Part shown: positions 1 to 64,000 of the stretch, one piece after another
Position numbering within the stretch: the stretch's first letter is position 1
How the letters are laid out: each line of letters opens with the position of its first letter
Source of the DNA: Rhizorhapis suberifaciens
Lineage (GTDB): Bacteria; Pseudomonadota; Alphaproteobacteria; Sphingomonadales; Sphingomonadaceae
Length of the DNA stretch: 64,000 nucleotides
Assembly (NCBI RefSeq): GCF_014200045.1
Contig: NZ_JACHOV010000011.1
Coordinates: forward strand, 1-64,000
Direction of reading: 5' to 3'
Notes under the pieces: model-generated
Seen by the model: the letters and a program-made list of their open reading frames with translations, nothing else
What the model was told of the DNA's origin: nothing
Database searches by the model: none
Translations under genes and position numbers: made by a program

Positions 1-92
1 GTGCTTTGCCCATGATCCACCTCCAAAGAGAAGGAATCACAAATCTCACGCCAGGGGAATCCCCAGCGATTCACATTTCCAATCCGACGCTC
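1..92 (-). mobile_element. IS630-family element, right end only (copy 1, cut by window edge)
   Basis: Only the promoter-proximal end of an IS630-type element is visible. The block closely matches positions 1204-1294 of the complete copy. Positions 13-1 read ATG GGC AAA GCA on the minus strand, matching the MGK start of the complete copy's transposase. The distance from that start codon to the element end is 79 nt in both copies. The end is followed by TA (93-94), the usual IS630 target duplication. The two copies differ at several bases, so they are related elements rather than a recent duplication. Confidence 0.75.
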
Positions 93-262
93 TAATCGTG
101 AAATGGAGCGGGCTTCCAGTTCATCGACTTTTGTCACTGCATACCAGAAGTTCATCGGGTTGGTGGGCGACCATATGGGCGTATTTGGCCCGATTCTCCC
201 CGCACTCACTGCTTTGTTGGCGGGTCGTTAGAAAAATCGTTGGGTTGCGCGGTGACCGATTA
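93..262. other. Short segment between two IS630 copies
   Basis: These 170 bp lie between two IS630 ends and are bounded by TA at 93-94 and 261-262. The ends form a short inverted match: GCTCTAATCG at 89-98 and CGATTAGAGC at 257-266. No convincing gene was recognised; open frames here have no recognisable family and no ribosome binding site. Confidence 0.5.
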
Positions 263-1294
263 GAGCATCGAGCCATTAATCTGCAACATAACCGGCGTGT
301 TTGAGGTAGTTCCAGCATTCTTCTGGCGAGTAGAGTTGGCAGATTGATCCGACGGCCTGCCACAGGGCATCGATGGTCCTGGCTTTGGCCTTTCGCAGAT
401 GCGCTTTGAGCTTGGCGAAGGCCATTTCTATGGGATTGAGATCGGGACTGTAGGGTGGGAGGTAGAGGAACCAGGCGCCGCGTTCCTTGAGGATCGCGCT
501 GGCCCGTTCGCTTTTGTGGCTGGAGAGATTGTCGAGGATGACCATGTCGCCGGGCTTCAGCGTCGGAGCGAGCTGGGTCTCGACATAGGCCTCGAAGATT
601 TGGCGGTTCATCGGGCGGTCGATCACCCAAGGCGCGGTGAGGCCGTCATGGCGCAGAGCCGCAATGAAGGTCTGAGTGCCCCAGTGGCCGAAGGGCGCCT
701 TCATCTTGAGCCGCTTTCCCCGACGTGCGCGGCCTCTGAGCCGGGCCATCTTGGTGGTCGTGCCAGTCTCGTCGATAAACACCAGCCGTTCGGGGCGTTT
801 CTTCATCCAAGGCTGGCGGTGCACCGTCCATATCCGACGCCTCCGGACGATGTCAGCGCGATCGGTTTCGCACGCCAGCAGCGTTTTTTTGACGGTAAAA
901 CCGTGCCGGATCAGCAACCGCGACAGCGAGGCCGGGTGCGCCTTCACCCCACGCGGCCAGCTCCGGCATGGTGATGTCGCCATCGGCTTCCACCCAGCCC
1001 ACAAGCGCCTCGACATGGGCCGCAAGCAGACCGCTGCCCGCCGGGCGCCCCTGCCGCGCAGGGGCAACCGTTCCCGTCTGCGCCTTGCGCTGCGCCAGGC
1101 GAACCGCAGTCGCCGCACTCACCCCGAACCGCCGCGCCGCCGCACGGCACGATTGCCCGCGCTCGATCTCGCCAACAATCCGAACCCGAAGATCAACCGA
1201 ACTGCTCTTGCCCATCATCCACCTCCAAAAACGGTGAATCACAAATCTCACGCCAGGGGAATCCCCAGCGATTCACATTTCAGGTCCCACGCTC
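263..1294 (-). mobile_element. IS630-family insertion sequence (copy 2, complete)
   Basis: The element is about 1.03 kb and flanked by TA on both sides (261-262 and 1295-1296), as expected for IS630/Tc1-type insertion. The first 12 bases at each end, read inwards, are GAGCATCGAGCC and GAGCGTGGGACC, matching at 8 of 12. It contains one transposase gene on the minus strand, split over two reading frames. It lies in the tRNA-Glu genomic island, next to a toxin-antitoxin pair. Confidence 0.8.
276..1215 (-). pseudogene. IS630 transposase, split in two frames
   Basis: The first frame starts with MGKSSSVDLR and carries the N-terminal helix-turn-helix (SCRAAARRFGVSAATAVR). The second frame holds the DDE catalytic domain, with FIDETGTTTKM, VILDNLSSHKS and YSPDLNPIEMAFAKLK supplying the D, D and E. 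Family similarity breaks off after ELAAWG in frame one and resumes at VKAHPASLSRLL in frame two, so the switch lies near 940-955. An A7 run at 888-894 (minus strand) looks slippery, but a -1 slip there gives the wrong frame: moving from frame one to frame two needs +1 or -2. A deletion that inactivated the gene is therefore more likely than programmed frameshifting, though the latter is common in related ISs. Confidence 0.7.
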
Positions 1295-1371
1295 TAGAGC
1301 AAGTGCGTGCCTGAGAACCGTCACGACAATCCCGCAGGCGGTGAAACGCTCATCAGGTTAGCAGGTTAAAG

Positions 1372-1704
1372 CTAGGACACGGCCTGCAATCCCTTGCGCT
1401 GGATAATGGACAGCAATCGCAAGGCGGGGCCGCCTGGACGCTTCACGCCGCGCTCCCAATCGGACACCAGATTGCGCGATACGTTGAGATAGGCTGCGAA
1501 TACCGGCTGCGAGACATGCTCGCGCTCGCGGATCGCGCGGATTTCATCGCCCGCCAGCACCGGGGCCGGGGCAAGACACGCCTCGTCAAACGTGCGGAGC
1601 GTCGCGCGCGACACCACTCCCGCGTCATGTGCGTCGCTCATCATTTCGTGGATCGCGCCCGCGATCTCGCTGCGATAGCCCTTATCCTTCGTCGTCGTTG
1701 CCAT
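1372..1704 (-). CDS. HigA-type antitoxin, XRE-family helix-turn-helix
   Basis: This 110-residue protein has a C-terminal helix-turn-helix at about residues 52-100 (IRAIREREHVSQPVFAAYLN followed by SRNLVSDWERGVKRPGG). That is the arrangement of antitoxins that bind both their toxin and their own promoter. It overlaps the toxin gene by 23 nt and lies second in the operon, the toxin-first order typical of higBA. The likely role is neutralising the HigB-like toxin and repressing the pair through the palindrome at 2100-2116. The exact subfamily is inferred. Confidence 0.8.
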   Translation of the reverse strand: MATTTKDKGYRSEIAGAIHEMMSDAHDAGVVSRATLRTFDEACLAPAPVLAGDEIRAIREREHVSQPVFAAYLNVSRNLVSDWERGVKRPGGPALRLLSIIQRKGLQAVS

Positions 1705-2071
1705 CTTCGATCTCCACCAGCGTTCCTGATGCTACCAGCCGGTCCAGTTCCTCGCCGCTCCATTCCAGCGCTTCGGCCGCCGCATCGCGTAACAATGCCA
1801 AATCCGCCTTCGATATGTTCGCCTGTGCGCTCTTGGCGAAGCCGAAAGCGAATATCGCACGGTCGCCATGCCGGAACAGGATCAGGGTGCGATAGCCGCC
1901 CGATCTTCCCTTTCCCGGTCGCGCCACGCGCTGCTTGATGACGCCGCCGCCAAGGTCGGCATCCACCAGCCCGCTTTCGGCCCGCTGCACGGCAGCGCGA
2001 AGGGCCGAATCGGCCAGCCGCTCTTTCCGTGCGAAACGCTCGAACCAGCCATTCTTGAAAATGCGCGTGAT
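1682..2071 (-). CDS. RelE/HigB-type toxin with apparent ATC start
   Basis: The protein carries VIKQRVARPGKGRSGGYRTL followed by FRHGDRAIFAFGFAKSAQANI, typical of RelE/HigB-like toxins of the PF06296 type, which are expected to cleave mRNA on the ribosome. An in-frame GTG at 1990 would give only 102 residues and drop the conserved N-terminus. Homology-like sequence continues upstream as TRIFKNGWFERFARKERLAD, and AGGAGA (2078-2083) stands 6 nt before an ATC codon at 2071. Starting there gives 129 residues, the usual family length. No ATG, GTG or TTG lies at a suitable place. Either ATC is a rare start keeping the toxin low, or the ATG has mutated and the toxin is off. Confidence 0.7.
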   Translation of the reverse strand: MTRIFKNGWFERFARKERLADSALRAAVQRAESGLVDADLGGGVIKQRVARPGKGRSGGYRTLILFRHGDRAIFAFGFAKSAQANISKADLALLRDAAAEALEWSGEELDRLVASGTLVEIEDGNDDEG

Positions 2072-2099
2072 GGCGGTTCTCCTGCTTCGCCGTCTATAT

Positions 2100-2116
2100 A
2101 TAACACATAGCGTTAT
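2100..2116. promoter_or_regulatory. Candidate operator of the toxin-antitoxin operon
   Basis: ATAACACATAGCGTTAT is a palindrome with arms ATAAC and GTTAT, 29 bp upstream of the proposed toxin start. It overlaps the AT-rich TATATATA that may serve as the -10 region. Antitoxins of this class repress their own promoter by binding such sites; binding here is inferred. Confidence 0.5.
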
Positions 2117-2609
2117 GGTTCAATGCCGGATGCCCGAAAGCGCGCCTGCCGAAAAAGACTGATTTCGCGCTTTTGCTACTAAGTTGGCTATGGGCGGCAG
2201 TGTAATGCCTCCCTCTCTTGCGCGGCGGAATGAACTGATACAGCATGGTTTCGTGGCAATGGCGGGCCACCTGAAAGAAAGGCTCCGCCATGTCGTGCGA
2301 ATCGGAATCGCGCCAAGTTCATCGGGTCGCATTGATTGCCAGAAAGTCGCGTGACGGCGTGGTTTATTTGTCACGGCCGACAAATAAACATCAAAGTATA
2401 GGTCGCAGATCTCTGCCTATCTTCGCCGTCCACCCTCATGCGCCGCCGTTTTCCGTAGTTCGCCACCGTTTTCCGCCGTTACCTACACTTAGACCGCCGT
2501 GAGCCGCATCTTCGCCATATCTTGGCCGGGACGCTCTTGCGCTGCGAATCCGTGCCGCCAATTCTGTTCGCAGGGGGATATGCCAACATCGAAACCGGAA
2601 GTTACATCA
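2117..2609. other. Intergenic region upstream of the AlpA-like gene
   Basis: About 490 bp without a convincing gene. It holds a perfect inverted repeat (2362-2389) and two copies of CCGTTTTCCG (about 2446-2480) that could be regulator sites. Several short open frames occur but none shows a recognisable family. Confidence 0.5.
2362..2389. repeat. Perfect 11-bp inverted repeat
   Basis: The arms GTTTATTTGTC (2362-2372) and GACAAATAAAC (2379-2389) are perfectly complementary around ACGGCC. No T-run follows in either direction, so an operator fits better than a terminator. It sits about 220 bp upstream of the AlpA-like gene. Confidence 0.55.
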
Positions 2610-2813
2610 ATGTCCAACAAGGAAAAGATTATCCGTCTCAAGACCGTGCTGACCCGCACGGGGCTTTCGCGCTCCACCCTGTATCGCAAGATCGCTGAAG
2701 GCAGCTTCCCCCGGCAAATCACAATCAGCGTCCACGGCACCGGCTGGCATGAGTCTGCTGTGGATCGCTGGATTGCCAACCCCGCCGCCTGGCGCGAAGA
2801 TCGCGCCGAGTGA
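2610..2813 (+). CDS. AlpA-family regulator of the integrated element
   Basis: A 67-residue protein starting MSNKEKIIRLKTVLTRTGLS. The pattern RLKTVLTRTGLSRSTLYRKI and the GWHESAVDRWI segment are typical of AlpA/excisionase-like winged-helix regulators, which control integrase expression or excision of P4-like prophages and islands. The frame is open upstream to 2499, but the internal ATG at 2610 is chosen because the conserved domain begins there. The gene converges on the integrase, whose stop codon is 12 bp away, supporting a link to island mobility. Confidence 0.75.
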   Translation: MSNKEKIIRLKTVLTRTGLSRSTLYRKIAEGSFPRQITISVHGTGWHESAVDRWIANPAAWREDRAE

Positions 2814-2825
2814 CACAAGGCCGGG

Positions 2826-4058
2826 CTATTGCCCGGCCTTGGCCTTGCGGAACGTGCCCTTGATGACCTTCGCGCCGTCGCGGAGGAAGTCGAGATGGTC
2901 GGACCAATGTTGCATCATGCGAACGCGCTCATCCCAATACTCGCCCCGCGTATAGGCCCGGCGAACGGCGTTGTTGTCGCAATGGGCAAGCTGCCGCTCG
3001 ATGGCGTCGGGATGCCAGAGGCCCATTTCGTTCAAGAGCGTCGCCGCCATCGCCCGGAAGCCGTGGCCGGTCATTTCATCCTGCGCGAAGCCCAAGCGGC
3101 GCAAGGCGGCGTTGATGGTGTTCTCCGACATGGGCCGATCGACCGAACGCAGCGAGGGGAATAGGTAGCTGCTATACTCCGCGTCATGCTCGATCGTTTC
3201 GAGAATGGCGAACGCCTGCCGGGAAAGCGGGATGCTGTGGATGCGGCGCATCTTGGTCTTGTGGGGCGGGATGGTCCACACAGCCTTGTCCAGATCGAAG
3301 TCGGCCCATTCGGCATGGCGTAGCTCGCCGGGACGGACGAACACATGCGGCAGCAATTGCAGCGCCGCCTTGGTGTTGGCGAAGCCCTCGAACGCCTCGA
3401 TCGCCCGCAGCAGCCCGCCCGCATTAGCGTCGTTGGTGATTGCGGCCCGGTGGATAGGCTGGGGCGCAATCAGCGCGCCGCGTAGATCGGCGGCAACGTC
3501 ACGCTCGGCGCGGGCGGTGGCGATGGCGTAGCGGAATATCTGGCTGCACGTGCTGCGCAGGCGCTTTGCCGTCTCATACTTGCCGTTGCCCTCCATTTTG
3601 CGGAGCATGGTCAAGACCTCCTGCGCGGTGATGGCGGTGATCGGACGCTTGCCAAGCGATGCGTTGATGAAGTTCAGCAGCCAGCGCAGCTTCTTCATCG
3701 TCACGTCCGAGCGGCCTTCGCGCTCGACCTTCACCAGCCACTCGTCGGCAACCGCCTTGAAGCTGTTGGCTGCGGCGACGGTGGCGGCAAGCCTATCCAG
3801 CTTGGCTTTCTCGGCGGGATCGTCACCCTTCGCCAGAACCTTGCGGGCGGCGTCACGCTGCTCGCGGGCGTCGGCAAGGCCGGTATCCGGATAGACGCCG
3901 AACGCCAGTGTCTTTTGTTTGCCAAGGTGGCGATAGTTCATCCGCCAATAGCGTCCGCCATTGGGGGTTACATACAGGAACAGTCCGTCGCCATCGGTGA
4001 GTTCATAGGGCTTGGCTTTGCCCTTGGCGTTTTTGATCGCAGCGGCGGTAAGCGCCAT
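2826..4058 (-). CDS. P4-type tyrosine recombinase (integrase)
   Basis: A 410-residue site-specific recombinase. The N-terminal DUF4102 arm-binding domain (MALTAAAIKNAKGKAKPYEL, then DGDGLFLYVTPNGGRYWRMNYR) is followed by a core-binding domain and a C-terminal catalytic domain. Visible catalytic elements are the arginine in HVFVRPGELRHAEW, HGFRAMAATLLNE and the terminal YTRGEYW tyrosine. The gene starts about 165 bp from the 3' end of tRNA-Glu and points away from it, as in islands integrated at tRNA 3' ends. It appears intact. Confidence 0.92.
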   Translation of the reverse strand: MALTAAAIKNAKGKAKPYELTDGDGLFLYVTPNGGRYWRMNYRHLGKQKTLAFGVYPDTGLADAREQRDAARKVLAKGDDPAEKAKLDRLAATVAAANSFKAVADEWLVKVEREGRSDVTMKKLRWLLNFINASLGKRPITAITAQEVLTMLRKMEGNGKYETAKRLRSTCSQIFRYAIATARAERDVAADLRGALIAPQPIHRAAITNDANAGGLLRAIEAFEGFANTKAALQLLPHVFVRPGELRHAEWADFDLDKAVWTIPPHKTKMRRIHSIPLSRQAFAILETIEHDAEYSSYLFPSLRSVDRPMSENTINAALRRLGFAQDEMTGHGFRAMAATLLNEMGLWHPDAIERQLAHCDNNAVRRAYTRGEYWDERVRMMQHWSDHLDFLRDGAKVIKGTFRKAKAGQ

Positions 4059-4097
4059 GATGGTATCTCCTTTTGGGGGAGGGCCGCGCTACCATCA

Positions 4098-4122
4098 GAT
4101 ATACCATCAAGATGGTGGTATC
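4098..4122. promoter_or_regulatory. Imperfect palindrome upstream of the integrase
   Basis: GATATACCATC and GATGGTGGTATC form an imperfect inverted repeat 40-64 bp upstream of the integrase start. A further GGTATC lies at the ribosome binding site. It may be an autoregulatory or recombinase arm site. Confidence 0.35.
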
Positions 4123-4222
4123 CGGTGGCACGAAGCCGCTCCGTATGGGATACCTATACCACCGAAAACCCGGAGAAATCAGCCACTTGTGGCATCTTCT
4201 GGAACCCTCTGGGAGAGGATTT

Positions 4223-4297
4223 TGGTGACCCCTACGGGAATCGAACCCGTGTTTCAGCCGTGAGAGGGCCGCGTCCTGACCGCTAGACGAAGGGGCC
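4223..4297 (-). tRNA. tRNA-Glu (CTC)
   Basis: The minus strand folds into a cloverleaf with acceptor GGCCCCT/AGGGGTC, anticodon stem CGGCC/GGCTG, seven-base loop CTCTCAC with anticodon CTC, T arm ACGGG/CCCGT and an encoded CCA. The 3' end faces the integrase, so the tRNA 3' half is the probable attL/attR core of the island. No second copy of this 3' end lies in the window, so the other junction must be outside it. Confidence 0.95.
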
Positions 4298-4350
4298 GCT
4301 TGGTGCGGGTGACTGCCTCTATAGCGGTTCTTTCGCAAATTCAAGCTGCG

Positions 4351-4482
4351 TCAGGGGCGCAGGACAAAGCGGATGACAGCTGCGATCAGACCGAGCGTCA
4401 GCACGCCGCCTGCCCAGATCGCTCCGAACCAGAGCAGGCGTTTCCATAGCGGCAGGTCGGGCGCGGCGGCTTTCAATTTCAT
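4351..4482 (-). CDS. DUF2474 micro-protein of the cytochrome bd operon
   Basis: A 43-residue membrane protein beginning MKLKAAAPDLPLWKRLLWFG, with one hydrophobic helix (about residues 18-37) and a basic tail. It starts in a TGATG overlap with the cydB stop codon, so it is translationally coupled. Small DUF2474/CydX-like proteins follow cydB in many proteobacteria, where CydX-type subunits stabilise the oxidase haems. Family assignment rests on size, position and the W-K-R-L-L-W-F-G pattern. Confidence 0.8.
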   Translation of the reverse strand: MKLKAAAPDLPLWKRLLWFGAIWAGGVLTLGLIAAVIRFVLRP

Positions 4483-5492
4483 CAATGATAACCTTCCGCT
4501 CCCACCTTGCCGCGGAAGACCCAATAGGCCCAGGCGGTGTAGGCAAGGATGATGGGGATTAGAATGGCCGAACCCACCAGCATGAAAATCTGGCTCTGTT
4601 CCGGTGCGGCGGCGGCCCAGATGGAGACGCGGCCGGGGATCACGTCAGGCCAAATGGATATGGCGAGACCGACCATTGAAAGGCCAAAGAGAACCAGCGT
4701 CAAAAGAAAGGGCAGATAATCGCGTCGCCCGCCGATGCTGCGCCAAAGGAGGAAGGCGGTAAGGGCAACAAGCAGGGGCATCTGTGCCGTTGCAAGGATG
4801 CCTGGCCAGTCAAACCAGGCCTGATAATATTTCTTTTCAAGAAAAGGCGTGTAGGCGCTCACGGCCATGATCGCCGCGACCAGCGCAACTCCCAACGGCC
4901 GGGCATAGTATATGGCGAGGGCTTGAAGCTCACCGCTGGTCTTCCAGATCAGCCAGCATGATCCGAGCAGCGCATAGCCGATGACCAGGCTCACCCCGGT
5001 AAGCAGGCTGAAGGGCGTCAGCCACTCCCACCAACCGCCCGCATATGCGCGGCCTTCCACCGTGATCCCCTGGAGCAATGCGCCGAGCGTGACGCCCTGC
5101 GCCAGGGTGGCGGTAAGAGAGCCGGTGACAAAGGCGAAGTCCCAGAAAGGCCGATGTCCCGGATCGCGCCAGCGGAACTCGAACGCCACCCCACGAAAGA
5201 TAAGGCCCAACAGCATGGCGATGAGCGGAGCATAAAGGGCGGGAAGGATGATGGCATAAGCGAGTGGAAACGCAGCCATCAACCCGCCACCGCCGAGGAC
5301 CAGCCAGGTCTCGTTTCCATCCCATACCGGCGCAATGCTGTTCATCGCCATGTCACGCTGCCGTCCGACCTTCAGCCGCGGGAAGAGGATGCCAATGCCG
5401 AGGTCAAAACCGTCCATCACCACATAGGCGGCAACGGCAAAGGCAATGATCGCTGCCCAAATGACGGTCAGATCAAAATTGATATCCATCAA
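4482..5492 (-). CDS. cydB: Cytochrome bd-type quinol oxidase subunit II
   Basis: A 336-residue, highly hydrophobic protein beginning with the CydB signature (IAFAVAAYVVMDGFDLGIGI). It pairs with subunit I to form the membrane quinol oxidase that reduces O2 to water with high oxygen affinity. The start overlaps the cydA stop by 4 nt. Two adjacent ATG codons are possible starts. With the short-loop subunit I and the DUF2474 partner, this may be the cyanide-insensitive CioAB subtype. Confidence 0.95.
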   Translation of the reverse strand: MMDINFDLTVIWAAIIAFAVAAYVVMDGFDLGIGILFPRLKVGRQRDMAMNSIAPVWDGNETWLVLGGGGLMAAFPLAYAIILPALYAPLIAMLLGLIFRGVAFEFRWRDPGHRPFWDFAFVTGSLTATLAQGVTLGALLQGITVEGRAYAGGWWEWLTPFSLLTGVSLVIGYALLGSCWLIWKTSGELQALAIYYARPLGVALVAAIMAVSAYTPFLEKKYYQAWFDWPGILATAQMPLLVALTAFLLWRSIGGRRDYLPFLLTLVLFGLSMVGLAISIWPDVIPGRVSIWAAAAPEQSQIFMLVGSAILIPIILAYTAWAYWVFRGKVGAEGYH

Positions 5493-6889
5493 TGACCACC
5501 TTGCAGGCCCGGAGCGGGGGTGATGCCCGCTGAGCGTTCGGGATGCTCGCTGGGAGCGGACTCGTGCGGCTGGGGCGGCTTTGCCATCAGCTTTAGAATG
5601 TACCAGGTGCCCGCTGCGAACACCGAGAAATAGACGATTGCAAAGGCGACCAGCGACGCGCCGACCGCGGGCGCCGCCAATGGTGACACGGAATTGGAGG
5701 TCCGGAGCAGCCCATATACAGTCCAGGGTTGCCGCCCCACCTCTGTCGTGACCCAGCCTGCAATGACGGCGACGAAGCCGGACGGACCCAGCAAGATTGC
5801 GGCGCGGTGCAGCCAGGGCCAGTCATACAGCCTGCCTTTCAAGCGGGCCGCCAAGCTCCAGAGACCAAGCCCCAACATTGCAAATCCAAGTCCCACCATG
5901 ACGCGGAATGACCAGAATATGATCCCCACGGGAGGCTCCCGATCATCTGGAATGGTGTCGAGACCTGCGAGCGGCGCATCGAGGTCGTGCTTCAGGATCA
6001 GCGAAGAAGCTTTGGGAATTTCCACTGCATAATCCATCCGCTTCTCAGCGCTGTTCGGAACGCCGAACAGGATCAAGGGCGCCCCGCTCGGATGGCTTTC
6101 ATAATGTCCCTCCATCGCCATTATCTTGGCAGGCTGATGTTCCAGCGTATTGAGCCCGTGAAGGTCCCCGGCCAAAATCTGTAGCGGCGCCACCAGGGCA
6201 GCCATCCACATCGCCATGGAAAAAATTGTTCGCGCGCCGGTATTGGTCCGATCCCGCAAGAGATGCCATGCGCCGACGGCGCCGACCGCGAGGGCGGTCG
6301 TGAGATAGGAGGCAATGACGGTGTGAACGAGGCGATAGGGAAAGCTGGGATTGAAGATGATGTCGATCCAGCTTCCCCCTGGTACAAACTGTCCCGCTGC
6401 GTTGACGGCATAGCCGGTCGGCGTCTGCATCCAGCTGTTTACCGACAAGATCCAGAAGGCGGAGATGAAAGTGCCTATCGCAACCGCGCAGGTGGCGAGG
6501 AAGTGCAGCCCCTTGCCGACTTTGCCGATCCCGAACAGCATCACGCCGAGAAAACCCGCCTCCAGGAAAAAGGCGGTAAGAACCTCATAGGCCATCAACG
6601 GCCCGACCACGGGGCCAGCCTTGTCGGAAAAAACGGACCAGTTGGTGCCGAACTGATAGGACATGACGATGCCGGACACTACGCCCATGCCGAAGGTCAC
6701 GGCAAAGATCTTCAGCCAGTAACGGTAAAGATTGGCGTAAACGCCGCTGCCTGTCCTCAGCCAAAGCCCCTCAAGCACCATCAGGTAACTGGCAAGACCG
6801 ATGGAGAAGGCCGGGAAAATGAAATGAAAGCTGATCGTGAATGCGAATTGAGCACGGGCCAGCACAAGCGCAAGTTCGGCATCCGGCAT
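5489..6889 (-). CDS. cydA: Cytochrome bd-type quinol oxidase subunit I
   Basis: About 466 residues, starting at MPDAELALVLARAQFAFTIS; an upstream in-frame ATG at 7000 would add 37 hydrophilic residues not typical of the family. Haem ligands are visible: the early histidine in FTISFHFIF, the histidine in RLVHTVIASY and the methionine in FWSFRVMVGLG. The quinol-loop signature QPAKIMAMEGHYE is present, as is GRQPWTVYGLLRT. It is shorter than E. coli CydA (522 residues), which fits the short Q-loop CioA group. It is first in the cydA-cydB-DUF2474 operon. Confidence 0.94.
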   Translation of the reverse strand: MPDAELALVLARAQFAFTISFHFIFPAFSIGLASYLMVLEGLWLRTGSGVYANLYRYWLKIFAVTFGMGVVSGIVMSYQFGTNWSVFSDKAGPVVGPLMAYEVLTAFFLEAGFLGVMLFGIGKVGKGLHFLATCAVAIGTFISAFWILSVNSWMQTPTGYAVNAAGQFVPGGSWIDIIFNPSFPYRLVHTVIASYLTTALAVGAVGAWHLLRDRTNTGARTIFSMAMWMAALVAPLQILAGDLHGLNTLEHQPAKIMAMEGHYESHPSGAPLILFGVPNSAEKRMDYAVEIPKASSLILKHDLDAPLAGLDTIPDDREPPVGIIFWSFRVMVGLGFAMLGLGLWSLAARLKGRLYDWPWLHRAAILLGPSGFVAVIAGWVTTEVGRQPWTVYGLLRTSNSVSPLAAPAVGASLVAFAIVYFSVFAAGTWYILKLMAKPPQPHESAPSEHPERSAGITPAPGLQGGH

Positions 6890-7023
6890 ATTGCAGCACC
6901 CCCGACGATTCTCAACCGGGCGGACCATAGCAGCCTCGTTAAGCGGCGCATCTCCAAAGCGCGGCTGAAGCTTGCAAAATAGACGAAGATGATTGTGCAA
7001 ACTGCAAGAGAATGTCGGGCTAC

Positions 7024-7051
7024 AAAAAAGGCCGGTGCTTAGGCACCGGCC
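7024..7051 (-). terminator. Rho-independent terminator of glnK-amtB
   Basis: Read on the minus strand, a nine-base-pair GGCCGGTGC/GCACCGGCC stem with a four-base loop is followed by six T residues. It lies about 65 bp after the amtB stop. Confidence 0.85.
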
Positions 7052-7116
7052 CAGGATGTTCGCAGGAGGAACATCTTATGGAGGGCGGCCCGTTTTGGCG
7101 AGCCACCCTCCGAACT

Positions 7117-8538
7117 TCAGTAGTTATAGGCGCGTTCGCCATGGCTGGAGAGGTCCAGCCCCTGCAGCTCTTCTTCCACCGTCGGACGCAGACCAATGGT
7201 CTTGTCGATGATGAAGTACAGAATCGCGGAACCGATGCCCGACCAGAGCAGCGTCAACACGACTGCCTTGATCTGGGTAACAAGCTGCGCGCCCATGTCA
7301 TAGGCGCCGACCGCCGCCGGGAACACGGTATATTCGAAGAAGCCCTGGCCACCCAGTGCCGGATCAGCGACGATGGCGGTGCCGATCGCGCCGACAATGC
7401 CGCCGATGCAGTGTACGCCAAAAACGTCCAGGCTGTCGTCATAGCCAAACTTCTTCTTCACGAAAGAAACGAAGAGGTAGCAGATTGGCGACACGATGAA
7501 GCCGAGCAGGATCGAAGTCATCGGAGCAGCAAAACCCGAAGCCGGGGTGATTGCCACCAGACCGGCAACAGCACCCGTGGCCGCGCCCAGCAATGAAGGC
7601 TTGCCATGGTGGAACTGTTCGACCAGCGCCCAGCTAACAGCAGCAGCAGCGGTGGCGACCATCGTGTTGATGAACGCAACAGCGGTGACGCCATTGGCTT
7701 CCAGGTTGGAACCGGCGTTGAAGCCAAACCAGCCAACCCACAGAAGCGAAGCGCCGATCATGGTCATGGTCAGCGAGTGCGGCGGCATGGGTTCGCGGGG
7801 ATAGCCCACGCGCTTGCCGATCAAAAGGCAACCCACAAGGCCCGCAATGCCGGCATTGATGTGAACGACGGTGCCGCCCGCAAAATCGAGAGCGCCCATG
7901 CCCCACAGGAAGCCGTAATCCGTCGGCGCATCAGGCAGGAAGTCGGGACCCGCCCAATACCATACCATATGTGCGATCGGGAAATAGATCACCGTCAGCC
8001 ACAGCACGATGAAGACCATCAGGCCGCTGAACTTCACGCGCTCCGCGAAGGCTCCCACGATCAGAGCTGGCGTAATGCAGGCGAAGGTCATCTGGAACAT
8101 CACGAACACGAATTCAGGCAGATAGACGTTGTTCGAGAAAGTGGCGGCATAGGTCGAGCTGGAAACGCCCGCCAGGAAAGCCTTGGAAAGCCCGCCCACA
8201 AACGCATTATTGCTGGTGAAAGCAAGGCTGTAGCCCCAGCCGCACCAGACCAGAGCGGCCACCGACACGATCATGAACACCTGCATCAGCAGACTGAGCA
8301 TGTTCTTGGTCCGCACCAGGCCGCCATAGAACAGGGCAAGCGCGGGCACCGACATCATCAGCACCAGCGCAGAGGAAACGAGCATCCAGGCGACATCGCC
8401 CTTGTCGACCATGCCGGCCATTTGCTCGGCGGTGGGCGCCTTGATGGGCCCATCCTGCGCCCATGCGGGCGCGGCGGTGATCAGTGACGCGCTGAGCGCA
8501 CCGATCCCGCCCAAGATATTCTTGGAAATAGTCATCAT
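7117..8538 (-). CDS. amtB: Ammonium transporter AmtB
   Basis: A 473-residue Amt/Mep channel protein with a signal-like N-terminus and about eleven membrane helices. Family patterns include ALFYGGLVRTKNMLSLLMQV, DFAGGTVVHINAGIAGLVG with the pore histidine, and GVHCIGGIVGAIGT with the second pore histidine. It imports ammonium at low supply and is blocked by the PII protein encoded just upstream. The 12-bp gap to glnK and the shared sigma-54 promoter mark one nitrogen-regulated operon. The C-terminus is the conserved regulatory tail. Confidence 0.96.
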   Translation of the reverse strand: MMTISKNILGGIGALSASLITAAPAWAQDGPIKAPTAEQMAGMVDKGDVAWMLVSSALVLMMSVPALALFYGGLVRTKNMLSLLMQVFMIVSVAALVWCGWGYSLAFTSNNAFVGGLSKAFLAGVSSSTYAATFSNNVYLPEFVFVMFQMTFACITPALIVGAFAERVKFSGLMVFIVLWLTVIYFPIAHMVWYWAGPDFLPDAPTDYGFLWGMGALDFAGGTVVHINAGIAGLVGCLLIGKRVGYPREPMPPHSLTMTMIGASLLWVGWFGFNAGSNLEANGVTAVAFINTMVATAAAAVSWALVEQFHHGKPSLLGAATGAVAGLVAITPASGFAAPMTSILLGFIVSPICYLFVSFVKKKFGYDDSLDVFGVHCIGGIVGAIGTAIVADPALGGQGFFEYTVFPAAVGAYDMGAQLVTQIKAVVLTLLWSGIGSAILYFIIDKTIGLRPTVEEELQGLDLSSHGERAYNY

Positions 8539-8550
8539 TCCCCCTTTTTC

Positions 8551-8889
8551 TTAGAGCGCGGTTTCGCCGGTTTCGCCGGTGCGGATACGCACGGCCTGAC
8601 CGACATCCAGGACAAAGATCTTGCCGTCGCCAATGGCGCCGCTGTTCGCGGCCTGCTGCGTGGCTTCGACAACGCGGGGCGCAAGATCGTCATCGCAAAC
8701 GACCTCGATCTTGATCTTGGGAACCATGTTGGTGCTGTATTCGGCGCCGCGATAGATTTCCGTCTGGCCCTTTTGTCGGCCAAAGCCCTTTACTTCGCTG
8801 ACCGTCATCCCGGCGACCCCGATCGAAGACAGAGCTTCTCGGACGTCGTCCAGCTTGAACGGCTTAATGATAGCTATGACTAGTTTCAT
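8551..8889 (-). CDS. glnK: Nitrogen regulatory PII protein GlnK
   Basis: A 112-residue PII protein starting MKLVIAIIKPFKLDDVREAL. The T-loop tyrosine in YRGAEYSTNMVPK is the expected uridylylation site, and the C-terminal signature GDGKIFVLDVGQAVRIRTGE is intact. It senses 2-oxoglutarate/ATP and docks on AmtB. Its linkage to amtB and the sigma-54 promoter mark it as the GlnK rather than the GlnB paralogue. Confidence 0.95.
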   Translation of the reverse strand: MKLVIAIIKPFKLDDVREALSSIGVAGMTVSEVKGFGRQKGQTEIYRGAEYSTNMVPKIKIEVVCDDDLAPRVVEATQQAANSGAIGDGKIFVLDVGQAVRIRTGETGETAL

Positions 8890-8922
8890 TTCGCCCCCTA
8901 ATTCTGGTGTGCGCTACCCAGG

Positions 8923-8941
8923 TAGCAAGAGGCGTGCCAAA
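8923..8941 (-). promoter_or_regulatory. Sigma-54 promoter of glnK-amtB
   Basis: The minus strand reads TTTGGCACGCCTCTTGCTA, with GG and GC exactly ten bases apart as sigma-54 requires. It lies about 35 bp before the glnK start. NtrC is the expected activator by analogy; no clear NtrC site was seen. Confidence 0.85.
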
Positions 8942-9039
8942 CTCCTTAAACAAGCGTTAAGGCGGGGTTTGGGTTCCGCCCTGCAGAGGCGGCAGCCGCA
9001 TTTTTGGGCAATGGAGGGAGAGTGCTTAAATTTTGGGCA

Positions 9040-9630
9040 TCACGGCTTTGCCAACTCCCGCTCCGCAACTGGCCATTCACCGGCAGGAATGGCTGATTGC
9101 ACCCGCAGCGGAAGTCCGTCGATGCTCTTGGTGCGCTTGCTGATTTTCGCGAGGCGATCCTGGGGGTCCTGCTGTGCATGATATTTGGCCAGGGTCTCCC
9201 GCTCCTCCTCCAACGTCATGTGCGGCACGCCCCATCCGCAGCTGGTCTGCACGCTGTCGACGGCAATGTCGAAGATCTGCCTTATGCCGGGCAGGGGAGG
9301 GAAGCCGCATGACAGTTCCTCAAAGCCGTCATCCTGCGGCAATATCGCCTTGCCCCGGCCATAGATGCGCAGGATCAGGGGCGGGCGGTCGAAGGCGCAA
9401 AACATGATGGTGATGCGGCCATCTGCGGTCAAATGGGCCTGCGTCTCATTGCCGGAGCCGCCGAGGTCCAGATAGGCGACGCGTTCCGGTCCCAATATGC
9501 GGAAGCTGTCATATCCCTTGGGCGACAAGTTGATCCGAGCGCCTTCCGCCGCGGTCGCCACGAAAAACACGGGCTGCCGTTCAATGAAGGCGTAATGAGC
9601 CTCTGTCAGCGCGTCCGTAAATTCCGACAT
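9040..9630 (-). CDS. Pyridoxamine 5'-phosphate oxidase-like flavoprotein
   Basis: A 196-residue PNPOx-fold protein: PVFFVATAAEGARINLSPKG, VAYLDLGGSGNETQAHL and GRITIMFCAFDRPPLILRIYG are typical of FMN-binding split-barrel proteins of the general-stress type. It is unlikely to be the vitamin B6 enzyme PdxH, whose substrate-binding C-terminus is missing. Substrate is unknown. It is transcribed leftwards just downstream of tldD (12 bp), so may share its transcript. Confidence 0.8.
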   Translation of the reverse strand: MSEFTDALTEAHYAFIERQPVFFVATAAEGARINLSPKGYDSFRILGPERVAYLDLGGSGNETQAHLTADGRITIMFCAFDRPPLILRIYGRGKAILPQDDGFEELSCGFPPLPGIRQIFDIAVDSVQTSCGWGVPHMTLEEERETLAKYHAQQDPQDRLAKISKRTKSIDGLPLRVQSAIPAGEWPVAERELAKP

Positions 9631-9642
9631 GCCTTCTAACCC

Positions 9643-11088
9643 TTATGCCGCCGTACCGCCTACCGTCAGCCCTTCAAGCAGCAAGGTGGGCTGGCCAACG
9701 CCCGCCGGGACGGATTGTCCGCCCTTGCCACAGACGCCGATGCCTTCGTCGAGCGCCATGTCGTTGCCGATCCCGATGATCTTGGTGAGCGCGGTGGGAC
9801 CATCACCGATGAGCGTAGCGCCCTTGATCGGATCGCCAATCTTGCCGTTTTCGACCTTATATGCCTCGGTGCAGGAAAAGACGAACTTGCCCGATACGAT
9901 GTCGACCTGCCCGCCGCCAAAGCTCTTTGCATAAATGCCCTTCTTGACGCGGCTCAACAGTTCGGAGGGATCGTCATTGCCGCCACGCATGAAAGTGTTG
10001 GTCATACGCGGCATGGGAGCATGGGCATAGCTTTCGCGGCGGCCATTGCCGGTGGGTTCAACGCCCATCAGCCGCGCATTCAGGCGGTCCTGCATATAGC
10101 CTTTGAGAATGCCGTCCTCGATCAGCACATTTTCCTGCGTGGGCGTACCTTCGTCGTCAATGCTGAGCGAGCCGCGGCGGTTCATGATGCTGCCATCGTC
10201 AACAACGGTCACACCTGGCGCTGCGACTCGTTCGCCCAGGCGGCCGGAAAAGGTGGAGGTGCCTTTGCGATTGAAATCACCTTCCAGTCCGTGACCCACC
10301 GCTTCATGCAGCAGGACGCCGGGCCAGCCGGGGCCGAGCAGCACGGTCATCTCCCCGGCAGGAGCGGGGACGGACCGAAGGTTGACCGCTGCCTGGGCGA
10401 TGGCCTCGTCAATGGCGCGGTCCCAGCTTTCGGGTTTGAAGAGGTCATTGTAAACATAGCGGCCGCCCATGCCGAAGACGCCGCTTTCGCGCCGGCCGTT
10501 TTCTTCAAGGATGACCGAGACGTTAAGGCGAACCAGCGGCCGAATATCGCTCGCCGTAAAACCATCCGCACGGATGATGTCGATGACGCTCCAGCTTCCG
10601 GCAAGGCTCACCGACACCTGCGACACGCGCGGATCCCGGGCGCGGGCGACGGCGTTGATCTGTTCGCAAAGCGCCACCTTTTTGGCGAAGGGTACGAGTT
10701 CGAGCGGATTGGCGTCCGTGTAAAGATGGCGATTAGTGCGCTTGGGCGACGGCGCGATGCTTCCCTTGGCGGGATCGAGCAGCGTCAGCGTTTCCGCCGC
10801 GCGCCGGATCGCCGCTTCACTGATGTCATTGGCGTGGGAAAAGCCGGTCATCTCGCCGGAAACGCCGCGCAGGCCAAAGCCTGCATCGGTGCTGTAATCG
10901 GCGGTCTTTAGTCGGCCATCGTCAAAGCCGAAGCTCTCGCTGGCGCGATATTGCAGGTAAAGCTCGCCATCGTCGCAATTTTTGAGCGCCTCGTTCGTCA
11001 GGCGAGCAGCCCCTTCCGGGTCAAGCGCACCTTCACGATAAAGGAATTTGCGGACGTCGTGGATTTCGGATGCGGCTGTATCGGTCAT
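9643..11088 (-). CDS. tldD: Metalloprotease TldD
   Basis: A 481-residue peptidase of the TldD/PmbA family with the metal-binding HEAVGH motif at about residues 261-266. TldD and TldE process peptides such as microcins and antitoxins. The start at MTDTAASEIHDVRKFLYREG is preferred; an ATG 36 nt upstream adds residues not typical of the family. The C-terminal half carries VDIVSGKFVFSCTEAYKVEN, also family-typical. No tldE/pmbA partner is in the window. Confidence 0.93.
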   Translation of the reverse strand: MTDTAASEIHDVRKFLYREGALDPEGAARLTNEALKNCDDGELYLQYRASESFGFDDGRLKTADYSTDAGFGLRGVSGEMTGFSHANDISEAAIRRAAETLTLLDPAKGSIAPSPKRTNRHLYTDANPLELVPFAKKVALCEQINAVARARDPRVSQVSVSLAGSWSVIDIIRADGFTASDIRPLVRLNVSVILEENGRRESGVFGMGGRYVYNDLFKPESWDRAIDEAIAQAAVNLRSVPAPAGEMTVLLGPGWPGVLLHEAVGHGLEGDFNRKGTSTFSGRLGERVAAPGVTVVDDGSIMNRRGSLSIDDEGTPTQENVLIEDGILKGYMQDRLNARLMGVEPTGNGRRESYAHAPMPRMTNTFMRGGNDDPSELLSRVKKGIYAKSFGGGQVDIVSGKFVFSCTEAYKVENGKIGDPIKGATLIGDGPTALTKIIGIGNDMALDEGIGVCGKGGQSVPAGVGQPTLLLEGLTVGGTAA

Positions 11089-11107
11089 GCCGCCCGATAT
11101 AAGATGA

Positions 11108-11383
11108 TCAGGCCGCTTGTGCACCCTTATCTTCGGAAATATCGGCCGGACCGCTAATCAGCACGAAGCGGCGGTCGCAATAGCCGCATTCGACATAGCC
11201 TTTTTCGTCGATTTCAAGGAAAACGCGAGGATGGCCGAGCGCCGCGCCGCCAGGAATGTCGGAAGCGCCGTCGCAAGCGACACGGCTTTTGTTTATGCGG
11301 ACGGTTTCGGGCGGCTGGATCATGGTCGGGCGCTTTATCATCGGAGATTTGACGGTGCAATGGGCGATGGTGGGGCTGGCCAC
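11108..11383 (-). CDS. CHCC zinc-finger protein (NDUFS6-like)
   Basis: A 91-residue protein with the zf-CHCC pattern: VACDG, LGHPRVFLEI and ECGYCDRRF provide C, H, C, C. Alphaproteobacterial members resemble the mitochondrial complex I subunit NDUFS6 and are thought to associate with NADH dehydrogenase. It lies 19 bp upstream of tldD on the same strand. The role here is inferred from family only. Confidence 0.85.
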   Translation of the reverse strand: MASPTIAHCTVKSPMIKRPTMIQPPETVRINKSRVACDGASDIPGGAALGHPRVFLEIDEKGYVECGYCDRRFVLISGPADISEDKGAQAA

Positions 11384-11430
11384 AGGATCTCCTAGCCAGA
11401 CTTTTCTTTGCTCGCTCGTCCCGCGCGGCT

Positions 11431-12378
11431 ATGACGCGGGACATGACTCAACCCTCTACCCTCCAAAGCGCGATCGAAATCGACGGGCTGTCGAAAGTCT
11501 ATCACGGCGGCAAGCTGGCGCTGGACAATGTGACCCTCAATGTGCCTCGGGGCCAGATTTTCGGGCTTTTGGGGCCCAATGGCGCAGGCAAATCGACGTT
11601 GATCAACATCCTGTCGGGCGTGGTCAATAAAACTGGTGGTACGGCGCGGATTTGGGGATTCGACATTGCGCTTAACCCTCGCAACGCCAAGAACAGTATC
11701 GGCGTCGTCCCGCAGGAGATCGTCTTCGATCCTTTCTTTACGCCATTTGAGACCCTTGAAAATCAAGCGGGCTTCTATGGTGTGCCCAAGGCGCAGCGGA
11801 AGACATGGGAGCTGTTGCGCGCAGTGCATTTGGAAGACAAGGCCAATGCCTATGCCCGAACCCTCTCGGGCGGCATGAAACGACGGTTGCTGGTGGCGAA
11901 AGCCATGGTGCATTCGCCGCCGATCCTGGTGCTTGACGAGCCAACGGCCGGGGTGGACATCGAACTGAGACAGCAACTCTGGGCCTATGTGCGACAGTTG
12001 AACGAACAGGGCGTCACAATCGTGCTCACCACCCATTATCTGGAGGAAGCCGAAGAGCTATGCGACCGGATTGCCATCATCAATCATGGACGCCTGATTG
12101 CCAACAAGCCCACCCGCGAGCTTGTCAACATGGCGCAAGAGAAAATGGTCGAAGTGACAGTGGACCGCGACCTGGATGAGGCACCTATGCACCCCTGCTT
12201 TGAAAAGATTGAGTTGACGGCGGGCCGGGTGCTAACAATTACGTATATGAAGACCAAGGCCAATGCAGGCGATGTATTGGCTGCGGTGCAGCAAGGCGGC
12301 TTGGGAATAGTGGACGTGTCGACGCGAGAACCCGACCTGGAAGATGTCTTTCTGCATCTCACGCGGTCGGTGGCTTAG
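11431..12378 (+). CDS. ABC transporter ATP-binding protein
   Basis: A 315-residue ABC ATPase with Walker A GPNGAGKST (about residues 48-56), Q-loop VVPQEIVFD, signature LSGGMKRR, Walker B LVLDEPTAGVD and switch TTHYLEEAEELCD. The extra C-terminal domain resembles the YadG/NodI-type ABC-2 exporter ATPases. No permease gene follows: the next gene is nadB, so the membrane partner is encoded elsewhere. An ATG at 11443 is an alternative start. Confidence 0.9.
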   Translation: MTRDMTQPSTLQSAIEIDGLSKVYHGGKLALDNVTLNVPRGQIFGLLGPNGAGKSTLINILSGVVNKTGGTARIWGFDIALNPRNAKNSIGVVPQEIVFDPFFTPFETLENQAGFYGVPKAQRKTWELLRAVHLEDKANAYARTLSGGMKRRLLVAKAMVHSPPILVLDEPTAGVDIELRQQLWAYVRQLNEQGVTIVLTTHYLEEAEELCDRIAIINHGRLIANKPTRELVNMAQEKMVEVTVDRDLDEAPMHPCFEKIELTAGRVLTITYMKTKANAGDVLAAVQQGGLGIVDVSTREPDLEDVFLHLTRSVA

Positions 12379-12427
12379 GTCCAGACCCTAGGTTCTGCTG
12401 AACCTGACCGGATAGATAAGAGAGACT

Positions 12428-14032
12428 ATGCCTACCCAGAATTTCGACGTGGTCATTATCGGTTCCGGTGCTGCGGGCCTGACCGCAGCCATCAATCTGG
12501 CGCAGGACAAGAAGGTACTTGTTCTCGCAAAGGGCGCTGCGAACAGCGGATCCACCAATTGGGCGCAAGGGGGGATTGCCGCCGTGCTGGACGCCGGCGA
12601 CACTTTTGAAAGCCATGTTCAAGACACGATGGTGGCAGGGGCGGGACTCAACAAGCTCGAAACCGTGGAGTTCGTGGTTTCCAACGCCCCGGCGGCCATC
12701 GAGCAATTGGCTGCGCTGGGCGTCCCTTTCAACGCCAGTGAGGATTTTGGCGAACGCTGGCATTTGACACGAGAGGGCGGGCACAGCCACAGACGGATCG
12801 TGCATGTGGACGATGCGACCGGTGCCGCTGTGCAGCGCGCGCTCATCCAGGCGGCGGAGGCCAATCCCAACATCACATTGCTTCCCGATATGGTCGCAAT
12901 CGACCTCATCACCAGCCGTCATGGGGAAAAATATTCGGGCGACGGGCATGTCTGGGGCATTTACGCCTTTGACAAGGCGACCAACAGCGTCGAGGCTTTC
13001 ACCGGTAGGGCGACCATATTGGCGACAGGCGGAGCGGGCCGGACCTATCTCTTCTCTACCGCACCGCGCGGAGCCACAGGGGACGGAATCGCCATGGCAT
13101 GGCGCGCGGGGTGTCGCGTCTCCAACATGGAGATGAACCAGTTTCATCCCACCTGCCTTTACAATCTGGAGGTCAAGAACTTCCTGATTACCGAGGCTAT
13201 GCGCGGCGAAGGCGGCTTGTTGAAGCTCCCCCCCGGCGTTCCCGATGGCGGCGAACGCTTCATGGACCGGCACGACAAGCGGGGCGAACTTGCTCCGCGC
13301 GACGTAGTGGCGCGGGCGATAGACCATGAGATCAAACGCCTTGGCCTCGACTATGTCCACCTCGACATCAGCCATAAGCCCCCCGAGTTCGTCAGGGAGC
13401 ATTTCCCGACTATCTATACCCGCCTCCTGGAACTTGGCATCGACATCACCAAGGAGCCGATTCCCGTCGTTCCCGCGCAGCATTATACCTGTGGCGGCGT
13501 GATCATCGATCTTGACGGCCGCACGGATCTGCCCGGCCTTTATGCGGCCGGCGAAGTCACGGAGAGCGGCCTGCACGGGGCCAATCGCCTGGCGTCCAAC
13601 TCCCTCCTCGAATGTTTCGTCTTTGGCGAGGCGGCAGCGCAGCACATCCACTCCAATTGGGACAGCCTGCCGCCCCCGCCGCCAATCCGCGCATGGGATG
13701 AAAGCCGCGTCACCGACAGCGACGAAGAAGTGATCGTCCAGCATAACTGGCGCGAAATCCGTCGGTTCATGTGGGATTATGTCGGCATCGTCCGAACGAC
13801 GAAGCGGCTGGAGCGGGCGCTTCATCGCGTGAACCTGCTCGCCCAGGAAGTCGATGAATATTATGGAAATTTCCGGGTTACCCCAGACCTCATCGAATTG
13901 CGCAATCTGGTGGAAGTAGCGCGGCTTATTGTTCGGTCCGCATTGCGGCGGAAGGAGAGCCGGGGGCTGCACTATACGCTGGATTACCCCACTATGCTGC
14001 CCCATGCAGCAGATACCGTGCTGGTGCCATAG
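12428..14032 (+). CDS. nadB: L-aspartate oxidase
   Basis: A 534-residue flavoprotein that oxidises L-aspartate to iminoaspartate, the first step of NAD synthesis. The FAD-binding fold VVIIGSGAAGLTAAINLAQ is at the N-terminus. EMNQFHPTCLYNLEVKNFLI, TEAMRGEGG and GLHGANRLASNSLLECFVFG match NadB and the related fumarate-reductase family; the C-terminal helical domain is present. Neither nadA nor nadC is adjacent. Confidence 0.95.
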   Translation: MPTQNFDVVIIGSGAAGLTAAINLAQDKKVLVLAKGAANSGSTNWAQGGIAAVLDAGDTFESHVQDTMVAGAGLNKLETVEFVVSNAPAAIEQLAALGVPFNASEDFGERWHLTREGGHSHRRIVHVDDATGAAVQRALIQAAEANPNITLLPDMVAIDLITSRHGEKYSGDGHVWGIYAFDKATNSVEAFTGRATILATGGAGRTYLFSTAPRGATGDGIAMAWRAGCRVSNMEMNQFHPTCLYNLEVKNFLITEAMRGEGGLLKLPPGVPDGGERFMDRHDKRGELAPRDVVARAIDHEIKRLGLDYVHLDISHKPPEFVREHFPTIYTRLLELGIDITKEPIPVVPAQHYTCGGVIIDLDGRTDLPGLYAAGEVTESGLHGANRLASNSLLECFVFGEAAAQHIHSNWDSLPPPPPIRAWDESRVTDSDEEVIVQHNWREIRRFMWDYVGIVRTTKRLERALHRVNLLAQEVDEYYGNFRVTPDLIELRNLVEVARLIVRSALRRKESRGLHYTLDYPTMLPHAADTVLVP

Positions 14033-14127
14033 AGAGCATTTGCCGGGGTCTGCAAACCATTGCTTCCATGCAGATTGTGGAACCTGCCAATGCCGCAGGC
14101 GTTCCGCGCTGACGCAAGGAGCTTTAC

Positions 14128-15246
14128 ATGCTGGGCGATGATTTCCTGATCTTCCGGCCCGATGACGTCGATTTGACCAGATCCCCGCTGCGCCGCGGGA
14201 TAGCCGAACCGACCTATGTCCTAGGCGCTTTCAACCCAGGCTTCACTCGGTTGCCCAACGGTAATTTACTGATGATGGTGCGTGTCGCCGAAGCCTTGCG
14301 GCAGCCGGTTGCGCGAGATCATGTGCGATCGGTTCGCTGGACGCCCCATGGCTACATTCTCGATCCCCATCCGCTGAGCTCGGTTGATCTCAGCGATCCG
14401 CGCCGTCTTATGATCCTGGATAGGGCCAATCAGCTGATGGCGCTGACCTCTCTTTCCTGGCTGCTTCCCGTCGAACTGACGCCGGATGGCCGCTCGATCG
14501 TGACAATCCATTATGACAGGGCTATCGAACCTGCAGCCAGCTATCAGGAATATGGTGTCGAGGATGCGCGGATCAGCCTTATCGACGGCATATACTATAT
14601 GACGGCCTGTTCGGTGAGTTCCGAGCGGCATTGCACGACGCTTCACACCTCGGTCAACGGCCTGGATTACCGGCTAGAGGGAATAATTCTCGATCATCAG
14701 AACAAGGACATGCTGTTGTTCGAAGGCAAGGTGGGCGACAAGTTCATGGCTCTGACCCGGCCCTTGGGCGAGGTTTATTTCGCCTCCCCATCTGACAGTC
14801 CGTTTGAGGGCGGACCATCCATCAATCTGGCTCAATCGCCCGATGCGCTTCACTGGAAGCCGCTGGACGCGCCCTTCATCCGCGCAAAAAAACATTCCGC
14901 CTGCGCCGGGAAGGTCGGAGGCGGGAGCCAGCCGATATTTACAAGGCAAGGCTGGCTGATGCTCTACCACGGCGTTGAGCCCCGCGCCGCTGTTGGCGTC
15001 TATCGCACCTTTTGGGCGTTGCTTGACCAGGATGACCCCTCCCGGATTTTGCGGCTGGAGGATGAACGGCCAGTGCTGGAGGCTAATCCGGCCCTTACGG
15101 AGCCGCTTGGAAAGCAAATGTATCTGCCCACACCAGTGGTGTTCACCACTGGCATCGTTGATGCAGGCGATCATTATATCGTGGCGAGTGGCGAAGCCGA
15201 CCTTGCCTGCCGGATAACATATCTGCCGAAGGGAATATTTGAATGA
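14128..15246 (+). CDS. GH130-family mannoside phosphorylase-like protein
   Basis: A 372-residue five-bladed beta-propeller protein. FNPGFTRLPNGNLLMMVRVA at the N-terminus and YGVEDARISLIDGIYYM with the catalytic-type aspartate identify glycoside hydrolase family 130, which phosphorolyses or hydrolyses beta-mannosides. GSQPIFTRQGWLMLYHGVE contributes the expected phosphate/substrate region. The exact substrate cannot be read from the sequence, and no mannan-degrading partners lie nearby. Confidence 0.85.
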   Translation: MLGDDFLIFRPDDVDLTRSPLRRGIAEPTYVLGAFNPGFTRLPNGNLLMMVRVAEALRQPVARDHVRSVRWTPHGYILDPHPLSSVDLSDPRRLMILDRANQLMALTSLSWLLPVELTPDGRSIVTIHYDRAIEPAASYQEYGVEDARISLIDGIYYMTACSVSSERHCTTLHTSVNGLDYRLEGIILDHQNKDMLLFEGKVGDKFMALTRPLGEVYFASPSDSPFEGGPSINLAQSPDALHWKPLDAPFIRAKKHSACAGKVGGGSQPIFTRQGWLMLYHGVEPRAAVGVYRTFWALLDQDDPSRILRLEDERPVLEANPALTEPLGKQMYLPTPVVFTTGIVDAGDHYIVASGEADLACRITYLPKGIFE

Positions 15247-15385
15247 GTTGGCCGGGGCGGATTATGAATCGCATCTCGCATGGCGAGGATAAAGGCATTG
15301 GCGAATGAGCGCCGCCTGCCTATCTTTATCGTGGAATGGTGCAGGCGGTCGCCAAAGATCGGCGTGACTCACCGGGTTTCAAACG

Positions 15386-16255
15386 ATGCTGGGCATACGC
15401 GAAGGGATTGAAAGGCAGGTCCATCAGCTGGTGGGCTTTGGTTCCGGTGAGGTCGACCTGGACCGGCCCGCGGGCGATCCGGGCCTGTTCGGCCCCGCTT
15501 CGGCGGCATGGAAGGTGCATGGCGATTTCACCACGATGATGATCGGCGGTCTTGCAGGCTTGTTGATGCAGATGCTGCATCCGGGCGTGCTGGCTGGGGT
15601 TTGGGATCATTCCAATTTCCGGCAGGATATGCTCGGCCGGTTGCGGCGAACCGCTCAATTCATTGCCGGCACGACCTATGGCTCTACCGCGCAGGCGCTG
15701 GCGCTCATCGCGAAGGTGCAGGTCATTCACGACCACGTGCAAGGCTGGACCCAGGACGGGGCACATTATTCGGCGCATGATCCGGACCTGTTGGCCTGGG
15801 TTCATGTGACAGAGACCACCAGCTTTCTGAATGCCTATGTTCGCTATCGCGCGCCCTGGTTCCCCCAGTCCGCCCAAGACCGCTATTTCGCGGAGATGGC
15901 GGAAATTGCAGATCGATTGGGCGCTCTTCATGTGCCCAAAACACTGGCTGACGCTATGGCGTTTATCGAAGACATGCGTCCAACCCTTCGCTGCGATGAG
16001 CGAACACGCCAAGTCGCACGGGCGCTGCTGGTGCCGCGATCCGTGCATCTGGGGCCACTGCTGTTTCAATCCGTCACCAATAGCGCTGCAATCGACCTCT
16101 TGCCCGAATGGGCCGCCCGCATGCACAGGCTTCCGATGCCCAGGCAAGCAAGGCCGATAGTAAGAGGTGGAGCGCAGGGCATGGCAATGGCGCTCCGCTG
16201 GGCGCTGCGCGACGGATCGGCTCGCCGGGCGCGACGCAGGGTCAAGGGGACGTAG
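15386..16255 (+). CDS. MpaB/DUF2236-family oxygenase-like protein
   Basis: A 289-residue protein with the DUF2236 pattern: HGDFTTMMIGGLAGLLMQML, HPGVLAGVWDHSNF and the histidine-rich VIHDHVQGWTQDGAHYSAHD segment followed by WVHVTETTSFL. Relatives include fungal MpaB and the latex-clearing protein Lcp, which are haem enzymes. The substrate is unknown. The gene starts 139 bp after the GH130 gene and is followed by tRNA-Val. Confidence 0.82.
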   Translation: MLGIREGIERQVHQLVGFGSGEVDLDRPAGDPGLFGPASAAWKVHGDFTTMMIGGLAGLLMQMLHPGVLAGVWDHSNFRQDMLGRLRRTAQFIAGTTYGSTAQALALIAKVQVIHDHVQGWTQDGAHYSAHDPDLLAWVHVTETTSFLNAYVRYRAPWFPQSAQDRYFAEMAEIADRLGALHVPKTLADAMAFIEDMRPTLRCDERTRQVARALLVPRSVHLGPLLFQSVTNSAAIDLLPEWAARMHRLPMPRQARPIVRGGAQGMAMALRWALRDGSARRARRRVKGT

Positions 16256-16330
16256 CGTTGAAATGGCGTTGAACGCCTTGACTCCCGGACCGTCCAATGC
16301 CAACGGAAGCCACCCCGGATAATGGCCGGC

Positions 16331-16405
16331 GGGCGCGTAGCTCAGTGGTAGAGCACACCCTTCACACGGGTGGGGTCGCAAGTTCAATCCTTGCCGCGCC
16401 CACCA
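16331..16405 (+). tRNA. tRNA-Val (CAC)
   Basis: Cloverleaf with acceptor GGGCGCG/CGCGCCC, anticodon stem CACCC/GGGTG, loop TTCACAC giving anticodon CAC, and an encoded CCA. No integrase or att-like repeat is visible beside it. Confidence 0.95.
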
Positions 16406-16471
16406 TCTTCCTCTCCTCGGGGAGGGAATAAGTCCTTGACCTCTCCCTTTCCGTCATGCTTCTGCCCTTGC

Positions 16472-16933
16472 ATGACCATCGAAGAAAAGATTGAGCAACT
16501 CGGCCTTTCCCTTCCTCAGGCGGCAGCGCCCGTTGCCGCTTATGTGCCGGCCGTCGAAGCGAACGGCCTTCTGCATATTTCCGGACAGCTGCCTTTTGAT
16601 GACGGTGTTCTGATGACCGGCCGGTTGGGCGAGGACCGGAACCTCGATTTTGGCGTCAAGGCGGCGGAGCGTTGTGGCCTGATGCTGATTGCGCAGATGA
16701 AACTGGCCCTGGGCGACCTCTCTAGGGTAGAACGGATTGTGAAGCTCGGCGCTTTTGTAAACAGCGCAGTTGATTTTACCGATCAGCCCAAAGTCGCAAA
16801 TGGGGCGTCCGAGCTGATGCAGAAGGTCTTTGGGGATGCCGGGCGACACGCCCGTAGCGCTGTGGGTGTGCCGGTGCTGCCCTTGGGCGCGGCTGTAGAG
16901 ATCGACGCGATTGTCGCAGTCCGCCAGGCTTGA
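16472..16933 (+). CDS. RidA/YjgF-family protein
   Basis: A 153-residue RidA-type protein starting MTIEEKIEQLGLSLPQAAAP. NGLLHISGQLPFDDG and HARSAVGVPVLPLGAAVEID match the family, the latter with the arginine that binds the substrate carboxylate. RidA proteins hydrolyse reactive enamine/imine intermediates. The frame is open back into tRNA-Val, but the ATG at 16472 fits the conserved domain. It overlaps the next gene by 23 nt. Confidence 0.9.
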   Translation: MTIEEKIEQLGLSLPQAAAPVAAYVPAVEANGLLHISGQLPFDDGVLMTGRLGEDRNLDFGVKAAERCGLMLIAQMKLALGDLSRVERIVKLGAFVNSAVDFTDQPKVANGASELMQKVFGDAGRHARSAVGVPVLPLGAAVEIDAIVAVRQA

Positions 16934-17669
16934 TTCCTTTTTCAGTCCCGCTCCGGAACGGTCGCGGGTTGCCTTTCTGTATGAGCAGCCCTTTGCCCAC
17001 CGGGGTCTGCACGGCCGGGGGCTGATCGAAAACAGCCGGGCGGCGTTCGATGCGGCGCTGGGCGAGGAACATGGCTTTGAATGCGACGTGCAAATCAGCA
17101 CCGATGGGGTTCCCTTTGTCTTTCACGATTATGAACTCGGTCGGCTGACGGCGGAGCAGGGCGCTGTTGCATCGCGTCTGGCCGCGGATCTGGATAAAGT
17201 GCTGCTGAAGGGCACGGACGAGCGCATTCCTCGCCTGAGCGAGATATTGGCCCGGCTTGGCGGACGTAAGCCGATCCTTATTGAAATCAAATCGGCTGAC
17301 CGCAATATCACCGGCATGTGCCTGGGCGTACGGCGCGCGCTGGAGGGCTATAGAGGCAAGGCTGCAATCATGTCCTTCAATCCTCTGGTGCCCGCCTGGT
17401 TCGCGACGCACGCGCCCCATCTGGTGCGGGGTTTAGTGGTCAGCGAGGAGGATAAGAAAGGGCTCAAGGGCCGCGTTGAACGCAGATTGTCGCTGTGGCG
17501 TTCCCGCGCCGAGTTCCTGGCATATGATATAAGGGATTTGCCTTCGCCTTTTGCTGCGCACGCCCGCGCTCGCAAGCTTCCGGTTTTGACATGGACCGTG
17601 GGCAATGCCGCGCAGGAGCGGATCGCAATGGAGCATTCGGATCAAATCATCTATGAGAAAATCGCCTAA
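16911..17669 (+). CDS. Glycerophosphodiester phosphodiesterase
   Basis: A 252-residue GDPD-family protein with the catalytic HRGLHGRGLIENSRAAFDAA and ECDVQISTDGVPFVFHDYEL, followed by PILIEIKSADRN. These supply the metal-binding H, E, D and general acid H. It hydrolyses glycerophosphodiesters to glycerol-3-phosphate. The start is a TTG inside the RidA gene, suggesting translational coupling. No signal peptide is visible, so a cytoplasmic enzyme is likely. Confidence 0.88.
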   Translation: MSQSARLDSFFSPAPERSRVAFLYEQPFAHRGLHGRGLIENSRAAFDAALGEEHGFECDVQISTDGVPFVFHDYELGRLTAEQGAVASRLAADLDKVLLKGTDERIPRLSEILARLGGRKPILIEIKSADRNITGMCLGVRRALEGYRGKAAIMSFNPLVPAWFATHAPHLVRGLVVSEEDKKGLKGRVERRLSLWRSRAEFLAYDIRDLPSPFAAHARARKLPVLTWTVGNAAQERIAMEHSDQIIYEKIA

Positions 17670-17692
17670 TTTTCCCTCGGAGCGAATGCTTC

Positions 17693-18838
17693 ATGGCTGA
17701 TCGCGATCCGCAAAGTATCACCGCCCGCATTGCAGATGGGGTGGCGGCGCTGCCCAAAGAGGAGTGGGACGCCTGTGCTGGTAGCGGCAATCCCTTTGTC
17801 TCGCACGATTTCTTGAGTGCGCTTGAAGATTCGGGCAGCGTGGGACCCGGCACTGGGTGGAAATCCACGCCGATCGTCATCGTCGGATCCGACGGCCGGC
17901 TTGCGGCGGCTCTACCGGCTTATTTGAAGAGCCACAGTCAGGGCGAATATATATTCGATCATGCTTGGGCTGACGCCTATGAGCGAGCGGGCGGAAGCTA
18001 TTATCCCAAACTGCAGATCGCATCGCCCTTTTCGCCGGTGCCAGGGCCAAGGTTGCTGCTGCGCGATACCAGACTGGCGCCTGCTTTGCTATCGGCGGCA
18101 TCAATGGTCGTGGAACAGAATGGCCTATCGTCCGCCCACGCCACATTTGTGGAACCCGCGCAACTTCCGCTGTTCGAGAGGTCCGGCTGGATGATCAGGG
18201 AGGACAGCCAATTCCATTGGATTAACCGGGATTATGCCAGTTTCGATGATTTTCTTGCCGACTTGTCCAGCCGCAAGCGGAAGGACATCCGCAAGGAACG
18301 GGCGGCGGCGATCAAGGGTCTCGACATCCTGCACCTTACTGGCAGTGACATAAGCGAGGCCCACTGGGATATTTTCTGGGAATTCTATCAGGACACCGGG
18401 TCGCGCAAATGGGGCCGGCCCTATCTGACCCGCTCCTGCTTTTCCCTGCTGGGCGAACGGATGGCCGATCGGATCTTGCTGATCCTGGCGCTACGGAACG
18501 GGCGGCCGATCGCCGGCGCGCTCAATATGATCGGTTCTGAAACGCTTTACGGCCGCTATTGGGGCTGCATGGAGGATGTACCGTTCCTGCACTTCGAGCT
18601 ATGCTATTATCAAGCCATAGACGTGGCGATCGCCAGAGGATTGAAGACAGTGGAGGCGGGCGCGCAGGGCGGCCATAAACTGGCTCGCGGCTACGCCCCG
18701 GTGCCCACATATTCCGCGCATTATATCGCTGATTCCGGCTTTCGGCAGGCGGTCGAGGATTTCTTGGTTCGCGAACGAGAGGCGGCGGCGCAGGAACGGG
18801 AATGGCTGGGGGAAAGAACGCCGTTCAGGAAAACATGA
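17693..18838 (+). CDS. FemAB-like GNAT acyltransferase (COG3146)
   Basis: A 381-residue protein of the FemAB_like/DUF482 family: GNPFVSHDFLSALEDSGSVG, the RKRKDIRKERAAAIKGL segment, and C-terminal ETLYGRYWGCMEDVPFLHFE followed by QGGHKLARGYAP. The family is annotated as a putative peptidogalycan or aminoacyl transferase; the reaction is unproven. It lies 23 bp after the GDPD gene in the same direction, so the two are probably cotranscribed. Confidence 0.85.
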   Translation: MADRDPQSITARIADGVAALPKEEWDACAGSGNPFVSHDFLSALEDSGSVGPGTGWKSTPIVIVGSDGRLAAALPAYLKSHSQGEYIFDHAWADAYERAGGSYYPKLQIASPFSPVPGPRLLLRDTRLAPALLSAASMVVEQNGLSSAHATFVEPAQLPLFERSGWMIREDSQFHWINRDYASFDDFLADLSSRKRKDIRKERAAAIKGLDILHLTGSDISEAHWDIFWEFYQDTGSRKWGRPYLTRSCFSLLGERMADRILLILALRNGRPIAGALNMIGSETLYGRYWGCMEDVPFLHFELCYYQAIDVAIARGLKTVEAGAQGGHKLARGYAPVPTYSAHYIADSGFRQAVEDFLVREREAAAQEREWLGERTPFRKT

Positions 18839-18869
18839 GCGGCCTTCTCTTGACGAAGGAGACTAGGCG

Positions 18870-19292
18870 ATGCGCGTTATGGTTCTGGTGAAAGCGACGA
18901 AGGACAGCGAAGCGGGCCAGATGCCCTCTACTGAACTGCTGGAGGCAATGGGCAAATATAATGAGGAGCTGGTCAATTCCGGTATAATGCTGGCTGGCGA
19001 AGGCCTGCATCCTTCCTCAAAAGGCAAAAGGGTGGCCTTCGACGGGCCTAACCGCACCGTGATTGACGGTCCCTTCGCGGCAACCGGCGAACTGGTCGCC
19101 GGCTTCTGGCTGTGGGAGGTCAAGGATATGGCCGAAGCGGTCGAATGGGCGAAACGTTGCCCCAATCCAATGCCCGGCCCCAGTGAAATAGAAATCCGGC
19201 CGGTGTTCGAAGCCGCCGACTTCGGCGATATCCTGACTCCGGAGCTTCAGGACCAGGAAAACCGGCTACGCGACAGGATGTCCGAACGCTAA
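18870..19292 (+). CDS. YciI-family protein
   Basis: A 140-residue protein of the YCII/DGPF family: RVMVLVKATKDSEAG at the start and TVIDGPFAATGELVAGFWLW in the middle give the DGPF motif. Biochemical roles are largely unknown; members are often linked to ECF sigma factors, but none lies here. The start has GAAGGAGA 9-16 nt upstream. Confidence 0.85.
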   Translation: MRVMVLVKATKDSEAGQMPSTELLEAMGKYNEELVNSGIMLAGEGLHPSSKGKRVAFDGPNRTVIDGPFAATGELVAGFWLWEVKDMAEAVEWAKRCPNPMPGPSEIEIRPVFEAADFGDILTPELQDQENRLRDRMSER

Positions 19293-19304
19293 TTGCGCTG
19301 ACGC

Positions 19305-19598
19305 TCAGGCCGCGCGTCTGCCAATTTCGTGCAGCCAAGCTCGTGCCTGCTTTTGGGCTTCGGCGACTTCGCGGGCGGACATTTCTTCGGAAATCTCCGC
19401 ACGGCATGCCTGCCCTTCCTCGCTGCCTGCAAGGGCGGCGAGATTGAACCATTTATGCGCCTGGATCAGGTCGACTTCACGACCGGAGCCGGAAGAATAG
19501 GCGATGCCGAGCTCGAAATAAGCATTGGGATCGCCCCGGGCCGCATCGGCAAGCCGGCTTTCAATAAGGAACGCAGCGCTCTTGAAACTGTTACCCAT
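19305..19598 (-). CDS. Sel1-repeat small protein
   Basis: A 97-residue protein, starting MGNSFKSAAFLIESRLADAA, with one Sel1-like repeat (ARGDPNAYFELGIAYSSGSG followed by VDLIQAHKWFNLAALAGSE). Sel1 repeats act in protein binding. An ATG at 19613 would add five residues. It converges on the YciI gene. Role unknown. Confidence 0.72.
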   Translation of the reverse strand: MGNSFKSAAFLIESRLADAARGDPNAYFELGIAYSSGSGREVDLIQAHKWFNLAALAGSEEGQACRAEISEEMSAREVAEAQKQARAWLHEIGRRAA

Positions 19599-19718
19599 GA
19601 CATTCAACCCCATCGGTTCTCGTCAGGGTCGACTTTTGATGCACGCCCGTGAAGAAATGGTTAATGGCGTAGACACCATGCGATAAAACGCAATTATTCG
19701 CATGTCACGGGCTGAAAA

Positions 19719-20576
19719 TCATTTCCGTTTTACTTCGATGTTATCAATCAGTCTTGTTTGACCGATCTTTGCCGCAGCGAGCAGCCGCGCCGGTTGTTTC
19801 GCGTTCGATACAGGCTTCAGCGTAACTGCATCCCGTAATTCCACATAGTCGATGGGATCGAAGCCCGCCGCCGCCAGCGCCGCTTTCGCTTTGTCCAGTG
19901 CTTCAGCAACGTCGCCGCCCTTTTCAATGCGCGCTGCGGCCTGACCAAGGGCTCTGGGCAGCGCATGGGCCGCTTTGCGTTCCTCATCGGTCAGGTAAGT
20001 ATTGCGGGAAGACAGAGCCAATCCGTCCGTATCTCGCTGAGTCGGCACACCGATGATGTCGATGTTGAAATCAAGATCCCGCGCCATGCGGCGGATCACG
20101 GCCAGTTGCTGATAGTCCTTTTCGCCAAATATGGCCACGTCAGGTTGAACCTGGTTGAACAGTTTGGCGACGACCGTGGCAACGCCGTCGAAATGGCCCG
20201 GCCGAGCGCCACCGCAAAGGCCCTCGCTTATGCCGCTTACAGAAATAGTTGTGGCAAAACCGTCGGGATAGACTTCATCGACCGTCGGACACCAAAGCAC
20301 GTCGCAACCCCGATCCGTCAGTAATTTGGCGTCGGTCGCCTCGCGACGGGGATAGCTGTCCAGATCCTCATTCGCGCCAAACTGCTTTGGATTAACGAAG
20401 ATCGAGGCAATGACATGATCGGCGTGCGTCCGGGCCTCATCAATCAATGCGAGATGCCCGTCATGGAGGGCGCCCATGGTGGGCACAAGCGCGATCCGCT
20501 TGCGGCCTCCGTTTCTCAGGATCCCGACCGCTTCCCTAAGGAGCGCAAGTTCACGGATGATTTGCACGTTGATCAA
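19719..20576 (-). CDS. panC: Pantothenate synthetase
   Basis: A 285-residue enzyme condensing pantoate and beta-alanine to pantothenate. The HIGH-like motif is in VPTMGALHDGHLALIDEA, FGEKDYQQLAVIRRMARDL contributes to pantoate binding, and LSSRNTYLTDEE is the KMSKS-like segment. Length is typical. panB is not adjacent. Divergent from mipZ, with about 107 bp between the two starts. Confidence 0.95.
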   Translation of the reverse strand: MINVQIIRELALLREAVGILRNGGRKRIALVPTMGALHDGHLALIDEARTHADHVIASIFVNPKQFGANEDLDSYPRREATDAKLLTDRGCDVLWCPTVDEVYPDGFATTISVSGISEGLCGGARPGHFDGVATVVAKLFNQVQPDVAIFGEKDYQQLAVIRRMARDLDFNIDIIGVPTQRDTDGLALSSRNTYLTDEERKAAHALPRALGQAAARIEKGGDVAEALDKAKAALAAAGFDPIDYVELRDAVTLKPVSNAKQPARLLAAAKIGQTRLIDNIEVKRK

Positions 20577-20683
20577 GGCTCCGATAAGGGCGATTTATGC
20601 CTGTTCATGTTGCTATGCAGCGACAAGATGACAGGATCAAGATCGCGAATCGATTGGGTAGCGCAATGGGGGGAAGAGCCGGG

Positions 20684-21475
20684 ATGATGCCGAACGGACA
20701 GCCGCATTATATCGTGTTCGCCAATGAAAAAGGGGGCACCGGCAAGTCGACAACGGCCGTGCATGTTGCCGTTGCACTGACTATGCAAGGGCATAGAGTG
20801 GCCGTTCTGGATCTCGATCCCCGGCAGCGCACCGTGACCCGCTATTTGGAAAATCGCGAGGAAACTGCCCGACGGCGGCAGATCGTCCTGCCGACACCTG
20901 TATATGCCGTGCATGAAGGCGATGTGCTGGCGGAGCTTGAGCAGCGCGTCGAATCGCTGGAGCAGGGAATGGATTTCCTGGTTGTCGATACGCCCGGACG
21001 CGATGATCGCTTCGCCAAATATATGGCGGCTCGAGCGCACACGCTGGTGACGCCAATGAACGACAGTTTCGTCGATTTTGACTTGATTGGTCAGGTGGAT
21101 CCAGAAAATTTCAAGGTTCGGAAGCTGAGTTTCTATTCCGAGCTGATCTGGGAAGCCCGAAAGACCCGCGCCAAGGCCGACGGGGTAACTATAGACTGGG
21201 TGCTGTTGCGCAACCGCCTCCAACATATCGAGGCGCGTAATATGCGCCGGGTGGGAGAGGCCCTGACGGAACTCTCCAAACGCGTCGGTTTTCGGGTTAT
21301 TCCGGGCCTGTCCGAACGCGTTATCTATCGGGAACTCTTTCCGTCCGGCCTCACTCTTCTGGACAAGGGGCATTTGGGCGAACTGGGCGTCAGCCATATC
21401 GCCGCGCGGCAGGAATTGCGGGAAATGGTGTCCGGTCTTTCTCTTCCCATGGCCGTGGAGCATGGCGTCTTCTAA
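20684..21475 (+). CDS. mipZ: Division-plane positioning ATPase MipZ
   Basis: A ParA-family ATPase of about 264 residues. The deviant Walker A is NEKGGTGKSTTAVHVAVAL. VAVLDLDPRQRTVTRYLENR and MDFLVVDTPGRDD supply the switch regions, and SFVDFDLIGQVDPE is typical of MipZ. In alphaproteobacteria MipZ forms a gradient from the poles and inhibits FtsZ. The frame is open to 20597, but GGAAGA before the ATG pair at 20684/20687 supports the later start. Confidence 0.9.
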   Translation: MMPNGQPHYIVFANEKGGTGKSTTAVHVAVALTMQGHRVAVLDLDPRQRTVTRYLENREETARRRQIVLPTPVYAVHEGDVLAELEQRVESLEQGMDFLVVDTPGRDDRFAKYMAARAHTLVTPMNDSFVDFDLIGQVDPENFKVRKLSFYSELIWEARKTRAKADGVTIDWVLLRNRLQHIEARNMRRVGEALTELSKRVGFRVIPGLSERVIYRELFPSGLTLLDKGHLGELGVSHIAARQELREMVSGLSLPMAVEHGVF

Positions 21476-21900
21476 TGGGTCCGATTGCCCTTGCCGTCAT
21501 CGCCCTTCTGGGCTGGATGTGGTGGACAGGCCGGCTGAAACGGATCACCGGACAAGATGCGATGGCCATTGCGATGGGCGTTCTTGGCCTTGTACTGTTG
21601 GCTAAGGGCAGGCCCCTGCTGGGTGTCGCTCCAGCGTTGCTGACCGGACTTTACGCTTTGTGGCGCTTCAATCGACCGGAACCCAAAGCAAGAGTTTCAG
21701 AAGCGACTCCCGTTGCCATGGACGTGGCCGAGGCGCGCGCCTTGCTGGGCGTTGACGAAAGCGCCGATCCGGACGAAATCCAGGCGGCATATCGCCGGCT
21801 TATAGCGTTAACCCATCCTGACCGGGGCGGCACAGAAGCATTGGCCGGCAGGATCAATGCGGCACGCGACGTGCTGTTGCGTCATCATGGCGAAAAATAG
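21475..21900 (+). CDS. Membrane-anchored J-domain protein
   Basis: A 141-residue protein with two predicted N-terminal membrane helices (about residues 3-15 and 30-60) and a C-terminal J domain: ARALLGVDESADPDEIQAAY, then LIALTHPDRGG with the HPD motif that stimulates DnaK. The TAATG overlap with mipZ implies translational coupling. Its client is unknown; similar TIM14-like membrane J proteins occur throughout alphaproteobacteria. Confidence 0.87.
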   Translation: MGPIALAVIALLGWMWWTGRLKRITGQDAMAIAMGVLGLVLLAKGRPLLGVAPALLTGLYALWRFNRPEPKARVSEATPVAMDVAEARALLGVDESADPDEIQAAYRRLIALTHPDRGGTEALAGRINAARDVLLRHHGEK

Positions 21901-21929
21901 GTGCCACTAATAAGCAGTTGATCCAATTG

Positions 21930-22000
21930 GTGCTCCTGCGAAACCAGGAATTTGGGAGTCTCTCTTGATCTTGACCCCCAGTTTCCTGCCCCGCGGGAAT
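21930..22000. repeat. Degenerate REP-like palindrome
   Basis: TGCTCCTGCGAAACCAGGAA and GTTTCCTGCCCCGCGGGAA resemble decayed copies of the CCTGCGAAAGCAGGAGC repeat seen elsewhere in the window. They lie between the J-domain gene and pgmG. Confidence 0.4.
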
Positions 22001-22022
22001 ATGAAAATCAGAAGGACAGAGC

Positions 22023-23405
22023 ATGACCCACAATTTCCATCCTACTTCCCTCCGCGAATATGACATTCGGGGCATAGTGGGAGAAACGCTGACCGAAAGG
22101 GATGCCTATGCCATTGGCCGAGGATTTGGCACGCTGATCGTGCGGGCGGGGGGTAGCCGGGTGGCCATTGGTTATGACGGGCGTCTAAGCTCCCCTACCC
22201 TGGAAGATGCACTGGTCGAGGGGCTGAACGCCAGCGGCGTGCATGCTGTGCGAGTCGGAATGGGGCCGACGCCGATGCTATATTATGCCGAAGCGGTGCT
22301 GGACGTTGATGGCGGCATCCAGATAACCGGCAGCCATAATCCCGCCAATTATAATGGCTTCAAAATGGTGTTTCAGCACGGTCCATTTTTCGGCGCCGAC
22401 ATTCAGAAACTGGGGCAAATGGCCGCGGCCGGCGATTGGGTCGAAGGTACGGCGGGATCGGAAAGCGTCGATATCATGAACCGCTATGTCGAGCGGCTTG
22501 TCCAGGATTTTGACGGAGCCGCCTATCGTGTCGGCTGGGACGCCGGCAATGGTGCGGCGGGACCAGTTGTGGAGAAGCTCGTCAAGCTGCTCCCGGGAGA
22601 GCATCATCTGCTTTTCACCGATGTGGATGGAAATTTCCCCAATCATCACCCTGACCCCACTGAAGAGAAGAATCTGGCCGACCTTCGGGCGCTTGTCGCG
22701 GAAAAGAACCTCGACTTTGGACTAGCCTTTGATGGCGACGGCGATCGCATAGGCGCGATCGACGGCGAAGGGCGGATCATCTGGGGCGACCAGCTTCTGT
22801 CGATCCTGGCGGAGCCGGTCCTGAAAGAGGTGCCTGGGGCGACGATCATTGCCGATGTGAAGGCCAGTCAAGCGCTCTATGACCGGATATCCGAGCTGGG
22901 CGGCGCCCCGTTGATGTGGAAGACAGGTCACAGCCTTATCAAGTCCAAAATGAAGGAAACCGGTAGCCCGCTCGCTGGCGAAATGAGCGGGCACATCTTC
23001 TTTAAGCATCAATATTATGGCTTTGACGATGCCATCTATGCGGCGGTGCGGTTGATCCGAGCTGCTACTACCTTGGGCAAGAGCGTGACCGAACTGCGCG
23101 GCAGCATGCCTGCCATGGTGAATACGCCCGAAATGCGGTTTCAAGTGGATGAAAGCCGCAAATTTGCCGTGATAGACGAGGTTCTGGCGCGGCTGAAGGC
23201 GGATGGGGCGCAGGTGAATGACACGGACGGCGCGCGGGTCAACACGGCCGATGGCTGGTGGCTGCTTCGGGCATCCAACACACAGGACGTGCTGGTCGCC
23301 AGGGCCGAAGCAAAGGATGAAGCCGGACTCGAACGGCTCATGGCCCAGATCGACGGCCAGCTGGCTTTGTCGGGATTAAAGCGTGGAGCGCAGGCGAGTC
23401 ATTGA
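22023..23405 (+). CDS. pgmG: Phosphoglucomutase/phosphomannomutase
   Basis: A 460-residue alpha-D-phosphohexomutase. The phosphoserine loop [16 protein letters not shown] (about residues 99-114), metal loop [12 protein letters not shown], sugar loop GEMSGHIFF and phosphate-binding loop [17 protein letters not shown] are all present. It interconverts hexose 1- and 6-phosphates for surface polysaccharide and nucleotide sugars, as for PgmG in sphingan-producing sphingomonads. The symbol is by analogy; no exopolysaccharide cluster is adjacent. Confidence 0.92.
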
Positions 23406-23519
23406 GCAATCACCTTATTTTTAAATTCCGGAAGGCAGTATTCCCTAGCGTAAATCGCTCAGTTGCATTTTGTGCAAACCGGCATCCTTATTTCGCAATT
23501 GCAAATATAGCTGCTGCGC

Positions 23520-23590
23520 TGCACAAGGAACCTGCCTTTCAGGCATCCTCTCCTAAAACTTTATGCCGCCCTTCGGGGCGGCTTTTTTTT
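23520..23590 (+). ncRNA. Candidate small RNA, copy 1, with its own terminator
   Basis: The unit contains a short hairpin (TGCC-TTTCA-GGCA), then the unpaired pyrimidine-rich ATCCTCTCCTAAAACTTT. It ends with a GCCGCCC-TTCG-GGGCGGC stem and eight T residues. The CCTCTCCT stretch is complementary to Shine-Dalgarno sequences. A nearly identical unit lies 287 bp downstream while the flanks differ. The layout resembles Hfq-type alphaproteobacterial sRNAs such as mmgR/suhB, but membership cannot be confirmed here. The 5' end is approximate. Confidence 0.65.
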
Positions 23591-23637
23591 GGTCATCGTT
23601 GTGAACTGCAGGGGCTGACCTAAGGAGGTTTTGGTTC

Positions 23638-23685
23638 ATGGTTCAGCCAAACCCTTTGGATTCAGACAATATTAATTGGGACTGA
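23638..23685 (+). CDS. Possible 15-residue micro-ORF between the sRNA copies
   Basis: ATG at 23638 opens a short frame encoding MVQPNPLDSDNINWD. AAGGAGGT stands about nine bases upstream, an unusually strong ribosome binding site for this window. The start codon lies within a possible TTTGG/CCAAA hairpin. No family is recognised. It could be a leader peptide, a micro-protein or chance. Confidence 0.3.
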   Translation: MVQPNPLDSDNINWD

Positions 23686-23806
23686 ACGAAAAGTAGCCGG
23701 AAGCCGGATGTCCGGAAATTGGAACGGCATCTACCGTGTCAGATGGGGAAAAATGACATTTTCTAAAAAGAAGTGCATTTTGTTCTTGCGAAAACATTTA
23801 TTGCAG

Positions 23807-23877
23807 TGCACAAGGAACCTGCCTTTCAGGCATCCTCTCCTAAAACTTTCACGCCGCCCTTCGGGGCGGCTTTTTTT
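23807..23877 (+). ncRNA. Candidate small RNA, copy 2, with its own terminator
   Basis: From TGCACAAGGAACC through CTCTCCTAAAACTTT the sequence is identical over 43 nt to copy 1. Only the two or three bases before the terminator stem differ, and the run ends in seven T residues. Upstream regions share only a loose TGCATTTTGT element (23466 and 23774 areas), which may be part of the promoters. Conservation of exactly the hairpin, anti-SD stretch and terminator argues for a functional RNA. Confidence 0.65.
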
Positions 23878-23938
23878 CGGATAGCTTCCCTCGTCTGTTC
23901 GTTGTTGCCCTATCGCAATGGTAATAATGGAGAGTGAA

Positions 23939-24115
23939 ATGGGCGGCCTTTGGGCATTATTGACGATCCTGGGCCCCATCCTGCTGGGACTGGTCCTGAT
24001 TTATGCCATCGTGCGGAATCGCACCCGTGGCGGCAAGCGGGGTATTGAACATACGGAGCGCGCCACCCGTCGAATGCACGAACAGATCGCGCGTGAGGAA
24101 CAGGACGATCGGTAA
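23939..24115 (+). CDS. Small single-span membrane protein
   Basis: A 58-residue protein: MGGLWALLTILGPILLGLVL begins the membrane helix, followed by a highly charged, basic cytoplasmic tail. GGAGAG lies about seven bases before this ATG, favouring it over the ATG at 23918. No characterised family is recognised; similar small proteins are common in sphingomonads. Confidence 0.7.
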   Translation: MGGLWALLTILGPILLGLVLIYAIVRNRTRGGKRGIEHTERATRRMHEQIAREEQDDR

Positions 24116-24174
24116 GCGACTGGGTTGTGTTGGAACTCGCTTGGCTTCGTAGCGAAACACATTAGATCCGCTTC

Positions 24175-26589
24175 ATGCCCAACAGCGGTCTGCCTTCCAT
24201 CCTGCTAAAGTGGTTCGAGGACCGCAAATGGACGGTGCGTCGGCATCAGCTGCAAATGCTGGAGGCGGCGGGGGCGGGGCGTCACGCACTGTTGGTCGCG
24301 CCGACGGGGGCGGGAAAGACTCTTGCCGGATTTTTGCCGGTGCTTACCGATCTCATCGCCCGTCCCGCCGAAGGGTTGCACACCCTCTATATTTCGCCCT
24401 TGAAGGCGCTCGCCGTTGATGTGCAGCGTAACCTTCTGACGCCCATAGCCGAGATGGCGCTCGACATTCGCGTGGAAACGCGCACTGGCGATACACCTGC
24501 CGATCGCAAGGCGCGGCAGCGGGCCAGACCGCCCCAGATCTTGCTGACCACTCCTGAGTCGCTCGCGCTGCTGCTCAGTCACGAAGACAGCTTTCGGATG
24601 TTTGCCGACCTGACGACAGTGATCGTCGATGAGGTGCATGCCTTCGCCACCCAAAAGCGCGGTGATTTGCTTGCGCTGTTGCTTGCCCGGCTGACTCGCA
24701 TTGCTCCGGGCCTAAGGCGCGTCGCGCTATCCGCCACTGTGGCTGACGTGGACAGCTATCGCGCCTGGCTGGCTCCTGATGGCGACATTGACGCTGTTAC
24801 CCCAGTACTGGGCGATCCGGGAGCAGAGCCCCACATCGCCATCCTGCTTCCGGAGGGGATTGTCCCTTGGTCCGGCCATAGCGCCGTCTATGCCGCGCGC
24901 CAGGTGATTGCTGAAATCGCGCGGCGGAAGACGACGCTGGTCTTTGCCAACACGCGCGGTTTGGCCGAGTTGATCTTTCAGCAATTATGGGCGGTGAATG
25001 ACACGAGCCTGCCGATCGGCATTCATCACGGCAGCCTGTCCCGAGAAGCGCGGCGGAAGGTCGAAGCTGCGATGGCCGCCGGAAAACTGCGCGGATTGGT
25101 AGCGACCGCTTCGCTCGATCTGGGGGTCGACTGGGGGGACGTCGATTGCGTGATCCAGATGGGGGCGCCAAAGGGCAGTTCCCGTTTGTTGCAACGGATC
25201 GGGCGCGCGAACCATCGGCTGGATGAACCGAGCGAAGCCATAATCATCCCTGGCAACCGATTCGAATATCTAGAAGCAAGGGCCGCTCTCGACGCTGTGG
25301 AATCGGGCGAGCGCGATCCCGACCTGTTTCGCCCGGGCAGTCTTGACGTGCTGGCACAGCACATCATGGGAATAGCAAGCGCCGCCCCATTTTATGAAGC
25401 GGAACTGCTGGATGAAGTGCGTTCGGCGCTTCCTTATAGCAGCCTTGCCGAAGAGACGTTCCGGCAAGTGCTCGGCTTCATCGAAAATGGTGGCTATGCG
25501 CTTCGTGCCTATGATCGTTTTCGGCGGCTTACCAAGGATGCCAAGGGGCTATGGCGGGTATCCCATCCCAAGTTTATTCTGCAATATCGCATGAATGCCG
25601 GTATCATCGTCGACCAGCCCATTCTGGATGTCCGTTTCGTCAATGGCAGGAAGCTGGGAACGGTGGAGGAAGCTTTTGCCGCCACATTATCCCCCGGCGA
25701 CCGCTTCTTCTTTTCCGGACTTTCGCTAGAAGTCGTCAGGATGCATGCGACCGACCTTCTCGTCCGTGCATCGGCCAAATCGGCACGCATTCCCAGCTGG
25801 GGCGGCACACGCATGGCGATGTCCACCAACCTCGCCAAGCGCGTGCGCGCATTTCTGGGCGATCCCGCGCAGTGGGAGCGTTTTCCTTCTGATGTCAGGG
25901 AATGGCTGGAGGTGCAGGCGCGGCGTTCGCGCCTGCCGCAGCCGGGGCAGCTCCTGGTGGAAACATTTCCGCATGAAGACCGATATTATATGGTGGCCTA
26001 CAGCTTTGAAGGATGGAACGCTCACCAGTCGCTTGGCATGCTGCTCACGCGCCGAATGGAGGACCGAGGGCTGCTTCCCATCGGATTCGTGTCAAATGAT
26101 TACGCTCTGGGCGTCTATAGCCTGAAGCCGGTTACCGATCCTGCGGCGCTGTTTTCGGCCGACATATTGGAGCATGAATTTGTCGAATGGGTGGAAAAAA
26201 GTTCGCTCCTCAAGCGCGCCTTCCGTGACGTTGCGGTAATCAGTGGCCTTGTCGAGCGGCAGCATCCAGGCAAGCGAAAGACGGGCCGGCAGGTCACGTT
26301 CTCAACAGACCTCATTTACGATGTCTTGCGGAAATATGAGCCCGACCACTTGCTGCTGAAGGCGGCCTGGGAGGATGCCCGCGCCCGCATGACCGATGTC
26401 GGACGCCTGGCGGACCTGTTGGAGCGGGCTTCTGGAACGATGCTGCATATGGATTTGCCCCGCGTCAGTCCCCTCGCCGTGCCGGTATTGATCCTGATCG
26501 GCAGGGAGCATGTGGCGCAATCCACGACTGATGACGCACTCCTGATCGAGGCGGAGGCGCTGGCGGCAGAGGCGATGCGGCAGGATTGA
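24175..26589 (+). CDS. Lhr-like DEXH-box DNA repair helicase
   Basis: An 804-residue helicase. Walker A is in LLVAPTGAGKTLAGFLPVL, motif II is VIVDEVHAF, motif III SATVAD, motif V/VI VATASLDLGVDWGD and LLQRIGRANHR. The large C-terminal half matches the ligase-associated DNA damage response group, normally encoded with an ATP-dependent ligase, an exonuclease and a phosphoesterase. None of those partners is adjacent here. Confidence 0.9.
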   Translation: MPNSGLPSILLKWFEDRKWTVRRHQLQMLEAAGAGRHALLVAPTGAGKTLAGFLPVLTDLIARPAEGLHTLYISPLKALAVDVQRNLLTPIAEMALDIRVETRTGDTPADRKARQRARPPQILLTTPESLALLLSHEDSFRMFADLTTVIVDEVHAFATQKRGDLLALLLARLTRIAPGLRRVALSATVADVDSYRAWLAPDGDIDAVTPVLGDPGAEPHIAILLPEGIVPWSGHSAVYAARQVIAEIARRKTTLVFANTRGLAELIFQQLWAVNDTSLPIGIHHGSLSREARRKVEAAMAAGKLRGLVATASLDLGVDWGDVDCVIQMGAPKGSSRLLQRIGRANHRLDEPSEAIIIPGNRFEYLEARAALDAVESGERDPDLFRPGSLDVLAQHIMGIASAAPFYEAELLDEVRSALPYSSLAEETFRQVLGFIENGGYALRAYDRFRRLTKDAKGLWRVSHPKFILQYRMNAGIIVDQPILDVRFVNGRKLGTVEEAFAATLSPGDRFFFSGLSLEVVRMHATDLLVRASAKSARIPSWGGTRMAMSTNLAKRVRAFLGDPAQWERFPSDVREWLEVQARRSRLPQPGQLLVETFPHEDRYYMVAYSFEGWNAHQSLGMLLTRRMEDRGLLPIGFVSNDYALGVYSLKPVTDPAALFSADILEHEFVEWVEKSSLLKRAFRDVAVISGLVERQHPGKRKTGRQVTFSTDLIYDVLRKYEPDHLLLKAAWEDARARMTDVGRLADLLERASGTMLHMDLPRVSPLAVPVLILIGREHVAQSTTDDALLIEAEALAAEAMRQD

Positions 26590-26671
26590 CGTTGGCCAGA
26601 TAAAGCTCGTCACGATTGCCGCTGATCCGCCCAAATGCTAATATCTCCTGCATAAGAAGGAGACGGATGTC

Positions 26672-27655
26672 ATGAGACGGTCGTTTCTCGCGGGCTCCTT
26701 GGGGCTGGCGCTATCGCTGGCGGTCGTCGGTAGCTCTGTGGCGGCTCCCACCGCGCAACCGATGCCTGACCCTCTGGCAGACTCAATGACCATAGAGACT
26801 GGTCAGGATCGTGGCAGCCGCATTACGCTTCCCATTCATATCGATGGCAAGGGACCCTTTGAATTCATTGTAGATACGGGTGCCGAGCGTACCGTCATAT
26901 CGCGCGAATTGGCGGCTAAGCTCGCCCTGCAGCCCAATGAGCCGGTACGGATCAACAGCCTCTCGGGAATAAGCCAGGTCGACACCGTCACCATTCCGCG
27001 CCTTTCCTATGGCCATGGGGAAATGCCGATGGTGCAGGCGCCCGTCTTCGCGGAAGCCAATCTGGGTGCGGCGGGATTGTTGGGGCTGGACGGGCTCGGA
27101 TCGAAACGGCTCACCATCGACTTTCGCAAGAAAAAAATGGAGATCAGCCATAGCCGTGAGCCGGTGGAGATGGACTATGGCGACGCTATCGTCGTCCGGG
27201 CGCGCAGCCGCTTTGGCCAACTCATCCTGGTCGACTCGCAGGCGAACGGAGAGAAGATCAACGTCATCCTTGATACAGGAACCGACCAGAGCATCGGCAA
27301 TCTGGCGCTGCTGCGGAAATTGACGAAGAAACGAAAAATCGATGCCTTAAGGCCGGTCGAGATCACCAGCGTCACCGGCGAGACGATCGTCGGCGGATGG
27401 AACGTCATCCGGAATGTTCGTGTGGGCGGCTTCAGCCTCAACAATCTGGCGGTCGCATTCACGGACGCCAGCCCCTTTGAACAGCTGGAACTGCATGAAA
27501 AACCTGCGCTGTTGCTGGGTATGGACGTACTGCGGCGGTTTGATCGAGTGGCCGTCGATTTTGGGCGAAAGAAAGTCTATTTTCTGTTGCCCGACGGCGC
27601 GGATGCCCAGCCGGAAGTCAGGTTGGCGCAGCGCGAAGCTGCTATGACACCCTAA
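26672..27655 (+). CDS. Secreted retropepsin-like aspartyl protease with two DTG motifs
   Basis: A 327-residue protein with an N-terminal signal peptide (RRSFLAGSLGLALSLAVVGS, then AAPTAQ). It has two retropepsin-like half-domains: FEFIVDTGAERTVISRELA (about residue 68) and INVILDTGTDQSIGNLALL (about residue 201). Single-domain members act as dimers; here both halves sit in one chain, pepsin-like. Likely periplasmic. Substrate unknown. Confidence 0.82.
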   Translation: MRRSFLAGSLGLALSLAVVGSSVAAPTAQPMPDPLADSMTIETGQDRGSRITLPIHIDGKGPFEFIVDTGAERTVISRELAAKLALQPNEPVRINSLSGISQVDTVTIPRLSYGHGEMPMVQAPVFAEANLGAAGLLGLDGLGSKRLTIDFRKKKMEISHSREPVEMDYGDAIVVRARSRFGQLILVDSQANGEKINVILDTGTDQSIGNLALLRKLTKKRKIDALRPVEITSVTGETIVGGWNVIRNVRVGGFSLNNLAVAFTDASPFEQLELHEKPALLLGMDVLRRFDRVAVDFGRKKVYFLLPDGADAQPEVRLAQREAAMTP

Positions 27656-27679
27656 AAGGCCTGTGCGGAAAATCTGACC

Positions 27680-27957
27680 CACTTCCCGTTTCGTGTCGAG
27701 CAAAGTCGAGACACATAGCGCAACGTTCTCGACTTCGGTGGGCAAACCGAGCGATCCTCATACAAGGCGCGACGCCCTAGCTCTTCAACCAAAAAAGGGG
27801 ACGTCAGGCTATCCCTTACCTGTCGCCCCATGGCTGCGACCCGTCAGGGATCTCCACCGAGCATATCCCTAACGACGTACCGGGCTGAAACACCTTGTGA
27901 AAAGAAATGGTTCCGGAAAAAACCAATGAAATTAATAAACAGAGATTGCCGCCTTCT
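27680..27957. repeat. Intergenic region with a TCGAGCAAAGTCGAGA-type repeat
   Basis: TCGAGCAAAGTCGAGA (about 27695-27710) and the inverted TCTCGACTTCGGTGGGC (about 27729-27745) resemble dispersed palindromic repeats of sphingomonads. The remainder up to motB shows no gene. Confidence 0.45.
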
Positions 27958-28986
27958 TCAGCGGATGCTCTTCAATTCCACGCCTTCGGGAAGGGCAGAG
28001 CCGCCGAGTTCATGATTGTCGGCTTGTGGGACTGGTTGATGTTTTCCCGGCGGGCGTTTCCGAATCTCCTCCGGCTTGTCGCGAAGCATGACGGAACCCT
28101 GTTTGCTGGCGGCGGCGCTCCCGGTCCAGGCAAGCGTAACGGACATCCGGCGATTGCGTGGATCATAAACATTTTCCGGAGCATAGGGTTCGCGATCGGC
28201 CACGCCCTCAATCCGGGCGAAGCGGGACAGCGGGACGCCGTTTTCGTGCAGTGCACGCCGCGTTGCTTCTGCCCGTGCCGTCGAAAGCATCCAGTTATTC
28301 ATGGTTCGCCCGCCGGCATAGGGCAGTGCGTCCGTGTGGCCCCTGACAATCACGTCATTGGGCATAGTTTCAATGACTTTAGCGACCTCTGCAACCAATG
28401 ACCGCGCTTGCGGCAACAGCCGATCGGTGGCAAGCGAGAACATCGAGAAATCGGCTTCGTCAATCAAGTCGATGCGCAGGCCCTCGCGGGTTTCGGTGAA
28501 GCGGATATTCTTGCGCAGGCGCTGCATATCCTTGTTCTTGGCCATGCGCTTTTCCAGCGCTTTCTTCATTTCTTCGAATTTCGCGCGGTCCCGGCTCTTC
28601 ATGTCCTTGCCGCCTTCATCGTTCACACCCGTTGCGTCGCGCGGAATGGTGATGGACCGATTACCCTTGCCTCCCGTTGTGGGATAGCTGTCCTTGGCAA
28701 CCAGGCTGTCGCCGCCGAACATGCCGTTTGAACCCGCGCTTTCCAGCTTCATTTCAACCAAAGTAGGGGTGAAATAATCGGCAAGCGCCTTTCTTTGTCG
28801 CTCGGTGGTCGCACCCAGCAGCCAGAGCAACAGGAAAAAAGCCATCATTGCCGTCACGAAATCGGCATAGGCGACCTTCCAAGCGCCACCATGATGGCCG
28901 CCATGGCCATCGACGATAATCTTCTTGACGATGATCGGCCGTGGTTCCGGCTCGTTGGAACCACGCTTCTTGGATGGCTGAGCCAT
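27958..28986 (-). CDS. motB: Flagellar motor protein MotB
   Basis: A 342-residue stator subunit. The single membrane helix has the proton-binding aspartate at about residue 42 (WKVAYADFVTAMMAFFLLLW). The C-terminal OmpA-like domain anchors to peptidoglycan: VIVRGHTDALPYAGG, NWMLSTARAEATRRAL and NRRMSVTL. With MotA it converts proton flow to torque. The gene is 3 bp after motA and shares its sigma-28 promoter. Confidence 0.95.
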   Translation of the reverse strand: MAQPSKKRGSNEPEPRPIIVKKIIVDGHGGHHGGAWKVAYADFVTAMMAFFLLLWLLGATTERQRKALADYFTPTLVEMKLESAGSNGMFGGDSLVAKDSYPTTGGKGNRSITIPRDATGVNDEGGKDMKSRDRAKFEEMKKALEKRMAKNKDMQRLRKNIRFTETREGLRIDLIDEADFSMFSLATDRLLPQARSLVAEVAKVIETMPNDVIVRGHTDALPYAGGRTMNNWMLSTARAEATRRALHENGVPLSRFARIEGVADREPYAPENVYDPRNRRMSVTLAWTGSAAASKQGSVMLRDKPEEIRKRPPGKHQPVPQADNHELGGSALPEGVELKSIR

Positions 28987-28989
28987 GGC

Positions 28990-29853
28990 TTATTTGCCCC
29001 GCATGCCGTCGAACACCTCGGCAAAGGCCGGCTGGTTCGCGTGATTGAGGCTGGACCGCGCCGCCTCGATCACCAAGGGCTGCGGGTGGCCATGCAAAGA
29101 GGCGATGATGATCTGCTTCACCACATGATAAATGGCGCCGTCCGCTTCGATCACTGAACGGCAACGGTTGGCGAACGGGTTGACCATGCCATAAGCCAGC
29201 AAAACGCCAAGAAAGGTGCCGACCAGCGCCGAACCGATCATGCCGCCCAGAATCTCGGGCGGTTTGTCGATAGAGCCCATGGTCTTCACGACGCCCAGAA
29301 CCGCCGCGACGATGCCAAGTGCCGGTAACGCGTCGGCAAGACCCTGAAGATTGTCGGCGGGGCGAATGGCTTCGTGGTGGTGGGTCTTCAGGCTGTTGTC
29401 CATCACGTCCTCCACGGCATGCGGGTCGAGCGTCCCCGACGAGACGACGACCAAGCGCAATGTGTCGCAGATGAGGTGGATCAGCGTGTTGTCCGCCAGC
29501 AGCCGGGGATATTCCGTAAAGAGGACCGAAGATTTGGGATCCTCGATATGCGGCTCCAAAGCCACCGGCCCTTCGACGCGCAGCGTCTTCATCAGGCGCG
29601 AAACGAGGAAGATGCAATCCAGGAAATCTTGCTTTTTATATTGGGGACCCTTGAACACCTTTTTCACGCCGCCGAGCAGCGCTTTCAAATCGGCGCCGCT
29701 ATTGCCGATGATCAGCGCACCGACGGCCGCGCCGCCAATGATCATCATTTCATGGGGCAGGGCATGAAGAACCGGACCGATGTCGCCGCCAGTGATGATA
29801 AACCCGCCAAATACCATGACGAGAAGGACGACAAGCCCGATTCCTGCAAACAT
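28990..29853 (-). CDS. motA: Flagellar motor protein MotA
   Basis: A 287-residue stator channel subunit with four membrane helices. The charged cytoplasmic loop that meets FliG is seen in RLMKTLRVEGPVALEPHIED. The last two helices carry the functional prolines (LPALGIVAAVLGVVKTMGSI and GTFLGVLLAYGMVNPFANRC). It is the promoter-proximal gene of motAB. Confidence 0.95.
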   Translation of the reverse strand: MFAGIGLVVLLVMVFGGFIITGGDIGPVLHALPHEMMIIGGAAVGALIIGNSGADLKALLGGVKKVFKGPQYKKQDFLDCIFLVSRLMKTLRVEGPVALEPHIEDPKSSVLFTEYPRLLADNTLIHLICDTLRLVVVSSGTLDPHAVEDVMDNSLKTHHHEAIRPADNLQGLADALPALGIVAAVLGVVKTMGSIDKPPEILGGMIGSALVGTFLGVLLAYGMVNPFANRCRSVIEADGAIYHVVKQIIIASLHGHPQPLVIEAARSSLNHANQPAFAEVFDGMRGK

Positions 29854-29913
29854 GATGATCCCCGCGCTGGTGCCAATTGGTCCCGGCCCTGAAGATACGG
29901 ACCGACATGCGGG

Positions 29914-29940
29914 AGAACGGCAGGAGAGGGCGAAGGTTTA
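29914..29940 (-). promoter_or_regulatory. Sigma-28 promoter of motAB
   Basis: The minus strand shows TAAA, 15 bases, then GCCGTTCT, close to the sigma-28 consensus TAAA-N15-GCCGATAA. It lies 61-87 bp upstream of motA. The same -10 (GCCGTTCT) occurs before the second stator pair at 38226. Confidence 0.75.
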
Positions 29941-30000
29941 GGGAGTGGAACTTCGCAAATGCGGTGCTGAGGCTATTCCCGCCACAAATCCAGCATCATC

Positions 30001-30025
30001 ATTCTCGCGAAAGCGGGAACCTATC
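30001..30025. repeat. REP-like palindrome
   Basis: ATTCTCGCGAAAGCGGGAAC belongs to the family of tCtTGCGAAaGCggGAa palindromes seen at several intergenic sites here. It lies between flgL and motA, and no gene was found in the 239-bp gap around it. Confidence 0.5.
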
Positions 30026-30092
30026 CATCTTCTTGGTTCGACGTCTGGAACTAAGCTCGAATTGCGCAACAAATCTCAGGCTATGAATGTCT

Positions 30093-30938
30093 TCAACTAA
30101 TCAGATCGAACAAGGACTGCCTGTTGATCCGCGCGAAGGCCGACTGCGCCGCCTCCAGCGTCAGCAGATTTTGCTGCATCTTGGCGATGGTTTCAGTGAG
30201 GTCCGTATCCTCCAGGGTGGAACGCCGTTCCTTCAACGTCAGCACTATGTCTTGCACGCGATCCGCAATAGATGACAGCCGTTCCGACCGGATACCCTGC
30301 TTCGCCTGTTCCTGTATGACATGGTCCAGTCCAAAGCCCAAGGCCTTCAGTGCTGTCTCCCGGTCGGCGTCATCGCCGGTAGACACGGCTGTTATCGCAG
30401 ATCCCAAAATGTCGTCCAGGGTCATTGCGGTGCCCTCAACGTCAATGCCTTCGCCTATGGCTTGCCGAGTGCCCACAGCTTCCAACTGGATGCCACGGCC
30501 TACCGGAATTTTCACGGTCGTTGTGTCGTCAAATACCGGTATGCCCTGGTAATCCGTTTCATTCAGCATTTCTGCCACCGCTTCGCGCACGGACTTCAGT
30601 TCTTCGGCTATCGCGGCTCGCCCGCTGTCGCCAGTAGGGCTGGACGAGGCTTGCAACAGCAAATCCTTGGCTTGTATCATTAGCGAATTGATCTGCTGGA
30701 GGTTGGTCAGCGCCTTTTCGGATCGGCTCACGCCATAACCGATATTCTGCGTCCACGCGGCATAGCTCGACTGCATCCTGCCGATTTCCGATATCTCGAC
30801 CCAGGCATGAACATCGTCGGATGGCGCGTTCAGTCTCTTTTTGGAGGAAACGGAAATTTGCGCTTTTGCGATTTCCTGGGTCAACGCCTGCTGGCGCTTG
30901 ATTTCGTCGGCTACAGTCTGACGGCTGATGGCGACCAT
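30093..30938 (-). CDS. flgL: Hook-filament junction protein FlgL
   Basis: A 281-residue flagellin-like protein. The conserved N-terminal coiled region (QQALTQEIAKAQISVSSKKR, then LNAPSDD) and C-terminal region (LEDTDLTETIAKMQQNLLTL) match FlgL, the second junction protein between hook and filament. It is last in the flgBCDEFGHIJKL operon, 13 bp after flgK. Confidence 0.9.
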   Translation of the reverse strand: MVAISRQTVADEIKRQQALTQEIAKAQISVSSKKRLNAPSDDVHAWVEISEIGRMQSSYAAWTQNIGYGVSRSEKALTNLQQINSLMIQAKDLLLQASSSPTGDSGRAAIAEELKSVREAVAEMLNETDYQGIPVFDDTTTVKIPVGRGIQLEAVGTRQAIGEGIDVEGTAMTLDDILGSAITAVSTGDDADRETALKALGFGLDHVIQEQAKQGIRSERLSSIADRVQDIVLTLKERRSTLEDTDLTETIAKMQQNLLTLEAAQSAFARINRQSLFDLIS

Positions 30939-30951
30939 GGCTGCTTATCCT

Positions 30952-32277
30952 TTACATGATTTCCAAAATGGACTGGAATGTTTCGCGGGCGAGCTGGATA
31001 ACTTTTGCGCAGCCCGAATAAGCCTGCTGCATTCGCAATAGCTCGGCGGCTTCCATGTCCAGATCGACGCCGGACACGGATTCCCGCGCCGCCCGGGCCT
31101 GTTGGTCTCGTGCGGCGGCGGATTTCTCTTCGGTGAGCGTGGAGGTGAGCAGCGTCGCATGGGTGCTGACAAGCTGAGTCCAGCCATCCTCGACACCTCC
31201 GGACCCGCGAATGCTGCCGATATTGAGCAGATTGCCGTTGATCGACCCATCCGCAATAGCAAGATCATCCGTGTCGGTAATGAGGACCTGGAGCGAGGCC
31301 GCGGTCGTCCCGACCGACAGAATTGGTCCCCCGGCCGCATTTGCGCGAGTGAAGCCGCCCTGATGCCAGCTGTTCATATCCTGCGCAAATTGCACCGCAA
31401 GCGTATCGAGGCTCGCCATCCGACTGCTGGTGACGCTGGCGCTGGCGAACAGTCCGCCCATCGTGCCGCCACTGGGCGCGCCGATGGCGTTGCCGTCCAG
31501 AGTGAGCGCCAAGGTGCCGTCAGGATTTTGGGTGACCGCAAAACTGCTTGCCGCGCTGTTTTCGACAATGGTGTTGCCGGCATGCTGGACGGTGACGGTG
31601 CCATTCGTGCCGAACGCTATACTGACATCAAGGTGATCGGTAAGAACCGACAAGGCGGTATCGCGGCTGTCCAGCAGTTGCGCTTCGGCGGTAGTGCCCG
31701 GAATGATGCGGCGCAATCCATCGTTGACCCGCGCCAGTTCCGCCAGGGCATCGTTTATTGTCGACGCGCTGACGTCGGACGCTGACCCGATCCCTTCAGA
31801 AACGGTCTGCAAATCGCTCGATGCCTGCTTGAAAGCTGTAACGATCTGTTCGACGTTGAACAGGAAATTGGTAGCCAATGTCTGGCTGGTCGGATTGGCG
31901 GCAAGTGTCTCGGCCGAAGAGAACATGTTGGTCATCAATTGGCCGACGCCATTTTCGGTATCGTTGAGTGCAGCTTCCGTATCCGTCAGCCATTTCGCGC
32001 GGGCGGTGGCGCTGCCAAGTTGCGTGCCGGTCAACCGTGCCGCGGCATCGAGATAGGGATCGCTGGCGCGCACTACACCGGCAATTTCCACACCGCCGAA
32101 CGTGGCGCTGGGCACATAATAGATTGAGGTGCTTGTCGATACCGCCGATTCTCTCATTCGGATCGTGCGCCGGGCATAGTCATTGGTATCGGCGTTGGAG
32201 ATATTTTCCGAAATGGCTCCCAGCGCCGCCCTATAAGCTTTGGCGCCCGATGCGCCGATTGAGAGAAGATCGCTCAT
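30952..32277 (-). CDS. flgK: Hook-associated protein FlgK
   Basis: A 441-residue junction protein. It starts with ALGAISENISNADTNDYARR and ends with VDLDMEAAELLRMQQAYSGC, the rod/hook-type terminal helices. Its start overlaps the flgJ stop by 4 nt. It caps the hook before filament growth and is probably retained by the FlgN chaperone encoded at 40533. Confidence 0.92.
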   Translation of the reverse strand: MSDLLSIGASGAKAYRAALGAISENISNADTNDYARRTIRMRESAVSTSTSIYYVPSATFGGVEIAGVVRASDPYLDAAARLTGTQLGSATARAKWLTDTEAALNDTENGVGQLMTNMFSSAETLAANPTSQTLATNFLFNVEQIVTAFKQASSDLQTVSEGIGSASDVSASTINDALAELARVNDGLRRIIPGTTAEAQLLDSRDTALSVLTDHLDVSIAFGTNGTVTVQHAGNTIVENSAASSFAVTQNPDGTLALTLDGNAIGAPSGGTMGGLFASASVTSSRMASLDTLAVQFAQDMNSWHQGGFTRANAAGGPILSVGTTAASLQVLITDTDDLAIADGSINGNLLNIGSIRGSGGVEDGWTQLVSTHATLLTSTLTEEKSAAARDQQARAARESVSGVDLDMEAAELLRMQQAYSGCAKVIQLARETFQSILEIM

Positions 32278-32561
32278 ATCTTGCCCTCAAATTGTTTGAG
32301 CAGCATGGTCGCGATGCCCAGGCCGCCGCCTTCCGCCATGGAGTCGGCAACACGGGCGTCGGACATGTCGCGGAACTGGTCGCCCGCATTTGATCCCAGC
32401 AGGTCATCGCCAAGGCTAGCCGACCGCATCGACGAGATCATCTGACGGACGAAGACGGCCTCGAATGCTTTCGCCGCCTGCTTCAGCCCGTCCCGATCCG
32501 CCGCGGCTGTTGCAGCAGCCGCGACGGAACCGTTTGACCCGGAAATCTTGCTTATGGCCAT
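32274..32561 (-). CDS. flgJ: Rod-binding protein FlgJ, single domain
   Basis: A 95-residue protein matching only the N-terminal rod-cap half of enterobacterial FlgJ: LKQAAKAFEAVFVRQMISSM and LGSNAGDQFRDM. The peptidoglycan-hydrolase half is absent; a separate lytic transglycosylase at 40938 probably supplies it. Coupled to flgI (TAATG) and to flgK (4-nt overlap). Confidence 0.9.
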   Translation of the reverse strand: MAISKISGSNGSVAAAATAAADRDGLKQAAKAFEAVFVRQMISSMRSASLGDDLLGSNAGDQFRDMSDARVADSMAEGGGLGIATMLLKQFEGKI

Positions 32562-33667
32562 TACAACACCACCAGTTCGGCCTTCATGGCCCCGGCTTGC
32601 TTCATGGCTTCAAGGATCGCGACAAGATCGGCAGGAGACGCGCCGATGGCGTTCACGGCCTTCACGATGTCGGCGAGTGACGCTCCGCCCTTGAATTGGA
32701 ACATGGGATTGCGCTCCTCTGTCACGTCGAGGGTGCTCGATTGTTCCACCGCCGTCTCTCCTTTGGAAAAGGGCAGGGGTTGAACCACGCGCGGCGCTTC
32801 GCCCACCCGGACCGTCAGCTTGCCATGGCTGACGGCTGCGGGATTGATCCGCACCGCCCCATTGATGACGACAGTCCCCGTGCGCGCATTGACGATGACT
32901 CTTGCAGGGGCCTCCGCCGGCTTCACGCTGATATTCTCGATAAGGCCCATCATCATGATACGCTTTTCCGCGCCGGGTTCGGCATTGATCCTGATGGAGA
33001 CGGCATCCGTTGCTTGCGCCCGATTATCACCGAAAGTCAGGTTGATGGCATCCGCCACCCGGAGCGCCGTCGTCAGATCGGCCTCTGCCAGGTTGAAGGT
33101 CAGCGACGGGCTGTCCGCAAAGCCCGTCGCGACCGCCTGCTCAACTGTCGCCCCGCCTGGAATGCGTCCTGCCGAGGGTATGTTGACCGAGAGTTTGGAA
33201 CCATCAGCGCCTTCGACGCCTAGGCCGCCCACCGCCAGATTGCCTTGCGCCATGGCATAGATCTGCCCGTCTGCACCGCGCAGGGGCATCATGACCAGAG
33301 TGCCGCCGCGCAGGGATTTGGCCTTGCCCAGCGCCGATACGGTGATATCCACCCGCTGACCTGGCTTGGCAAAGGCGGGCAGTTCCGCCGTCACCATGAC
33401 TGCGGCCGCGTTCTTGAGTGCGGGATTGACCCCGGCGGGCAGTGTCAGGCCAAAGCGCGACACCATGCCTTTGACGCCCTGTGTCGAATAATCGAGGCTG
33501 TCATCGCCCGTCCCGGCAAGGCCTACGACAATGCCATAGCCGGTCAGCTGGTTGGCGCGCAGGCTTTCGAACGTGCCAAGGTCCTTGATACGCTCCGCCG
33601 CAGCCGGGCTAGCCCAGAGTAGCGCGAGGCCGAAAACGCAAAGGAAGCGGGACAGAAATGTCATCAC
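32561..33667 (-). CDS. flgI: P-ring protein FlgI
   Basis: A 368-residue periplasmic protein with an N-terminal signal peptide ending ASPAAAERIKDLGTFE. ANQLTGYGIVVGLAGTGDDS and MLLRGADGQIYAMAQGNL-type segments are typical of FlgI, which forms the P ring around the rod. It needs FlgA (39700) for assembly. Length is usual for the family. Confidence 0.95.
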   Translation of the reverse strand: MMTFLSRFLCVFGLALLWASPAAAERIKDLGTFESLRANQLTGYGIVVGLAGTGDDSLDYSTQGVKGMVSRFGLTLPAGVNPALKNAAAVMVTAELPAFAKPGQRVDITVSALGKAKSLRGGTLVMMPLRGADGQIYAMAQGNLAVGGLGVEGADGSKLSVNIPSAGRIPGGATVEQAVATGFADSPSLTFNLAEADLTTALRVADAINLTFGDNRAQATDAVSIRINAEPGAEKRIMMMGLIENISVKPAEAPARVIVNARTGTVVINGAVRINPAAVSHGKLTVRVGEAPRVVQPLPFSKGETAVEQSSTLDVTEERNPMFQFKGGASLADIVKAVNAIGASPADLVAILEAMKQAGAMKAELVVL

Positions 33668-33675
33668 AGGCTCCG

Positions 33676-34323
33676 TCAGAATGGGCTGATGCGGGAGAAG
33701 AAGCGCTGCAGCCAGCCCTGGCGACTAGACCGCGCAAACTCGCCCTTGCCGGAATAGGTGATCCGGGCATCGGCAACGCGCGTGGAAGCCACGCGATTGT
33801 CCGGCCCTACATCGGCTTGCCTGACGAGACCCGAAATCCGGATGAACTCGTCGCCCCGGTTCAACGTCAGCTGTTTTTCGCCCCGCACCAACATGGTGCC
33901 ATTGGGGAAAACCTGAGCAATGGTAACGGTAATCTCTCCTGACAAGGCGTTCGACTGTTCGGCCTCGCCGCCGCCGTTGAAGTCCTGCTTTCCACCCATG
34001 CCGATATCGCTGCTGCTGAAGAAGGACAGCGGTCCGCTGCTGGGTGGGGTGAGGCCGATGCTGCCGGCGCGGTCGGTGGTCTGCGCGGTGCTTTTCTTGG
34101 CCTGGGTCCGTTCGACCAGCGCAATGGTGAGGATGTCGCCTACCATCGATGCGCGCGTACCGCTCGTAAGCGGAGCATAGCCGTGCGACGTCTGAAAAAT
34201 TGCGCCATTGCTGCCCTGACCGCTCGCCGGTTGCGCATAGGTGGGCGCATAATCGGCCTTCGCCTCCCGCGCCTGCACAGCGCCGGTTGCGTACAATCCG
34301 ACGGCGATAAGGACCGCCCGCAT
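33676..34323 (-). CDS. flgH: L-ring protein FlgH without a lipobox
   Basis: About 215 residues from MRAVLIAVGLYATGAVQARE, starting one base after the flgG stop; an ATG at 34359 inside flgG is an alternative. VGDILTIALVERTQAKKSTA and FIRISGLVRQADVGPDNRVA are typical of FlgH, the outer-membrane L ring. Most FlgH proteins are lipoproteins with an L-x-G-C motif, but no cysteine follows this signal sequence, so this one appears not to be lipidated. Confidence 0.88.
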   Translation of the reverse strand: MRAVLIAVGLYATGAVQAREAKADYAPTYAQPASGQGSNGAIFQTSHGYAPLTSGTRASMVGDILTIALVERTQAKKSTAQTTDRAGSIGLTPPSSGPLSFFSSSDIGMGGKQDFNGGGEAEQSNALSGEITVTIAQVFPNGTMLVRGEKQLTLNRGDEFIRISGLVRQADVGPDNRVASTRVADARITYSGKGEFARSSRQGWLQRFFSRISPF

Positions 34324-34324
34324 G

Positions 34325-35113
34325 TCAGAGGTTCTGGTTGACATATTGCAGCATCTCATCGGTGGCGGAGATCATCTTGCTGTTGACCTCATAGGCGCGC
34401 TGGGTTTCGATCATGTCGACCAGTTCCTCGACGACATTGACGTTGGAGCCCTCAAGCGCCCCCTGCCTCAATGCGCCGCGCCCTTCGGTGCCCGCAGCGC
34501 CGACAAGCGGCTGGCCGCTGGCGGCGGTTTGAGCGTAAATGTTGTTTCCCAGCGCCTGCAGTCCTGCTGGATTGATGAAGCGGGCGGTATCGATCCTGCC
34601 GATTTCGCTGGGCTCCGACGATCCCGCCAGAGTTGCCGAGATCGTGCCGTCCGCGCCGATGGTAAGACCGGTGGCACCTTCGGGAACCTGGATCTGCGGC
34701 TGCAGCGGCAGTCCATCGGCAGTGACAATCACGCCTTCGCTCGACAGGTTGAAGTTGCCAGCGCGGGTATAGCCCGTGGTGCCGTCGGACATCTCCACCT
34801 GGAAATAACCCTGGCCTTCGATCGCAAGGTCAAGCGCATTGCCGGTGGTGGTAAGCGATCCCTGAGTATCGACGCGCGCCGTTCCGGCCATCTGCACGCC
34901 CGAACCCAGTGAAAGGCCGACGGCATATTGGTTTTGCGCATCGGACTGCGCGCCCGCCGTCACCATTTGCTGATAGGCGAGCGTTTCGAAATTCGCCCGG
35001 TCCTTTTTGAAGCCGGTGGTGTTCACGTTCGCCAGGTTGTTGGCGATTACCTGCATCTTCATGTTCTGCGCGTCGAGCCCGGTGCGGGCGACATGCAAGG
35101 CGGCGTTGGTCAT
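34325..35113 (-). CDS. flgG: Distal rod protein FlgG
   Basis: A 262-residue distal rod protein. QNMKMQVIANNLANVNTTGF at the N-terminus and LEGSNVNVVEELVDMIETQR at the C-terminus are the axial-protein signatures. FlgG builds the drive shaft passing through the P and L rings. It is intact and of standard length. Confidence 0.95.
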   Translation of the reverse strand: MTNAALHVARTGLDAQNMKMQVIANNLANVNTTGFKKDRANFETLAYQQMVTAGAQSDAQNQYAVGLSLGSGVQMAGTARVDTQGSLTTTGNALDLAIEGQGYFQVEMSDGTTGYTRAGNFNLSSEGVIVTADGLPLQPQIQVPEGATGLTIGADGTISATLAGSSEPSEIGRIDTARFINPAGLQALGNNIYAQTAASGQPLVGAAGTEGRGALRQGALEGSNVNVVEELVDMIETQRAYEVNSKMISATDEMLQYVNQNL

Positions 35114-35137
35114 GGCGTGGATTCCCCTAAATTATCT

Positions 35138-35881
35138 TCAGTCCGGCAGCCGCATCAGGCTGGCGCCGCCGTCGTCCATATCCTTTGCGGTGCTGACGAG
35201 CTTGATTTGCGTTTCCCAGGCGCGGCTGGCTTCGATCATCTGAACCAAAGCCTGCGTAGCGTTGACGTTGGAACCTTCCAGCGCCTCGGCGGTGACGGTG
35301 GCGTCCGGATCCTGCGGCAAAGCCCCCCCATTTTTTTCGCGGAACAGGCCGTCCAGTCCCTTGGCGATCTGCGAACCCTTGGGCGAAACGAGCTTCAGCG
35401 TGTCCACTTGTTGCGGCTGTGCTGGATCACCGCCCTGCGGGACGATCCATATTCCGCCATTCTTGGCGATGGTGATGCTGTCGGCGGGCGGCAAGGTGAT
35501 GGGACCCCCCTCCCCAAGCACCGGATTGCCGTCCCCCGTCGTCAGCAGGCCGCTATCGGTCAACTTCAAATCACCACGCCGCGTATAAGCTTCGTCCCCA
35601 TCAGGAGCCTGCACCGTCAGCAAGGCGTCTCCGTTCAAGGCGACGTCCAGAGCGTTGCCGGTGTGCGTTACCGATCCCGACGCCATGTCGGCCGCGATGA
35701 CCTGTTCGCTGGCCTGGGCGCGGGCGTTTACGCCCGGACCATTCAGCCAGGTGGTGCTCGCATTGGCGATTTCTGCGCGAAAACCGGTGGTGTTTGCATT
35801 CGCCAGATTGTTGGCGATTGCGGTCTGGCGCGCCATCGCGCCTCGCATCGCCGTCATCGCCGTGTGAACCAGCCTGTCCAT
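35138..35881 (-). CDS. flgF: Proximal rod protein FlgF
   Basis: A 247-residue rod protein: RQTAIANNLANANTTGFRAE at the start and LEGSNVNATQALVQMIEASR near the end. It is the rod segment below FlgG. The order flgE-flgF-flgG and length support the call over FlgG. Confidence 0.93.
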   Translation of the reverse strand: MDRLVHTAMTAMRGAMARQTAIANNLANANTTGFRAEIANASTTWLNGPGVNARAQASEQVIAADMASGSVTHTGNALDVALNGDALLTVQAPDGDEAYTRRGDLKLTDSGLLTTGDGNPVLGEGGPITLPPADSITIAKNGGIWIVPQGGDPAQPQQVDTLKLVSPKGSQIAKGLDGLFREKNGGALPQDPDATVTAEALEGSNVNATQALVQMIEASRAWETQIKLVSTAKDMDDGGASLMRLPD

Positions 35882-35912
35882 GGATCAGCCCTCTAAATCC
35901 GGTCCGCTTGCA

Positions 35913-36746
35913 TCAGGTCCGCAGATTGACGATGGCCTGCGTCATCGTGCTTGCGGTTTCGATGGCTTTCGCGTTGGCCTGAAAATTCCGTTGGGCAGAG
36001 ATGAGGCCAACCAGTTCCTCCGTAATGTCGACGTTCGACCGTTCGAGCGCGCCGGACTGGATGGTGCCGAACAGGCCTGAAGCGCCGGTGCCGTAGGTCG
36101 CGGCGCCAGTTGCGGCATTGGCCTCCCAATGCGCGTCGCCGCTCTGGCGCAGACTTTCCTGGCTCGGGAAGCTCGCCAATGCGACGTTGCCGAGCGCCTC
36201 AGTGTGTCCGTCGGCGAAGGTGGCGGTGATCAGGCCCGCTTTCGAAATGCCGAGGCTGGAAAGGTCGATGGCATCGCCATTCGCGTCGGTATAGGTTTCG
36301 GGGACTTCGACGTCGATGAGGTTGGCGGCGGTGGTGCCGGCTACAACGCCCGTTACCGGGTCCACCTGAAGCGCCTGGAGCCGACTGCCGGTGGTGTCGA
36401 CGATGAAGCGGTTTTCATCCAGACTGAAAGCGCCATTGCGGGTGTATCCAATCTGGCCGGATTCCGTGGAGACGGTGAAGAAGCCTTCGCCGGTAATGGC
36501 AAGATCCAGCGTCTTGTCCGTCGTTTCCAACGTGCCCTGGGTGAACTGCTGCGTCAGGCCATTCAGGCGAACGCCCTGTCCCGCTACGGTTCCGGCCGTT
36601 TGCAGCGCCGAGGATGAAAAGATGTCGCCGAACGCGGCGCGGCTTTTCTTGAACGCGGTGGAACTGACGTTAGCGACGTTGTTCGAAATGGTGGTGAGGT
36701 CGGATTGCGCCGCCTTCAGCCCTGAAAGAGAGATGTAGAATGACAT
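35913..36746 (-). CDS. flgE: Hook protein FlgE, short form
   Basis: A 277-residue protein with the FlgE start SLSGLKAAQSDLTTISNNVA and end ALERSNVDITEELVGLISAQ. Enterobacterial FlgE has about 400 residues; this one keeps the core domains and loses most of the outward-facing central domain. Its position between flgD (hook cap) and flgF supports hook protein identity. Confidence 0.9.
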   Translation of the reverse strand: MSFYISLSGLKAAQSDLTTISNNVANVSSTAFKKSRAAFGDIFSSSALQTAGTVAGQGVRLNGLTQQFTQGTLETTDKTLDLAITGEGFFTVSTESGQIGYTRNGAFSLDENRFIVDTTGSRLQALQVDPVTGVVAGTTAANLIDVEVPETYTDANGDAIDLSSLGISKAGLITATFADGHTEALGNVALASFPSQESLRQSGDAHWEANAATGAATYGTGASGLFGTIQSGALERSNVDITEELVGLISAQRNFQANAKAIETASTMTQAIVNLRT

Positions 36747-36771
36747 GGCTTGCTACTCCTACGTGAACAAT

Positions 36772-37449
36772 TCAGCTCAGCTTCTTCGCGTCGCTGGGTG
36801 AAAATTCGCCAATGGCGGTGATAAGGCGGGCCGAACTCGCATCGGCTGGCGATTGCACGCCGGCGATGGCGGCCCAGGTGGAGATGGAGGAGGGATTGGT
36901 CCCATTGACCACGACCTGCAGCGCCTGGCTGTCGATCATGTTGCCGGCGTCATCGGTGCCGTCCCAGAAGAAAGGGATCGTGGAGCCTGCGGCCTTCTGT
37001 CCGAAGTCGATCGTCTTCACGACATTGCCGCTGGCATCCACCAGATCGATGGAAAGGTCGCTCGCGGCTTCATTCAGCTTCACCTCGCCGCCATAAACGC
37101 CGTACCGGTCGGGCGTCGCGATATCGCTGCTGACCAGCATCGACTTGCCGATCCAGTTGGCGGCGTCCGGGATCCGCGAGGTCGAGAGGCTGCCCGCCAT
37201 GCTGTCCAGCATGCCGGCGATCTTGCCCAGCGACTGATTCATCTCGGATATACCGGTGGCCTGCGAAAAAGTCGCCATTTGCGCTACCATTTGCGTATTA
37301 TCCATGGGCTCAAAGGGGTCCTGCATCTTGAGTTGCGCCGTCATCAGCGTCAGGAAGCTCGACTGGTCCAGCTTGTCCGATCCGGCCGTCTTGATGCCGT
37401 TCGTCGGGTTGCTCAGGCTTGAAATATAGTTATTTGCGATGGAGGTCAT
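36772..37449 (-). CDS. flgD: Hook capping protein FlgD
   Basis: About 225 residues from MTSIANNYISSLSNPTNGIK. DQSSFLTLMTAQLKMQDPFE and MDNTQMVAQMATFSQATGI are the FlgD signature; the C-terminal FLN-type beta domain contains DGTDDAGN. It guides FlgE polymerisation and is then lost. The ATG at 37449 is chosen over a longer frame into flgC because the conserved region begins there and it overlaps the flgC stop by 4 nt. Confidence 0.93.
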   Translation of the reverse strand: MTSIANNYISSLSNPTNGIKTAGSDKLDQSSFLTLMTAQLKMQDPFEPMDNTQMVAQMATFSQATGISEMNQSLGKIAGMLDSMAGSLSTSRIPDAANWIGKSMLVSSDIATPDRYGVYGGEVKLNEAASDLSIDLVDASGNVVKTIDFGQKAAGSTIPFFWDGTDDAGNMIDSQALQVVVNGTNPSSISTWAAIAGVQSPADASSARLITAIGEFSPSDAKKLS

Positions 37450-37859
37450 TTGCCCATCCTTATGGTGTCGAGCAGCAGCGACTTGGCCGTTTGAAGTACC
37501 TGCACATTGTTTTGATATTGGCGAGCGGTCTCGATCATCTCGACCAGCTCGGCGCTCTGATCCACGCCGGCTTCCCATATGTCGCCATTGGCGTCGGCGA
37601 GGGGATGGCCGGGGTCGTGGCGCTTCACGGGTTGGGCGTCCGATTGGACAACCTTGTCGATCTTGACCGTAGCGACGCCGGGTTCATCGGTGATGGTCTG
37701 AAATACTGGCTTGATCGCCCGGTAGGCGGTTTTCTCATCGCCCGTAACCGTGCCCGCGTTGGCGAGGTTCGATGCGGTAGCGTTAAGCCGCACCAGCTGC
37801 GCCGACATGGCGCGTCCGGCGATATCGAAAATGTTCATGGGTCCTGCCATTGCCGTCAT
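37446..37859 (-). CDS. flgC: Proximal rod protein FlgC
   Basis: A rod protein of up to 137 residues; the family core begins at MNIFDIAGRAMSAQLVRLNA (37838), while the ATG at 37859 overlaps the flgB stop. TASNLANAGTVTGDEKTAYR and SAELVMIETARQYQNNVQVL-type C-terminal sequence are typical. It assembles early with FlgB and FliE. Confidence 0.93.
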   Translation of the reverse strand: MTAMAGPMNIFDIAGRAMSAQLVRLNATASNLANAGTVTGDEKTAYRAIKPVFQTITDEPGVATVKIDKVVQSDAQPVKRHDPGHPLADANGDIWEAGVDQSAELVEMIETARQYQNNVQVLQTAKSLLLDTIRMGK

Positions 37860-38212
37860 TCTCCCTTCAGCGCCCGCGTGATCGTATTCAGCCGCCCTTC
37901 AAGGAAGGAGAGGGTGGTGCGATACTGCACGGCGTTTTCGGCAAAGAGCGTCTGCTCGGTGGACAGCTCGACCGTATTGCCGTCGAGCGAGGATTGCAGT
38001 GGCACGCGATAGCCCATGGCCTGGGTCGCGGCGCTATCGGCGCTGACGCCCTTCTGCGTTGCATTGGCCAGCGCCTTGTCGAAATCGATGTCGCGCGCCT
38101 TGTAATGCGGCGTGGCAGCGTTGGCGATGTTGGAGGCAAGCAGGCTCAGGCGCTGCGAACGCAACGCCAGCGCCTTTCCATGCACTCCGAACAGACTGTC
38201 TTCCACCGCCAT
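37856..38212 (-). CDS. flgB: Proximal rod protein FlgB
   Basis: A 118-residue rod protein: SQRLSLLASNIANAATPHYK and ARDIDFDKAL match FlgB. It is the first gene of the leftward flgB-L operon. A consensus sigma-54 promoter lies about 82-97 bp upstream (38294-38309), so this early structural operon depends on sigma-54. Confidence 0.93.
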   Translation of the reverse strand: MAVEDSLFGVHGKALALRSQRLSLLASNIANAATPHYKARDIDFDKALANATQKGVSADSAATQAMGYRVPLQSSLDGNTVELSTEQTLFAENAVQYRTTLSFLEGRLNTITRALKGE

Positions 38213-38225
38213 TAAAGGCCTCCGT

Positions 38226-38252
38226 TAAATCTCGCTCCGCCGCTGCCGTTCT
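38226..38252 (+). promoter_or_regulatory. Sigma-28 promoter of the second stator pair
   Basis: TAAA at 38226-38229, 15 bases, then GCCGTTCT at 38245-38252. It has the same spacing and identical -10 as the motAB promoter. It would give a leader of about 180 nt before the gene at 38443 that contains the two 16-bp palindromes. Confidence 0.65.
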
Positions 38253-38293
38253 TGTCCTTGCAGGCGTTGCGGCTGGTTAACGGAAAGCATCTA

Positions 38294-38309
38294 GCAAGGG
38301 CCGTGCCAA
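38294..38309 (-). promoter_or_regulatory. Sigma-54 promoter of the flgB-L operon
   Basis: The minus strand reads TTGGCACGGCCCTTGC with GG and GC ten bases apart, matching the -24/-12 consensus. It is in the 230-bp divergent region between flgB and the second stator pair. Confidence 0.88.
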
Positions 38310-38382
38310 TTTCTGAAGGCCGGCTCATCGGTGCCAGTTTGGCGCGCATTTCTAGGGTTCCTCCTGCTGACGGCAAGCATGG

Positions 38383-38398
38383 CGGCACATTTTTGCCG
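38383..38398. promoter_or_regulatory. Candidate activator site (16-bp palindrome A)
   Basis: CGGCACATTTTTGCCG has arms CGGCA/TGCCG around six AT-rich bases. It is about 108 bp upstream of the expected flgB transcription start, the usual distance for a sigma-54 enhancer. Confidence 0.55.
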
Positions 38399-38403
38399 GT
38401 CGG

Positions 38404-38419
38404 CGGCAATATCTTGCCG
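38404..38419. promoter_or_regulatory. Candidate activator site (16-bp palindrome B)
   Basis: CGGCAATATCTTGCCG repeats the same arms, with centres 21 bp (two helical turns) from palindrome A, so both would face the same side of the DNA. Confidence 0.55.
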
Positions 38420-38442
38420 TCTCCTGCCGGATGGAGTGAAAA

Positions 38443-39156
38443 GTGGCAGAATTTCTAGCTTTAATGGGCAGAATATTTGACCCGGCCGCTGCCCTGCTGA
38501 TTTTTGCCGGTTCGCTGGCCATCGCCCTCGTTCAGATGGGGCCCGACAATATCCGGCGTCTGCCGCGATCGTTCGGACCCTTGCTGCGCGCGCGCCCGCG
38601 TGCGGATAGGGATGCGGCCCGCCATGCGATGCTTCGCGTGGAACATGTCGCCCATCTGAAAGGGCTTGCCTGCACCGATCGGATCGCCGCCACTGGCTCC
38701 TTTCTGAAACAGGCGGTCGATCAGTTGGCGAATGCCCGAAATGTTTCTGATTTTGAACGCTGGGCGACCCAGGAACTGGCGGCTCGCACCGAGCGCCACG
38801 ACATGATGGCTCGAACCTGGAACGCGCTTGCGGATGCTGCGCCCGCGCTGGGCATGGCAGGCACCATATTTGGATTGATCCGGATGTTTGCCGGAATGGA
38901 CGATCCTGCAACCATTGGGCCCGCCATGGCAATGGCGCTGTTGACCACTCTTTATGGCGTGATCCTTTCCAATATGGTGGCTGGACCGTTCGCTGCGCGG
39001 TTGGCGCTGCTATCCCAAATGGAAATCAGTTGGCAACGGGACCTGATCGACCGAATGGTGGAGTTGGCACGCGCAGAAATCCCTTCATCCCAGCCCGTGG
39101 CGCGTCGTCCCGACGTCGTCCGGCCGCGTCAAAATCCTGTCAGGGAGGCGGCGTGA
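38443..39156 (+). CDS. MotA/TolQ/ExbB-family channel, second stator
   Basis: A 237-residue proton-channel protein. AAPALGMAGTIFGLIRMFAG and MAMALLTTLYGVILSNMVAG are the two conserved pore helices of the MotA/TolQ/ExbB family. Overlap with a MotB-like gene, a sigma-28 promoter and a place between flgB and flgA argue for a second flagellar stator rather than a Tol or Exb system. It differs clearly from the MotA at 28990. Ion specificity is unknown. Confidence 0.82.
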   Translation: MAEFLALMGRIFDPAAALLIFAGSLAIALVQMGPDNIRRLPRSFGPLLRARPRADRDAARHAMLRVEHVAHLKGLACTDRIAATGSFLKQAVDQLANARNVSDFERWATQELAARTERHDMMARTWNALADAAPALGMAGTIFGLIRMFAGMDDPATIGPAMAMALLTTLYGVILSNMVAGPFAARLALLSQMEISWQRDLIDRMVELARAEIPSSQPVARRPDVVRPRQNPVREAA

Positions 39157-39641
39157 CGACGCTTCGCCGCGGCCGTTGGGCCCTCAGTTTCGCCGACCTT
39201 TGCCTTTTGTTGCTTGGCTTTTTCGTGTTGCTGAACGCCGCCCCGCGCCGTGCCGAAATCGCCGTTGCCCAACTTTCGGAATATTTCGGCGGCAAGCCAT
39301 CTGTATCAGCGATGCTCTCCATTCCTGCCGCCCGCCTGTTTCAGCCTGGCGAAGCAATGCTGACGCGGCAAGGTGCTCTGCAGCTTCAGCGCATTGGAAA
39401 GGAAGCTGTTGAGAAACAACATATTCTCGTGATGTCCTCGGTGGGAGAGGATCGAGCTGGTCGCCGCTTCGACCGTTGGGAACTGTCCGCTGCCCGGCTT
39501 ACCGCGGCGGCCCGCGCGCTGCGCAAAACGGGCTTGGCGGAGGATCAGATCCAGCTTCGCGGCCTTGATGAAGCCCCAGCAGGCGAGCGTGGCCAGCGCC
39601 TCGTCATTTGGCGCAAGGAGGTGCCGAAAACAATAGGATGA
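39153..39641 (+). CDS. Short MotB-like stator subunit
   Basis: From a GTG overlapping the upstream stop, 162 residues begin MTTLRRGRWALSFADLCLLL. The aspartate in SFADLCLLLLGFF matches the ion-binding residue of MotB, at about residue 15. The C-terminal part (ILVMSSVGEDRAGRRFDRWE, LSAARLTAAARALRKTGLAE) is an OmpA-like domain but is short and divergent compared with MotB at 27958. Peptidoglycan binding is therefore less certain. Confidence 0.8.
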   Translation: MTTLRRGRWALSFADLCLLLLGFFVLLNAAPRRAEIAVAQLSEYFGGKPSVSAMLSIPAARLFQPGEAMLTRQGALQLQRIGKEAVEKQHILVMSSVGEDRAGRRFDRWELSAARLTAAARALRKTGLAEDQIQLRGLDEAPAGERGQRLVIWRKEVPKTIG

Positions 39642-39647
39642 GCCACC

Positions 39648-39665
39648 TTGGCATGTATCTTGCTT
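39648..39665 (+). promoter_or_regulatory. Sigma-54 promoter of flgA
   Basis: TTGGCATGTATCTTGCTT has GG and GC ten bases apart, 35-52 bp before flgA. The block is also one arm of a CCTTGGCAT/ATGCCAAGG inverted repeat (39646-39691). Confidence 0.8.
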
Positions 39666-39699
39666 CCCGATGCGGGATTGAAATGCCAAGGAGTGAATC

Positions 39700-40200
39700 G
39701 TGCGTAAAGCCATTGTCGCAATTGTCTTGATGATCGGCTCGGTGACCCCCGCCCATGCCCAGACGCAGCGTTTCGAGGATATTAACGGCCTTGAAGCGCT
39801 GGTGGTGGGCAGGCTGGGCGCTTCCGTTGGTCAGCCTGGCGGCCCCGCAGCACCCGTGGATCGGCGATTGAAGCTTGCTGCTTGTCCGGGCACTCCGGTC
39901 GTAGAAGGTCCCGTGCTAGGCGCTGCGGTCGTGCGTTGCGAGGCCCTTGGCTGGCGTATCCGCGTGCCTTTGCGAGCTACGAACATGGCTCCGGCGGCCC
40001 CGGCAGCAATGCTGGTACGGAAGGGCGACCCGGTGGAAATGGTGGCCAGCGGCCTCGCTTTTTCGGTTTCCACCCAGATGATCGCTGATGAAGACGGCGC
40101 CAAAGGCGATATGATTCGCGTCCGGGCTGACCGGAAATCCGCGCCGGTGGTGGCGCGCATTGTCGATGCAGGTATAGTCAGCGCACCAGGATTTAATTAA
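39700..40200 (+). CDS. flgA: P-ring assembly chaperone FlgA
   Basis: A 166-residue periplasmic protein with signal peptide MRKAIVAIVLMIGSVTPAHA. The C-terminal SAF-like domain has VRKGDPVEMVASGLAFSVST and GDMIRVRADRKSAPVVARIV, typical of FlgA. It assists FlgI assembly. It has its own sigma-54 promoter, unlike the flgB operon that carries flgI. Confidence 0.88.
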   Translation: MRKAIVAIVLMIGSVTPAHAQTQRFEDINGLEALVVGRLGASVGQPGGPAAPVDRRLKLAACPGTPVVEGPVLGAAVVRCEALGWRIRVPLRATNMAPAAPAAMLVRKGDPVEMVASGLAFSVSTQMIADEDGAKGDMIRVRADRKSAPVVARIVDAGIVSAPGFN

Positions 40201-40219
40201 TTCTTACTCCCGCCGTTAT
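40194..40219 (+). promoter_or_regulatory. Possible sigma-28 promoter of flgM-flgN
   Basis: TAAT, 14 bases, then GCCGTTAT (40212-40219); the -10 is identical to that of the flagellin promoter, while the -35 is weaker. It overlaps the flgA stop codon and lies 34 bp before flgM. Confidence 0.5.
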
Positions 40220-40252
40220 AGAGCGTAGCGGGACGAGCAAAGGAAGAGATCA

Positions 40253-40531
40253 ATGGTTGAACCCATCGGACAGGCAAGGGCGTCAGCACTCAATTCGATC
40301 AAGCTCCGCGAGGCCGGGAAGGGTCAGGCGTCCGCAGGGCTTGGCGACGGCGCTTCGAAAACATCAGCAACGCTGAGCCCTGCCTCGCGCATGGCGGCTG
40401 AAGGTTCGCCGGTCGACAGCCTCAAAGTCGCTGAGATCAAGGCGGCCATAGCCAGCGGCAACTATCCGGTCGATCCCCAAAAAATTGCTGAAAAAATGAT
40501 GGACCTGGACCTGCCGGGCAAAGAAGGTTGA
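40253..40531 (+). CDS. flgM: Anti-sigma-28 factor FlgM
   Basis: A 92-residue protein. The C-terminal sigma-binding half shows SLKVAEIKAAIASGNYPVDP and KIAEKMMDLDL, the FlgM signature. It holds FliA inactive until secreted through the finished hook-basal body. It is followed at once by an flgN-like gene. Confidence 0.9.
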   Translation: MVEPIGQARASALNSIKLREAGKGQASAGLGDGASKTSATLSPASRMAAEGSPVDSLKVAEIKAAIASGNYPVDPQKIAEKMMDLDLPGKEG

Positions 40532-40532
40532 A

Positions 40533-40835
40533 ATGACCGCACAAGCGCTTGATCGTCTCGGAAACGGCTTTTCCGAGCTTATCGAACTGCTCGACGGCGA
40601 TGATGTCGAACGGCTGGAAACCGTGATAGCTGACGTGCGGATCGCCCTTGAGGATGTTCGTGCCGAAGGTGCGTGGCGCGACGCTCAGGAGGTGACCGGC
40701 CGTATTCGCGAAATCATGCCTCTGGTGGAGGCGGCGCGTATCCGCGTCAATTTCCTGACGGACCAGAATCGCCAGCGCGTCGACATGTTGGCGCACCATG
40801 GCGGCCGTATGACGTTGAGTACCTATAAGCGCTGA
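40533..40835 (+). CDS. flgN: FlgN-like export chaperone
   Basis: A 100-residue, mostly helical and acidic protein (ALDRLGNGFSELIELLDGDD, LETVIADVRIALEDVRAEGA). FlgN chaperones the junction proteins FlgK and FlgL and is usually encoded beside flgM, as here (1 bp gap). Sequence similarity in this family is low, so the call leans on size, helicity and position. Confidence 0.7.
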   Translation: MTAQALDRLGNGFSELIELLDGDDVERLETVIADVRIALEDVRAEGAWRDAQEVTGRIREIMPLVEAARIRVNFLTDQNRQRVDMLAHHGGRMTLSTYKR

Positions 40836-40863
40836 TTTTCCATTCCTCGGGCCGTTCTAAAAA

Positions 40864-40881
40864 TTGGCACGAACATTGCTT
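40864..40881 (+). promoter_or_regulatory. Sigma-54 promoter of the transglycosylase-flhA-fliA operon
   Basis: TTGGCACGAACATTGCTT is a near-perfect sigma-54 promoter, GG and GC ten bases apart. It makes fliA transcription depend on sigma-54, coupling class II to class III genes. The expected start site falls inside the terminator hairpin of flgMN. Confidence 0.88.
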
Positions 40882-40884
40882 CTT

Positions 40885-40911
40885 TAGCCCCCGAGAGATC
40901 GGGGGCTTTTT
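40885..40911 (+). terminator. Rho-independent terminator of flgM-flgN
   Basis: AGCCCCCGA, a four-base loop, TCGGGGGCT and five T residues. It overlaps the start region of the following sigma-54 transcript. Confidence 0.82.
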
Positions 40912-40937
40912 GCTGTCCGGTGAATTGAGGAAGTTTC

Positions 40938-41753
40938 ATGCCGTCCTTTGGCGAAATGAGCATAGCAGGAGCAGGGCGCGGCAACCGCGTAACCAATGCT
41001 ATTGCAATGGCTAGTCAGCGGACGGGCGTCGACTTCAACTATTTGCTCAACCAGGCCAAGATTGAAAGCAGCCTTAATCCTGAGGCCAAGGCCAGCACTT
41101 CCAGCGCCACCGGCCTGTATCAGTTCATTGACCAAAGCTGGCTGGGCGTCATCAACGATCATGGCGAAAAGCACGGCCTTGGCTGGGCGGCAAACGCCAT
41201 CGGCAAAACCAGCGGCGGACGCTATTATGTAGCCGACACTACGCTGCGCCAGCAGATTATGGATTTGCGCACCCAGCCGGAGGTTGCCTCGATCATGGCG
41301 GCCGAACACGCCGCCGACAATCAGGCGACGCTTGAAGGCCAACTCGGCCGCAGCGTTACGTCGACGGACCTCTATCTTGCTCATTTCCTGGGCGTAGGTG
41401 GGGCCGCCAAGTTCCTGCGCGCTCATGATCAAAATCCGGGAGCTTCCGCTGCTGCGGTGCTGCCGTCGGCAGCAGCGGCCAATCGGTGGGTCTTTTATGA
41501 TCGCAACGGCGCGCCGCGCAGCTTGGCCGAGGTGCGCCAGCGTTTCGCGGAAAAGCTCGGTGGCGACGGCAATTATTTGCCGTCCGGCAACCCCCGGCAA
41601 TTGCCGGACCTGCCGGACAGCCAGCAGGTTCAGCCCGCCGATTATGTGCGGATCGAAACCGCGCGGCTGGAAAACCGTAGCTACCCGACCGTCGCGCCGC
41701 AGCCTGAAACGGCTCGCCTCGCCTATCTAATGCTCGCGACTTTTGGAAGGTAA
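40938..41753 (+). CDS. Flagellar lytic transglycosylase
   Basis: A 271-residue SLT-domain protein. NYLLNQAKIESSLNPEAKAS holds the catalytic glutamate and ATGLYQFIDQSWLGVI follows, as in soluble lytic transglycosylases. YLAHFLGVGGAAKFLRAHDQ completes the domain. It lacks a visible signal peptide, as expected for a protein exported through the flagellar channel. It probably opens peptidoglycan for the rod, replacing the missing FlgJ hydrolase domain. Confidence 0.85.
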   Translation: MPSFGEMSIAGAGRGNRVTNAIAMASQRTGVDFNYLLNQAKIESSLNPEAKASTSSATGLYQFIDQSWLGVINDHGEKHGLGWAANAIGKTSGGRYYVADTTLRQQIMDLRTQPEVASIMAAEHAADNQATLEGQLGRSVTSTDLYLAHFLGVGGAAKFLRAHDQNPGASAAAVLPSAAAANRWVFYDRNGAPRSLAEVRQRFAEKLGGDGNYLPSGNPRQLPDLPDSQQVQPADYVRIETARLENRSYPTVAPQPETARLAYLMLATFGR

Positions 41754-41760
41754 GGGCCTT

Positions 41761-43887
41761 ATGACGCGCACCCAAGTGAACGGCAAAGTCTGGATGGGAG
41801 CGGCAAAGGGCGCAATCCTGCCCGCTGCCACGCTTATGCTGGTCATGTTCATGGTGGTGCCAATCCCCTCGCTTGTGCTGGATATCGGCTTTATCACCAA
41901 CATCATGATTTCTCTGGCGGTGCTGATGGTGGCGTTGAATGCCGCCCGGCCGTTGGATTTTTCGAGCTTCCCGACGGTTCTGCTCTTCGCCACTCTGCTT
42001 CGCCTGTCGCTTAACGTGGCTTCAACCCGGGTCGTGCTGGTCGACGGACATTCAGGGCCAGGGGCGGCGGGACATGTGATCGAAGCGTTCGGCAATTTCC
42101 TGATCGGGGGCGACTATGTTGTCGGTATTTTTGTCTTCGCCATCCTGATGATCATCAACCTCGTCGTCATCACCAAGGGCGCAGGCCGGGTGTCGGAAGT
42201 TTCCGCCCGCTTCACCCTTGATGCCTTGCCCGGCAAGCAGATGGCGATTGACGCGGATCTCAATGCCGGTCTCATCACGCCCGAAGATGCGAAAAGCCGG
42301 CGGCAGGAAGTGGCGACCGAAGCCGATTTCTATGGTTCCATGGACGGCGCATCGAAATTCGTGAAGGGTGACGCGGTCGCGGGCGTTTTGATCCTGGTGA
42401 TCAATATCCTCGGCGGCATCGTCCTTGGCACCGTAAGCCATGGATTATCGCTTGCGGACGCCGCGCAGACATATGTGCTGCTGGCGATTGGCGACGCCCT
42501 GGTCGCGCAGGTGCCTGCCTTGCTGCTTTCGATTGCGGCGGCGGGCATCGTGACGCGCGTCAGCTCGCCGCTCGATCTTTCGGGGCAGATTTCCAGCCAG
42601 TTTGGCTCCAGCAAAGCCTGGACGCCGGTCGCCGGAATTCTCACGATCCTTGGCCTGCTGCCAGGCATGCCGCACTTGATCATCCTGCCGGCTGCAGGCC
42701 TGGCCGGATATGCCGCCTGGCGGCTGCGCAAGGGCGAAAAGGTTGCCGCAGAACAACCCGCTGTTGAAGAGAAAAAGGCGGAAAATCCCACGCATATCAA
42801 CTGGGACGACGTGTCCGATGGCGCGACCCTTGGCCTGGAAATCGGTTATGGCCTGATCGGCCTCGTCGATGAGCGCAAGGGCGCTCCGCTGATGGCGCGG
42901 ATAACCGGCATCCGGAAGCAATTGTCGCGGGAACTGGGCTTCGTCGTGCCTATGGTGCGCGTGAAGGACAATCTGGCGTTGGAGCCCAATAGTTACCGTA
43001 TAACCATTGCGGGCGTCATCGTCGGTGAGGATGAAGTGTGGCCCGAAGACCTGCTGGCGCTCGATAGCGGCGATCTGGAGAATGAAGTTTCCGGCCGGAA
43101 GGCGAAGGATCCGACCTTCGGGCTGGATGCGGTCTGGATAGCAACCGACAAGCGGTCGGAAGCGGTGGTGGCGGGTTATACCGTCGTCGATCCGCCGACG
43201 GTCATGGCCACGCATCTCAATCATTTGATTGCGCTTAACGCCTCTCAAATGTTCGGCCTCGATGAAGCACGCAAGCTGCTCGACGCGCTCAAGGAAAAGG
43301 CGCCTCAGTTGGTCGACGGGCTGACGCCAAACCCGCTCTCGCTGGCGGCTATTGCTGCTGCCTGCCGTTCGCTGTTGGCCGAGGGCGTTCCACTCAAGGA
43401 TTTCCGCCGCATTTGCGAGGCCATGATCGAGGTCGCGACGCCCGACGTTGGTCCGGACCAACTCGTCGAGGGCGTCCGTCAACGCATCGGTTCCCTTATC
43501 ATTCAGAACTTAGTGCCAGTGAAGATGCCGCTGCCAGTGATCACGCTGGACGGCGACCTGGAAGCAATGCTGGCGCAGGCGATGCGTGTGTCGGGCGGCG
43601 CGCAACATCCGATCGAGCCGGCGCTCGCCAACCGTATCGTTGAAGCGGTGATGAATGCTGCGCGACCCATAATGGGTCAGGCGCGCAGCTTTGCCATTGT
43701 GACCTCGCCCGTAGCGCGCCGCGCTTTGGCGCGATTGTTCAAACCGCACCTTCCGGAAACGCCGGTGCTGTCCTTCCTGGAAATCCCGGACAGCAAACCG
43801 GTTGAAGTGGTTGCGGTTGTTGGAGGAGAGGCGCCGGTGAACCGGCGGGATAACAAGACGTCGCAAGCGGCGGACAAAACCTTCTGA
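41761..43887 (+). CDS. flhA: Flagellar export gate protein FlhA
   Basis: About 708 residues from MTRTQVNGKVWMGAAKGAIL; an ATG at 41743 inside the upstream gene is an alternative. The first half has about eight membrane helices with the FHIPEP-type region (SLNVASTRVVLVDGHSGPGA and FTLDALPGKQMAIDADLNAG). The C-terminal half is the cytoplasmic nonameric ring that docks chaperone-substrate complexes. It is the largest export component. Confidence 0.96.
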   Translation: MTRTQVNGKVWMGAAKGAILPAATLMLVMFMVVPIPSLVLDIGFITNIMISLAVLMVALNAARPLDFSSFPTVLLFATLLRLSLNVASTRVVLVDGHSGPGAAGHVIEAFGNFLIGGDYVVGIFVFAILMIINLVVITKGAGRVSEVSARFTLDALPGKQMAIDADLNAGLITPEDAKSRRQEVATEADFYGSMDGASKFVKGDAVAGVLILVINILGGIVLGTVSHGLSLADAAQTYVLLAIGDALVAQVPALLLSIAAAGIVTRVSSPLDLSGQISSQFGSSKAWTPVAGILTILGLLPGMPHLIILPAAGLAGYAAWRLRKGEKVAAEQPAVEEKKAENPTHINWDDVSDGATLGLEIGYGLIGLVDERKGAPLMARITGIRKQLSRELGFVVPMVRVKDNLALEPNSYRITIAGVIVGEDEVWPEDLLALDSGDLENEVSGRKAKDPTFGLDAVWIATDKRSEAVVAGYTVVDPPTVMATHLNHLIALNASQMFGLDEARKLLDALKEKAPQLVDGLTPNPLSLAAIAAACRSLLAEGVPLKDFRRICEAMIEVATPDVGPDQLVEGVRQRIGSLIIQNLVPVKMPLPVITLDGDLEAMLAQAMRVSGGAQHPIEPALANRIVEAVMNAARPIMGQARSFAIVTSPVARRALARLFKPHLPETPVLSFLEIPDSKPVEVVAVVGGEAPVNRRDNKTSQAADKTF

Positions 43888-43905
43888 AAGTCGGGGGACT
43901 AAAAG

Positions 43906-44643
43906 ATGTTAATGCAGGATATAAAGGCTCAGGAAGACAGCCTCACTTATGGCCGCAGGGCCGTTGCGGTGACGCCCGAGGCGCTGGCCCGCAAATATAT
44001 GCCGCTTGTCCGCAAAATCGGCTGGCACGTTCATGGCCGGGTCTCCAACGCCATCGACATCGAAGATCTGCTGCAGATCGGTATGGTCGCCCTCGTCGAA
44101 GCCGCCAATAGCTTCGAGGATCGCGGCTTTGGCTTTGCGAGCTATGCCCAGATGCGGATCAGAGGCGCGATGATCGATCACCTGCGTCGCCATGCCACCA
44201 TTTGCCGCTCTGCCATGGCCCGGCGCAAACAACTGGCCGCCGCCCGAGCCCGGCTTCAGCAGAAATTGGGCCGATCTCCCACGGACGCCGAAATGTCGGT
44301 GGAGATGGGGCTCACTCCGGCGGACTATCGGCAGATCGTCGACAGCAGCGAGATCGCCCAGCATCACAGCATGGACGAAGTCTATTCCGACCAGAGCATG
44401 TGGTTTGCCGATGTCGAGGATCGCGCGGACGATGTGATGGAGCGAGAGTCCATGAAGCAGGCGCTGGCGCATGGCATCGGCCAGCTCCCCGAACGCGAGG
44501 CAATGGTGCTGCAGCTTTATTTCGTCGAGGAAATGAACCTGGAAGAAATCGGTCAAACTCTGGACATTGGCGCAGCCCGTGTGTGCCAGATAAAAAAAGT
44601 GGCGCTCACGAAACTGCGTGAAATGCTGAGCGAATGGGAATGA
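43906..44643 (+). CDS. fliA: Sigma-28 factor FliA
   Basis: A 245-residue sigma-70 family factor. Region 2 is ARKYMPLVRKIGWHVHGRVS to YAQMRIRGAMIDHLRRHATI; region 4 is LPEREAMVLQLYFVEEMNLE with the helix-turn-helix EEIGQTLDIGAARVCQIKKV. It directs late flagellar genes and is inhibited by FlgM (40253). It follows flhA by 18 bp and ends at a strong terminator. Confidence 0.95.
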   Translation: MLMQDIKAQEDSLTYGRRAVAVTPEALARKYMPLVRKIGWHVHGRVSNAIDIEDLLQIGMVALVEAANSFEDRGFGFASYAQMRIRGAMIDHLRRHATICRSAMARRKQLAAARARLQQKLGRSPTDAEMSVEMGLTPADYRQIVDSSEIAQHHSMDEVYSDQSMWFADVEDRADDVMERESMKQALAHGIGQLPEREAMVLQLYFVEEMNLEEIGQTLDIGAARVCQIKKVALTKLREMLSEWE

Positions 44644-44672
44644 CGCCGTAAGCTGCTGACCCGAAAGACCAA

Positions 44673-44698
44673 GCCCCGGCCCCCGCCGGGGCTTTTTT
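44673..44698 (+). terminator. Rho-independent terminator after fliA
   Basis: GCCCCGGC, a four-base loop, GCCGGGGC and six T residues, 30 bp after the fliA stop. Confidence 0.9.
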
Positions 44699-44770
44699 AT
44701 TGGATCATGTCCTAGTGTAACCTATGCATCCGCTGATAATGAGCCTGCCCAACAGCTTGGGTCAGGACGA

Positions 44771-45712
44771 ATGCACGGAAATCCTCATCACTCTCCTTTA
44801 CACGGTGACGGTCACGGGCACGATCACAGCCATGGCCCGGTCGATTTTGGCCGCGCCTTTGCCATCGGTATCCTGCTCAACGGCGGTTTCGTGGCAGTGG
44901 AGGCGACCTATGGCCTGATCGCAGGGTCGATGGCGTTGTTGGCCGACGCCGGCCATAATCTCTCCGACGTGCTGGGCCTGATCATTGCCTGGGTGGGGGC
45001 GAGCCTTGCCAAGCGTTCCGCCTCCCGTCGTTTTACCTATGGCTTGCGTGGCTCTTCCATACTTGCGGCACTGCTCAACGCGCTGTTGTTACTCGTCGCA
45101 ATCGGCGCGATTGCGATGGAAGCCATCACCAGGCTTGGCGATCCGCAGCCTGTTGCTGGGAAGACAATTATTATTGTCGCCGCGATCGGTATCATGATCA
45201 ATACCGCGACCGCGCTGCTTTTCGCCAGCGGACGTAAGGGCGACATCAATATTCGCGGCGCGTTCATCCACATGACGGCGGATGCTGCTGTTTCGGCGGC
45301 GGTCGTCATCGGCGCACTAGTGATGATGAGCACAGGCGCGGCATGGATCGACCCGGTGATGAGCCTTGTCATTGCCGCCATCATCTTGTGGAACACATGG
45401 GGGCTTCTGATTGACTCGGTGAAAATGTCGCTCGCTGCGGTGCCTGCCGGTATCGATATCGATGCGGTCGAAGCGATGCTGGCCGCTTTGCCCGGCGTCG
45501 ATCATGTGCATGATCTGCATATTTGGCCAATCAGTACGACCGAGACATTGCTCACGGTTCACCTGGTGATCCCTTCCGGACATCCGGGCGACGCCTTTCT
45601 CTTCGATGTGCAGGAGCGGTTGGAGCATGAGTTCCATATCGGTCACGCCACGGTGCAAGTGGAACTGAGCGACGCTGGCGATTGCCACCTTCAACCGGGG
45701 TGCGGGGTGTAA
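44771..45712 (+). CDS. Cation diffusion facilitator metal exporter
   Basis: A 313-residue CDF protein of the ZitB/CzcD type. A histidine-rich leader (HGNPHHSPLHGDGHGHDHSH) precedes six membrane helices. The zinc-binding pairs are in LADAGHNLSDVLGLI and AFIHMTADAAVSAAV. The C-terminal cytoplasmic domain has VHDLHIWPISTTETLLTVHL. It exports Zn2+ or similar ions. It sits between fliA and the flagellins with no visible functional link. Confidence 0.92.
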   Translation: MHGNPHHSPLHGDGHGHDHSHGPVDFGRAFAIGILLNGGFVAVEATYGLIAGSMALLADAGHNLSDVLGLIIAWVGASLAKRSASRRFTYGLRGSSILAALLNALLLLVAIGAIAMEAITRLGDPQPVAGKTIIIVAAIGIMINTATALLFASGRKGDINIRGAFIHMTADAAVSAAVVIGALVMMSTGAAWIDPVMSLVIAAIILWNTWGLLIDSVKMSLAAVPAGIDIDAVEAMLAALPGVDHVHDLHIWPISTTETLLTVHLVIPSGHPGDAFLFDVQERLEHEFHIGHATVQVELSDAGDCHLQPGCGV

Positions 45713-45735
45713 AGGATCGTTGTGATTGGCCTGTA

Positions 45736-45809
45736 CGCCTGCGAAAGCAGGAGCTCAGGGTTTCATGCGCCACACCAGGCTTCCTTGGCTTCCTGCTTCC
45801 GCAGGAGCA
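45736..45809. repeat. Pair of REP-like palindromes in inverted arrangement
   Basis: CCTGCGAAAGCAGGAGC and, about 50 bp on, TCCTGCTTCCGCAGGAGC. Such paired palindromes are typical of dispersed REP/BIME-like elements. Confidence 0.6.
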
Positions 45810-45911
45810 CGGCGAAACCAGCCGGCCAATGCCAATCCTCCAACGTGCGAAAGCCCCCACCCTCTGCAAAGGATGGGGACTCGCGCGGACACCCCTTTCA
45901 GGGATAAGTTA

Positions 45912-45957
45912 GGCTCCCGGGGACGTTGGGGACAATAGCGCCCCGGGAGCCGTTTTT
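45912..45957 (+). terminator. Long hairpin with T-run
   Basis: Perfect 11-bp arms GGCTCCCGGGG/CCCCGGGAGCC with an 18-base loop, followed on the plus strand by G and five T residues. It terminates the metal exporter transcript and may also stop leftward flagellin transcripts. Confidence 0.6.
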
Positions 45958-46023
45958 GATCGGCTAAAGGTGGACCAATACCTTCAACGATCAAGTCTGT
46001 TCTTTTTATTCTTCAGCCAAGCC

Positions 46024-46923
46024 TTAGCGGATCAGCTGCAACACGCCCTGCTGGCTCTGGTTTGCCTGCGCCAGCATTGCGGTGGAAGCTTGGCTCAGGA
46101 TCTGCGACTTCGCCATCTCGGTGGTTTCCGAGGAGAAATCGACGTCTTCAATCCGCGAACGGGCTTCCGTAAGGTTGGTGGACTGCGAGGTCAGGTTGGT
46201 GATGGCCGATTCCAGACGGTTCTGGACGGCACCAAGTTTCGCGCGACCTTCGTTGATTGTGTTGAGAGCTACGTCCAGCTTTGCCAAGGCGTCGACCGCG
46301 TTGGCCTGGTTTTCAAGGCTGATGCCGCCGCCACCGACGCCAGGACCGCCAGCGGCCGTAGGAGTACCGGCGTTCGGAACGCCCGCTGTCACGGTGTTAT
46401 CTGCATCATCCTTGATGTCGAGCTTGACTGCGTTCACGTCCGTCAGGCTGATCGAGATCGTCTGACCCGCACCGGAACCGGCCTGGATGGTGATTGATCC
46501 AGTACTGCCGTCGGTAAGCTTCACGCCGTTGAAGGACGTGTTGTTCGCAACGTCATCGACCTGCTTCAGCAGTTCGGAGGCTTCAAGCTGGATGGACTCT
46601 CGATCGGTATTGGAAAGCGTGCCGTTGGATGCCTGGACGGCCAGTTCACGAACGCGCTGCACAAGGTTGGAAATTTCGCCCATCGCAGCATCGGCGGTTT
46701 GGGCCAGCGAGATGCCATCATTGGCGTTACGGACGGCCTGTTCCATGCCCTTGATCTGCGAGGTCATCTTGCTTGCGATGGCAAGGCCGGCAGCATCGTC
46801 GGACGATCCGTTGATGCGCTTACCGGAGGACAAGCGCTCCATGGATTTCTGCAGGCCGATAGAGGCGTTGGAGGCCGCAGTTCCTGCACGCATTGCGGCG
46901 ACATTCGTACCAATTACAGTCAT
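46024..46923 (-). CDS. fliC: Flagellin (second gene of the pair)
   Basis: A 299-residue flagellin of the minimal D0-D1 type. The N-terminus ends in [20 protein letters not shown]; the C-terminus includes [20 protein letters not shown] and [18 protein letters not shown]. The variable middle is only a short glycine-rich loop (about residues 178-200). It follows the other flagellin by 81 bp, with a hairpin but no promoter between them, so it is probably co-transcribed. Confidence 0.95.
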
Positions 46924-46964
46924 AATCGTCTTCCTTCTTCATGGTATGATGTCCCCGCAATTTT

Positions 46965-46994
46965 GGCGCCGGTCCGGGGTTACGGTCCGGCGCC
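46965..46994. other. Hairpin between the two flagellin genes
   Basis: GGCGCCGG and CCGGCGCC form a stable stem around GTCCGGGGTTACGGTC-like sequence, with no T-run on either strand. It may stabilise the upstream message or act as a partial terminator to set the ratio of the two flagellins. Confidence 0.45.
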
Positions 46995-47004
46995 CACGCT
47001 TATG

Positions 47005-47877
47005 TTATTGAAGCAATTTCAGTACGCCCTGCTGGCTCTGATTGGCCTGAGCGAGCATGGCGGTCGACGCTTGGCTGAGGATCTGCGCCTTTGCGAGGGC
47101 AGTGGTCTCCGCCGAAAAGTCGACGTCTTCAATCCGCGACCTGGCTTCCGTCAGGTTGGTCAATGTGGACTGGAGATTGGTTACAACCGATTCAAGCCGG
47201 TTCTGTACGGCACCCAAATTGGCTCGGCTGGAGTTGATCGTATCAAGCGCAGCATCGAGCTTGGTCAGAGCATCGGTTGCGTTCGCCTGGGTTTCAAGGC
47301 TGATGCCGGCCGCTGTCACGGCGCCGACATTGGGTACGCCAGCCGTGGAGCCGGACGCTGATTGGTCCGTCAGGTTGAGCACCGCGGCGTTTGCATCGGT
47401 TAGATTGATGGTGATCGTCTGGCCGGAGCTGGCACCGGATTGAATGGTGATCGCTGCCGTTGAGTCGGTCAACTTCACGCCATTAAAGGAGGTGTTGTTC
47501 GCGATATCATCGATCTGGGCGATCAACTGACTGGCTTCGGCCTGGGTCGATTCACGGTCTGTGTTCGAAACAGTTCCGTTTGCCGTCTGTACTGCCAGTT
47601 CCCGAAGGCGCTGAACCAAGTTGCTGATTTCACCAAGAGCGCTATCCGCCGTCTGCGCCAGCGAAATGCCGTCATTGGCGTTGCGAATGGCAACAGTCAT
47701 GCCCTTGATCTGGGAGGTCATCTTGCTGGCGATTGCCAGGCCCGCAGCGTCGTCCTTGGCGCTGTTGATGCGCTTGCCGCTCGACAGGCGCTCCAGCGAC
47801 ACGGCGAGTGACATTTCCGCCCGGTTGGCGGCGGCTGACGATCGCATCGCCGATACATTGGTTCCGATAACAGTCAT
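47005..47877 (-). CDS. fliC: Flagellin (first gene of the pair)
   Basis: A 290-residue minimal flagellin. It shares the terminal regions of its neighbour ([40 protein letters not shown]) but differs in much of the middle and lacks the glycine-rich insert. The upstream region carries a sigma-28 promoter at 47947-47972, placing it under FliA control. Confidence 0.95.
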
Positions 47878-47946
47878 TTCAAAATTCCTTCCGCGCTATG
47901 TTGTCGAGACCTCAGGTGAATTGCAGTTCGTCGGTCTCGAATGGGG

Positions 47947-47972
47947 ATAACGGCGGGGCTCAGGGGACTTTA
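47947..47972 (-). promoter_or_regulatory. Sigma-28 promoter of the flagellin operon
   Basis: The minus strand reads TAAA, 14 bases, GCCGTTAT, close to the sigma-28 consensus, 70-95 bp upstream of the first flagellin. The -35 end is 9 bp from the first of two 16-bp palindromes. Confidence 0.75.
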
Positions 47973-47980
47973 AATCGTGC

Positions 47981-47996
47981 CGTCAAATTTTTGTCG
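47981..47996. promoter_or_regulatory. Candidate activator site (16-bp palindrome C)
   Basis: CGTCAAATTTTTGTCG has the same layout as palindromes A and B (CGKCA, six AT-rich bases, inverted arm) with one mismatch. It lies between the flagellin sigma-28 and activator sigma-54 promoters. Confidence 0.5.
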
Positions 47997-48010
47997 GCGG
48001 CCTTGTTGCC

Positions 48011-48026
48011 CGTCAAAAATTTGACG
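48011..48026. promoter_or_regulatory. Candidate activator site (16-bp palindrome D)
   Basis: CGTCAAAAATTTGACG is a perfect palindrome except for its two central bases, centred 30 bp from palindrome C. It is about 116 bp upstream of the expected activator transcription start. Confidence 0.55.
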
Positions 48027-48106
48027 CGCGCGCGTCGGGCGAGCGACGCACGCGCGTAGGGAGTCCGGAAACCCCAGAAAAACTGCGCCTTTCGAGGCGA
48101 GCAGAA

Positions 48107-48125
48107 ATTGGCATGCTTGTTGCTT
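48107..48125 (+). promoter_or_regulatory. Sigma-54 promoter of the activator-fliE operon
   Basis: TTGGCATGCTTGTTGCTT with GG and GC ten bases apart, about 70-88 bp before the activator gene. It implies that the activator gene is itself sigma-54 dependent and may be autoregulated. Confidence 0.82.
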
Positions 48126-48195
48126 AAAATTGTCTCTGCTGGCGGGGGTCGCTGGTTGAGTTGGCGAGGGGTCGCCAAATATTGGGGGGCATTTG

Positions 48196-49473
48196 ATGCA
48201 GCACGTTGAGCTGAGCGCGACACTCAATGAGCAAATTCCAACGCTGGCAGCTTGGCTGAAGGGGGCATGTTTCGACGTCGCCATTCTGGCGGAAACGCCA
48301 CGTCCTGATCGCAATGCGCTACGACTGCTTACGCCTGAGGAAATTGGCGGAGCTACCCACAGGGACATATTGATCGAATGGCGCGACGGCGAGCCGGAGC
48401 TGGTTCGCGCCCGTTCGGGCATGCCTGCGCGCATCGCCTTTGGTTTCCCGGATGCCGCTCTGGGTCATGCGCTGGTGGCAGAACTGGTGCGGCCGGCCAG
48501 CCAGCCGGCGGTGGGGGAACCGGACAGCGCCCGCCTGTTGCAACTTGCGGTCCGTATAGCCCAGAGCGACGCCACCGTTCTGATCCAGGGCGATACCGGT
48601 ACGGGCAAGGAAGGCATAGCGCGTTTCGTTCATGCGAGCAGCGGCCGGGCCGACAAGGATTTCATAGCGGTCAATTGCGCCGCCCTTCCGGAAAGCATGA
48701 TGGAGGCGATGCTTTTTGGTCATCGCAAGGGCGCGTTCACCGGCGCGTCGGCCTCCTCCGATGGCCTGTTCCAGGCGGCCGATGGCGGCACGCTGCTCCT
48801 TGATGAAATTGCCGAACTGCCGCTCGCTCTGCAAGCAAAGCTGCTTCGCGCTCTCCAGGAAGGCGAAGTGCTGCCCGTCGGCGCGACGCATCCCGTGCCT
48901 GTCAATGTGCGGATCATCGCGGCGGGCAACCGGGACCTTGCGGCCCTGCGCGATGAAGGCAGGTTCCGATCCGATCTTTACTGGCGACTCAACGTGATGG
49001 CGCTGAACCTCAAGCCACTCGCCGAGCGGCGTCAGGACGTCCGCGCCATCGCCGCCGCGCTGCTGCTGCGCCAACAGGCGCAGGACGCGGCTTTCGTCTG
49101 GCCGACCGCCAAGGCGCTCGAAAAGCTGATGGCGCATAGCTGGCCCGGCAATGCGCGTGAACTGGGGAATGTCCTGCAACGCGCGCTGGTCCTCCGCGAA
49201 GGGGACCGCATTGAGGCTGACGATCTTCAGATCACATCGGTCGCTGCCGCCGCCATGGCTCCAACGCCTGCACTGGCCCAAACGCCGTCCATCGCAGCGC
49301 CCCAGTCGGCAACGCTGCACGACATCGCTCGTGCTTCAATGCTCAACCGGATCAAGTCGGTGCTTGACGAGGTCGATGGCCATCGCGCCCGCGCCGCCCA
49401 AAGGCTCGGCATCTCGGAACGAACCCTGCGCTATCGCCTTGCAGAAATGCGAGAGCTGGCTGCGGCAGCCTGA
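48196..49473 (+). CDS. Sigma-54-dependent flagellar activator (FlbD/FleQ-like)
   Basis: About 425 residues. The AAA+ domain has Walker A GDTGTGKE (132-139), the sigma-54 contact loop GAFTGA (179-184) and Walker B LLLDEI (200-205). A C-terminal Fis-type helix-turn-helix (HRARAAQRLGISERTLRYRL) binds DNA. The first 110 residues show no clear receiver domain with a phosphoryl aspartate, so control is probably not by classical phosphorylation. It heads the fliE-S genes and likely activates the sigma-54 promoters here. The ATG at 48196 is preferred over a TTG one codon upstream. Confidence 0.92.
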   Translation: MQHVELSATLNEQIPTLAAWLKGACFDVAILAETPRPDRNALRLLTPEEIGGATHRDILIEWRDGEPELVRARSGMPARIAFGFPDAALGHALVAELVRPASQPAVGEPDSARLLQLAVRIAQSDATVLIQGDTGTGKEGIARFVHASSGRADKDFIAVNCAALPESMMEAMLFGHRKGAFTGASASSDGLFQAADGGTLLLDEIAELPLALQAKLLRALQEGEVLPVGATHPVPVNVRIIAAGNRDLAALRDEGRFRSDLYWRLNVMALNLKPLAERRQDVRAIAAALLLRQQAQDAAFVWPTAKALEKLMAHSWPGNARELGNVLQRALVLREGDRIEADDLQITSVAAAAMAPTPALAQTPSIAAPQSATLHDIARASMLNRIKSVLDEVDGHRARAAQRLGISERTLRYRLAEMRELAAAA

Positions 49474-49486
49474 TGGGGACTGAGCT

Positions 49487-49840
49487 ATGACGGTCATCAA
49501 CACCAACAGCGTGATGGCGATGCGCGCCGCCATCCTTCAGCAGAACGCCGCGCTTCGTGAAGCCAGTTCTGCTGCCGATCCGGTCGCATCGCCCGTATCC
49601 GGTTCTTCGGGTGCGGGCGCGACCAATTTCGGGGCGGCGATGAAGTCGGCGCTGAACGAGATTAACGCACTCCAGAACCAGTCCTCCGAAGCCGCCGCCG
49701 CTTATGAACGCGGCGAGACCACCGACATCGCGTCGGTGATGCTCGCCAAGCAGCAGGCGTCTATCGGCTTTGAAGCCACCTTGCAGGTCAGGAACAAGCT
49801 TCTGTCTGCGTACAAAGACATCATGAGCATGCCGGTGTGA
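49487..49840 (+). CDS. fliE: Rod-MS ring adapter FliE
   Basis: A 117-residue protein; FGAAMKSALNEINALQNQSS and DIASVMLAKQQASIGFEATL, then RNKLLSAYKDIMSMPV, are the FliE signature. It joins the MS ring to the rod. It lies 13 bp after the activator gene, so is co-transcribed. Confidence 0.92.
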   Translation: MTVINTNSVMAMRAAILQQNAALREASSAADPVASPVSGSSGAGATNFGAAMKSALNEINALQNQSSEAAAAYERGETTDIASVMLAKQQASIGFEATLQVRNKLLSAYKDIMSMPV

Positions 49841-49841
49841 T

Positions 49842-51563
49842 ATGAGCGAAACCAGCCTGACCATAGACAATCCGCCTTCGCCCGCCCGCAATCTTCCCGC
49901 CCGTTCGCCTGTCGGCGGCAAAGGCGGTTTTGACGACGTGCGCCTTCGTTTCCAGGAATTCATCCGCCAGCCCGCAGTCGCCCGGAGCCTGCCGATGATC
50001 GGCATGCTGGCGGTCGTCGCCCTGGCGGCGCTTGCCTGGTTGTCGCTGCGTGAGCCGCCCCAACGGGATCTGTTCCGGGGCTTGCCGGACAGCGACAAGG
50101 CGGCAGTGGCAGAGGCGCTCGGCGCTTCGGGCATCGCATTTGACCTCGATGATGCGACCGGTGCGCTCACCGTGTCGGAAGACGATTATCACAAGGCGAA
50201 GATGGCGCTCGCTGCCGAGGGCCTGCCCAAAAGTGCACCGGACGGAGACAGCCTCATCAACTCCCTGCCAATGGGCGCCAGCCGGGCTGTGGAAGGGGAA
50301 AAGCTTCGGTCCGCGAGAGAAATGGACCTTGCTCGTACGATCGAGGCCATCGATGCGATCCAGAGCGCCCGCGTCCATTTGGCGGTCGAACAGCCCAGCA
50401 TTTTCCTTCGGGACAAGAGCAAGCCGGCAGCATCGGTCATGCTGCGCCTGGCCGATGGTCGGGCGCTATCCGATGCGCAGGTCCAGGCCATCGTTCACCT
50501 CGTCGCCTCTTCGGTGCCGGGGCTTTCGCCGGATGGCGTTTCAGTAGTTGACCAGAATGGCCGTCTGCTTTCAAACCCCAGCGATGCCGGCGGCTCGGCG
50601 GAAACCGACCGGCAGATTGCCGTGCAAAGCAAGGTCGAGGAACGGTATCGGCAGGCAGTGATCGCGCTGCTGACGCCAATTTTGGGTGCAGATAATTTCA
50701 GTACCGAAGTGCATGCGGAGCTCGACTTCGCAGAAAGCCAGGCGACGCGGGAAACTTTCCCTTCCGATGAAAGCCGGGTCAAATCGGAACAGGGAAGCTG
50801 GACGTCCGACAAAGGGGAACCCCCCGCCTATGGCATCCCCGGCGCGCTGGCGAACCAAGCTCCGCCCGCCGCGACGCCAGGCGCGCAGCCGGCCGATCCC
50901 GCAGCGGTGGCGCAGACGGCTGAAGCCGCTGCGAAAACCGCCGAAAATTACGTGAGGAACTTTGAACTGGGCCGGGAGGTGTCGGTGACGCGCAACGCCC
51001 TTGGCACCGTCAAGCGTTTGTCGGTCGCGGTCGCTCTGCGCAATCCTGAAACCGGCAAGCCCCGCACGCCTCAGGAAATCGCTTCGCTGGAAGCGCTGGT
51101 GAAAGGCGCGGTGGGCTTCGATCAGGCGCGCGGCGACGTCGTCGCGCTGACGGCCCGCAAGTTCGCCGCCAGCAGCGAAGCAGAAGCGACTGGCAGCTGG
51201 TATGAAGCGGGCTGGGTATCAATGCTCGCCCGCAATCTGTCCGCCCTGATGGTGGCGCTTGCCTTGATCTTCGGGATCGGCCGTCCGCTGATGAAACGTC
51301 GCGCTGCGATGAAGGAGGCCGATGTGGGTCTGTCCGCCAGTCGCAGCGCAACCCTCAGCGCCGAAATATCGCAGGAGATCAGCCGCGCTGCCGTTGCCGA
51401 TCCCAGCCGGCCGGTGACGCTGGACATGATCTCTTCTACCCAGAGTTATGCCGAACGTGCGGCGCTCATCCGTAATTTCGTGAAGCAGGATCCTGATCGC
51501 GCCGCCCTCGTGGTGCGCGACCTGCTGCGTGACTCCAATCGCAAGGAAGCGGTCAATGCCTGA
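49842..51563 (+). CDS. fliF: MS-ring protein FliF
   Basis: A 573-residue protein with two membrane helices (about residues 52-70 and 460-485). The periplasmic ring-building motifs include RDLFRGLPDSDKAAVAEALG and RVHLAVEQPSIFLRDKSKPA. The C-terminal tail that binds FliG ends SNRKEAVNA. It forms the base on which the C ring and export gate assemble. Confidence 0.95.
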   Translation: MSETSLTIDNPPSPARNLPARSPVGGKGGFDDVRLRFQEFIRQPAVARSLPMIGMLAVVALAALAWLSLREPPQRDLFRGLPDSDKAAVAEALGASGIAFDLDDATGALTVSEDDYHKAKMALAAEGLPKSAPDGDSLINSLPMGASRAVEGEKLRSAREMDLARTIEAIDAIQSARVHLAVEQPSIFLRDKSKPAASVMLRLADGRALSDAQVQAIVHLVASSVPGLSPDGVSVVDQNGRLLSNPSDAGGSAETDRQIAVQSKVEERYRQAVIALLTPILGADNFSTEVHAELDFAESQATRETFPSDESRVKSEQGSWTSDKGEPPAYGIPGALANQAPPAATPGAQPADPAAVAQTAEAAAKTAENYVRNFELGREVSVTRNALGTVKRLSVAVALRNPETGKPRTPQEIASLEALVKGAVGFDQARGDVVALTARKFAASSEAEATGSWYEAGWVSMLARNLSALMVALALIFGIGRPLMKRRAAMKEADVGLSASRSATLSAEISQEISRAAVADPSRPVTLDMISSTQSYAERAALIRNFVKQDPDRAALVVRDLLRDSNRKEAVNA

Positions 51564-52575
51564 GGCAGCTCTGATGAAGCGTCCCATGTCCGGTAGCGCC
51601 GCCGCTGCTGTCCTGTTGATGCTGTTCGAGGATGATGAGGCAGCGCAGATTCTTTCCCGCCTGGAACCAGATGAGGTGCGGCAGCTCGGTTTTGCGATGT
51701 ATGACGTCGCCGATGTTGCCGTGGAGGAGGTCGACTCCGCCCTCGATCAGTTCGTCAGCAAGGCAAAAAGCCGGACGACCGTAGGCTATGGCGCGGGCGA
51801 GCATATCCGGGCGATGATGCACAAGGCGCTGGGGCCAGACCGCGCCGACAATATGCTGGCGCGCATCACGCCGCCTGCGCGTTCCAACAAGCTGGAAATG
51901 CTGAAATGGATGGAGCCCAAGGAAATCTCGCAAATCATTGAGCATGAACATCCGCAAATCATGGCGCTGGTGCTTGCCCATCTCGATGCGCCGGTTGCCG
52001 CCGATGTGCTGCAATTGCTGCCGCTGGATATGCAGGACGACATTGTTTACCGGATCGCGACGCTGGGGCCGGTCACTGCCGAGGCGCTTGACGATCTGGA
52101 GGCGCTGCTCGTGCGGCGGGGCACGAAAACCGCTACAGGGACAGCCTCTCAGCGCGGCGGAACGACCGAAGCGGCAGCGATCATGAACAATGTTCGCAAG
52201 GTTAACGAACAACGGATCATCAAGCAGATCGGCAAGCGCGACAAGGCCATCGCCCAGACCATCGAGGAGGAAATGTTCGTCTTCGATAACCTTATCGAGA
52301 TGGACGACAAGAATCTGGGCGCGCTGCTGCGTACCGTTGACAATGATGTCATGGTAGTGGCGCTGAAGGGCTGCAACGACTTGTTGAAGGCCAAGATTTT
52401 TGGCTGCATGTCCAGCCGTGCCGCGCAGGCCATCCAGGATGAGATCGAGGATCGCGGACCCATTCGTCTCGCCGATGTCATAGAGGCGCAGAAGCAGGTG
52501 ATCGCCGCCGCTCGCCGCATGGCGGAATCGGGCGCGATCATGCTGGGTGGCAAGGGAGGCGAGGACTTTGTCTAA
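51556..52575 (+). CDS. fliG: Motor switch protein FliG
   Basis: A 339-residue C-ring protein starting at MPEAALMKRPMSGSAAAAVL, overlapping the fliF stop by 8 nt. EHPQIMALVLAHLDAPVAAD is the middle-domain EHPQ motif, and the C-terminal domain has the charged torque helix DLLKAKIFGCMSSRAAQAIQ. It meets MotA for torque and, through the middle domain, FliM. Confidence 0.95.
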   Translation: MPEAALMKRPMSGSAAAAVLLMLFEDDEAAQILSRLEPDEVRQLGFAMYDVADVAVEEVDSALDQFVSKAKSRTTVGYGAGEHIRAMMHKALGPDRADNMLARITPPARSNKLEMLKWMEPKEISQIIEHEHPQIMALVLAHLDAPVAADVLQLLPLDMQDDIVYRIATLGPVTAEALDDLEALLVRRGTKTATGTASQRGGTTEAAAIMNNVRKVNEQRIIKQIGKRDKAIAQTIEEEMFVFDNLIEMDDKNLGALLRTVDNDVMVVALKGCNDLLKAKIFGCMSSRAAQAIQDEIEDRGPIRLADVIEAQKQVIAAARRMAESGAIMLGGKGGEDFV

Positions 52576-53209
52576 TCTCTGGCAGGGCGTTGAAGCGCAG
52601 GCTGCGCGGTTTGGCAGTTGGGGGGATATTGACCCCCAGGACAGTTTTCGGCCGCTCTATGGATTGGACGAAATTGGTTTCACGCCGCTGGATTCATCTT
52701 TCCTGGACGCGGAACAGCCCGCTGTCGAAGAGCCATCGGTGGAGCAACTGACCGGCGAAGCCTTTGCGCAGGGTTTCGATGAAGGCGTGCGGGTGGCCCG
52801 GGCGGAGATAGAAGCGGATCGTGCCGCGCATCTGCGCCTGGCGCTGGCGCTGGAACAGCTTCAGCCGCAATCGAGCGGGGCGCTTTCGGCTTTATTGTCT
52901 ACAGCCGTGTTGCGCCTGGTGCGTCAAATCGCAGGAGAGGTCGAGGTCGACGCCGATTTGCTGGAAAAGCGTTGCCTGGCGATTGCCGAATGCGTCGAGG
53001 CCGAGATTGGCCAGCCAGCGCTCTTTCTCCATCCCGACGACATCGAATTGATGCGGTCCAAGAACCTGCCCGTTCGGCTGCTTCCCGATGAAGAGATGTT
53101 GCGCGGATCCGTCCGTCTTGAGACGTCCGAAGGCTGGGTGGAGGATGGACCGGAAATCCGATTGTCGCGCCTCCAAAGTCTGCTCGATGACATGACGGGA
53201 CGCTCATGA
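52568..53209 (+). CDS. fliH: Export ATPase regulator FliH
   Basis: About 213 residues from a TTG (52568), with GGAGG eight bases upstream, overlapping the fliG stop; a GTG at 52547 is an alternative. GEAFAQGFDEGVRVARAEIE is the G-x3-G-type region near the N-terminus, and the C-terminus has LFLHPDDIELMRSKNLPVRL. FliH holds FliI inactive and ties it to the C ring. Confidence 0.88.
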   Translation: MSNLWQGVEAQAARFGSWGDIDPQDSFRPLYGLDEIGFTPLDSSFLDAEQPAVEEPSVEQLTGEAFAQGFDEGVRVARAEIEADRAAHLRLALALEQLQPQSSGALSALLSTAVLRLVRQIAGEVEVDADLLEKRCLAIAECVEAEIGQPALFLHPDDIELMRSKNLPVRLLPDEEMLRGSVRLETSEGWVEDGPEIRLSRLQSLLDDMTGRS

Positions 53210-54537
53210 TCGGCGCGGTTCTCAAACAGGCCGATACCCTGCTCGAAACCATGCAGGTCGCGCATGCGGGGCCCCGCCATGTTGGGCGGCTGGTGGCGCA
53301 CGATGGCGGCATGTTGGAAGTGACGGGCTTCAACCGGCCGATAGGCGCGGGCGCGCGGGTGATAGCGGCGGACGGCACTGTAGCGCGCGCCGAAGTCGTG
53401 GGATTTCGCGGCAACCGGGCCCTGCTCGTTCCTCTCGATCTCGATGCGCCGCATGAAAGCGGAGCGCGGGTGGAACCCGATAGCGCTGCGAACATGGTGC
53501 AGGTGGGTGACGGCCTGATGGGCCGCGTGATCGACGCCATGGGCATGCCGCTCGACCGTAAGGGGCCGATCATGGCCAATGCCTATTGGCCACTTGCAGG
53601 CGTGAAGGGCAATGTACTCGACCGCGGGCGAGTGACTGAAGCATTTGACCTGGGCGTGCGCGCCGTAAACGCGCTGCTCACCGCCGGCCGGGGTCAGCGT
53701 ATCGCCATTATTGCCGGATCGGGCGTCGGTAAATCGGTGCTGATGGGCCAGATGATCGCAGGCGCAGAGGCGGACGTCGTGGTGGTCGGCCTTATCGGAG
53801 AGCGCGGACGAGAGGTCAGCGACTTCCTGGAAACCAAGCTGGAGGGCATGATCCGGTCGAAAAGCATCGTTGTAGCGGTACCCGCCGATCATCCGCCGGT
53901 GCTGCGCCTTCGCGCCGCGGCGCGTGCGACCTCCATTGCCGAATATTACCGGGCGCGGGGCAAAAAGGTGCTGTTGCTGATCGACAGCCTCACGCGTTGC
54001 GCTCATGCTCAGCGGGAAATCGGACTGGCGTTGGGCGAACCTCCCGCCATGAAGGGCTATCCGCCCTCTGCCCTTTCGCTCATTCCACGCCTGGTGGAGC
54101 GCGCCGGCGTGGACAGCCGCTCGGGCGGTTCGATCACGGCGCTTTACACTGTGCTGGCGGATGGCGACGACACCGACGATCCGATTGTCGACGCCGCGCG
54201 CGCGATTGTCGACGGCCATATCGTGCTTTCCCGCCAACTGTCGGAACAAAGCATCTTCCCGGCCATCGACATTGGCAAATCGTTGAGTCGCGTTATGGCC
54301 GACGTGGTGAGCGATCAGCACCGTCACGCCGCGTCCTCTTTCCGGCGGCTGTGGGCTGCTTATGAGGAAAATCGCGACTTGATCCTGATGGGAGCCTATC
54401 GCCCCGGCAATGATCCGGTGATCGACGAGGCGGTTGCCCGTCGGTCCGAACTGCTTGAGTTCCTTAGGCAGGACGCGCGAAGCCATATCGACTTTGCTGC
54501 GAGCACCGCCTCCCTGCAAGAGGCGTTCGGCGGATGA
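53206..54537 (+). CDS. fliI: Flagellar export ATPase FliI
   Basis: A 443-residue F1-beta-like ATPase. Walker A is IIAGSGVGKSVLMGQMIAGA (about residue 170), VVVGLIGERGREVSDFLE and VLLLIDSLTRCAHAQREIGL are the catalytic and Walker B regions. The substrate-binding loop has GEPPAMKGYPPSALSLIPRL. It overlaps fliH by 4 nt and fliJ by 4 nt. Confidence 0.96.
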   Translation: MIGAVLKQADTLLETMQVAHAGPRHVGRLVAHDGGMLEVTGFNRPIGAGARVIAADGTVARAEVVGFRGNRALLVPLDLDAPHESGARVEPDSAANMVQVGDGLMGRVIDAMGMPLDRKGPIMANAYWPLAGVKGNVLDRGRVTEAFDLGVRAVNALLTAGRGQRIAIIAGSGVGKSVLMGQMIAGAEADVVVVGLIGERGREVSDFLETKLEGMIRSKSIVVAVPADHPPVLRLRAAARATSIAEYYRARGKKVLLLIDSLTRCAHAQREIGLALGEPPAMKGYPPSALSLIPRLVERAGVDSRSGGSITALYTVLADGDDTDDPIVDAARAIVDGHIVLSRQLSEQSIFPAIDIGKSLSRVMADVVSDQHRHAASSFRRLWAAYEENRDLILMGAYRPGNDPVIDEAVARRSELLEFLRQDARSHIDFAASTASLQEAFGG

Positions 54538-54959
54538 AGCGGCTGATCGCCAAGCGGGAGCGCGTGGTGCGCGCTCGGCGAGTGCAGCATCTGCTGGCCA
54601 GCGTCGAAACCGCCCGCGCACAGAATGAGGCTTCGGCGCTGGAGGACAACGCTCGCCGTGTCAGCAGCGTGCGGGCCGAGCTCTACATAACCGATCAGTT
54701 CACCAGCGGCGCTCAGCTCGCGTCCCTCCGCGAATTGGCGGGACGGCTGGAGCAGGCAGGACGGCATCTCGACGGCGCCATCTATGACGCGCACAAGCGC
54801 GTGGAACAGCGCGAGACGGAGCTGCGGCTCGCCAATCGCGACAAGGAAATCGCCGAAAGGCTGAAGGAAAAAGCGGCCCGGGCTCTAGCCGAGCAGATGG
54901 AGGCGCGGCTGCAATCACTGCCGCGCCACAAGCGGTCCGCTTTACTGGGAGACGTTTGA
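54534..54959 (+). CDS. fliJ: Flagellar export chaperone-escort FliJ
   Basis: A 141-residue, almost wholly coiled-coil, basic protein (MKRLIAKRERVVRARRVQHL; RELAGRLEQAGRHLDGAIYD). FliJ is the central stalk of the FliHIJ complex. Sequence is weakly conserved, so the call rests on coiled-coil nature and position between fliI and fliK. Confidence 0.85.
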   Translation: MKRLIAKRERVVRARRVQHLLASVETARAQNEASALEDNARRVSSVRAELYITDQFTSGAQLASLRELAGRLEQAGRHLDGAIYDAHKRVEQRETELRLANRDKEIAERLKEKAARALAEQMEARLQSLPRHKRSALLGDV

Positions 54960-56473
54960 TGATGGCGAATATGCCAATTCTGCAGGAAATGGCTGCGGCC
55001 TTGCCAGTCGGGAAGGCCAAGGCGACGGTCACGTCCGAGGCTGCAGTCATGGATTTCTCGACGATGTTGGCGGGGCTCAACGCCGGCAACGGGGAAGCGC
55101 CGGGTCAAGCAGTCGCCATCGCTCATCGGCCGGAGTGCGTCACAGCGATGCTTGCGGAGCGGCATGGCGTGCAAGAGAAACCTGCGGAAGCTTCAACAGT
55201 CGATCCAGTCGATCCCCAACCGGCTCCCAGACTGAAAAGACTGGCGCTAACCGGGCAAAGTCCGGCGTCAAATATTCTGGCGGAACTTGATGTTTTAAAA
55301 GGAAAGTTCAAGCAAGCGGTTTCGGCCGGTGATCAACCGGCAAAGGCGCCAGCGGCCGCACCAACGACGGCGCTGTTTCCCACGGCTGCCCTGCCCGTCG
55401 TGACTGATGAAACCGAAACTGCCGAGGCCGAGCCTCCTGTTATTGGCGAGGACGATATTGTTCCGTCGGATGAGCAACCCGATGTGCAACTCGCTGACGG
55501 CACCAAAGCTTTGGTGCTACCAGCGGCGGGGCCGGTCATCAGCGCCCCGCCTGCTGCGCGGTCTCAGCCAAAGACCGAGAGGGCACTGGACAGCGGCAAG
55601 TCCGTTAACATGCCAGGCATGTTACCTGGCTGGGCCGCTGAACCCGCGCAGATTCACGCGCAGGTCGGAAAGCTTCAGCCCGGAAATCCCGGCAAGGCTA
55701 TGCGGTCTTCCGCCGGTAATATGATGGCCATCCATGAAGCAGCCAACAGGCAGGCCTTGGCGCTGGAGCTGGCCGCGCTGTCGCTTGGCAATGCAGCGCC
55801 GCGCGAGGTGCCTGCAGCGACGGAACAGCCCGATACCGGTTCTATTCTATCGGTCCCCATGGGTCTCGCCAAGGCAGCCGAAACACCACCCGTGGCCACT
55901 GCACATCCTGTGAATATCACTGCGCCCCTAAACGACATGGCGGCGGTCTTTTCGCCAGGCATTCCCGCCGCTGACACCGCCGCAGTCTTGGGCGAGCAGG
56001 TTATCGACATGGGCGTGGACGGCCAGTGGATCGACAGGATGGCGCGCGAGATCGCGGATGTCGCAGCCGGAACCGGTCGCGCGACTTTCACGCTGCACCC
56101 GCAAAATCTGGGTAAGCTGCAGGTCGAAATTCTTCAGCGCGAGGAGGGCGCCGACGTCCGTATGATAACGGAAACCGATGCCGCAGCTGCAGCGCTCAAT
56201 CAGGGGCGTCATCAGCTTCAGCAGGATGCGCGCCTGCAGGCCGTCCGCATCAATGACGTGCAGGTTGAGCGCGCGCCGGCCGATCGCGCCGCTGACAACG
56301 TCTTTACCCCCCGGGCCCAATCTTCCGGCCAGGAAATGACGGGACAGCAGGGACAATCGCAAGCTTTCCATAAAAAACCGCAGATAGAGTCCGTATCTTC
56401 AAGGGTAACCGAACAGGAACAGGACCAGGCGGCGAGTGAGCGGACGGGGAGTCGGCAAGCCCGCTATGCCTGA
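54956..56473 (+). CDS. fliK: Hook-length control protein FliK
   Basis: A 505-residue protein with a long, low-complexity Ala/Pro-rich N-terminal ruler and a conserved C-terminal domain (about residues 365-445): GRATFTLHPQNLGKLQVEIL and VRMITETDAAAAALNQGRHQ. FliK measures the hook and switches export specificity through FlhB. Confidence 0.9.
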   Translation: MMMANMPILQEMAAALPVGKAKATVTSEAAVMDFSTMLAGLNAGNGEAPGQAVAIAHRPECVTAMLAERHGVQEKPAEASTVDPVDPQPAPRLKRLALTGQSPASNILAELDVLKGKFKQAVSAGDQPAKAPAAAPTTALFPTAALPVVTDETETAEAEPPVIGEDDIVPSDEQPDVQLADGTKALVLPAAGPVISAPPAARSQPKTERALDSGKSVNMPGMLPGWAAEPAQIHAQVGKLQPGNPGKAMRSSAGNMMAIHEAANRQALALELAALSLGNAAPREVPAATEQPDTGSILSVPMGLAKAAETPPVATAHPVNITAPLNDMAAVFSPGIPAADTAAVLGEQVIDMGVDGQWIDRMAREIADVAAGTGRATFTLHPQNLGKLQVEILQREEGADVRMITETDAAAAALNQGRHQLQQDARLQAVRINDVQVERAPADRAADNVFTPRAQSSGQEMTGQQGQSQAFHKKPQIESVSSRVTEQEQDQAASERTGSRQARYA

Positions 56474-56487
56474 GCGGGAGATACAAA

Positions 56488-57081
56488 GTGAGCGACGACA
56501 AATCGCCCCGTAAAAAGGGCAAAGCCAGGAAATGGGTTATCATTGCTGTGCTGGTCCTGATTTTGGGCAGCGCCGGCGCGGCAGGCGGCTTTTTCGCTGC
56601 TGGAATGCTGGGCGGCACGGCGCATGCGGAGACCGAAGACCCTGACAGGCCAAAGCTCGTATTGAAGGGGGAAGGGGCTGAGCCCGCTAAAGAAGGCGAA
56701 AAGGCCGAACCCGTCATCGGTACGGTGGACGGCGATGGCTCAAGCCCTAAAGACGCCGCCAATTACCAGGCCACCTACTATCAAATCGAAGCGCCGTTCA
56801 CATCGAACCTGAAGGATAGCGGTTCCTTCGCGCAGATTTCGCTGGCAATCGCGACCTATTATGACAGCCGTCTGCTGGAAAGCATCAAGCAGCATGAAAT
56901 TGCCGTGCGCTCGACGGTGCTGATGCATATTGCCGATCAGGACGAAATGATATTGTCCACGCCGCAGGGCAAGGAAGCGCTGCAGAAGGAACTAAAGGCC
57001 GCTATTAACAAAATTCTTGTGGAAAAAACGGGGTTTGGGGGAGTTGATAACGTTTATTTTACCAATTTCGTTATTCAATGA
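56488..57081 (+). CDS. fliL: Basal-body-associated protein FliL
   Basis: A 197-residue single-span membrane protein; the helix is about residues 13-37 (WVIIAVLVLILGSAGAAGGF). The periplasmic domain has FAQISLAIATYYDSRLLESI and the C-terminus VDNVYFTNFVIQ, typical of FliL. It rings the stators and modulates torque. An acidic linker (about residues 48-90) separates helix and domain. Confidence 0.92.
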   Translation: MSDDKSPRKKGKARKWVIIAVLVLILGSAGAAGGFFAAGMLGGTAHAETEDPDRPKLVLKGEGAEPAKEGEKAEPVIGTVDGDGSSPKDAANYQATYYQIEAPFTSNLKDSGSFAQISLAIATYYDSRLLESIKQHEIAVRSTVLMHIADQDEMILSTPQGKEALQKELKAAINKILVEKTGFGGVDNVYFTNFVIQ

Positions 57082-57086
57082 GCTCG

Positions 57087-57104
57087 CGCGGGCATCCGCC
57101 CGCG
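57087..57104. other. Hairpin between fliL and fliM
   Basis: CGCGGGC-ATCC-GCCCGCG forms a seven-base-pair stem 17 bp before fliM, without a T-run. It may partly attenuate or stabilise the transcript. Confidence 0.45.
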
Positions 57105-57120
57105 GGGGACCAAGCAGTTT

Positions 57121-58002
57121 ATGGATGACGTAATTCCCTACAAATTCGGGCAGTCCGAGCCGCAGCCGCCGGTGGTGCTGTCCGGCATGGACCGGATCGG
57201 CGAACGGATGGTTCGCCGGATACGATCCTTGCTGGAACCCATGCTGGGCGTAAAGCCGCATGTGACAGGAGAGGCGGTTTCGGTTTTCCGTTTTTCCGAC
57301 TGGTCGCTCTTCGTGCCCGACTTCGTCAGCCTCAGCATGTATCGGCTGCACCCGCTAAAAGGTGCGGCCCTTTTGCGTGTCGATGCGGACATGGTCGCCG
57401 CTCTGGTCGACAGCTTTTACGGTGGAACCGGGGCGCGTCTGCCCTTCAACCGCAAGGAATTCACGCCGACCGAGGAACGGATGCTCGGCAAATTCACCAC
57501 CAGTCTGATCGACAGGCTCGTCGAATCCTGGGCGGAAACTCACGCGGTTGACGCCACGCTGATCGGCCGGGAAACCAATATCAATTATGTGACGGTCGCC
57601 AGTGAAGACGAGCAAGTGGTCGTGCAGCGCTTTGATGTGACGCTGGGCCGCGAAGATGTATGGCCCATTGAATTCGTCTATCCCTTGGCCGCTCTTCGCG
57701 GCGTTGAATCGCTGATGGGGACCAAGGTGCATGACGAACTGAAGATCAGCGACCCCGCCTGGCGCGAACGGCTGGGGCGGCAGGTCAACCATGTCAGCTT
57801 TCCGGCGCGCAGCGTGCTCGCGCGGCCTAGCCTGTCATTATCGCAATTGATGCAGCTTGAACCGGGCGATGTCATCCCGGTGCAGATAAATCGCAGCGTA
57901 CCCCTACTTGTCGGGAACAAGGTTTTCGCCCATGGAACAATTGGGGAAAAAGAGGGGCGCGCCGCTTTCATGATCGAGAAATTGTCTGAGGGGACCGAAT
58001 GA
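57121..58002 (+). CDS. fliM: Motor switch protein FliM
   Basis: A 293-residue C-ring protein. The middle CheC-like domain has DGKTGEAV-like spacing in MVAALVDSFYGGTGARLPFN and FTPTEERMLGKFTTSLIDRL; the C-terminal FliN-like domain has PGDVIPVQINRSVPLLVGNK. The usual N-terminal CheY-binding helix (LSQxEIDxLL) is not evident: the protein begins MDDVIPYKFGQSEPQPPVVL. It overlaps fliN by 4 nt. Confidence 0.9.
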   Translation: MDDVIPYKFGQSEPQPPVVLSGMDRIGERMVRRIRSLLEPMLGVKPHVTGEAVSVFRFSDWSLFVPDFVSLSMYRLHPLKGAALLRVDADMVAALVDSFYGGTGARLPFNRKEFTPTEERMLGKFTTSLIDRLVESWAETHAVDATLIGRETNINYVTVASEDEQVVVQRFDVTLGREDVWPIEFVYPLAALRGVESLMGTKVHDELKISDPAWRERLGRQVNHVSFPARSVLARPSLSLSQLMQLEPGDVIPVQINRSVPLLVGNKVFAHGTIGEKEGRAAFMIEKLSEGTE

Positions 58003-58328
58003 TGAGTGACATGAGCGACGCACCACGTATCGAGGACGCGATCGGCACCCTTCCGGGAAGCCGCAACTTTCGCCTGCTTGCCGATATTCCGGTCCGCATG
58101 TCGGTGGAGGTCGGGTCCACATCGTTGAAGCTGGCCGAAGTGCTGGATCTCGCCGAGGGCAGCGTGGTGGAGCTTGACCGGCAGGCCGACGAACTGCTCG
58201 ACATCATGGTGAACGGCACCCTCATCGCCAAGGGTGAGGTGGTGACCGTCAATGGCCGCTATGGCATTCGCGTCGTCGAAGTCGCGACTGCCGAGGCGCG
58301 CATGGCCGGGATTGAGCGGCGCGCCTGA
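57999..58328 (+). CDS. fliN: Motor switch protein FliN
   Basis: A 109-residue C-ring protein. LLADIPVRMSVEVGSTSLKL and GSVVELDRQADELLDIMVNG, then GEVVTVNGRYGIRVVEV, are the surface-presentation (SpoA) domain of FliN. With FliM it forms the base of the C ring and docks FliH. Confidence 0.95.
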   Translation: MMSDMSDAPRIEDAIGTLPGSRNFRLLADIPVRMSVEVGSTSLKLAEVLDLAEGSVVELDRQADELLDIMVNGTLIAKGEVVTVNGRYGIRVVEVATAEARMAGIERRA

Positions 58329-58585
58329 TGTTTTGGTACTTTGTGAAGCTTTTGATCCTGCTGCCGCTTGTGGGTGGCATGGCATTCGGGGCGCTCTGGC
58401 TCTGGCGCAAATATCAGCCCGGCTTGATGCTGGGCCAGCAGGACCGGGCGGTAAAGCTAATCGATGCGATCCCCATGGGTACTGTCGGCAAGCTGGCCGT
58501 CGTGGAATTTGAGGGCAAGCGCTTCCTGCTGTCGGTAACGCGCGGCCGCATCGATAAGATCGCGGAAAGCAGCGATGCGGAGTAG
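58328..58585 (+). CDS. fliO: Export gate assembly protein FliO
   Basis: An 85-residue protein with one N-terminal membrane helix ([20 protein letters not shown]) and a short cytoplasmic domain ([20 protein letters not shown]). FliO helps FliP ring assembly. It shares a base with the fliN stop (TGATG). The call rests on size, topology and position. Confidence 0.85.
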
Positions 58586-59471
58586 GGGAATGTTTGTCCC
58601 CGCTTCATTCGTCATTCTTGCGAAGGCGGGGGGGCACCTCTTGTCTCCTCCGCCTTGTGAATGGTCAGGAGACGGGTTCCCGCCTTCGCGGGAAAGACGA
58701 ATTAACTTTGGCTTGGCTGCCGCAACCATTGCTGTCCTTGTTATCTTCCTTCTCTTTGCGACCCCGGCTTTCGCGCAATCCACTCCCGACAGTTCAGGCG
58801 CGCTGACCAAGGCGCTTTCCGACGTGTCAGGCGATGGCCGCCCGCTGTCGCTGAGCCTGCAGATACTCATCCTCATGAGCTTGCTGACGGTGCTGCCGTC
58901 GCTCGTCCTGATGATGACCAGCTTCACGCGCATCATCATTGTGCTGTCGCTGCTTCGGCAGGCCCTGGGGTTGCAGCAGACGCCACCGAACCAGGTGCTG
59001 GTGGGGCTTGCGCTATTCCTGTCGCTCTTTGTCATGCGTCCGGCGGTCGATGCGATCAACAATCAGGCGATGGACCCTTATGGCGCGGGCCAGATCCCGA
59101 TCGAGGAAGCGATAGCGCGCTCGGGCAATGTTCTGCATGGTTTCATGACGAAGCAGACGCGCGAAACCGACCTGAAGCTCTTTTCCGACCTCGCCGAGGC
59201 AAAACCCTTTGCCACCCCAAAGGATATTCCTTTCTCGATCCTGCTTCCGGCCTTTGTGACCAGCGAGTTGAAGACCGCGTTTCAGATCGGCTTTCTCATT
59301 TTCCTACCCTTCCTAATCATTGATCTTGTCGTAGCATCGACGCTGATGGCCTTGGGCATGATGATGCTGTCGCCGACGATCATCTCCATGCCCTTCAAGC
59401 TGCTGCTGTTCGTACTGGTGGATGGGTGGGCGCTGACTATGGGCTCTCTTGCCGGGTCGTTCGTGACATGA
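58575..59471 (+). CDS. fliP: Export gate protein FliP
   Basis: The frame is 298 codons from ATG 58575, which overlaps the fliO stop. The family part begins with the signal peptide [20 protein letters not shown] (a TTG at 58713 would give about 252 residues, the usual size). [38 protein letters not shown] and [15 protein letters not shown] are FliP signatures. The first 46 residues derive from a REP-like insertion, so the true start (58575, 58590 or 58713) is uncertain. Confidence 0.93.
58604..58702. repeat. REP-like element inside the fliP 5' region
   Basis: CATTCTTGCGAAGGCGGGGG and the inverted GTTCCCGCCTTCGCGGGAA bracket about 60 bp. The same palindromes recur at 30001 and, in variant form, at 45736 and 59494. 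The element stays open in the fliP frame and encodes residues such as [20 protein letters not shown], which are typical of translated repeats. Confidence 0.75.
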
Positions 59472-59493
59472 GCTATCCTTTCCCCATTTATGC

Positions 59494-59516
59494 GTTCCTG
59501 CTTTCGCAGGAGCAGG
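59494..59516. repeat. REP-like palindrome between fliP and fliQ
   Basis: TTCCTGCTTTCGCAGGAGCA in the 59-bp gap between fliP and fliQ, where flagellar genes otherwise overlap. Confidence 0.6.
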
Positions 59517-59530
59517 ATGCTGAGTGAGCC

Positions 59531-59803
59531 ATGGAAAACTCCGATTTCTTCATCGGCATTGCCCAGCAGGCGCTTTATATTACCGCGCTTGCGACCGCCC
59601 CGATCCTCATACCGGCGCTGATTGCCGGCGTGGTCCTGGGCATGATCCAGGCTGCGACCTCGATCAATGAAGCGACGCTCAGCTTCGTTCCCAAACTTAT
59701 CATCGTCGCCCTGATGCTGGCGCTGTTCGGCGGATCGATCATGCTGCTGGTGGCGGATTTCACTCGCGAGATTTTCAGCCGCATTCCGGAACTTCTGCAG
59801 TGA
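59531..59803 (+). CDS. fliQ: Export gate protein FliQ
   Basis: A 90-residue protein with two membrane helices. VLGMIQAATSINEATLSFVP and LMLALFGGSIMLLVADFTRE are the FliQ signature. Four copies join FliP and FliR in the export gate. Confidence 0.95.
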   Translation: MENSDFFIGIAQQALYITALATAPILIPALIAGVVLGMIQAATSINEATLSFVPKLIIVALMLALFGGSIMLLVADFTREIFSRIPELLQ

Positions 59804-59816
59804 GGCTGCGGGGGTT

Positions 59817-60602
59817 ATGATCGCGCCGGGCCTGGCGGGGGTAGAGGCTCAGCTCTGGCTGTGGCTCGTCGCCATGATCCGTCCGGGCGCGGCCTTTCTT
59901 GCGGCTCCCATTTACGGCACGCGCTCCGTGCCGGTGCAGCTTCGCCTCATCCTTTCCTTGGCGCTCGGCATGGCCGCCCTCAACAGCGTCACTATCACTA
60001 TACCCCAAGGCGGTATCGCCACATTTCAGGGCATAATGCTGGTAGCAGGAGAGGTGCTTGCCGGTCTGGCCATGGGTTTTGCGCTGCAAATCGGCTATTC
60101 GGCTGCCTTTGTCGCCGGCGAAGTTATCAGCAACGCCATGGGCCTTGGCTTTGCCAGCATGTCCGACCCGCAAAGCGGCCAATCGAGCCCAGTGATTGGG
60201 ACCTTCCTGTCCGTTCTCGCCACATTCTTGCTGCTCGCGATGGACGGGCACCTGATGTTGATCGGCTTTATCGTTAAAAGCTATCAAGCGATTCCGCCCG
60301 GAGTCATGATGTCAAACGACGCGATTTACAGCCTGGTTATGTTCGGCGGTACGCTGTTCGGCGCGGGACTGACTATCGCTCTTCCGGTCGGGTTCGCGCT
60401 TATCCTCATCCAGCTTGTCATGGCGATGCTCGCGCGCTCTGCTCCTTCGCTTAATCTGTTCTCCGTTGGCATGCCTGCCGCGATCATTTGCGGGCTGGTA
60501 CTGCTTGCCATGGCTGCTCCTGTGATGAGCGACGCCATCACCGAAGCGCTGCGACTTGGTCTCGACCACGCCCAATCCATTGCGGAGGGACGCGGTGGCT
60601 GA
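59817..60602 (+). CDS. fliR: Export gate protein FliR
   Basis: A 261-residue, six-helix membrane protein. MIRPGAAFLAAPIYGTRSVP and GFALQIGYSAAFVAGEVISN, then LGFASMSDPQSGQSSPVIGT, match FliR. One copy completes the FliPQR gate and contacts FlhB. The stop overlaps flhB. Confidence 0.94.
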   Translation: MIAPGLAGVEAQLWLWLVAMIRPGAAFLAAPIYGTRSVPVQLRLILSLALGMAALNSVTITIPQGGIATFQGIMLVAGEVLAGLAMGFALQIGYSAAFVAGEVISNAMGLGFASMSDPQSGQSSPVIGTFLSVLATFLLLAMDGHLMLIGFIVKSYQAIPPGVMMSNDAIYSLVMFGGTLFGAGLTIALPVGFALILIQLVMAMLARSAPSLNLFSVGMPAAIICGLVLLAMAAPVMSDAITEALRLGLDHAQSIAEGRGG

Positions 60603-61737
60603 AGGGTCGTCAGGTGGCGGTGAAAAGACCGAAAAGCCAACCCAGAAGCGTTTGCGCGATGCGGCGCAAAAGGGTGACGTCCTCCAGTCAAAAGAGCTTG
60701 CTACAGCGCTGGTAGTCATGGCGGGGATGGTCTGGATTGCGATTGCCGGGCCGGCGATTGTCGAAGCAATGGCGCAAATGCTTACCCAGGGATTACGCTT
60801 CGATCAGAAGGACGTGCTCAACTTCACGCCTGCGACGCGCGCCTATGAATTGCTGGGCCTGGTTGTCCTGCCGATCGGCGGGATCATGGTAGCGACGCTG
60901 ATCGCCGCCATTGCCGCGCCTGCAATGCTGGGTTCGCTCGGCTTCCGCGCCAGCGCCTTCGCTCCCAAGCCCGAAAAACTCAATCCCTTAAATGGCCTCA
61001 AACGCATGTTCGGGCTTCAGGGGCTGGTCGAGTTGATGAAATCGGTGGCCAAGGTAGTGCTGCTGGGCGCCGTGGGTTTCTGGGTGATCTGGGACCGGTT
61101 GGAGGCCATCGTTCAGATGGGCCAGTCCGGTATCCGCCCGGCACTGGTGGAAGTCGGCAGCCTGTTCGTGATCTCCTGTCTTATCATGGCAGGCGCCCTG
61201 TTCCTGATAGCCGGGATCGACATCCCCGCTCAAATGCTCCAGCGTTCGAAGCGGCTCAACATGTCGAAGCAGGAATTGAAAGAAGAACATAAGGAAACCG
61301 AGGGCTCCCCTGAACTCAAGGGCGCTGTCCGCCGCCGCCAATATGAGTTGCTCAATCGTTCCGCGCGCACAGCTATCAGCGAAGCTTCGGTGGTAATCAC
61401 CAACCCGACGCATTTCTCGGTGGCGCTGCGCTACCGCCTGGGCGAAGACAGCGTGCCGGTGGTGGTTGCCCGCGGACGGGGCGATACGGCGCTGGCCATC
61501 CGCGAGCTTGCCAATGAAAAGGGCGTGCCGCTGATGCAATATCCCGAACTCGCCCGCGCGATATACTATACGTCGCGGGCGGGGCAGGCGATTAATGAGC
61601 AGCTCTATATGGCTGTGGCGACGGTTCTGGCTTTTGTCTTCAGAGTGGAAAACCGTATGGCAAGCGAGATGGATCGGCCGCATATCACGGTCCCAGACGA
61701 TCTCCATTTCGATGCCGACGGGCGGAAGACCAACTAA
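60595..61737 (+). CDS. flhB: Export switch protein FlhB
   Basis: About 380 residues from the GTG at 60595, with GGAGG upstream; an earlier ATG at 60556 lies inside fliR. EKTEKPTQKRLRDAAQKGDV is the N-terminal signature. Four membrane helices are followed by a cytoplasmic domain with the self-cleaving NPTH motif (VVITNPTHFSVALRYRLGED). Cleavage switches secretion from hook to filament proteins with FliK. Confidence 0.96.
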   Translation: MAEGSSGGGEKTEKPTQKRLRDAAQKGDVLQSKELATALVVMAGMVWIAIAGPAIVEAMAQMLTQGLRFDQKDVLNFTPATRAYELLGLVVLPIGGIMVATLIAAIAAPAMLGSLGFRASAFAPKPEKLNPLNGLKRMFGLQGLVELMKSVAKVVLLGAVGFWVIWDRLEAIVQMGQSGIRPALVEVGSLFVISCLIMAGALFLIAGIDIPAQMLQRSKRLNMSKQELKEEHKETEGSPELKGAVRRRQYELLNRSARTAISEASVVITNPTHFSVALRYRLGEDSVPVVVARGRGDTALAIRELANEKGVPLMQYPELARAIYYTSRAGQAINEQLYMAVATVLAFVFRVENRMASEMDRPHITVPDDLHFDADGRKTN

Positions 61738-61753
61738 GCCCGAAATTTTTCTC

Positions 61754-61780
61754 TAAACTTTTGCTGGATCCGTCCGTCCT
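61754..61780 (+). promoter_or_regulatory. Possible sigma-28 promoter of the fliD operon
   Basis: TAAA (61754-61757), 15 bases, TCCGTCCT. It matches the GCCGTTCT -10 of the stator promoters at 6 of 8 bases. It is 32 bp before the 151-residue gene and fits late expression of the filament cap. Confidence 0.45.
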
Positions 61781-61811
61781 TGCGTAACGGGGCAGAGTTT
61801 AGGATTGGCAC

Positions 61812-62267
61812 ATGAACGATTTTCTCCCCGGCAGTAACAATCTTCATCCTTCCCCTATGCTGGAACGGACAGGAAAGCCCGTGTCTGAAGCTCAGGGTTC
61901 CGGCCAGATGTCTTCACAAAGAGACAGGGCCCGCGCTGGTCCGGTCAGCAATTCGACCGGCGACGCGCAGCTCTCCAGCGCCGCCGAAGTGGCTGACGCC
62001 CAAGCCAAGATTGCGGCACTGCTTTCGGAAGTGGATGGCCTCACCGATGCGGCCGCCACCGATTCCGATGCCCTGGAAGCGCAGATTGCTACCTTGCTGC
62101 CTCGCCCCACGATCATCATTCCTCTGCCGCCCGCCAGCCGGGATGTGGTGGAACGCGCGATCCAGATCGCTGAATCCATCCGCGCCTCCGCCATTCTCGC
62201 CATGGCCGCCCAAGCCAATGTGGAAAGTGGCTTGGTCAAAGGTTCGCTCGCGCAGACACAGTCCTAA
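61812..62267 (+). CDS. Uncharacterised protein between flhB and fliD
   Basis: A 151-residue protein I do not recognise. The N-terminal half is polar, Ser/Gly/Gln-rich and probably disordered (about residues 1-55). The rest is helical and Ala-rich (AEVADAQAKIAALLSEVDGL), with a hydrophobic, proline-flanked RPTIIIPLPPASRD at about residue 98. It lacks a signal peptide and membrane helix. Position suggests an exported flagellar protein or a chaperone for FliD; there is no direct evidence. Confidence 0.7.
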   Translation: MNDFLPGSNNLHPSPMLERTGKPVSEAQGSGQMSSQRDRARAGPVSNSTGDAQLSSAAEVADAQAKIAALLSEVDGLTDAAATDSDALEAQIATLLPRPTIIIPLPPASRDVVERAIQIAESIRASAILAMAAQANVESGLVKGSLAQTQS

Positions 62268-62327
62268 AACTATTCCACCTAAAATTATCCCGGCTGCTGC
62301 CGTTCTATGCTTTTGAAGGGACAAGGC

Positions 62328-63743
62328 ATGGTTACATCGGTTTCATCAGGTATTACCTCCGCACTGGGGCTCGGCTATGGCATCGATAGCGCGAGCATCG
62401 TGAGCGGCCTGGTGTCTGCCGTGCGTGGTCCCAAGGAACAGGTGCTTTCAGCGCGGGAATCGTTGGTCAGTGCGCAAATTTCCGCCTTGGCCAATGCATC
62501 AGGAGCGTTGGACACTTTCTCAAAGGCGCTTTCCGAACTGCTGGCCGACAGCAGCTATTCGGGCAACCCCGCCTCCAGCGACAGCAGCATTGCGGCGGTC
62601 AAACTGACCCAGGAAGGCGATCTGTCGAACCTGCCCATCGCACTGGAAGTAAAGGCGCTCGCCACTTCGCAGGTGCTGAAGTCCACGACGCTGGCCAACA
62701 GCGGGACCGCGGTGGGTATCGGCACATTGACCCTTGCCACCTCATCCGGCAGCTATGCCATCACCATAGACAGCAACAACAACACGCTCGCTGGCCTCGC
62801 AACGGCCATCAACGATGCCGACGCCGGTGTCACCGCCACGGTGGTTACGGACAGCAGCGGCGCTAGGCTGGTGCTTAAGGGCGGGGTTGGGGGCAGTGAA
62901 GCCTTCACGCTTTCCGATAGCGGTGATGCCGATGCGGACCTGCAGCGGTTCACGTCCACGGGAGGTCTTACCCAGGTACGCCCGGCGCAGAACGCCACCA
63001 TCGTTCTGGATGGCGTGGAAACCAGCTTTGCCAGCAACACGATCGTGGATGCGATACCGAATGTCACCATTGATCTCATGAAGGCAATACCCGGCTCCAC
63101 CATTACCATTTCCGAAGAACAGCCCACCAAATCGATGCGCGGACTGGTCGGAGAATTTGTCGATGCCTATAACGGTCTTTGGAAGTCCCTCAGCGCGCTG
63201 ACGGTCGCCGGCACCAGCGAAACCAAAGGCGGTATTCTGGCGAGCGACTATAGCATCCGCCAAATGAAAGGCATGCTCAGCAAGTTGACGTCAACGCCAC
63301 TGGCAGCGAGCGGCACTTTTACGACGCTCGCACAAATTGGCGTGCAAACCACCAAAGAGGGCACGCTGAAAATCGACGCGGCTGCGCTCGATAAAGCATT
63401 GGATGACAATGCCGCTGCCGTGACTGCGATGATCAATCCTTTCACGCAGGATGCCAGTAACCCTGGCCTCGCCGGCGCCCTGGAAGCGATAAAGACGCGG
63501 TTGCAGAACGTTGATCCCAACGACGAGAGAAATAGCGGTATGCTCGTAGCCGCCAAGAAACGGTATGAAGCCGTGAGGGAAAAGATAGAAGCCGAGCAGG
63601 AAAGATTTGAGGAATCCATGGCCAATTATGAGGAGCGGCTCTCCGCTACCTTCTCCGCCATGGACACCAAACTGGCCACCTTGAAAGCAAGCCAGAACTA
63701 TCTGGAGCAGCAAATCAAGATGTGGAACAGCTCCGACGATTAA
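62328..63743 (+). CDS. fliD: Filament cap protein FliD
   Basis: About 471 residues from MVTSVSSGITSALGLGYGID. The N-terminal HAP2 region (SIVSGLVSAVRGPKEQVLSA) and the C-terminal coiled region (MATNYEERL-like ANYEERLSATFSAMDTKLAT, LKASQNYLEQQIKMW) match FliD. It folds flagellin subunits at the tip. An upstream ATG at 62307 is less likely. Confidence 0.93.
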   Translation: MVTSVSSGITSALGLGYGIDSASIVSGLVSAVRGPKEQVLSARESLVSAQISALANASGALDTFSKALSELLADSSYSGNPASSDSSIAAVKLTQEGDLSNLPIALEVKALATSQVLKSTTLANSGTAVGIGTLTLATSSGSYAITIDSNNNTLAGLATAINDADAGVTATVVTDSSGARLVLKGGVGGSEAFTLSDSGDADADLQRFTSTGGLTQVRPAQNATIVLDGVETSFASNTIVDAIPNVTIDLMKAIPGSTITISEEQPTKSMRGLVGEFVDAYNGLWKSLSALTVAGTSETKGGILASDYSIRQMKGMLSKLTSTPLAASGTFTTLAQIGVQTTKEGTLKIDAAALDKALDDNAAAVTAMINPFTQDASNPGLAGALEAIKTRLQNVDPNDERNSGMLVAAKKRYEAVREKIEAEQERFEESMANYEERLSATFSAMDTKLATLKASQNYLEQQIKMWNSSDD

Positions 63744-63763
63744 GAAAAGAGGGCAAGAAGACG

Positions 63764-64000
63764 ATGTACTTTGGAAGCGGATATAGCGGCGCTGCCAGTC
63801 GGCGTTACGCAGCGGTGGATACCGGCAGCCGCGTCGAGGGCGCAAACCCGCACCAGCTGGTGAAAATCTTGTTCGACGAGCTGTTGCTCGCGATTGACGC
63901 CTCGATCCTTTTCGAACGCAATGGCGATCGCGCCAAATGCTCGGACAAGCAGGCGCGCGCCCTTTCGCTCCTGCACGCTCTGGAAAGCAGCCTGGACTTT
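63764..64000 (+). CDS. fliS: Flagellin chaperone FliS, partial at window end
   Basis: The first 79 residues are visible, beginning MYFGSGYSGAASRRYAAVDT. ANPHQLVKILFDELLLAIDA is the FliS signature. FliS keeps flagellin unpolymerised before export. It starts 20 bp after the fliD stop with GAGGGCAAGAAG upstream; the 3' end is beyond the window. Confidence 0.93.
   Translation, partial: MYFGSGYSGAASRRYAAVDTGSRVEGANPHQLVKILFDELLLAIDASILFERNGDRAKCSDKQARALSLLHALESSLDF

Follow-up and report, generated by a model that had tools for sequence, protein, structure and literature searches.

To our knowledge, αr8 small RNAs (sRNAs) occur in nearly all Alphaproteobacteria, where they link carbon storage with nutrient uptake. 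In Sinorhizobium meliloti, the family member MmgR limits PHB storage. When the family was first reported, it was taken for a likely antisense RNA (PMC1273637). In S. meliloti, mmgR is repressed by PhaR, which binds its promoter (PMC12542648). In Caulobacter, the siblings SisA-D repress TonB receptors and hppA with the help of Hfq, a common 10-mer pairing with the ribosome binding site (PMC12559287). In Sphingopyxis, SuhB acts with Hfq to repress thnR, and its level goes up along with PHB and growth rate (PMC6563040). The regulatory logic proposed below is known from another RNA family: AbcR1 of S. meliloti and its neighboring LysR regulator LsrB/VtlR (PMC8844928). In the open papers, no LysR-type regulator was found for αr8 RNAs and no dedicated activator was named, an absence that is weak evidence of novelty.

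The window analyzed here is a stretch of 64,000 nt, for which the first-pass annotation had proposed tandem twin sRNAs with an anti-Shine-Dalgarno (anti-SD) core and had suggested a covariance-model comparison with mmgR/suhB. That comparison was positive and the proposal proved right. The Rfam covariance-model search matched two + strand units with a spacing of 287 nt, 23527-23597 and 23814-23885, to RF00519 (suhB/mmgR, αr8) at 49.8 and 44.7 bits (E-values of 2.9e-7 and 6e-6, respectively), both exceeding the curated gathering score of 41 bits. RF00519 and tRNA were the only families matched over threshold in the window, and AbcR was not among them. The twins are tandem αr8-family (RF00519; suhB/mmgR/SisA) sRNAs of about 60 nt, a kind of RNA already known. 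From the family match and the fold, twin 1 was placed at 23528-23590 (+), its 5′ end being uncertain within about 23528-23535, and twin 2 at 23815-23877 (+). As had been noted from the letters, the two share an identical stretch of exactly 43 nt (TGCACAAGGAACCTGCCTTTCAGGCATCCTCTCCTAAAACTTT), which spans the whole pairing region, and both end in the terminator GCCGCCCTTCGGGGCGGC with 7-8 T behind it. In twin 1, a 5′ mini-hairpin GCCTTTCAGGC (23534-23544, +), with little or no variation among 27 aligned copies, is followed by the anti-SD core CCTCTCCT (23547-23554, +) and an intrinsic terminator (23565-23590, +) whose position is kept across the family; in twin 2, the core CCTCTCCT lies at 23834-23841 (+) and the terminator at 23853-23877 (+). 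The proposed layout of mini-hairpin, unpaired anti-SD run and strong terminator in each unit was borne out by folding: both folds were far more stable than shuffled sequences (z of -3.76 for twin 1 and -4.23 for twin 2, with 0 of 200 dinucleotide shuffles as good), and the CCUCUCCU stretch was unpaired in the predicted folds of both. The DNA around the units had been called unrelated, which does not hold throughout: a 101-nt stretch that includes the promoter is 74% alike between the twins, and both have a PhaR-like box and the same -35/17 nt/-10 geometry. Similarly, from the proposed extent of 23520-23877 the units were retained, but not the start, as the relevant region begins further upstream with an operator at 23463-23477.

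Aligned αr8 promoters have a predicted -35 TTGCRN, then 17 nt, then a -10 CACAAR or CATA. Ahead of twin 1, the conserved box TTTCGCAATTGC (23491-23504, +) contains the putative -35 TTGCAA (23499-23504), and a PhaR-type box CTGCTGCGCTGCACAAG (23511-23527, +) overlaps the -10 CACAAG (23522-23527) and agrees exactly (17/17) with the palindrome YTKNTGCRNYGCANMAR, the Ralstonia consensus for PhaR (PMC12849132). Ahead of twin 2, the -35 TTGCGA (23786-23791, +) stands 17 nt from the -10 CACAAG (23809-23814), over which lies the PhaR-type box TTATTGCAGTGCACAAG (23798-23814, +), with 13 of the 14 specified palindrome positions and one mismatch. A PhaR box of at least 12/14 was present at one offset in 29 of 66 Sphingomonadaceae αr8 copies, with 0.2 expected, and part of this conservation may reflect the core promoter because the box overlaps the -10 CACAA. 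The box was absent from the remaining αr8 copies of the genome, those on C3 and C2. The genome has a PhaR gene (C10:26820) and carries two PhaR palindromes in the region separating phaC from a phasin gene. Since the PhaR gene was found in 145 of 150 genomes, its presence does not discriminate and was rejected as a test; in the few αr8 copies retrieved from PhaR-negative genomes, good PhaR boxes were missing. A sigma-54 promoter was rejected by eye, the GG/GC pair at the right spacing being missing. Transcription of the twins would thus be expected from the core promoter (-35 TTGCRN, 17 nt, -10 CACAAR), and because the PhaR-type box overlaps it, PhaR would probably repress both twins until PHB granules draw it off.

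Upstream of the twin 1 promoter lies operator 1, TTGCATTTTGTGCAA (23463-23477, +), a TTGCA-N5-TGCAA motif with a T-N11-A dyad that we propose as the site of a LysR-type activator. This motif occurs at six sites in the 3.36-Mb genome, and three of the six lie exactly 64 nt upstream of αr8 copies. An operator of at least 8/10 was found at 57 of 66 distinct Sphingomonadaceae αr8 copies, nearly always at one distance (-71/-72 from the hairpin). About 1.6 were expected from shuffles, a figure that counts related copies as independent and therefore overstates the significance, while the genome-wide count is independent of kinship. This predicted promoter switch, common to αr8 genes across Sphingomonadaceae, is what is new here, together with the LysR-type regulator that probably controls it and with its absence from twin 2.

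A GcvA-like LysR gene (C2:159487-160362) is divergent from the αr8 copy at C2:160546 of the same genome (G000). Its protein scored 192 bits against a GcvA cut-off of 288 and is GcvA-like at a score well below that cut-off. Among the 30 best LysR loci in Sphingomonadaceae, 22 had an αr8 RNA that is divergent from the LysR gene and at most about 200 nt away. In a survey of 150 genomes, 124 carried both αr8 and the LysR gene, 17 neither, 9 only αr8 and 0 only the LysR gene (Fisher, 3e-16, related genomes being treated as independent); all 17 genomes without an αr8 match were thus also without the regulator. In the complete LysR-negative genomes G006, G013, G054, G102, G135 and G145, an operator of at least 8/10 was found at no αr8 copy. 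In G100, a perfect operator stood beside a diverged LysR gene (about 34% identical). These co-occurrences suggest that a GcvA-like LysR regulator probably controls the αr8 operator. The operator may, on the other hand, belong to a different global regulator, either an NtrC-like protein or a further LysR protein, in which case the adjacent LysR gene would be a hitch-hiking neighbor. NtrC activates S. meliloti mmgR, as cited in PMC8844928 and PMC12542648, and in two genomes, G094 and G136, the operator was present and the LysR gene was not found, in fragmented assemblies 94% and 77% complete. We consider this explanation unlikely, because twin 1 shows the layout of LysR-type promoters, in which a T-N11-A dyad, here centered near -64, is joined by another conserved box at -35, and because the LysR gene is divergent from αr8 in most of the best loci and absent where αr8 is absent. 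An NtrC site was rejected on the known consensus, whose half-site spacing does not fit. The LysR-type promoter layout was not found at twin 2, and the divergent LysR gene adjoins the C2 copy, not the twins.

Further operators were observed at the LysR loci themselves: in L244 and L253, one precedes the LysR gene without an adjacent αr8 RNA, and in L251 and L261, a second one lies nearer the LysR start. Autoregulation of the LysR gene at loci with their own operators is possible. A fourth well-placed TTGCA-N5-TGCAA operator of the genome, C1:205786-205800 (L090 near 1501-1700, reverse strand), near adk, precedes a short unit with a reading frame of 27 aa (MRIALYGAVGLVSVAVNVLTYSTVLFA) and a terminator of its own; the unit is possibly another target of the same LysR regulator.

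Upstream of twin 2, the operator was absent, the best score being 6/10, which is chance level. The twin pair of G001, the sister genome and sole further representative of the genus in the survey, showed the same asymmetry, with an operator on one twin only, and so did the unlinked pair of G028. Operators were found on both copies in the G037 pair and, more weakly and in part, in the G059 pair. The identity of the whole pairing region in both twins would be expected if the twins were purely redundant and only raised the dose under identical control, close to the redundant or dose-additive action that the first-pass annotation had mentioned; the operator on twin 1 alone, recurring in G001 and G028, makes this improbable in our judgment. 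Given that twin 2 is without the upstream operator and that the promoters differ, different inputs to the twins appear at least as likely as pure redundancy. Judged from promoter sequence, the signals that induce the two identical RNAs probably overlap only in part.

The twins sit between a phosphomannomutase/phosphoglucomutase gene (22023-23405, +; Pfam) and an Lhr-type helicase gene. Twin 1 begins about 120 nt behind the former on the same strand. The closest named relatives of this phosphomannomutase gene are from Sphingobium; it is 90% identical in G001, which also has a twin pair behind it, and five other Sphingobium loci (L006, L007, L008, L033 and L036) have a single αr8 copy behind the same gene. 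Four clear αr8 copies were counted in the genome, namely, the twins, C3:162557 and C2:160546. The core ATCCTCTCC was invariant in 27 of 27 aligned αr8 copies. When each copy's terminator was folded individually, the stems comprised 75 distinct arms among 97 copies with the pairing kept (at least 6 bp in 90 of 97). That the units only duplicate the terminators or 3′ ends of longer mRNAs, such as phosphomannomutase read-through, and have no RNA function of their own, was the outcome that the first-pass annotation had set against its reading; it was rejected as highly improbable, for although a strong terminator closes each unit and twin 1 closely follows a gene on its strand, conservation resides in the promoter at its fixed distance, the 5′ hairpin and the anti-SD core, the terminator arms vary freely, other αr8 copies have different neighbor genes, and the family is seen as short transcripts elsewhere (the 61-nt SuhB of Sphingopyxis, PMC6563040). 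With a conserved promoter, mini-hairpin, anti-SD core and terminator of its own in each unit, the twins therefore look like independent genes.

Two other elements were seen during this analysis. Between the twins (window 23620-23685), a 15-codon reading frame at 23638, MVQPNPLDSDNINWD, follows a perfect AAGGAGG; a functional small ORF of 15 aa was rejected here, as the similarity of the spacer to the G001 spacer was not beyond that of shuffles. A fifth, weak match in the genome, C1:335316-335392 (-) (L005; also L089 in G001), is a short RNA with a CTCCTCCC stretch that scored 36 bits against suhB, below the cut-off, and carries an RpoH-like promoter (CTTGAAAC...CCTATCT). It looks like another kind of RNA, which we take to resemble the CcsR/cuckoo kind.

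Targets in this genome were sought by pattern matching only. GGAGAGG-N1-7-ATG was found at 74 places versus 18 for the reversed pattern, an excess that is in part ordinary SD bias, GGAGAGG being close to an ordinary SD; some of the 74 places precede only tiny reading frames. The best single target candidate is the TonB-dependent receptor gene at C2:25543 (L212), whose ribosome binding site AGGAGAGGAU is a perfect 10-mer complement of the sRNA core. The H+-pyrophosphatase gene hppA (C2:312802) was also among the 74, having surfaced in the pattern search before its Caulobacter role was looked up; as one match among 74 places, it lends modest support. Phasin mRNA showed weak complementarity only (by eye) and is not claimed as a target. 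Each twin is predicted to be expressed and to act in trans, very probably with Hfq, by pairing its CCUCUCCU core to GGAGAGG-type ribosome binding sites and so lowering translation. The likely targets include the TonB-dependent receptor and hppA, whose counterparts in Caulobacter are under SisA repression. Twin 1 alone would in addition be under the TTGCA-N5-TGCAA operator, with the LysR protein of C2:159487-160362 as the proposed activator binding there.

We put the probability of this whole explanation, namely, tandem αr8 anti-SD repressors linked to PHB through PhaR, with a LysR input on twin 1 only, at roughly 80%. With somewhat less assurance, we favor the broader reading that the αr8 sRNAs of Sphingomonadaceae form a regulon of their own under a co-evolving GcvA-like LysR activator, and that here tandem duplication freed one twin from it and left PhaR control in place, in which case each of the identical RNAs would stand for a metabolic signal of its own. 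The LysR regulator, which co-occurs with αr8, adjoins one copy and has a predicted operator at one distance on most copies, is a directly testable candidate. Moreover, the tandem pair with an operator on one twin offers a natural test of whether sRNA duplicates persist because they raise the dose or because they take separate inputs.

Compared with known systems, OmrA and OmrB of Escherichia coli, as described in PMC12559287, are likewise sRNA siblings encoded in tandem within a single intergenic region, and they repress outer-membrane receptors, but they have no sequence relation to the twins, and both respond to one regulator. AbcR1 and AbcR2 of S. meliloti work alike, being tandem homologous anti-SD sRNAs of which one is under the next-door LysR regulator LsrB/VtlR and the other is not (PMC8844928); AbcR, however, is a different RNA family, and the LsrB consensus GCAT-N3-TG-N3-T differs from TTGCA-N5-TGCAA. 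SuhB of Sphingopyxis granuli TFA shares the family name and the order with the twins and is a 61-nt Hfq-dependent repressor; the accessible part of its description (PMC6563040) mentions neither a tandem pair nor a regulator, and thnR, which it targets, serves tetralin degradation specifically. MmgR of S. meliloti belongs to the same Rfam family, with the short 5′ hairpin, unpaired anti-SD core and terminator, and its promoter has a PhaR-type box, as in the twins. S. meliloti has one αr8 copy, whereas this genome has four clear copies including the tandem pair, and the TTGCA-N5-TGCAA operator on most Sphingomonadaceae copies sets them apart from MmgR. SisA-D of Caulobacter crescentus are, as here, several αR8 siblings with a common anti-SD 10-mer, and their targets include TonB receptors and hppA, the gene types predicted as targets in this genome. 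The Caulobacter siblings were reported without a common promoter motif (PMC12559287), whereas three of the four siblings found here have one operator at one distance.
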